A stretch of 20,805 bases of DNA, taken from a virus. Shown one piece after another: positions 1 to 20,805 of the stretch; position 1 is the stretch's first letter; each line of letters opens with the position of its first letter. Both the position numbers and the translations under genes were made by a program. The stretch covers positions 1 to 20,805 of the IMG/VR virus record IMGVR_UViG_3300036785_000724; one strand, 5' to 3'. Below the pieces are notes generated by a model. It ran no database searches. It was not told where the DNA came from and was given only the letters and a program-made list of their open reading frames with translations.

Positions 1-882
1 GAGGCCAGTAACGGCCATAGACGTTGCATCCTGCTTGTCCTGGATCGACAGATTTGTGGATGCATTCAACTGCGCAATCAGCTGTGATGATGCCGTCGCT
101 TTATCCTCGATCGACAGCTGGGTATTTGCGTTCAGCTGTGCGACGAATTGCTGCGTGGCCGATTGCTTGTCCTGGACCGACAGCTGCGTGGCGGAGTTGA
201 GTTGCGCGATGAACTGCTGCGATGCATTGTTGACTGTAGCTAGATCCTTTGCGCTGGCGATATTCAGTAGGGTTACGTCCCTCGTGCCGGCAAGCTGCTG
301 GGCAGTCTGTTGGGCGGTATTGATCCCTGCGGCGTTGCTCTGACTGACCGCTGTGCCCATCTGGGCATTTGCCAATGCCGCCGCATTCTGCGCCTGCACC
401 GTGTTCGTCATGGCCTGGTTGTAGGTGTTGGCGTCCGCCGTCGCGATCGGCGTGGCCGCCGTATAGAGCGCCGACTGGCCAGCCGTGATGCCCTGCGAGC
501 TGTTGATCAGCCCGCGCTGGTTCATGAGGTTGCGGGCGTTCGCCTCTGCCTGCTGCATGAGCGGCGAGCCGGACGCGATGATGTTGCTGATCTGGCCGGA
601 GACGGTCTGGTCGGCCTTGACGGTGAACGGGTTGGCCGTGGCGCTCGCAGCCTGGGCTTGGGCCGCCGTGTAGGGCGTCACGGTGGACCCGCCGACGGTC
701 TGCGGCGTCGGGCCGGGGGCTGCTCCCCCGGGCACTCCTGACGCCGCTGTGGCGGTCCCTGGGGCAGTATTGATCAGCCCGGTCGGTGTCGGCGAACCGA
801 GCGGGTTAGGCGCCCCAGGCAGCGGCGGGACCGGCGGCGGAACGGTGGGAGAATTGATCCCCGGTTGCAAACTTCCGCTCAT
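1..882 (-). CDS. Large virion protein, N-terminal part only (runs off left edge)
   Basis: The reading frame is open from an ATG at 882 down to base 1 (294 codons, no stop), so only the N-terminal part is present. The ATG overlaps the stop of the tail fibre gene as ATGA, which fixes the start by translational coupling. Residues 1-70 are rich in Pro and Gly and probably disordered. Residues 85-200 are rich in Ala, Gln and Asn and include NPFTVKADQTVSGQI and RGLINSSQGITAGQSALY, a pattern I associate with large podovirus virion proteins of the internal or ejection type. Residues 222-287 are three 22-residue repeats (separate entry), probably amphipathic helix. There is no signal peptide or enzyme motif. 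The role as an internal or ejected protein is inference; its position after the tail fibre gene agrees with it. Confidence 0.75.
   Translation of the reverse strand, partial: MSGSLQPGINSPTVPPPVPPLPGAPNPLGSPTPTGLINTAPGTATAASGVPGGAAPGPTPQTVGGSTVTPYTAAQAQAASATANPFTVKADQTVSGQISNIIASGSPLMQQAEANARNLMNQRGLINSSQGITAGQSALYTAATPIATADANTYNQAMTNTVQAQNAAALANAQMGTAVSQSNAAGINTAQQTAQQLAGTRDVTLLNIASAKDLATVNNASQQFIAQLNSATQLSVQDKQSATQQFVAQLNANTQLSIEDKATASSQLIAQLNASTNLSIQDKQDATSMAVTGL
22..219 (-). repeat. Three tandem 22-residue (66-base) repeats
   Basis: Residues 222-287 of the left-edge virion protein are three back-to-back units of 22 residues with the pattern (Q/S)Q(F/L)(I/V)AQLNxxTxLS(V/I)(Q/E)DK(Q/A)xA(T/S). 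Twenty-two is two hendecads, a period seen in long slightly right-handed coiled coils and apolipoprotein-like amphipathic helices. The repeats may go on beyond the window. Confidence 0.8.
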
Positions 883-2696
883 GTGCCGCGCGCCTCCAAC
901 GCCGCAATGCGCGTGAGCGCGTTCTGTAGCGCGGCCGTTAGGAACGCGATGTCCGCCTGGTAATCGCGGATCAGGCGGTGCCCGGCCTTGGCGAACCCAT
1001 CGCTGACTGCCATGCGCGCATCATCGCTCGGCAGCTGCCCGATCGCCTCCTCGCGACCTGCCGCGAGGTCCTCCTGCGCCACGAATCCAACAGTCGGCTT
1101 GCCGTCGAGCAGGTAGCGGCGAGGGCGGCCGCGCAGCACCCAATCGACGCCCTCGCCTGGCGTGAGATCGCGGATGTTGTCCTTTAGCCGACCGTCCGAG
1201 ACTGTCAGAAAGGCCTGTGCGGCAAACCCACCGACGGCTTGGGCTGAAATCCCCCACGTCCATGAAGTATTTGGAGCAGATATTCCAGATGTAACCAAAA
1301 ACGCACCGACGCTGCTTTCGGTGGCGGTGTGATTAAAAACCACCCCGCCGGTGAATACGCCGCCGCCCAGCGGCATATAGGTCTGCGATGCGCCAGCAGC
1401 CGTGACAAACCCCGCCGGGTAGTTTACCGTCGGAATGATGCCCAAGTCGGTGCCGTCTACTTGCGCCTTGAGACCTGAGCCACTCCACCCGATGCGGATC
1501 TTGTTGCTGCCTTGGCCGCTGCCGCCACCCTGCTCGATCGGGGTATACCCAAGCGCATCCTGCTTGCCAGCGATGGCGAACCCTACCTGCCCGGCGGTCT
1601 GGTAGCCCGCCGGGTTGCTCGCAGCATAGCGCGACGTGTCAGTAGGATGCACATGATCGCCGCGCGACATGCGAGGGTATATGCCAGCAGAAGCAGTACC
1701 GTCCATCCACGGCGTAAGGGTCGACATTTGGCCTGCAATCCAGGCTGTATTCACAATATATGTGCCGAACGTGTCTATTGTCGGCGTCGGTGTAGTCGGA
1801 TTGCCGGTGAGCGCTGGAGATGAAACCAAAGAAATCAGGTTTCCCGCAACCTGAATATTGGCGCCCCCGGTCAGCGAGGTCGCCGAATTCATCTGCGTGA
1901 ACGAAATGGCCGTCGTGCCTACCGTCACAGTTCCAGCTGGATTGCACAGCCAATTGGTATTGGCATTGACCGTGCCGCCGGCGTGGATTGGCACGAAGGC
2001 GCCAGCAAACTCCCCCGGCTGGTCCATGCTGGTGACGCGCGTCAGAATGTATGCGACGCCCGCCGTGCCAGCGGTCGTCACAATGTATAGGCCGTTGTTC
2101 GCCTGCGCGGCCTCATTCTTGACCAGCACGAGCTGGTCGGCAACCAGAGCGATGCCGTCTACAATGAGCACTCCGACAGTGGTTGCTGTCAGGGTGGCGC
2201 CGACCCCCGCCGTGCCATTGGCGTAGGTGTTCGGCGGGAACAATGCAGAGGCGGTCGCGGCATCTGCGGTCGGCTTCATCTGCATGCCAGAGGCGAAGCC
2301 ATCCACGTAATTCTTCGTTGCCGCATCCGTAGCCGCCAGCGGCACTCCCAGATCAGTGATTTTGTTGCCGCCCATCGAGAGATCCGCGGCGGCCGTGGCA
2401 AGCTGCTCCGGCCGTGTGCCCAGCACGAAGGCCGTCGACGCTATCTGTGTCGTCGCAGAGCCATTGGTCGCTGTTGGCGTTGTCGGAGTGCCGCTCAGAT
2501 GCGGCGATGCCAAGGGCGCCAGCAGCGCCTCGGCCGCCAGAGCGCGCGCCGTTTCCGTCGTCGCCCCGCTACCCAGCGACGTATCGATCAGATCGAATGC
2601 GGCCTGCAAGTTTGTGAACTCGCCGCGAACCAGCTCTGACAGCCCTTTGCTATGCGAGGCCGGATTGCCGCTTGGCGTGTAGAACGGATTGGTCAC
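879..2696 (-). CDS. Tail fibre/spike with C-terminal S74 self-cleaving chaperone
   Basis: 605 residues from a GTG start at 2696; AGGA lies 8 bases upstream, and the previous stop is at 2709. The N-terminal part contains Thr/Ala-rich repeats of the type LxGxPTTPTxx seen in phage tail fibres. The middle carries SRGDHVHPTDTSRY, the fibre motif with conserved DHVHP. The C-terminus, about residues 500-605, begins SDGRLKDNI and holds GFVAQE and a final helical stretch. This is the hallmark of the S74 intramolecular chaperone of endosialidase-type fibres, which helps the trimer fold and then cuts itself off at the Ser of SD(G)RLK. If that holds here, the mature fibre is about 499 residues. The role is host receptor binding at the tail tip. 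No glycosidase motif is visible in the body. The gene sits between the 740-residue tail protein and the left-edge virion protein and overlaps the latter by ATGA. Confidence 0.9.
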   Translation of the reverse strand: MTNPFYTPSGNPASHSKGLSELVRGEFTNLQAAFDLIDTSLGSGATTETARALAAEALLAPLASPHLSGTPTTPTATNGSATTQIASTAFVLGTRPEQLATAAADLSMGGNKITDLGVPLAATDAATKNYVDGFASGMQMKPTADAATASALFPPNTYANGTAGVGATLTATTVGVLIVDGIALVADQLVLVKNEAAQANNGLYIVTTAGTAGVAYILTRVTSMDQPGEFAGAFVPIHAGGTVNANTNWLCNPAGTVTVGTTAISFTQMNSATSLTGGANIQVAGNLISLVSSPALTGNPTTPTPTIDTFGTYIVNTAWIAGQMSTLTPWMDGTASAGIYPRMSRGDHVHPTDTSRYAASNPAGYQTAGQVGFAIAGKQDALGYTPIEQGGGSGQGSNKIRIGWSGSGLKAQVDGTDLGIIPTVNYPAGFVTAAGASQTYMPLGGGVFTGGVVFNHTATESSVGAFLVTSGISAPNTSWTWGISAQAVGGFAAQAFLTVSDGRLKDNIRDLTPGEGVDWVLRGRPRRYLLDGKPTVGFVAQEDLAAGREEAIGQLPSDDARMAVSDGFAKAGHRLIRDYQADIAFLTAALQNALTRIAALEARGT

Positions 2697-2708
2697 GATC
2701 TTTTCCTT

Positions 2709-4931
2709 TTAGACGCGCATACCGCGACGCATGCTATAGTGGTGAATGATGCTGTTGATTGTATAGGGCGCGATATAGTTCGTGCCGCTCGTGATCGTAA
2801 CACGCACATTCTCGGCCGTTCCTGTCTCGTCGACATCAGTCGGAAACAGCCCGGAACCGTCCCATGTGAACTCGTCCCACACGAAGCTGTCCCAGAACGG
2901 AACCGTGCCAAGATTCAAAACTGCACTCGTGTCTGGAATCTGCGCGATCTGGTCTGAATTGTAACCGAGCTGATAGCCATACTGGATTTCCGTGTAATTA
3001 TCGCCCTGCACCTCTATCGATGCTGCCCTGAACCGCTTCAGAATGCGCGGCGACTTGATGGCATCCCATGCAGTCTGAAAATAGGCATTGATCGCTCGCC
3101 CATCAAAGCTGGTCCCGCGATCGAGCTGATAGACATAGCCGCTTTCGCTGCCAGCATAAGTCGCCTCATCGTCGGTCACCAGCTTCGTGTTGTCCACGCA
3201 AGTCATGCAGTCTGGAAACAACGCTAGTCCGGCGCCAAGATATTGCTGGTTCAGCACCGTGCAGTAGAGCGCATAGCCGTCGGCGAAGAACAGCCGATAC
3301 TGGCTCTTTTCGCGGCTGACCGCGGATGCCACCAGATTGCCGCGCTCACGGGCGATGAACGGCAGTATGTTCTTTGTCAGCGTGGTCGGCAGGAAATTGC
3401 CCCAGTTCAGCGTGGTCTTCAGCGTCACCGCGCCAAGGTCATCCAGAAAGAACGTGTCGAATAGGTTCTGGATCGAGTACGGCACCGCGCCAATGCCGGT
3501 GTTGAACGTGACGAAGTTGAAGGTGTCCGGCGAGGTGCCGTAAAGGAACGCGCTATTGTTGTGCAGGAACACGCCCAGCGTTGCGGTGGTCTGGCTGCCC
3601 GGCAGGGTGATCATGCCGGTGATGGTGTCGCCAGTCGCGATCTCGCCCGCACCATCGACCGCGCTCCACTTGAACGGATTGCCGGCAGCGCAATAGAACA
3701 GCGAGGCAGCCTGCGCGAGAAACAGGAAGTTTTTGTGGAACGCGATATGCAGCGGATGATCGGCCGTCAATCCGGTGCTGATCGGCGCCAGCGTCTCGCC
3801 ATCGAACTCGAACGCTGGATTGACGCCATCGACGCCGTAGATCCGACGGGTAACTAGCTGGCCGGAGAAGTTGCACTTGACGAACTCGAACCGTCCACCT
3901 GACGCCATAACGATGGGTTTCTGTATGTCCGAGATCGTCACATGTGCGCCGCTGGTCGTGGTGGCGGCGCCTGCCGTGAAGTCGCCGTGGTCGATCTGGT
4001 CGACCACAAACCGTCCGACAGCCGTTCCCCCTGTCCATGAGCCGGACTGCCACATCACGCGCTTGATCGTCGCAGTCGCGCTTCCCTGCGTCAGCGTGTC
4101 CCCATCGAGCGGTATCGCCGTGCCGCCGGCCGTGAACTCCACGGTATGAAAATAGGGTATCAGCACCCAGCCCATCGAGCTGGCCCGGTAGAGCAGCGCG
4201 TAGATGCCGCCAGCATTGGCACGGAATGCATAGAGCTGGTCGACCCCTCCGAATGCCATGCTGACGACGCCAAGCACCGGCCCGCTGCCAGGCACCTTGC
4301 CGATCAGTGCACGATAGACATCAGCGGCTGCCGCTCGGTAGATCGCATCTGTCTTCGCATCGACCTGGAATATTTGAGGTGTCGCCACGCCCAGCACGCC
4401 AAAGCCCAGAAGTTCCAACTGGCTGCTATCATCAAATTGCCCGGAAACGCGCGTCAGCACCAAATACGGTGTTGGTGTTGTCACAATGACCGCAATAAGA
4501 CCGCTCGCGCCGGTTGCCCTCTGAATGACCGTCTGACCAATGGTTGGCTTGCCGGCAATAGTTCGAGGCGAGGAGACAAAGTCAGAGTCGAAATCGGTAG
4601 TGAAATCGGCCGGCACGGAATGCCCCACCACATCGCCAAGCGCTGGAACAGACGGATCGCCCGCAATGACCTGCACAATGATGTAGGTCGCCGTGCTCGG
4701 CGAGGGATGGCCATCGGTGCGCTCGTAGCCCGCAACGCGCGTGTAACCGCCAAATTGGGCCACCTCGAAGTTGAGCACGTCATGCAGCGCACCAGGCGGC
4801 AGCCGCAGCGGCGGCGTGGTGAGGTCGAGGCCGCCAGGAAATGTCTGGCCCTGCGCGTTGCTTCCATGGCCCAGCTGTGTTTGTGTGTATTTGACCGCCG
4901 GCCACTGCTGCTTTTGGGCAGTAGCACTCAT
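2709..4931 (-). CDS. Large tail protein (nozzle/tail-tube-B-like position), 740 aa
   Basis: 740 residues; the ATG at 4931 overlaps the stop of the GH5 gene as ATGA. The sequence is soluble, rich in beta-type segments, with no signal peptide or membrane helix. The N-terminal part has LPPGALHDVLNFEVAQFGGY, a pattern often found near the start of large podovirus tail proteins (promising rather than diagnostic). Repeated FTAGG/FxGG segments and aromatic motifs suggest a beta-propeller or beta-sandwich protein. By gene order (adaptor-like protein, this protein, tail fibre) it fits the nozzle or tubular B protein of short tails. This is inference from size and position. No catalytic motif is recognised. 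The next gene (tail fibre) starts 12 bases after its stop. Confidence 0.7.
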   Translation of the reverse strand: MSATAQKQQWPAVKYTQTQLGHGSNAQGQTFPGGLDLTTPPLRLPPGALHDVLNFEVAQFGGYTRVAGYERTDGHPSPSTATYIIVQVIAGDPSVPALGDVVGHSVPADFTTDFDSDFVSSPRTIAGKPTIGQTVIQRATGASGLIAVIVTTPTPYLVLTRVSGQFDDSSQLELLGFGVLGVATPQIFQVDAKTDAIYRAAAADVYRALIGKVPGSGPVLGVVSMAFGGVDQLYAFRANAGGIYALLYRASSMGWVLIPYFHTVEFTAGGTAIPLDGDTLTQGSATATIKRVMWQSGSWTGGTAVGRFVVDQIDHGDFTAGAATTTSGAHVTISDIQKPIVMASGGRFEFVKCNFSGQLVTRRIYGVDGVNPAFEFDGETLAPISTGLTADHPLHIAFHKNFLFLAQAASLFYCAAGNPFKWSAVDGAGEIATGDTITGMITLPGSQTTATLGVFLHNNSAFLYGTSPDTFNFVTFNTGIGAVPYSIQNLFDTFFLDDLGAVTLKTTLNWGNFLPTTLTKNILPFIARERGNLVASAVSREKSQYRLFFADGYALYCTVLNQQYLGAGLALFPDCMTCVDNTKLVTDDEATYAGSESGYVYQLDRGTSFDGRAINAYFQTAWDAIKSPRILKRFRAASIEVQGDNYTEIQYGYQLGYNSDQIAQIPDTSAVLNLGTVPFWDSFVWDEFTWDGSGLFPTDVDETGTAENVRVTITSGTNYIAPYTINSIIHHYSMRRGMRV

Positions 4932-6157
4932 GCAAGCCAGCCCATTTGCTGCATCAGCTTGCCCATGCTGGACAGTGTATTGCCATTCCCGTCCAAGAAC
5001 AGGTTGTCCCCCTCATGGTAGCCGTTGGTTGCACTCCAGAACGCAGCACCGCACTCATGGGCCTGCTGGCTTTGGATGATATGCCTCACGCAATCGGCGC
5101 CTTTGGCATCAACCGTTCCGCCGTCTGTTGAATCGCCGAACTCGTCAACGACAGAGTACAGCCCGGTCGCATTGCAGCCATTTTGCAGGTTTCCGTTCCA
5201 CCAGTCATTGTAGTTATGGGGGCAGAGGAAAATCTGGTTGTTCTGGGAGATTGAAGCCATGGTTGGTCCCACGTTGTCGAGCTGCCATCCGCCCCTGATT
5301 TCCAACCCGATAGGATTGGTCCATCCGGCGGCGCGACACGCATTGATGATCCGTATCTGATCGCCGCTCACATCGCCGCCCGGCTCGTTTGGAGTTTCGA
5401 TGAATGCATACGGATTGCTTTTGAAAGCCGCACACATGTTTTGATACCAGCCGATGGTCGAGCCGTCCACCCCGGAATGGTAGTCAATCAGACAGATTAT
5501 CTGCCTGCCGGTCAATTCGGCGACCATGGATCTGATGTTGTCTACGGTGGTATCCCCGCCGCAGACCACGCGCACGAAATTTATGCCAGGGAAATTCCTG
5601 TATACGTTGGCCTTGATTTGGTTGAACTCGCCCCACCACCAATTGACGCCGCGCAACTCCCATTTATTGCCTTTGTTATCGCGGAAGCCGTTCGCCTGAT
5701 TCACGGTGAATCCCGTGGCGCTGCCAGGGGGCGGTGGCGGAGGAGGCCCAACCGTCGGGTCGCTTTCCTGCACCCACACTGGCGGATTGGTCGGTGCCGA
5801 GTTCCACCATCCAGGCGGCGTCCAGTTGTTCTCCTGATGGATCTTCCCGCCGAACCACCCGAGCTTAACGACGCCTGCGGTCTTGCCGTCGGTGATGCCG
5901 TTCGCCTGGACCTGAAAGCCGGAAGCCCCTTGGACGAGCGTCCACGGCCACGGTGGGCTGTGGTTGTCGTAGATGATCTGACCGGCCGCCGTGATCCATG
6001 TGTCGTCCGGCGAGGTCGTGGGCACGGGCGGGGCGCTTGGCTGTAACGCCGCGACCTGGCCCTGCATCACTACAGCCAACTTCTGCAGACTGTCGACCGC
6101 TGTCTTTATCTGATCCGAGGAAGCCTTGAGTGCGTCAATATCAGATTGCGTTGTCAT
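4928..6157 (-). CDS. Tail-associated GH5-type glycoside hydrolase
   Basis: 409 residues from an ATG at 6157 with AAGGAGA 6-7 bases upstream. Three parts are visible. Residues 1-40 are a short coiled-coil-like helix. Residues 52-132 form a Trp-rich module (WITAAGQIIY, GITDGKTAGVVKLGWFGGKI) like the small beta domain found beside phage and bacterial glycosidases. A Pro linker (GPPPPPPPG) at 137-145 leads to the catalytic domain, 150-409. The catalytic part matches family GH5 (cellulase/mannanase clan A): LRGVNWWW near 168, DYHSG at 225-229, ETPNEPGG with acid/base Glu258, PHNYNDWW at 313, VDEFGD with nucleophile Glu339, and AFWSATNG with the conserved Trp at 374. All the key residues are present, so it is probably active on a beta-glycan such as host capsule or exopolysaccharide. 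There is no signal peptide. It lies among tail genes and overlaps the next one by ATGA, which suggests a virion component. The substrate cannot be told from sequence. Confidence 0.85.
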   Translation of the reverse strand: MTTQSDIDALKASSDQIKTAVDSLQKLAVVMQGQVAALQPSAPPVPTTSPDDTWITAAGQIIYDNHSPPWPWTLVQGASGFQVQANGITDGKTAGVVKLGWFGGKIHQENNWTPPGWWNSAPTNPPVWVQESDPTVGPPPPPPPGSATGFTVNQANGFRDNKGNKWELRGVNWWWGEFNQIKANVYRNFPGINFVRVVCGGDTTVDNIRSMVAELTGRQIICLIDYHSGVDGSTIGWYQNMCAAFKSNPYAFIETPNEPGGDVSGDQIRIINACRAAGWTNPIGLEIRGGWQLDNVGPTMASISQNNQIFLCPHNYNDWWNGNLQNGCNATGLYSVVDEFGDSTDGGTVDAKGADCVRHIIQSQQAHECGAAFWSATNGYHEGDNLFLDGNGNTLSSMGKLMQQMGWLA

Positions 6158-6172
6158 GCTAAATCTCCTTTT

Positions 6173-6886
6173 CTATGCAAGCGAGCCTGCCCAACTCACT
6201 TTGGGCGCGCGCACCGCCTGCAACTGCGCATACATTCCGGCGTTCTCCTCCGACCCTCGCTCCCAGACTTCGGGCGCACTCTCGTACCGCCCATATTTCA
6301 TCATGGTTCGATACACGATCAGCATATGAAAGCGCTCCGGCAATCCGGCCGGCACGTCGAAGTCGTTGACCATCGTGCTCGGCGCGACAAAGTAGTCGCC
6401 CGTCACGGTGTAATCGTCGTTTGGTGGCGGCCCGAGGTTCAGCGAGTTGTCGGGGCCGATCGCGATGGCGACCGGGCGCGTCTTGACCGTCCGCATCGCG
6501 CCATACATGTAGCTGTCGCGCCAGGTGTCGAACGGGATGTCGGTCAGATACGTTTCGGCCCGGAACCCCACTGCTGTCGGGAACACGCGGAACGTCCCCT
6601 TTTCCCACTTGCCAAAGACCTTGGTCAGATCATCGCCGAGCGGGTAGCTGGCCTGTCCGCCAACGGTCTGAAGCGCGATGCCACCGCCGAGCAGGTTGGA
6701 AGACCGCATCCAGCCCCAATCGTCGTGGTCCATCTGAATGTCGGTCCAGCCGTCGTTGATCCAAGATACGATGCGACCAACGCTTCCGGTTGCGCCTGTG
6801 ACGGTCGGCAATACGGTCTGAATAGCGGAACCGCTCGCAACGCCGCAGTTCATGACTGCCGATCTCGCCAAATCCAAGAAATTCAC
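6173..6886 (-). CDS. Head-tail adaptor-like protein (tubular A/adaptor position)
   Basis: 237 residues from a GTG at 6886. I chose this start because the protein then opens with VNFLDLARSAVMNCGVASG, the usual opening of this phage family (M-x-FL-x-L...GxxGsG), and because GGAGAAGG lies 9 bases upstream. A longer frame up to 7024 would overlap the end of the 1546-residue gene and adds unlikely residues. The segment GRIVSWINDGWTDIQMDHDDW is followed by a beta-rich half ending in MLIVYRTMMKYGRYE. This layout, a helical N-terminal part and a beta-rich C-terminal part of 200-250 residues, is typical of podovirus head-tail adaptors. It probably joins the portal ring to the tail. The gene order (adaptor, GH5, large tail protein, fibre) supports this. 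Confidence 0.7.
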   Translation of the reverse strand: MNFLDLARSAVMNCGVASGSAIQTVLPTVTGATGSVGRIVSWINDGWTDIQMDHDDWGWMRSSNLLGGGIALQTVGGQASYPLGDDLTKVFGKWEKGTFRVFPTAVGFRAETYLTDIPFDTWRDSYMYGAMRTVKTRPVAIAIGPDNSLNLGPPPNDDYTVTGDYFVAPSTMVNDFDVPAGLPERFHMLIVYRTMMKYGRYESAPEVWERGSEENAGMYAQLQAVRAPKVSWAGSLA

Positions 6887-6890
6887 ACTT

Positions 6891-9800
6891 TCACACCTTC
6901 TCCAATGGCCTGATGCCGATTTTCGCGCCTCGCTCGTCGTCATCGCGCAGACCGATTGTGGCGCGAGGCCCCGGGCCGGGTCCGATGCCGATGGTTGCGC
7001 CACGTGCGGCGAATGCCGGCACACCGATCTTTGCGCCTCGGTCTGTCACTGTGCCGGCTGCGATTTCGGCGCCATGGGATAGGGGCGAAATGACATCGAT
7101 CTCGACGATCGCCGGCCGGACCTGGGCATCGGCTCTGAAGGCAGCAATCGGGCCGAATATCGCGGCTGCCTGGAAGGTATAGAGCTGCCTGGCGTAGACG
7201 GTCGGATCAGCGACCAGCGCTGCCCGAGCCGCCATCTCGGTCACTGCGACGAACAACTGCGCAGGACTGGCGACAAGAGTTGCGGTCGGGGCCAGCGTCG
7301 CATTGGCGGCTATGCGGATAGCCCGGACCGTCGGATCGGCACTCAATGACGCACTGGCACCAAGCGATGCCGCTGCCCTAGCTTTCAGCCTCGCCGTAGC
7401 GGCCAGCGTCGGAGACGGGACCAGCGTCGCGGTGGTCGGCACTTTGAACGTATGGACCGTCGGGTCTGCGACCAGCGAGGCGCCAGCCCCGAGCGTCGCC
7501 GCCGCAACAGCCCTCGCCGTCACAGAGGCGGTTAATCCGCCTGCTGGAGCCAGCGTCGCCGCCGCGGCTGCCCGCACCCCTGGCGAGGCTCTGAGGCCTC
7601 CTGCCGGCGTCAGGACTGTCGCAGCGCTGGCCTGCAGACCAGCCGTGGCGACAAGGCCGCCAGCAGCGCTTAGCAGCGCCCTGCCCCCCGCGCCCTTGTC
7701 CGGCGCTGCCGCCAGCGTGGCACTGGCAGCGAGCGTCGCCGTGGCGCGCGCCTCGACAACCGGCGTTGCAGCGATGGTCGGCGTCGGCGCCAGTGTCGCG
7801 CTCGCGGAGATCGACGAGGCGATCTGGACGAACCCGGCCGGCGCAGCGTAGGTCCAGTCTGTTTGGCCGAAGTGGCCGGTTACCTGGTCATTCTGGTTGT
7901 TGAGCGAAACCGCCGGCGCCACGCCGCCGCCCGCGTAGATCGAGGCGAATAGGGTCAGTCCGCCAGTTCCCGCCGCCGGGTCTCCAGTCGGATACCAGGC
8001 GCCCCCGTTGACCGCTACCCAGAGTTTGTGAACGTTGGCGTTGTAGGCAAACCGGCAGACGCTGCCTTGGACAAAGAGCGGCGGATATATACCAGTGTAA
8101 TCGCCGGCGGCGGTGGCAAATCCTGCATTGCCCTGCCATGTGTCCCATTCCAGGGCATTGACATCGTTGGCCAGGCTATTGGCGGCCGTGGCATCGAACG
8201 ACGGATTGGCGAGACCGACCGTTACGTTATCGGCAGCCGCCGTGACGATCTGGATTTCCCAATAGTACGACCGCGTACTGACGAAGATCGTGCCGATATC
8301 GCAGCCGCGCACACCGTCGTTGGCGCCCGTCCGCGTCGTGGTGCGCCCGACATCGGTGACGGTCAGGGCGCCGTATTTGTTGGTCGTCGACCACTTTTCT
8401 GCCGGGGCAGGAATCAGTGTCGGATTGGCGGCAAAGGTCGGTGCAGCCGCGAGCGCTGTGCTCGCTGCGAGCTTGGCCCGTGCCGTCGCGGCTATTCCGG
8501 CGCTCGCCGCCAGCGTAGCTGTTACCGGCCGCTGCGGTGTGCCGTTGGCAGCCAGGCCGGCTGCCGCGGCTATCGTGGCTGCGCCGTTGAGTTCCGCTGT
8601 TGCGCTGGCAGCGAGGCTGGCTGCCGCTGCTATCGTCGCCTTCGCGGCGAGGTCGGCTGTCACACTGGCGCTGAAGCCGGCAGTGGCCGTCAGCGTGGCG
8701 GATGCAGAGATCGGTCCGCCGCCACCAGTCTGGACTGTGGGATCGGCGGTCAGTCCGGCGGTGACCGGCAGCATCGCGGTGACCGGAACCGCGCGCGCCG
8801 GCGTCGATGTCAGGGTCGCGGTGGCTGCCAGACTGCCGGTTGCGACCAGCTTTGCGGTCGCCGTCGGCGTCAGCGTGGCGGCAGGAGCGAGGGCCGCTGT
8901 TGCCCGTAGGATCTGGTTGGCGAGTGCGGAGAAGCCTGCGGACACCGCCAGGGTCGTGCTAGCTGAGACGGAAGCGGCAGAGCGTAGTTCGACGAAGCTG
9001 GTCGGCGCTGAATAGGTCCAGTCCGCCTGGGCGAAGTGGGCCGTTACCTGGTTGTTCTGAGCATTGAACGAAACAGCGGGCGCTATGCCGCCGGCGTAGT
9101 TCGACGCGAACAGCGGCAAGCCGCCGGTTCCGGCCGCAGGATCGCCGCTCGGATACCACGCACCGACATTGACCGCGACCCAGAGCAGGTGGGTGGTGGC
9201 GTTGTAGGCAAACCGGACGACATCGCCCTGGACGTAGTTCGGAGCACTATAGGCGCTCAAATCTCCGGCGGCTGTGGAATAGAACGCGCCACCCTGCCAG
9301 GTATACAAGCCTAGAGCGTCGTTAGCATTTCCAATGTTGACGGTGTTTGATGTGCCATCAAACGATGAAGCTGCGACGCCAATATATATGTCGTCGGTCG
9401 TGAGTGATGTAAGCGCGAGCTCCCAGTAGTACGCGCCGGTACTGACAAAGAGCGTGCCGACATCGTTGCCACGGACGCCATCGTTGGCCGTGGTCCGTGT
9501 GGTGATCTGCCCGGCGCCGCTGACCGCCAGGCCGGAATATTTGTTGGTGGCCGACCAGCGTTCGGCCGGTACTCTCGGATTTGCCGTGAAGGTCGCGGCC
9601 GGCGTGAGTGCGGTCGTGCCGAGCAGCTTCGCGGTCGCCGCCGGCGTCAGTGTCGCAGCGGCGGGGAATGCTACACTAGCCGCCGAGGTCTGTGTCACCG
9701 TGCCGGTGAACGTAGCAGCCGCTGCCAGCGTGGCAGTAGCCGGCACCTCGCGCACTGGCGTAGCCGTCACGGTGGCTACAGCGGCCAGAGACGCGGACGC

Positions 9801-11531
9801 GGCGGCTGTCTGCGTTACCGTGCCGGCGAACGTGGCACCTGCCACGAGGGCGGCAGTGACCGGAACAGCCCGGACGGGCGTCGGCGTCAGTGTGGCGACG
9901 GCGGGCAGTGTTGCAGATGCAACTAATTCGGCTGTTGCGGTCGAGGTCAGTGTCGCAGCAGAAGCCAGCGTCGCAGTTGCTGGAACAACGCGGACAGGCG
10001 TCGATGTCAGGGTGGCCGCAGCAGCGAGCGTGGCGGTTGCCGCCGCTACTTGCGCAGCCGTGCCGGCGAACGTCGCAGCGGCATCGAACTCGGCGCCGTC
10101 GTCGTAGGAATTGCCTGTGGCAGTTTGCGGCGTGGCATCGGCGCCGAAGCTCGGAACCGCAGCCAGCGCGGCCGATGCGACGAGTTTGGCGTCAACGTCT
10201 GGGACAAAGCCAGCGGCAGCCGATAGCGTCGCGACTCCCGCAGCGGCTCGAACCGGCGTCGGCACCAAGGTTGCGCCCGCCGCGAGCGTCGCTGATACGA
10301 CCAGCTTCGCATCGGCATCCGAGACGAAGCCAGCCCCCGCCGCGAGCGTCGCGGTGCCGGGGACGGCCCGGACAGGCGTCGGAGTTAGAGCGGCGGCAGC
10401 CGCGAGCGTTGCCGCGCCCAGCAACTTCGCATCAGCGTCGCCGCTAAAGGTCGCCACGGCATCCGGATGCGTGGATGCGACCAAGATGGCATCGGCGTCG
10501 GCGCTAAAGCCGGCGTTGACATCGAACTCGGTGCCGCCGTCGTAATTCTGGCCACCGGCGCCTGCCTGCCTTGTCGGATCGGCACCGAAGGTCGGATTGA
10601 CATCGAGTTCGGCGCTTCGGGCGACGAGAATTGCCCTAGCAGTCGCAACGAACGTCGGATTAACGTCGAGTTCGGCTGGTTGGGCGGCAGCTATTACCGT
10701 AACGGCAGCGCCGGCTCCTGCCTGGGCATTCACCGAACAGCCGCACATCGGCATGTTGCCCGAGACGCCGGTGGTGGATGTCCAGGTGAGTGATGCTGTG
10801 CTGGGTGCCCGAGAGCCGGCGGACCCAAAGTTCAAGTTGTTATTGTAGATCGCGGCTGAACTGGTGGCGGTGAGCGCACTTACCGCCTGTGGAGTGGCGG
10901 ACATGCAGACCGAGAGATCGCCGACATCTCCAGTGATGGCGAGAGTGGTGGATGTTCCGCTTAGGTTGCTGGAATTGAAGTTGCCGAAGCAGTTGGCGAC
11001 TGACGATGTATCAGAGCCGGTGTAGGACTGCGCCGTGAGGGTAAAGTCGGCACTTGTCGTCCAGCTCGCAGCAAGTGTGTGGTTGCCTGTTGTCGGAGAG
11101 ACTAGACCGAACATCCAGATGTGGTCGTTTGTTCCGTCTACGTGTCCAATCAGCGTCATCAACTGATTGGTGCCGGTGCTGTCCCAGTGCAGCGATGGCG
11201 ATGTGATCGTCAGGTCTGTCGCCAGGAAGGCGATCATCGACGTGGCGCTGGCGCCAACCGTCAATGTCGTATTGGTGGCGGAGGCCCCCGTTCCGGCTGT
11301 GACCGTCGTGGCCGTGGCGTCTACGGCTACATTGCCACCGCCGCCACCGCCGCCCGCGCCGAAGGTCGGGTTGACATCGAGTTCGGCGCTTCGGGCAGAG
11401 AGAATTACCCGGGCGGTCGGGGTCAGTGTAGCGGCGGCCGAGAGCGTCGACCTGCCAAGAAGTTTGGCGCGTGCAGTGGGGGTTAGGTGGGGGGCCGGTG
11501 CCAGCGTGGCCCCCCCATTGAAGTTAGCCAC
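6891..11531 (-). CDS. Giant low-charge repeat protein with two SPRY-like domains (1546 aa)
   Basis: 1546 residues from a GTG at 11531 with GAGGGGA upstream; the stop at 6891 is followed after 4 bases by the adaptor-like gene. The order of parts is: residues 1-58, short repeats; 60-67, a Gly run; about 68-270, a beta-sandwich-like domain with paired Cys (MPMCGC near its end); 285-372, degenerate repeats with ELDVNPTF; 373-655, mostly regular 20-residue repeats; 656-849, first SPRY-like domain; 850-1043, more repeats; 1044-1237, second SPRY-like domain; 1238-1485, repeats; 1486-1546, RGAxIGx repeats. The repeats are Ala/Thr/Val/Pro-rich with very few charges, which suggests an extended fibrous shaft or beta-solenoid. 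No signal peptide or catalytic site is seen. A virion surface fibre is inferred from its place between a fibre-type protein and the adaptor. The SPRY-like domains are probable binding modules. Confidence 0.8.
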   Translation of the reverse strand: MANFNGGATLAPAPHLTPTARAKLLGRSTLSAAATLTPTARVILSARSAELDVNPTFGAGGGGGGGNVAVDATATTVTAGTGASATNTTLTVGASATSMIAFLATDLTITSPSLHWDSTGTNQLMTLIGHVDGTNDHIWMFGLVSPTTGNHTLAASWTTSADFTLTAQSYTGSDTSSVANCFGNFNSSNLSGTSTTLAITGDVGDLSVCMSATPQAVSALTATSSAAIYNNNLNFGSAGSRAPSTASLTWTSTTGVSGNMPMCGCSVNAQAGAGAAVTVIAAAQPAELDVNPTFVATARAILVARSAELDVNPTFGADPTRQAGAGGQNYDGGTEFDVNAGFSADADAILVASTHPDAVATFSGDADAKLLGAATLAAAAALTPTPVRAVPGTATLAAGAGFVSDADAKLVVSATLAAGATLVPTPVRAAAGVATLSAAAGFVPDVDAKLVASAALAAVPSFGADATPQTATGNSYDDGAEFDAAATFAGTAAQVAAATATLAAAATLTSTPVRVVPATATLASAATLTSTATAELVASATLPAVATLTPTPVRAVPVTAALVAGATFAGTVTQTAAASASLAAVATVTATPVREVPATATLAAAATFTGTVTQTSAASVAFPAAATLTPAATAKLLGTTALTPAATFTANPRVPAERWSATNKYSGLAVSGAGQITTRTTANDGVRGNDVGTLFVSTGAYYWELALTSLTTDDIYIGVAASSFDGTSNTVNIGNANDALGLYTWQGGAFYSTAAGDLSAYSAPNYVQGDVVRFAYNATTHLLWVAVNVGAWYPSGDPAAGTGGLPLFASNYAGGIAPAVSFNAQNNQVTAHFAQADWTYSAPTSFVELRSAASVSASTTLAVSAGFSALANQILRATAALAPAATLTPTATAKLVATGSLAATATLTSTPARAVPVTAMLPVTAGLTADPTVQTGGGGPISASATLTATAGFSASVTADLAAKATIAAAASLAASATAELNGAATIAAAAGLAANGTPQRPVTATLAASAGIAATARAKLAASTALAAAPTFAANPTLIPAPAEKWSTTNKYGALTVTDVGRTTTRTGANDGVRGCDIGTIFVSTRSYYWEIQIVTAAADNVTVGLANPSFDATAANSLANDVNALEWDTWQGNAGFATAAGDYTGIYPPLFVQGSVCRFAYNANVHKLWVAVNGGAWYPTGDPAAGTGGLTLFASIYAGGGVAPAVSLNNQNDQVTGHFGQTDWTYAAPAGFVQIASSISASATLAPTPTIAATPVVEARATATLAASATLAAAPDKGAGGRALLSAAGGLVATAGLQASAATVLTPAGGLRASPGVRAAAAATLAPAGGLTASVTARAVAAATLGAGASLVADPTVHTFKVPTTATLVPSPTLAATARLKARAAASLGASASLSADPTVRAIRIAANATLAPTATLVASPAQLFVAVTEMAARAALVADPTVYARQLYTFQAAAIFGPIAAFRADAQVRPAIVEIDVISPLSHGAEIAAGTVTDRGAKIGVPAFAARGATIGIGPGPGPRATIGLRDDDERGAKIGIRPLEKV
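6894..7076 (-). repeat. C-terminal RGAxIGx repeats of the giant protein
   Basis: The last 61 residues contain HGAEIAA, RGAKIGV, RGATIGI, RATIGL and RGAKIGI at intervals of 11-13 residues. They are unlike the 20-residue repeats upstream and carry most of the positive charge of the C-terminus. They may form a small beta-helical cap or an anchoring element. Confidence 0.7.
7821..8402 (-). repeat. SPRY-like domain, copy 2 (of two)
   Basis: Residues 1044-1237 of the giant protein. It has the same length (194 residues) and landmarks as copy 1, including the near-identical GAWYPxGDPAAGTGGL segment, so the two arose by duplication within the gene. The loops between landmarks differ most (for example after SFD), as would be expected for binding loops that have diverged. 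Confidence 0.75.
8985..9566 (-). repeat. SPRY-like domain, copy 1 (of two)
   Basis: Residues 656-849 of the giant protein. It shares with copy 2 the landmarks WSxTNKY, TRTxANDGVRG, STxxYYWE, TWQG, LWVAVNxGAWYP, GDPAAGTGGL and DWTYxAP. The YYWE plus IGVAxxSFD pattern is that of SPRY/B30.2-type beta-sandwich domains. The unit is 194 residues long. Confidence 0.75.
9576..10415 (-). repeat. Tandem 20-residue (60-base) repeats in the giant protein
   Basis: Residues 373-652 of the 1546-residue protein form about 14 units with the pattern ATLAAxATLTxTPVRxVPxT. Units ending TPVRxVPxT often alternate with units ending in xDADAKLVxS or GTVTQTAAAS. The 20-residue phase is kept exactly over most of the stretch, with one interruption around residues 470-490. 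More degenerate units of the same type fill residues 850-1043 and 1238-1485. Confidence 0.85.
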
Positions 11532-11580
11532 CTGCTGTTCCCCTCTGCCGCACTAGTTCAGGCGCGGCTACACCGGCAGA

Positions 11581-11976
11581 TCACCCCATGGTGGCGATGA
11601 TGGCCCCCGAAGCGAACAGCAGATAGTCGCCGACGCCCAAGCTGCGCGCGGTCGCCAGCAGGCCGAACAGCAGCATATTGCCGCCGGTCACGGCGCTGGT
11701 ATCCCACAGCTGAAGCCCGGAGAACTGCGCCGCGCCCGAGTTCGGCCCCATGGAGAAGGCAGTATTGCTCGTGCATGAGCCGCCCGCATTCCCTACGGCG
11801 AAGGCAACGGGCGCACGGTTCATGCCGCTGCCGGTCGCGAGCTCGGACGCCGCGGTCGGCGTCGGCGAGCCGAGCGACAGGCCGATCGCCCACGAGGTGG
11901 GGCGCGTTGGCGCGGTGGTGGTGGTGAGATACCAGTTGTTCAGCGAGTTGTAGAACGGCGATCCGACGGCAGCCAT
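11581..11976 (-). CDS. Small phage tail-fibre-type protein
   Basis: 131 residues from an ATG at 11976 with AGAGGAG 9 bases upstream. It follows a common small phage protein pattern: an N-terminal helix with a SLNNWYL segment, a LxLGxPTPTAASE segment, then QFSGLQLWDTSAVTGGNMLLFGLL and GVGDYLLFASG. This corresponds to the family motif in which HFGIFDA-SGGNLL is followed by a GD(x)2-3F segment, usually annotated as a tail fibre or virion protein. The protein is soluble and beta-rich. It lies directly upstream of the 1546-residue repeat protein and may be its partner or base. The precise role is unknown. Confidence 0.7.
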   Translation of the reverse strand: MAAVGSPFYNSLNNWYLTTTTAPTRPTSWAIGLSLGSPTPTAASELATGSGMNRAPVAFAVGNAGGSCTSNTAFSMGPNSGAAQFSGLQLWDTSAVTGGNMLLFGLLATARSLGVGDYLLFASGAIIATMG

Positions 11977-12017
11977 GGGCGTGTCTCCTCTTTACAAGGC
12001 GGTCTTACGGTCGATGC

Positions 12018-12106
12018 TGGCGCGAGGGGGAGGAGTCGAACCTCCCGATCACAATGGCACCCGCCAGGAAGTATCGCCGCGTCCGGCAACCTTTTCCGTG
12101 CCTCGC
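12018..12106 (-). tRNA. tRNA-like element (degenerate or unusual)
   Basis: The 146 bases between the 131-residue and 567-residue genes hold an 89-nt tRNA-like sequence. It has a perfect T arm (stem 12029-12033/12041-12045, loop TTCGACT) and an acceptor stem of 12100-12106 against 12022-12028 with six of seven pairs. A 3' GCCA is encoded at 12018-12021, and a TGGC/GCCA hairpin stands where a class II variable arm would be. The D arm pairs over only three bases, and I cannot build a clean seven-base anticodon loop. It may be a decayed phage tRNA or a tRNA mimic. No anticodon is assigned. I see no gene in the remaining bases of the gap. Confidence 0.4.
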
Positions 12107-12122
12107 ATGTCTCTCTGAGGCG

Positions 12123-13826
12123 CTACACAGCGAGCGCCCTGCGCGCTTCGTCAACGATATTTTCGACGGGAATGCTGCTGATGCAGCCGGCATAGGCGCC
12201 GTCAACCGGCGTCTTGCACGTTGAGATTGACGGGTGGAGCAGGTGGCATGGCCAGCACGGAATCGCGTCCTGATCCGGCGGGATCATGGACACGACATTC
12301 TTCCAGTGCTTCGTGATGTTCGTCGGCGAGGCGTGCGAATGCAGGATGATCTTCGGCACGTCTTCCATCGCCGCAGCCCACGCCAGGCCACTATCCGGTG
12401 CGATGAGCAAATCGACCGACTGCGCCATGGTGCATTGCCGCCGAATGCCCCACTCGAATTTGGGGTTGATCTTGGGTTCGATCAGCCTGCCATCCTGCTG
12501 CATGATTACGTCGTGCTTGCCGGGAATTGCGATCTGCACCCCGTCGATATCGCCGTTCTGCCGCTTGACGTGGTCGGCGATCGCCTGCGCCAGCTCACGG
12601 TCCGTCGGGCCGCCCATCAGGAATACCGTCGCATCCAACTCGCGGATCAGCCGCGAAATGAGCAGGCCGGAGTGCGGATAGACCTTGTCGACGCGCGTGC
12701 CCGAAACGTGCCAGCCAATGATCTTCTTGCCGCGGCCGAACTTCTGCCGCATCGCCTGCGCATCGGCCCGTTCCTCGTCCGTCGGAAAGAACAGCGGGTG
12801 GCCGAACTCCTCACGCACGCAGGTGAAGGCGTGGGCGACCTCCAGGTAGGAATACCGGCAGATCCAGCGCCGGGCCTCATCAGGGAGCTCGAAATAGGTC
12901 TGGTGCGGCTGAAACGCCTGAAACGCCTCCATGCTGTGCGAGAGGTGGACGGTGTGGGCATAGCCGTGGCGCCGGATGCGCCACCATTCTGACAGGTCGC
13001 CGGGGATGGGATGCTGGATCACCGACAGCTTGGCGATGGATGGATTGTTCTCGAAAACGACGTGATGCGGCGCGGCAGCGATCACCTCGACATTGTATTC
13101 CTCTGCCAGCAGCGGCAACGCGCTCGCCACCACGCAGTTGTCCCCGACGCCGCCGAACCGGCAGACCAGCGCCCAGGGCTTGTCCGGGTCATAGGTGACG
13201 GGCCGGATCGGCTTCGGCGCCGGCTTGGTGCCCTTCGGCATCAGGACCAAATAGCCTTCGTGCTGCAGCACTTTCTGGACCTGGTGCGTCTCGCCGACGG
13301 CTTCGGTGACGAAATCTATGGTCCGCTTGGGCGGGACGAGCGTGCGCAGCGGACCCTGGATGTTGCCGTGCTCGAACTCGTCGTCGAGGTAGATCCGCAG
13401 ATCGTCGGCAATGATCACGTCACGCCGGGCCGGCCGGTTCTCGGCGATGATGCGCAGTTCCTCGGCGAGCGGCAGCCGCACCTCGTCGTCCGGCTCGTCG
13501 TTGAATGGCCGCAGGCCGAAGTCGGCGCCGGGGAAGTGCGCATCTAACCAGAACAGGATCGGCTCGTCTTCCGGGATGGCGCGGCACTTTGCTAGGATGA
13601 AGTCGGCGGAAGCGCGGCATTCGATGTGGATGATCGGGTCCTCTGCGAACGCCTGCGCGACCTCTTCGGCCAGCTGACGCTCAATCTCGCAGGAACTGAT
13701 CGTCTCGAAGCCGAAGCGGGCGGCGTGCTCGATGCCGGCGCCTCTGCCCGTGCCGGTTTCGACGAAGTGCTTGATGCCGCAGGTGCCGATGATACGCGCA
13801 AGGTCGAACGTGGCGATGGAGCCCAT
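12123..13826 (-). CDS. Fusion: methyltransferase-like domain + GT9-like glycosyltransferase
   Basis: 567 residues; the ATG at 13826 overlaps the previous stop as TGATG. Residues 1-195 look like a class I SAM methyltransferase-type domain: FVETGTGRGAG (21-31) as the nucleotide loop, CEIE (46-49) as the acidic strand end, FWLDAHFPG (92-100) and IIADDLR (138-144). Residues 219-567 look like a GT9 (ADP-heptose-transferase-like) enzyme: VCRFGGVGDN (221-230), GWHVSGTRVDK (371-381), FLMGG (402-406) and APDSGLAWAAAM (476-487), which is the GT9 sugar-nucleotide motif. A Cys cluster (CWPCH, C537, C548) follows near the end. No membrane segment is present. It probably modifies a glycan or a virion protein with a sugar, and may methylate it. 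Donor, acceptor and the activity of the methyltransferase half are unknown. Confidence 0.75.
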   Translation of the reverse strand: MGSIATFDLARIIGTCGIKHFVETGTGRGAGIEHAARFGFETISSCEIERQLAEEVAQAFAEDPIIHIECRASADFILAKCRAIPEDEPILFWLDAHFPGADFGLRPFNDEPDDEVRLPLAEELRIIAENRPARRDVIIADDLRIYLDDEFEHGNIQGPLRTLVPPKRTIDFVTEAVGETHQVQKVLQHEGYLVLMPKGTKPAPKPIRPVTYDPDKPWALVCRFGGVGDNCVVASALPLLAEEYNVEVIAAAPHHVVFENNPSIAKLSVIQHPIPGDLSEWWRIRRHGYAHTVHLSHSMEAFQAFQPHQTYFELPDEARRWICRYSYLEVAHAFTCVREEFGHPLFFPTDEERADAQAMRQKFGRGKKIIGWHVSGTRVDKVYPHSGLLISRLIRELDATVFLMGGPTDRELAQAIADHVKRQNGDIDGVQIAIPGKHDVIMQQDGRLIEPKINPKFEWGIRRQCTMAQSVDLLIAPDSGLAWAAAMEDVPKIILHSHASPTNITKHWKNVVSMIPPDQDAIPCWPCHLLHPSISTCKTPVDGAYAGCISSIPVENIVDEARRALAV

Positions 13827-13981
13827 CAGCCCTGTCGCTCCTCATGCTTATCACACAGTTGCGGAAATGGCGGACGACTGTCCCACCACTGCCGCCATTG
13901 CTCACGTGACCAGCCGTTTAACGCTGCGCCGACTACCCAGGTAGCAACAATGATGCCGGCCATGATAAGCAGGAGTTTCAT
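13826..13981 (-). CDS. 51-residue single-helix membrane peptide
   Basis: The frame opens with ATG at 13981, overlapping the previous stop as ATGA, and its TGA shares one base with the next ATG (TGATG), so it is coupled on both sides. MKLLLIMAGIIVATWVVGAAL is one hydrophobic helix. It is followed by a Trp/Arg-rich segment (WSREQWRQWWDSR) and a charged tail ending DKHEERQG. It could be a small membrane anchor or a lysis-related peptide. I recognise no family. Its exact fit between two coupled genes is the main evidence that it is real. Confidence 0.65.
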   Translation of the reverse strand: MKLLLIMAGIIVATWVVGAALNGWSREQWRQWWDSRPPFPQLCDKHEERQG

Positions 13982-14265
13982 TTCAGCTCCTCATGCGCCC
14001 GCATCGCCCGGGCGAACGCCTCGTCCTTGCCGTACTTCTCGACATCGGCCGCCGTGACGTGGATCGGGTCGGCGGCCAAGTGGAACTGCGGTCCCATCGC
14101 TGCCTGTGGCTGCTGCTCGGCCAGCTGCGCGCGTCCGTCGGCGATCAGTGAGGCAACGTGCTCGGGGCTCTCGACATCGAGCCATTCCCCAGGGCTCGCG
14201 GTATGCGTCGTCTCGGGCGCATCAGGCAACGTGTATCCGAACTCCTGGAGCACGAGCATCCGCAT
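13978..14265 (-). CDS. Small hypothetical phage protein, 95 aa
   Basis: 95 residues; the ATG at 14265 overlaps the preceding stop as TGATG and its own stop overlaps the next gene as ATGA. The protein is acidic and soluble, with a segment PGEWLDVESPEHVASLIADGRAQ and a helical C-terminus (ADVEKYGKDEAFARAMRAHEELK). The EHVxxLIxxGxA pattern resembles small phage head-completion or accessory proteins, but I cannot name the family. No Cys, signal or membrane helix is present. Confidence 0.6.
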   Translation of the reverse strand: MRMLVLQEFGYTLPDAPETTHTASPGEWLDVESPEHVASLIADGRAQLAEQQPQAAMGPQFHLAADPIHVTAADVEKYGKDEAFARAMRAHEELK

Positions 14266-14471
14266 CAGCGATCATCCTTTCCCATCAACCCGCAGTAATA
14301 GTCATTCGGCCCTGCCTGCCGCCACGCCATGCACTGATTAGCGATGCAGCGCGTTTCCATGACGACTTGGCCTTCGTGTTGCGAGCCGGGAACGACTCTG
14401 TTGATGGCCGCGCCGTTCCAATAAGCTCTGGTGAAGGGGCACCATTTTAGGCGGGCTTCTCGCTCTGTCAT
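14265..14471 (-). CDS. Small Cys-rich phage protein (possible metal-binding), 68 aa
   Basis: 68 residues from an ATG at 14471 with an AGGTAG-like site upstream. It contains KWCPF, CIANQCMAWR and YYCGL. Four Cys in the pattern C-x(n)-C-x4-C-MAW-x(n)-C, with the WCPF and CMAWR words, match a small family common in phage genomes and likely to bind a metal or an iron-sulphur cluster. The function is unknown. It is coupled to the next gene by TGATG. Confidence 0.7.
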   Translation of the reverse strand: MTEREARLKWCPFTRAYWNGAAINRVVPGSQHEGQVVMETRCIANQCMAWRQAGPNDYYCGLMGKDDR

Positions 14472-14478
14472 TGCGCCG

Positions 14479-15123
14479 CTACCTGCCAGCGATGGTCGCT
14501 ATGTCAATCGAATGAAAATGCTTCACCACAAAGCGTGTATCGCACATAAAGCGGCAGCCAGCCTCGCGCGCTGTGTACTGAAAATACACGTCGTCGCTGA
14601 CCACGAGCATATGCGTGTCGGCATCGAACAACTCGACGAAGTAGGGACGCTTCAGCTGGCCGAACACACGGCGATGCACAAACCACGCACCACCGCCAAG
14701 CCGGTCCACCTCAAGGCGCTGCGGCACCTCTGGGTTGGCGATACCCTCGAACCCCTTATGAAAGCCGCCCCATCCCTGTTGCACGAGCGTCTTGCCGTTC
14801 TGGTGCATATGCGAGATCGGCCCAATACCATCGATCTCGTCGGGCAGGCCTTCTAGGATCTGGAACAGATCATTTGGCGGACAGATGTCGTTGTCCACAA
14901 TGCACACCCAGTCGAAGCCGGGATGGTCATTAAGGAAGGAATCTACCGCCATGTTCGCCGATGCTGCCGCGTTTGGTGCGTCGCAGACTATGCGAACCGC
15001 TACCCGGTGCCCATAGTTGTACTCTCCGCCGTGCAATCGGATGAGCCACATGCCAAGCATGGGATTCCACCACCCTTGCCGCTCCATGTGGCACCGGACT
15101 GCAACAACCACGCCGCCGCTCAT
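14479..15123 (-). CDS. GT-A fold glycosyltransferase (family 2-like)
   Basis: 214 residues from an ATG at 15123. A longer frame to 15261 would overlap the small exported-protein gene and adds an Arg-rich, unconvincing N-terminus. Visible motifs are a GT-A-type nucleotide-binding start (VAVRCHMERQGW), WVCIVDNDICPP with the DxD-type DND at residues 77-79 (metal/sugar-nucleotide binding), IGPISHMH, GGGAWFVHRRVF, SDDVYFQYTAREAG at 176-189 and KHFHSIDI at 201-208. This matches phage and bacterial family 2-like transferases. It probably adds a sugar to a virion protein or to a host surface glycan. With the GT9-like fusion it forms a glycan-modifying pair inside the virion gene block. Donor and acceptor are unknown. 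Confidence 0.8.
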   Translation of the reverse strand: MSGGVVVAVRCHMERQGWWNPMLGMWLIRLHGGEYNYGHRVAVRIVCDAPNAAASANMAVDSFLNDHPGFDWVCIVDNDICPPNDLFQILEGLPDEIDGIGPISHMHQNGKTLVQQGWGGFHKGFEGIANPEVPQRLEVDRLGGGAWFVHRRVFGQLKRPYFVELFDADTHMLVVSDDVYFQYTAREAGCRFMCDTRFVVKHFHSIDIATIAGR

Positions 15124-15133
15124 GTGGGCAAAC

Positions 15134-15283
15134 TCACGGACCAAGCCCTGATGGGAAGCCGTGCCGGGTGCTCGATATGATAGCCGACGGGCCGCCTTGC
15201 TTGGCCCCCAAATCCTGCTTTGGCCCGGCAAACGCCGGCGCCAGCGCCAGCACCGCCGCAATGATCAGCACCAGGCGGGTCAC
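15134..15283 (-). CDS. Small exported peptide, 49 aa
   Basis: The frame from GTG at 15283 overlaps the preceding stop as GTGA. It begins VTRLVLIIAAVLALAPAFAG, a short signal peptide with a likely cleavage after AFA. The rest, about 30 residues, is Gly/Ser/Pro-rich and ends SGLGP. AAGGA directly abuts the GTG, so the start at 15283 is uncertain; a GTG at 15271 is an alternative with better spacing. It follows another small exported protein, and the GT-A gene begins 10 bases after its stop. Function unknown. Confidence 0.55.
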   Translation of the reverse strand: MTRLVLIIAAVLALAPAFAGPKQDLGAKQGGPSAIISSTRHGFPSGLGP

Positions 15284-15672
15284 TCCTTATAACCCTCGCC
15301 CGCGAAGCCGTGGGCGCTATCGCTCGAGACCACCGACACCGGCAAGCCGCTCGGTGCGAGGTTGAAGCTGGCGCCAGCCGCGATGCAGATCAGAGATCCA
15401 GCGCTGACCGTGCCAGATGCGACGGCGCCCGACTCATTGATGCAAAGCGGTTGCGCCGATCCGGTCGGATTGAGCAGCCATCCGCCCGCGGCACGGTTGC
15501 CCGCATTCAGCGCTGTCACCGCAACGCCGCCGGTCGTCACACTCGCCACATCCAGCGGCACGATTATGACCGGCCCAGGCACAGTGACGGTCGCAGCGCT
15601 AGCCGGTACGACTTGTGCCAGCAGAAACCACGAGACAACCAGAGCAAGGCACGTCAGGATGATGCGGATCAT
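15280..15672 (-). CDS. Exported small protein with signal peptide, 130 aa
   Basis: 130 residues from an ATG at 15672 with AAGGA 7 bases upstream; the longer frame to 15723 would overlap the previous gene and lacks a site. The start MIRIILTCLALVVSWFLLAQ is a hydrophobic signal sequence with a likely cleavage after VPASA. The mature part is a small beta-rich domain with two Cys (PLCINES and SLICIAAG), probably a disulphide, and no charge clusters. It could be a periplasmic or envelope protein, or a virion decoration exported in the lysogen. No family recognised. Confidence 0.7.
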   Translation of the reverse strand: MIRIILTCLALVVSWFLLAQVVPASAATVTVPGPVIIVPLDVASVTTGGVAVTALNAGNRAAGGWLLNPTGSAQPLCINESGAVASGTVSAGSLICIAAGASFNLAPSGLPVSVVSSDSAHGFAGEGYKE

Positions 15673-15682
15673 GGGATGGTCC

Positions 15683-16180
15683 TTAGTAGTTCCGCCGGCG
15701 GCATTCCGTGGCCCATGCAGCACCCTTTGGATTGCGATCCTCCAGGATGCTTAAGCTGGTCGTCGGCGTGGTATAGCGGTCGATGACGTTGTTCGGTCGC
15801 TCGCTTTCCGGGTCCAGGATCTTGTTGTGCACGCTATCGGTCTTGGAGCGTAGAATGACCTCCAGCACCTTGCGCTTGATGGTCAGCACCTGCCCGACCG
15901 GAAGCCAACCCTGCTCGTGCCAGCGGCCATTGATGAAAATCTCGGCCCACTTCCCGTTGACGGAGAAGAATTGTGCGCCGGCCGCGTTCTTCTCCGCGCT
16001 CGGCTCCAACCGGATCACTACCGGCTCCTCCATCATCGCGAGGTCTGCGAGATAGTCGGCGTTCGCGATCCGCTCGCCGATCACCACGTCGCCGTCATAG
16101 GTGGAAGGATCGAGCACCGGCGGCTTCTGCTCGACCTTCTCCATCTGCTCGCTGTGCAGTTCGCCAATCTTCAAGGCCAT
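15683..16180 (-). CDS. Hypothetical phage protein, 165 aa
   Basis: 165 residues from an ATG at 16180 with GGAG 10 bases upstream. The sequence is soluble and charged: KIGELHSEQMEKVEQKPP at the start, then a small domain (EPVVIRLEPS, AQFFSVNGKWAEIFINGRWHEQ, PVGQVLTIKRKVLEVILRSKTDS) that looks beta-rich, and a basic C-terminus (ECRRRNY). It follows a 214-base spacer and may be the first gene of a separate expression unit. A role in virion structure or assembly is inferred only from position. Confidence 0.6.
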   Translation of the reverse strand: MALKIGELHSEQMEKVEQKPPVLDPSTYDGDVVIGERIANADYLADLAMMEEPVVIRLEPSAEKNAAGAQFFSVNGKWAEIFINGRWHEQGWLPVGQVLTIKRKVLEVILRSKTDSVHNKILDPESERPNNVIDRYTTPTTSLSILEDRNPKGAAWATECRRRNY

Positions 16181-16394
16181 TGGTCGCTCACTCCGGTATG
16201 CTATAAGTGTGGTGGGTTGTGGTTAGTGCGGGAGGCGGGGCCACGCCGAACGCTCGCAGGGGTCGCTCCCTGTCGGCATGACCGAGGCCACAACCCACTC
16301 TCTCCAAGGTTTTGGTTGCCCCGACTGCACGGCGCGGAGCGCTCGGGGCCACACGCCACCTAGCGGAGCGAAGGCCGCCCGCGCCGCGAGCCGG
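16181..16394 (-). other. Structured non-coding spacer
   Basis: No convincing gene is present in these 214 bases. Two inverted repeats stand out: GCCCCGA at 16318-16324 against TCGGGGC at 16343-16349 (loop 18), and an 11-base perfect pair, GTGGGTTGTGG at 16212-16222 against CCACAACCCAC at 16288-16298 (65 bases between). On the minus strand the hairpin comes first, then the long-range helix, then the ribosome binding site of the next gene. There is no T-run, so a simple rho-independent terminator is unlikely. It may be a leader, a processing site or a protein-binding RNA. Confidence 0.55.
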
Positions 16395-16898
16395 CTACGA
16401 TATTTGTGGCCTATTCGGCAGTTGGCAGACGTTCTGGAACGTCGTGCAGCTGACGCCAGACGCAGCCCACGCGCCCGTTCCCGGTATCCACGCCGCTGCC
16501 GACGGCGCTGTCCGCACGATGGTATAGGCGAGCGGACAGAAGTCGTTCGGCAGGTCGGGGAACTGCGGCGCGCGGACGAATGTGCCCACCGTCGTCGTCA
16601 CGCCGGTGTTGGTCGGGATGATCGGCCCCTGGCACATCGCAATCGCGCCGGCGGCGGTCTGCCCGAGCACCAGCGCGCAGCAGTTGTTCGGCTGCACGGC
16701 CACGAACGCCGCGCTGGTCGCTGCGTCGGTGGTTGGCGTCGCCGTGTTGGTCTGTGCGCCGAGCGTGGTGGCAAACTTGCCGTTAATCACGCAGGTGGTG
16801 GTCACGGTCGTGGTGTAGGTGCTTGTGGTGCCAGCCACCATCGCAGCGGAGACTTGGTTCTGCGTGATGCCGACGTTGAAGTTCAGATTGTCAGCCAT
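16395..16898 (-). CDS. Small virion-type protein, Thr/Ala-rich, 167 aa
   Basis: 167 residues from an ATG at 16898 with AAGGA 7 bases upstream. The protein is low in charge and rich in Thr, Ala and Val, with six Cys (CVIN, NNCCAL, MCQG and others), and ends with a Cys-containing stretch QNVCQLPNRPQIS. It has the composition of a small beta-rich capsid-decoration or structural protein. It follows the capsid gene and another small protein, where decoration genes often lie. No family recognised. The function is inferred from position. Confidence 0.6.
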   Translation of the reverse strand: MADNLNFNVGITQNQVSAAMVAGTTSTYTTTVTTTCVINGKFATTLGAQTNTATPTTDAATSAAFVAVQPNNCCALVLGQTAAGAIAMCQGPIIPTNTGVTTTVGTFVRAPQFPDLPNDFCPLAYTIVRTAPSAAAWIPGTGAWAASGVSCTTFQNVCQLPNRPQIS

Positions 16899-16913
16899 TG
16901 TGGTGTTCCTTCC

Positions 16914-17414
16914 TCAGAGCAGCACGGTGGGATCGAAGGGGCCCACGGGGCTGATATAGACGGTGGTCGCCGTATCGAGCGGCGTGGTGTTGCCGGTGAA
17001 CGCGCTGGCGTAGGTGATGATCAGGAAGCCAACCAGCGCCTTGTTCCTGGGGAACTGCGGCCAGCCAACGGCACCGAGCGTCGCCCCCGGCGTGCCGCCG
17101 AGCGCCGTGACAGCGCTGGCGCTGTCAATGAAGAAGCAGGCCACGGTGTATTGCCCGGACGTGAAATTGATCCCGGTCAGTGCCGGCATGTCGGTGCCGG
17201 CCGCGATCGTCACCAGCGCGCCGTTGGCAACGCCGTAGTATGCAGCGGCGCCCGTCTTAGCGAGCACTCCGCCACCGGCCTTGATGACGAGCCCGGCTGT
17301 CATCAAAGGCATCGACGAATAGCGGTCGGCGAGCGCTTCAAGAATGCGCCGCAACGCATTTGCATCGCGGGCGTCAGACAGGCCCGCGAGATAGCGGGTA
17401 ACTGTGTCAAGCAT
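16914..17414 (-). CDS. Small virion-type protein downstream of capsid, 166 aa
   Basis: 166 residues from an ATG at 17414 with GAGGAG upstream. It begins with a helical segment (TRYLAGLSDARDANALRRILEALADRYSS) and continues as a low-charge beta-rich domain (GLVIKAGGGVLAKTGAAAYYGVANG, QYTVACFFIDSASAV, ALVGFLIITY) ending PFDPTVLL. It is 24 bases after the capsid stop and probably co-expressed with it. A decoration or minor capsid role is likely from position, but I recognise no family. Confidence 0.65.
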   Translation of the reverse strand: MLDTVTRYLAGLSDARDANALRRILEALADRYSSMPLMTAGLVIKAGGGVLAKTGAAAYYGVANGALVTIAAGTDMPALTGINFTSGQYTVACFFIDSASAVTALGGTPGATLGAVGWPQFPRNKALVGFLIITYASAFTGNTTPLDTATTVYISPVGPFDPTVLL

Positions 17415-17438
17415 TGGGTTTCTCCTCTACCTGACCAC

Positions 17439-18509
17439 TCACGACAGTATCTTGCTGCCGACGAAGCCGACGGCCATCCAGCCGGGGTTCTCGATCATGA
17501 CCGCCTTCCACCAGATCGTGCCCGCATATCCCCTTTGCCCTAGCGGGTCGCTCTTGGATTTGTCGCCGGGCGGCAGGAACGTGGGGGACAGGCTGTCCTT
17601 GCCGCGCAGGGCGATCTGACCCCAGGCGTCCTGCGCCGCGACGATGAACGGATACACGTCGAGATTGGTGCCGGTGGTCGTGTAGAGCCCCGTTGCGCCG
17701 ATGACCGCGCCGCCGTCCTGGATCGCGGGCAGATCGGGCGAGGTGATGAACCGGAACCGCTCGCACTTGCCGATTTCGTTCGCAATCGGGGTGCCGCTCG
17801 CATACGCCTCCGCTGGCACGAAGTTCGGCAGATCGCGGATATCGGGCTCCAGGTCGGTGTGGCAGTAGACGGTGTAACCTTCCGCCACAGGATCGGTGCC
17901 GAAGTCCTGGCTGGCCTTCAGCACCTTGTTGACCGGCTTTCCGTGGTTGGCCTGCAGGCCCTTGGCGATCTTGCGCACCAGGCCGAGCGTCAGGCCGCCG
18001 TTGGTGGTGAGGATGGATGTGCCGGCGCCGCCGTAGTAGACGTTCGTGCAGCCGCGCAGCGCGCCCCAGATGATCATCTCGTTGACCAGCGTCACGCGCT
18101 CGCCGATCTGCTCGATCATCGCCTTGGGGATGTCGTCTTCGTACAGGTCGTAGGTCTTGTCCGTAAACCCGTATAGACAGCCGTATTGCTGCACGACAAC
18201 CGTAATATCGAGCGGCACGATGCTGTCGGGCGGCGGGGTGACGCCTTCCTGGATTTGATGCGCCTGGGCGAGCACGTTGCCGCGGTCGCCGGTACCGGTC
18301 TGGAAGAACTGGTTTTGCGTCGACGCTGATGTTGCCGTGGCGCCGTACGGCAACCACTTTCGGGCAACGTATGTGTCGCTGTTGTTGCGCGGCATGGGGA
18401 TTTGCCTCCCCGTCTTGCCGAGCACTTCAAGGGGGACAGCATGGGCGAGGATCTCGCCCTTGTATTTCGCAATTCGGCCCGGAGTCAGGGCGAAATTTTG
18501 CATGGCCAT
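17439..18509 (-). CDS. Major capsid protein, N4-gp56 family
   Basis: 356 residues from the ATG at 18509, with AGGA 8 bases upstream; a second ATG at 18503 could also serve. It matches the N4-gp56 capsid family: an N-terminal arm (AKYKGEILAHAVPLEVLGKTGRQ), the EGVTPPPDSIV-like segment, VVVQQYGCLYGFTDKTYDLYEDD, a long helix (AMIEQIGERVTLVNEMIIWGALRGCTNVYYGG), and the C-terminal KAVMIENPGWMAVG with final beta strands. It forms the HK97-fold icosahedral shell. The length is in the family range. It follows the scaffolding gene, with a leader whose inverted repeat covers its ribosome binding site. Confidence 0.9.
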   Translation of the reverse strand: MAMQNFALTPGRIAKYKGEILAHAVPLEVLGKTGRQIPMPRNNSDTYVARKWLPYGATATSASTQNQFFQTGTGDRGNVLAQAHQIQEGVTPPPDSIVPLDITVVVQQYGCLYGFTDKTYDLYEDDIPKAMIEQIGERVTLVNEMIIWGALRGCTNVYYGGAGTSILTTNGGLTLGLVRKIAKGLQANHGKPVNKVLKASQDFGTDPVAEGYTVYCHTDLEPDIRDLPNFVPAEAYASGTPIANEIGKCERFRFITSPDLPAIQDGGAVIGATGLYTTTGTNLDVYPFIVAAQDAWGQIALRGKDSLSPTFLPPGDKSKSDPLGQRGYAGTIWWKAVMIENPGWMAVGFVGSKILS

Positions 18510-18516
18510 GGGTGTG

Positions 18517-18570
18517 GTCCTGTGATGTTGACGGTTTGCGGGATTGGTGGGTGGAAACCGTCGTCACAGG
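18517..18570 (-). promoter_or_regulatory. Stem-loop covering the capsid-gene ribosome binding site
   Basis: Two inverted-repeat segments are stacked: CCTGTGA at 18519-18525 with TCACAGG at 18564-18570, and GACGGTTT at 18530-18537 with AAACCGTC at 18555-18562, enclosing a 17-base loop. The pairing totals 15 bp with a small asymmetric internal loop. On the minus strand the last bases of the closing arm are ACAGG, which continue as the AGGA (18518-18521) that I take as the Shine-Dalgarno for the ATG at 18509. The site is therefore partly inside the helix, a layout expected for control of initiation or for translational coupling. A role in transcript stability is an alternative. Confidence 0.7.
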
Positions 18571-18589
18571 GCGCCGGTGATAGGCCGGA

Positions 18590-18606
18590 CCGCGCGCGAG
18601 GCGCGG
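18590..18606 (-). promoter_or_regulatory. Short GC hairpin after the scaffold gene
   Basis: CCGCGC at 18590-18595 pairs with GCGCGG at 18601-18606 around a 5-base loop. It lies 36 bases after the scaffold stop. There is no T-run, so termination here would need rho or another factor. It may be a pausing or processing site in the scaffold-capsid leader. Confidence 0.4.
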
Positions 18607-18641
18607 CTCGGTCGTCGTCAGTCCATCGTAGGCAACTGCTA

Positions 18642-19493
18642 TCAGCGCGACCGGAAGCCGGCCGCGAATTGTGCGTCTTCGTCGTTCTGGTTGTTGGTTC
18701 CGGCGACAGTATTGCTGCCGCGAGGTTGGACCGCATCGCGTATCCGCTGCGCCCGCGCGTCAGCCTGGGGCGTCGATGGCGCCACCGGCTTGGCGTTCGC
18801 AGCAGCTGCCGCGGCCTTGGTCTCGCGCTGGAACAGGGTGATGGCGCGCCCAATGACCGCGGCGCTCTCGGTCGCGTTGATGCGGTCCTGGTAGGCCAGA
18901 TCCTTGCCCGAGAGCCACTTGCGGAACGGGTTGTCCGGGTCCGGCTGCTCACGCGAGGCGTCGATGGCGCCGACGATCTGCCGCCAGTCCGGGTGCTGGT
19001 CCTCCAGCACCTCCAATTCCCGCTTGGCCGTGTAGCTGGCCATCATGGTCTCGATCCTGTTGTCGTCGATGGCGGCAACAGGCTGTCCAGTGCCATGGAT
19101 GCCGACTTTTACCCCAGCCATGGCGGCACGTAATTGCTTGGCCAGCTCGGGGAAGTCGCGGTCCAGCTCGGCGAACGCGGCGTCAGATATCTCTACCTTT
19201 CCGCCGCGTTGGATATCGTTCAGCACCTTTTGGATATTGCCGATGGTGCCGAAGGCTTTCGAGAACTGAGCATCGTAGGACGCGGTACGCGCATGGGCAG
19301 CGCGCACCTCATCCCATTCCTTCTTGGTGATCTGCACAAACTCCGGCGCGGCCTCGCCGTCTGCCCGTGGGGTTGCCGCGGGCTCTGGCTTGGCCTCCGG
19401 TGTTGCTGTCTTGCCGCTGAAGCCGGAGCCGAACTCGGCATCGGCTTCCCGTGCCTCGGCTTCCGCCGTTGCGGTTTCGTCGTCTGGTGTCAT
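18642..19493 (-). CDS. Capsid scaffolding protein
   Basis: 283 residues from an ATG at 19493; only a weak GGGA lies upstream, though the start fits the gene order. The N-terminal 60 residues are acidic and low-complexity (MTPDDETATAEAEAREADAE, then Pro/Ala-rich). The middle is strongly helical (ITKKEWDEVRAAHARTA, FPELAKQLRAAMAG, AAVIGRAITLFQRETKAAAAAANAK), and the C-terminus is Asn/Gln-rich, ending in a basic GFRSR. This is the usual scaffold make-up: helical, acidic start, basic end, directly upstream of the capsid gene. It guides procapsid assembly and then leaves. The word DAEFGSGF at 18-25 is echoed as DAQFAAGF at 273-280, possibly two capsid-binding ends. Confidence 0.8.
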   Translation of the reverse strand: MTPDDETATAEAEAREADAEFGSGFSGKTATPEAKPEPAATPRADGEAAPEFVQITKKEWDEVRAAHARTASYDAQFSKAFGTIGNIQKVLNDIQRGGKVEISDAAFAELDRDFPELAKQLRAAMAGVKVGIHGTGQPVAAIDDNRIETMMASYTAKRELEVLEDQHPDWRQIVGAIDASREQPDPDNPFRKWLSGKDLAYQDRINATESAAVIGRAITLFQRETKAAAAAANAKPVAPSTPQADARAQRIRDAVQPRGSNTVAGTNNQNDEDAQFAAGFRSR

Positions 19494-19544
19494 GTGTGGG
19501 GTGTCCCGTGACAGCCGCCTTGCGGTGGCTGGTGGCCGTGCCGG

Positions 19545-19802
19545 TCAGTCCTTGATCACTGGCCGGTCAGCATCGAGCGCGATGAGGCGCTTCAATGTTC
19601 GTATTTCACCGCGGAGTGCCGCGGTGTCGTAGTCGGATTGGGTCAAGTAGTCGTTGCGCATGCGCGCGACGGCAAGCTGGTCCTGGAAATGCGCCTTGAG
19701 CCGCAGCCATAGGGCGCTGGCCTTGTCGTGCTCGGTGAGGGTGAAGTCGGTCAGCGCACTGGCCCATACCAGGGATGCACGCCTGCCAGTGGCAGCAGCC
19801 AT
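19545..19802 (-). CDS. Small acidic hypothetical protein, 85 aa
   Basis: 85 residues from an ATG at 19802, inside the end of the previous membrane-protein gene (52-base overlap in another frame). It reads MAAATGRRASLVWASALTDF, then a charged helical part (EHDKASALWLRLKAHFQDQLAVARMRNDYL, ALRGEIRTLKRLIALDADR). The ribosome binding site is weak, so the true start may lie further in. The C-terminal two-thirds has the codon and residue balance of a real gene. Function unknown; a small head-assembly accessory is possible from position. Confidence 0.55.
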   Translation of the reverse strand: MAAATGRRASLVWASALTDFTLTEHDKASALWLRLKAHFQDQLAVARMRNDYLTQSDYDTAALRGEIRTLKRLIALDADRPVIKD

Positions 19803-19948
19803 CCAAGCAGCACCAGCAGGAAGATCAGCAACAGCACAAGCTGCGCGATCAGCGGGAATGGCGGCGGCAGTGGCAGCAGCGTCACGATGTAGTAGGCCAC
19901 GCCGAACACCAGGATCAGAACAAGCAAGCCGATGAGGAGACTGATCAT
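19751..19948 (-). CDS. Two-helix small membrane protein, 65 aa
   Basis: 65 residues; the ATG at 19948 overlaps the previous stop as ATGA. There are two hydrophobic helices, MISLLIGLLVLILVFGVAYY and LIAQLVLLLIFLLVLLGWLL, joined by a Pro-rich turn (LLPLPPPFP). The layout matches small phage inner-membrane proteins of unknown role that occur in head gene blocks. It could act as a holin-like protein, but there is no endolysin nearby to support that. Confidence 0.7.
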   Translation of the reverse strand: MISLLIGLLVLILVFGVAYYIVTLLPLPPPFPLIAQLVLLLIFLLVLLGWLLPLAGVHPWYGPVR

Positions 19949-20166
19949 CCCAGGAACACTCCGCTACCGCCGCGCAGCGCGCGCGCCGGGAACTCCGGCG
20001 GCTGGCCACGCAGCTCGTCCAGCTTCGCCTTGAGCGCATCGATCAGGACCGCCCGCGCTTCCGCACGGATGCGCCACATCTGGCACTCGGCCCGCGCCTC
20101 ATGCAACAGGACGTGCAGGGCGTGCACCTCGCAGATCAGTGTTTCCCGTGTCGGCTCGCTGCTCAT
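19945..20166 (-). CDS. Small coiled-coil protein, paralogue B, 73 aa
   Basis: 73 residues from the ATG at 20166, which overlaps the preceding stop as ATGA (a longer frame to 20199 would intrude into that gene). It begins MSSEPTRETLICEVHALHVL and is mostly a charged helix (EARAECQMWRIRAEARAVLIDALKAKLDELR) before a loose tail. PTRETL and the following LL-rich helix match the start of the gene just upstream, so the two are paralogues from a local duplication. Function unknown. Confidence 0.65.
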   Translation of the reverse strand: MSSEPTRETLICEVHALHVLLHEARAECQMWRIRAEARAVLIDALKAKLDELRGQPPEFPARALRGGSGVFLG

Positions 20167-20373
20167 TGCACCATCCCTTTCGCTGCCGACAAACGCCACA
20201 CGGCGCAGCGCAACTCCCCCAGCTTCTCCTGGATCTCATCGACATGTGCCCCATACGCATTGAGCAGGGCCCGTACCTCTTGTAACTCGCGGAGCAGTGT
20301 TTCCCGTGTCGGGCTGTACGGGTTGCCGGCTTGCTCGCTCATTGCACCAGCCTTTTCGCTGCCGACAAACGCC
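20137..20373. repeat. Direct repeats spanning two gene junctions
   Basis: An 18-base repeat, CAGTGTTTCCCGTGTCGG, lies at 20137-20154 and 20295-20312 (18/18 identical). A 37-base repeat lies at 20161-20197 and 20337-20373 (35/37). The two repeats are offset by 158 and 176 bases; the 18-base difference is six extra codons in one copy. The unit therefore covers the end of one gene, the ATGA junction and the start of the next. Confidence 0.85.
20163..20342 (-). CDS. Small coiled-coil protein, paralogue A, 59 aa
   Basis: 59 residues; the ATG at 20342 overlaps the stop of the helix-turn-helix gene as ATGA, and its own stop overlaps the next ATG in the same way. The sequence begins MSEQAGNPYSPTRETLLREL, continues as a helix (VRALLNAYGAHVDEIQEKLGELR) and ends RLSAAKGMVQ. 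The ending matches that of the upstream helix-turn-helix protein (RLSAAKRLVQ) and the beginning matches the downstream paralogue. Both ends of this gene are therefore duplicated. Confidence 0.65.
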   Translation of the reverse strand: MSEQAGNPYSPTRETLLRELQEVRALLNAYGAHVDEIQEKLGELRCAVWRLSAAKGMVQ

Positions 20374-20596
20374 CCGGGCCGGGTTGCTGAAACGGCTCGT
20401 CATCCGTGCTCTGGAATGTGTTGGCTGCGAGCCACTGCTCGCAATCGACCACACGATACATGATGCGACGCGGTCCCATCCGAATAAAGCGGGGGCCGGT
20501 TCCTTTGTAACGCCAGCGCTGCGCCGACCGCGGCGGCACCCTATAGCGCTTGCAGAATTCCGACTCGGTCAGATACTCAGCGCTAGGCTTCTTCAT
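20339..20596 (-). CDS. AlpA/excisionase-like helix-turn-helix protein, 85 aa
   Basis: 85 residues; the ATG at 20596 overlaps the previous stop as ATGA. Residues 8-32 (YLTESEFCKRYRVPPRSAQRWRYKG) are a MerR/AlpA-type helix-turn-helix with the start YLTESEF, and GPRFIRMGPRRIMYRVVDCEQWLAA supplies the wing typical of this family (excisionases and AlpA-type regulators). The C-terminal tail (about 25 residues) is Gln/Pro-rich and ends RLSAAKRLVQ. It could regulate late genes or serve as an excisionase. No integrase lies in the window to support the latter. Confidence 0.8.
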   Translation of the reverse strand: MKKPSAEYLTESEFCKRYRVPPRSAQRWRYKGTGPRFIRMGPRRIMYRVVDCEQWLAANTFQSTDDEPFQQPGPGRLSAAKRLVQ

Positions 20597-20805
20597 TGCG
20601 TCACCTGTGAAGCCGCCTGCCCATTAGCCGCGCGCCCGGGCGCCTGCACTGCCGGCTTGGGCATCTGCTGCGCCACGATTTCACGCCGATGCTTGCGGTC
20701 GGCAGCCTGGTTGTTGACCGCGTTCAGCTCCCGCTCGGTGTTCAGCTGCATCGCGGTCTTGGCCAGCGCCGTCTTGGCCTGATCGAGCGACATGCGGTGC
20801 TTGTT
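20593..20805 (-). CDS. C-terminal end of a larger phage protein (possibly the portal)
   Basis: The frame is open to the right edge (70 codons, no stop upstream), so this is likely the end of a longer gene; an ATG at 20793 is a possible but less likely start. The visible part is a charged helix (DQAKTALAKTAMQLNTERELNAVNNQAADRKHRREIVAQQM) followed by a Pro/Ala/Gln-rich tail. Portal proteins of this phage type often end this way, and a portal is expected upstream of the scaffold. The call is inference. Confidence 0.5.
   Translation of the reverse strand, partial: NKHRMSLDQAKTALAKTAMQLNTERELNAVNNQAADRKHRREIVAQQMPKPAVQAPGRAANGQAASQVTQ

Follow-up and report, generated by a model that had tools for sequence, protein, structure and literature searches.

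A giant 1546-residue repeat protein is encoded in the window analyzed here, a complete virus record of 20,805 bases, and with a probability of about 70% it is the enlarged rope of a GP4 fibre-I-type bead-on-rope fibre, carrying lectin-like inserts. The binding of beads, the attachment site, the ligands, and the length of this fibre are what we infer. Because a homologue of the GP4 bead protein is encoded immediately upstream, and because the order of a bead gene followed by a repeat gene is conserved, the protein would most likely be an outsized rope threading bead dimers.

The original prediction placed a 1546-residue protein at positions 6891–11531, and a minus-strand ORF with a GTG start at 11531 and a TGA stop was found there; the stretch AGAGGGGA precedes the GTG start. 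The protein is composed of three blocks of repeats, two SPRY domains, an N-terminal insert, and a C-terminal tail (Table 1). The predicted cysteines of the N-terminal domain were read from the sequence at residues 181, 209, 263, and 265, and the expected RGAxIGx repeats are present in the C-terminal cap. The claim of few charges holds for the repeats and the N-terminal domain, with 5–10% charged residues, but not for the tail, with 26%. No Pfam family matched the four-Cys insert (67–272), and a short stretch of it resembles the N-terminus of gp23 of mycobacteriophage CELFI.

Table 1. Features of the giant repeat protein and of its genomic neighbourhood (positions in the 20,805-base window)
Feature	Position	Strand	Remark
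Giant 1546-aa repeat protein	6891..11531	-	proposed rope with lectin-like inserts
Residues 1-58, N-terminal segment	11358..11531	-	two repeat units plus AELDVNPTFGA
Residues 67-272, four-Cys N-terminal insert	10716..11333	-	without Pfam match
Residues 286-655, repeat block 1	9567..10676	-	about 16 units, PTPVRAVP and DADAKLVAS types alternate
Residues 656-850, SPRY domain 1	8982..9566	-	PF00622, 28.0 bits
Residues 851-1043, repeat block 2	8403..8981	-	
Residues 1044-1238, SPRY domain 2	7818..8402	-	PF00622, 28.5 bits
Residues 1239-1478, repeat block 3	7098..7817	-	less regular
Residues 1479-1546, charged C-terminal tail, short RGAxIGx repeats	6891..7097	-	
Bead protein gene, 131 aa, homologue of GP4 fibre-I gp80	11581..11976	-	49 bases upstream of the giant gene
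SU10-type head-tail adaptor gene	6173..6886	-	PF24175, 2.2e-15
GT9-like glycosyltransferase protein, 567 aa	12123..13826	-	PF01075, 8.8e-05
Second glycosyltransferase-like gene	14479..15261	-	within the same insertion
GH5 cellulase-domain protein	4928..6157	-	PF00150, 3e-09; between adaptor and nozzle-like gene
Tail-fibre-like protein ending in a Peptidase_S74 intramolecular chaperone	879..2696	-	PF13884, 1.3e-4

The repeats are 20-residue units rich in Ala, Thr, and Leu. In all three blocks, the lag-20 autocorrelation exceeded that of every residue shuffle, and in block 1 the lag-40 autocorrelation did so as well because two types of unit alternate there. As predicted, 20-residue repeats were recovered: an iterative unit profile identified 30 strict units in the protein and none in any of 30 composition-preserving shuffles, and the periodicity test gave z = 12 at lag 20. 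Their phase had been described as strict, which applies to residues 373–655 and most of 851–1043, and 18 of 29 successive unit starts are spaced exactly 20 residues apart. Elsewhere the phase breaks, with spacings of 26, 27, 40, 43, 46, and 60, most markedly in residues 1239–1478.

The protein as a whole matched the SPRY profile at 6.4e-12 over two stretches. Searched alone, both domains still pass the Pfam gathering cut-off of 26.3 bits for PF00622, with 28.0 bits for SPRY1 and 28.5 bits for SPRY2. They are identical at 116 of 196 aligned positions (60%), and their codon-aligned DNA is 67% identical, consistent with the predicted pair of related SPRY-like domains. A profile check of the two units had been named beforehand as a possible refutation; both units matched. 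The SPRY family has a ConA-like, lectin-type fold. No relatives of the SPRY pair were found by direct search, and genomic SPRY matches were rejected as relatives, since the open frames that contain them are of another kind and lack 20-residue repeats. In a proteobacterial genome (L196, L198), SPRY domains, once in tandem, end long phage-tail-like open frames.

The AF2 model of the N-terminal insert had a pLDDT of 39, and the model covering SPRY had a pLDDT of 33, its SPRY part also being low and its alignment thin. The very low confidence of both models, the low-charge, Thr-rich repeats, and the glycosyltransferase-like gene that accompanies the bead and giant genes in both this phage and its relative L004 would suit a disordered, possibly O-glycosylated Ala/Thr-rich linker, decorated by the co-inherited glycosyltransferase and anchoring the lectin domains to the head with no beads involved. 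However, SPRY must fold and scores low as well; the low pLDDT therefore reflects only the thin alignment, and the models are uninformative as to whether the repeats are ordered. Furthermore, the maintenance of a 20-residue phase across many phages points to a structural period, and we consider a disordered linker improbable.

The genes of the window are transcribed in the order scaffold-like, major capsid protein, p166, p167, and p165 (three small conserved proteins), p147, a glycosyltransferase-like gene, two small genes, the GT9-like gene, bead, giant, SU10-type adaptor, GH5-domain protein, nozzle-like protein, and S74-type fibre. The major capsid protein matched the PHROG major head protein at 9.7e-55, and the scaffold and nozzle names are based on position and on comparison with MW202426. 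The adaptor starts 4 bases past the stop codon of the giant gene, with its start inferred from L004 and the sequence. The bead gene matched Pfam PF23140 (3.6e-14, 53.6 bits, cut-off 27) and chain 8jou_a of the PDB (E 0.015), whose entry has 10 such chains, and its product was aligned with 10 homologues. Among capsid-related loci, the GT9-like gene was found only with bead and rope, so its product may modify the Thr-rich rope. The GH5-domain protein is possibly a virion-borne glycan-degrading enzyme. Its N-terminal Trp-rich part is faintly similar to the insert of the L004 giant (E 0.016), a kinship that we rejected as weak.

To examine the bead-then-repeat order, bead loci were gathered in bulk (n = 101) and every neighbour was tested, with a gene counted as periodic when its best lag was 20 and z > 4. 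The gene at +1 was periodic in 69 of the 101 loci, which come mostly from one search of related viral contigs and so are not independent; among control neighbours, 0 of 483 genes at −6 to −1 and 4 of 359 at +2 to +6 were periodic. A best lag of 20 occurred in 33 of 694 control genes. When bead homologues were pooled at 50% identity, 9 of the 17 clusters tested were periodic, the cluster of this phage included. In 32 of the bead loci, no 20-residue-repeat gene was found within six genes of the bead. The genes after the bead homologues in BcepIL02, POI1126, PBC5, MW202879, MEP401, and CELFI all exhibit 20-residue periodicity. For L110 and L138, a foreign fibre gene adjoins the bead, whose periodic gene comes two or three positions later; in L110 a collagen-plus-S74 fibre gene (3245–4492) lies between the bead gene and the 20-residue-repeat gene.

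The giant is the longest protein adjoining a bead in this set, followed by those of L004 (792 residues), L126 (767, without the period), and CELFI (766). Other rope-type genes also carry extra domains, namely CELFI gp23, with a glycine-rich domain, and L199. Short-repeat charged C-terminal tails are also seen in the BcepIL02, POI1126, and CELFI ropes; by a pattern chosen after inspection, the tail motif is enriched in these three and in the giant but absent from L004 and others. BcepIL02 gp56, which follows the bead, consists of 20-residue repeats, is annotated as virion-associated, and falls in a PHROG of virion structural proteins. In JC1 virions, the bead (gp53) was detected by mass spectrometry (PMC9144972). 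We rejected a 40-residue double repeat per bead dimer as a general rule because only 4 of the 69 ropes had a stronger signal at lag 40 than at lag 20.

This gene order also bears on whether the protein could stand without beads, as a self-supporting homotrimeric fibre in which the 20-residue repeats form a beta-spiral-like shaft with SPRY heads, the bead gene belonging to a separate structure. The alternation of small and hydrophobic residues in the repeats is like that of fibre shafts, such as the adenovirus fibre shaft with its 15-residue repeats, and Burkholderia phage AH2 has a SPRY domain in an ordinary tail-fibre protein. However, the tight bead-then-repeat order in unrelated phages is hard to explain without a joint function, and two large heads placed mid-chain rather than at the end would be awkward in a trimer. 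We therefore regard a homotrimeric shaft as unlikely.

The relationship to other ropes lies in the arrangement. Between the giant and the BcepIL02-side rope family (phrog_19041), there was no PHROG match and no phmmer match, and the alignment did not exceed shuffles; the giant is therefore not classed as a homologue of that rope, and our claim is that it works like one. Its alignment exceeded residue shuffles, which destroy the repeats on one side, only with MEP401, CELFI, and L184. Searches with tblastn under a low-complexity filter found no phage relatives, and direct search found no relatives among viral contigs; relatives were reached only through the capsid protein and bead searches. A profile of the giant and its L004 version, and a single-protein bead search, returned the L004 contig only. 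When the giant, its L004 counterpart, repeat block 1, and BcepIL02 gp56 were searched against the PDB, nothing useful emerged; an antibody chain matching the giant (E 0.036) was taken as chance. Additionally, sequence searches of the PDB did not identify the GP4 rope chain, and no homologues of the two GP4-side adaptor-like genes adjoining the bead were found in the window.

To place the locus among its relatives, we used loci retrieved via the capsid protein (n = 80). In 48 of the 59 retrieved loci holding both flanks, p165 and the adaptor are separated by no more than 100 bases, and a few of the loci carry cargo in this slot. The combination of bead and giant was present there only in the studied sequence and L004 among the loci examined; thus, the bead/rope/glycosyltransferase module is an optional insertion. 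In L070, the same slot holds a 1204-aa tailspike-like protein (10063–13677), and the slot thus looks like an exchange site for fibre cargo. An optional slot, empty in most relatives, would also be compatible with the giant being non-virion cargo, a secreted or intracellular repeat protein. This is very improbable, since the giant is placed between the capsid and adaptor genes within a single block, other cargo of a fibre-like type occupies the same slot, as in L070, and a rope-type relative is annotated as virion-associated.

The proteins of L004, the nearest relative, are 94% (capsid protein), 89% (bead), and 91% (GT9-like) identical to those of the studied phage. Its version of the giant has 792 residues, with the same N-terminus and repeats but without SPRY; the first 55 residues are 93% identical, and residues 314–483 are 82% identical. 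Moreover, an unrelated-looking domain replaces the four-Cys insert. Judging from these sequences, the same rope thus appears to bear different heads in two close phages. An assembly artefact behind the giant is unlikely because the L004 neighbourhood is collinear.

Fibre I of Ralstonia podophage GP4 is reportedly made of five gp80 dimers linked by an elongated rope protein, according to the GP4 tail paper. Ten gp80 chains are present in PDB 8jou. Similar to the giant locus, GP4 fibre I and the BcepIL02 gp55–gp56 pair have a bead homologue followed directly by a 20-residue-repeat protein, a position in a virion-structure gene block, and, for BcepIL02 by the post hoc motif pattern, a short-repeat charged C-terminal tail. 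In contrast, the BcepIL02 partner has 285 residues and no inserted domains, whereas the giant has 1546 residues, two SPRY domains, and a four-Cys insert, with no detectable similarity between them. CELFI gp23 (766 aa, annotated as a "minor tail protein") also follows a bead gene and shares the 20-residue repeats and, by the post hoc motif pattern, the short-repeat charged tail. A short stretch of its N-terminal domain matches the four-Cys insert. It differs in its glycine-rich domain, its lack of SPRY, and its siphophage-type tail gene block.

Phage phiCbK offers a further giant. Its gp072 is a bead homologue (L089, 7743–8135; E 7e-6 against the bead of the studied phage in a set of 19 proteins), and this bead gene sits four genes before gp76 (L205, 550–8949), which encodes 2799 residues with glycine-rich domains, a Laminin_G_3 lectin domain, and 22–24-residue repeats. 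Gill et al. (2012) proposed gp76 as the phiCbK head filament without proteomic proof, and the identity of this filament was called of significant interest (PMC3556154). Like the giant, gp76 is a very long repeat protein that includes a ConA-like lectin domain; its gene lies in the head gene block, with a gp80-type bead gene nearby. Unlike the giant, it has a period of about 22–24 residues, glycine-rich domains, and Laminin_G_3 rather than SPRY, and three genes separate it from the bead. The original prediction knew of no such arrangement in phage fibres; this view is not upheld, given the recurring bead/20-residue-repeat gene pair, the solved GP4 bead (8jou), and the 2799-residue lectin repeat protein of phiCbK.

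Two further systems are more distant. The Anabaena myophage A-1(L) has five flexible bead-chain fibres at its neck, involving gp80, gp81, and gp82 (PMC10966104). In contrast to the fibre proposed here, its gp81 trimers chain by themselves, without a rope protein; the name gp80, shared with GP4, is a coincidence of numbering, and the two were compared by description. The AH2 tail-fibre protein is another case of SPRY in a phage fibre, although its Pfam score of 25.6 lies just below the cut-off, and SPRY lectins occur in jumbo phages (PMC7824862). Unlike the giant, the AH2 and jumbo-phage proteins have one SPRY domain in an ordinary fibre protein, with no 20-residue repeats noted.

For the bead-on-rope fibre, we propose that dimers of the gp80-like bead encoded immediately upstream would be arrayed along the 20-residue repeats, with one repeat or one repeat pair per bead, so that the number of repeats would set the length of the fibre. 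Lying between repeat blocks, the two SPRY domains and the N-terminal insert may project along its length as heads that bind ligands. The attachment point would probably be the head–tail junction, and the fibre might allow an initial, weak interaction with glycans on the host surface or in the environment, ahead of engagement by the tail. The idea of a two-headed, flexible surface fibre is thus retained in part: the SPRY matches, the virion-structure gene block, and the adjoining bead gene agree with it, while the self-supporting shaft gives way, as the likely mechanism, to a rope threading beads, the bead being a partner that had not been considered.

More tentatively, bead-on-rope fibres may constitute a general class of appendage in podo-, sipho-, and jumbo phages, in which the number of 20–23-residue repeats would determine length and spliced lectin-like domains would determine targets, the phiCbK filament possibly being gp072 beads on gp76. 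If the bead-on-rope reading is right, one gene-order rule, bead and then repeat gene, would explain long repetitive proteins annotated as "minor tail" or "hypothetical", ropes could bear exchangeable lectin-type heads, and fibre length would be predictable from the number of repeats. Moreover, there would be a concrete two-gene candidate for the head filament of phiCbK.
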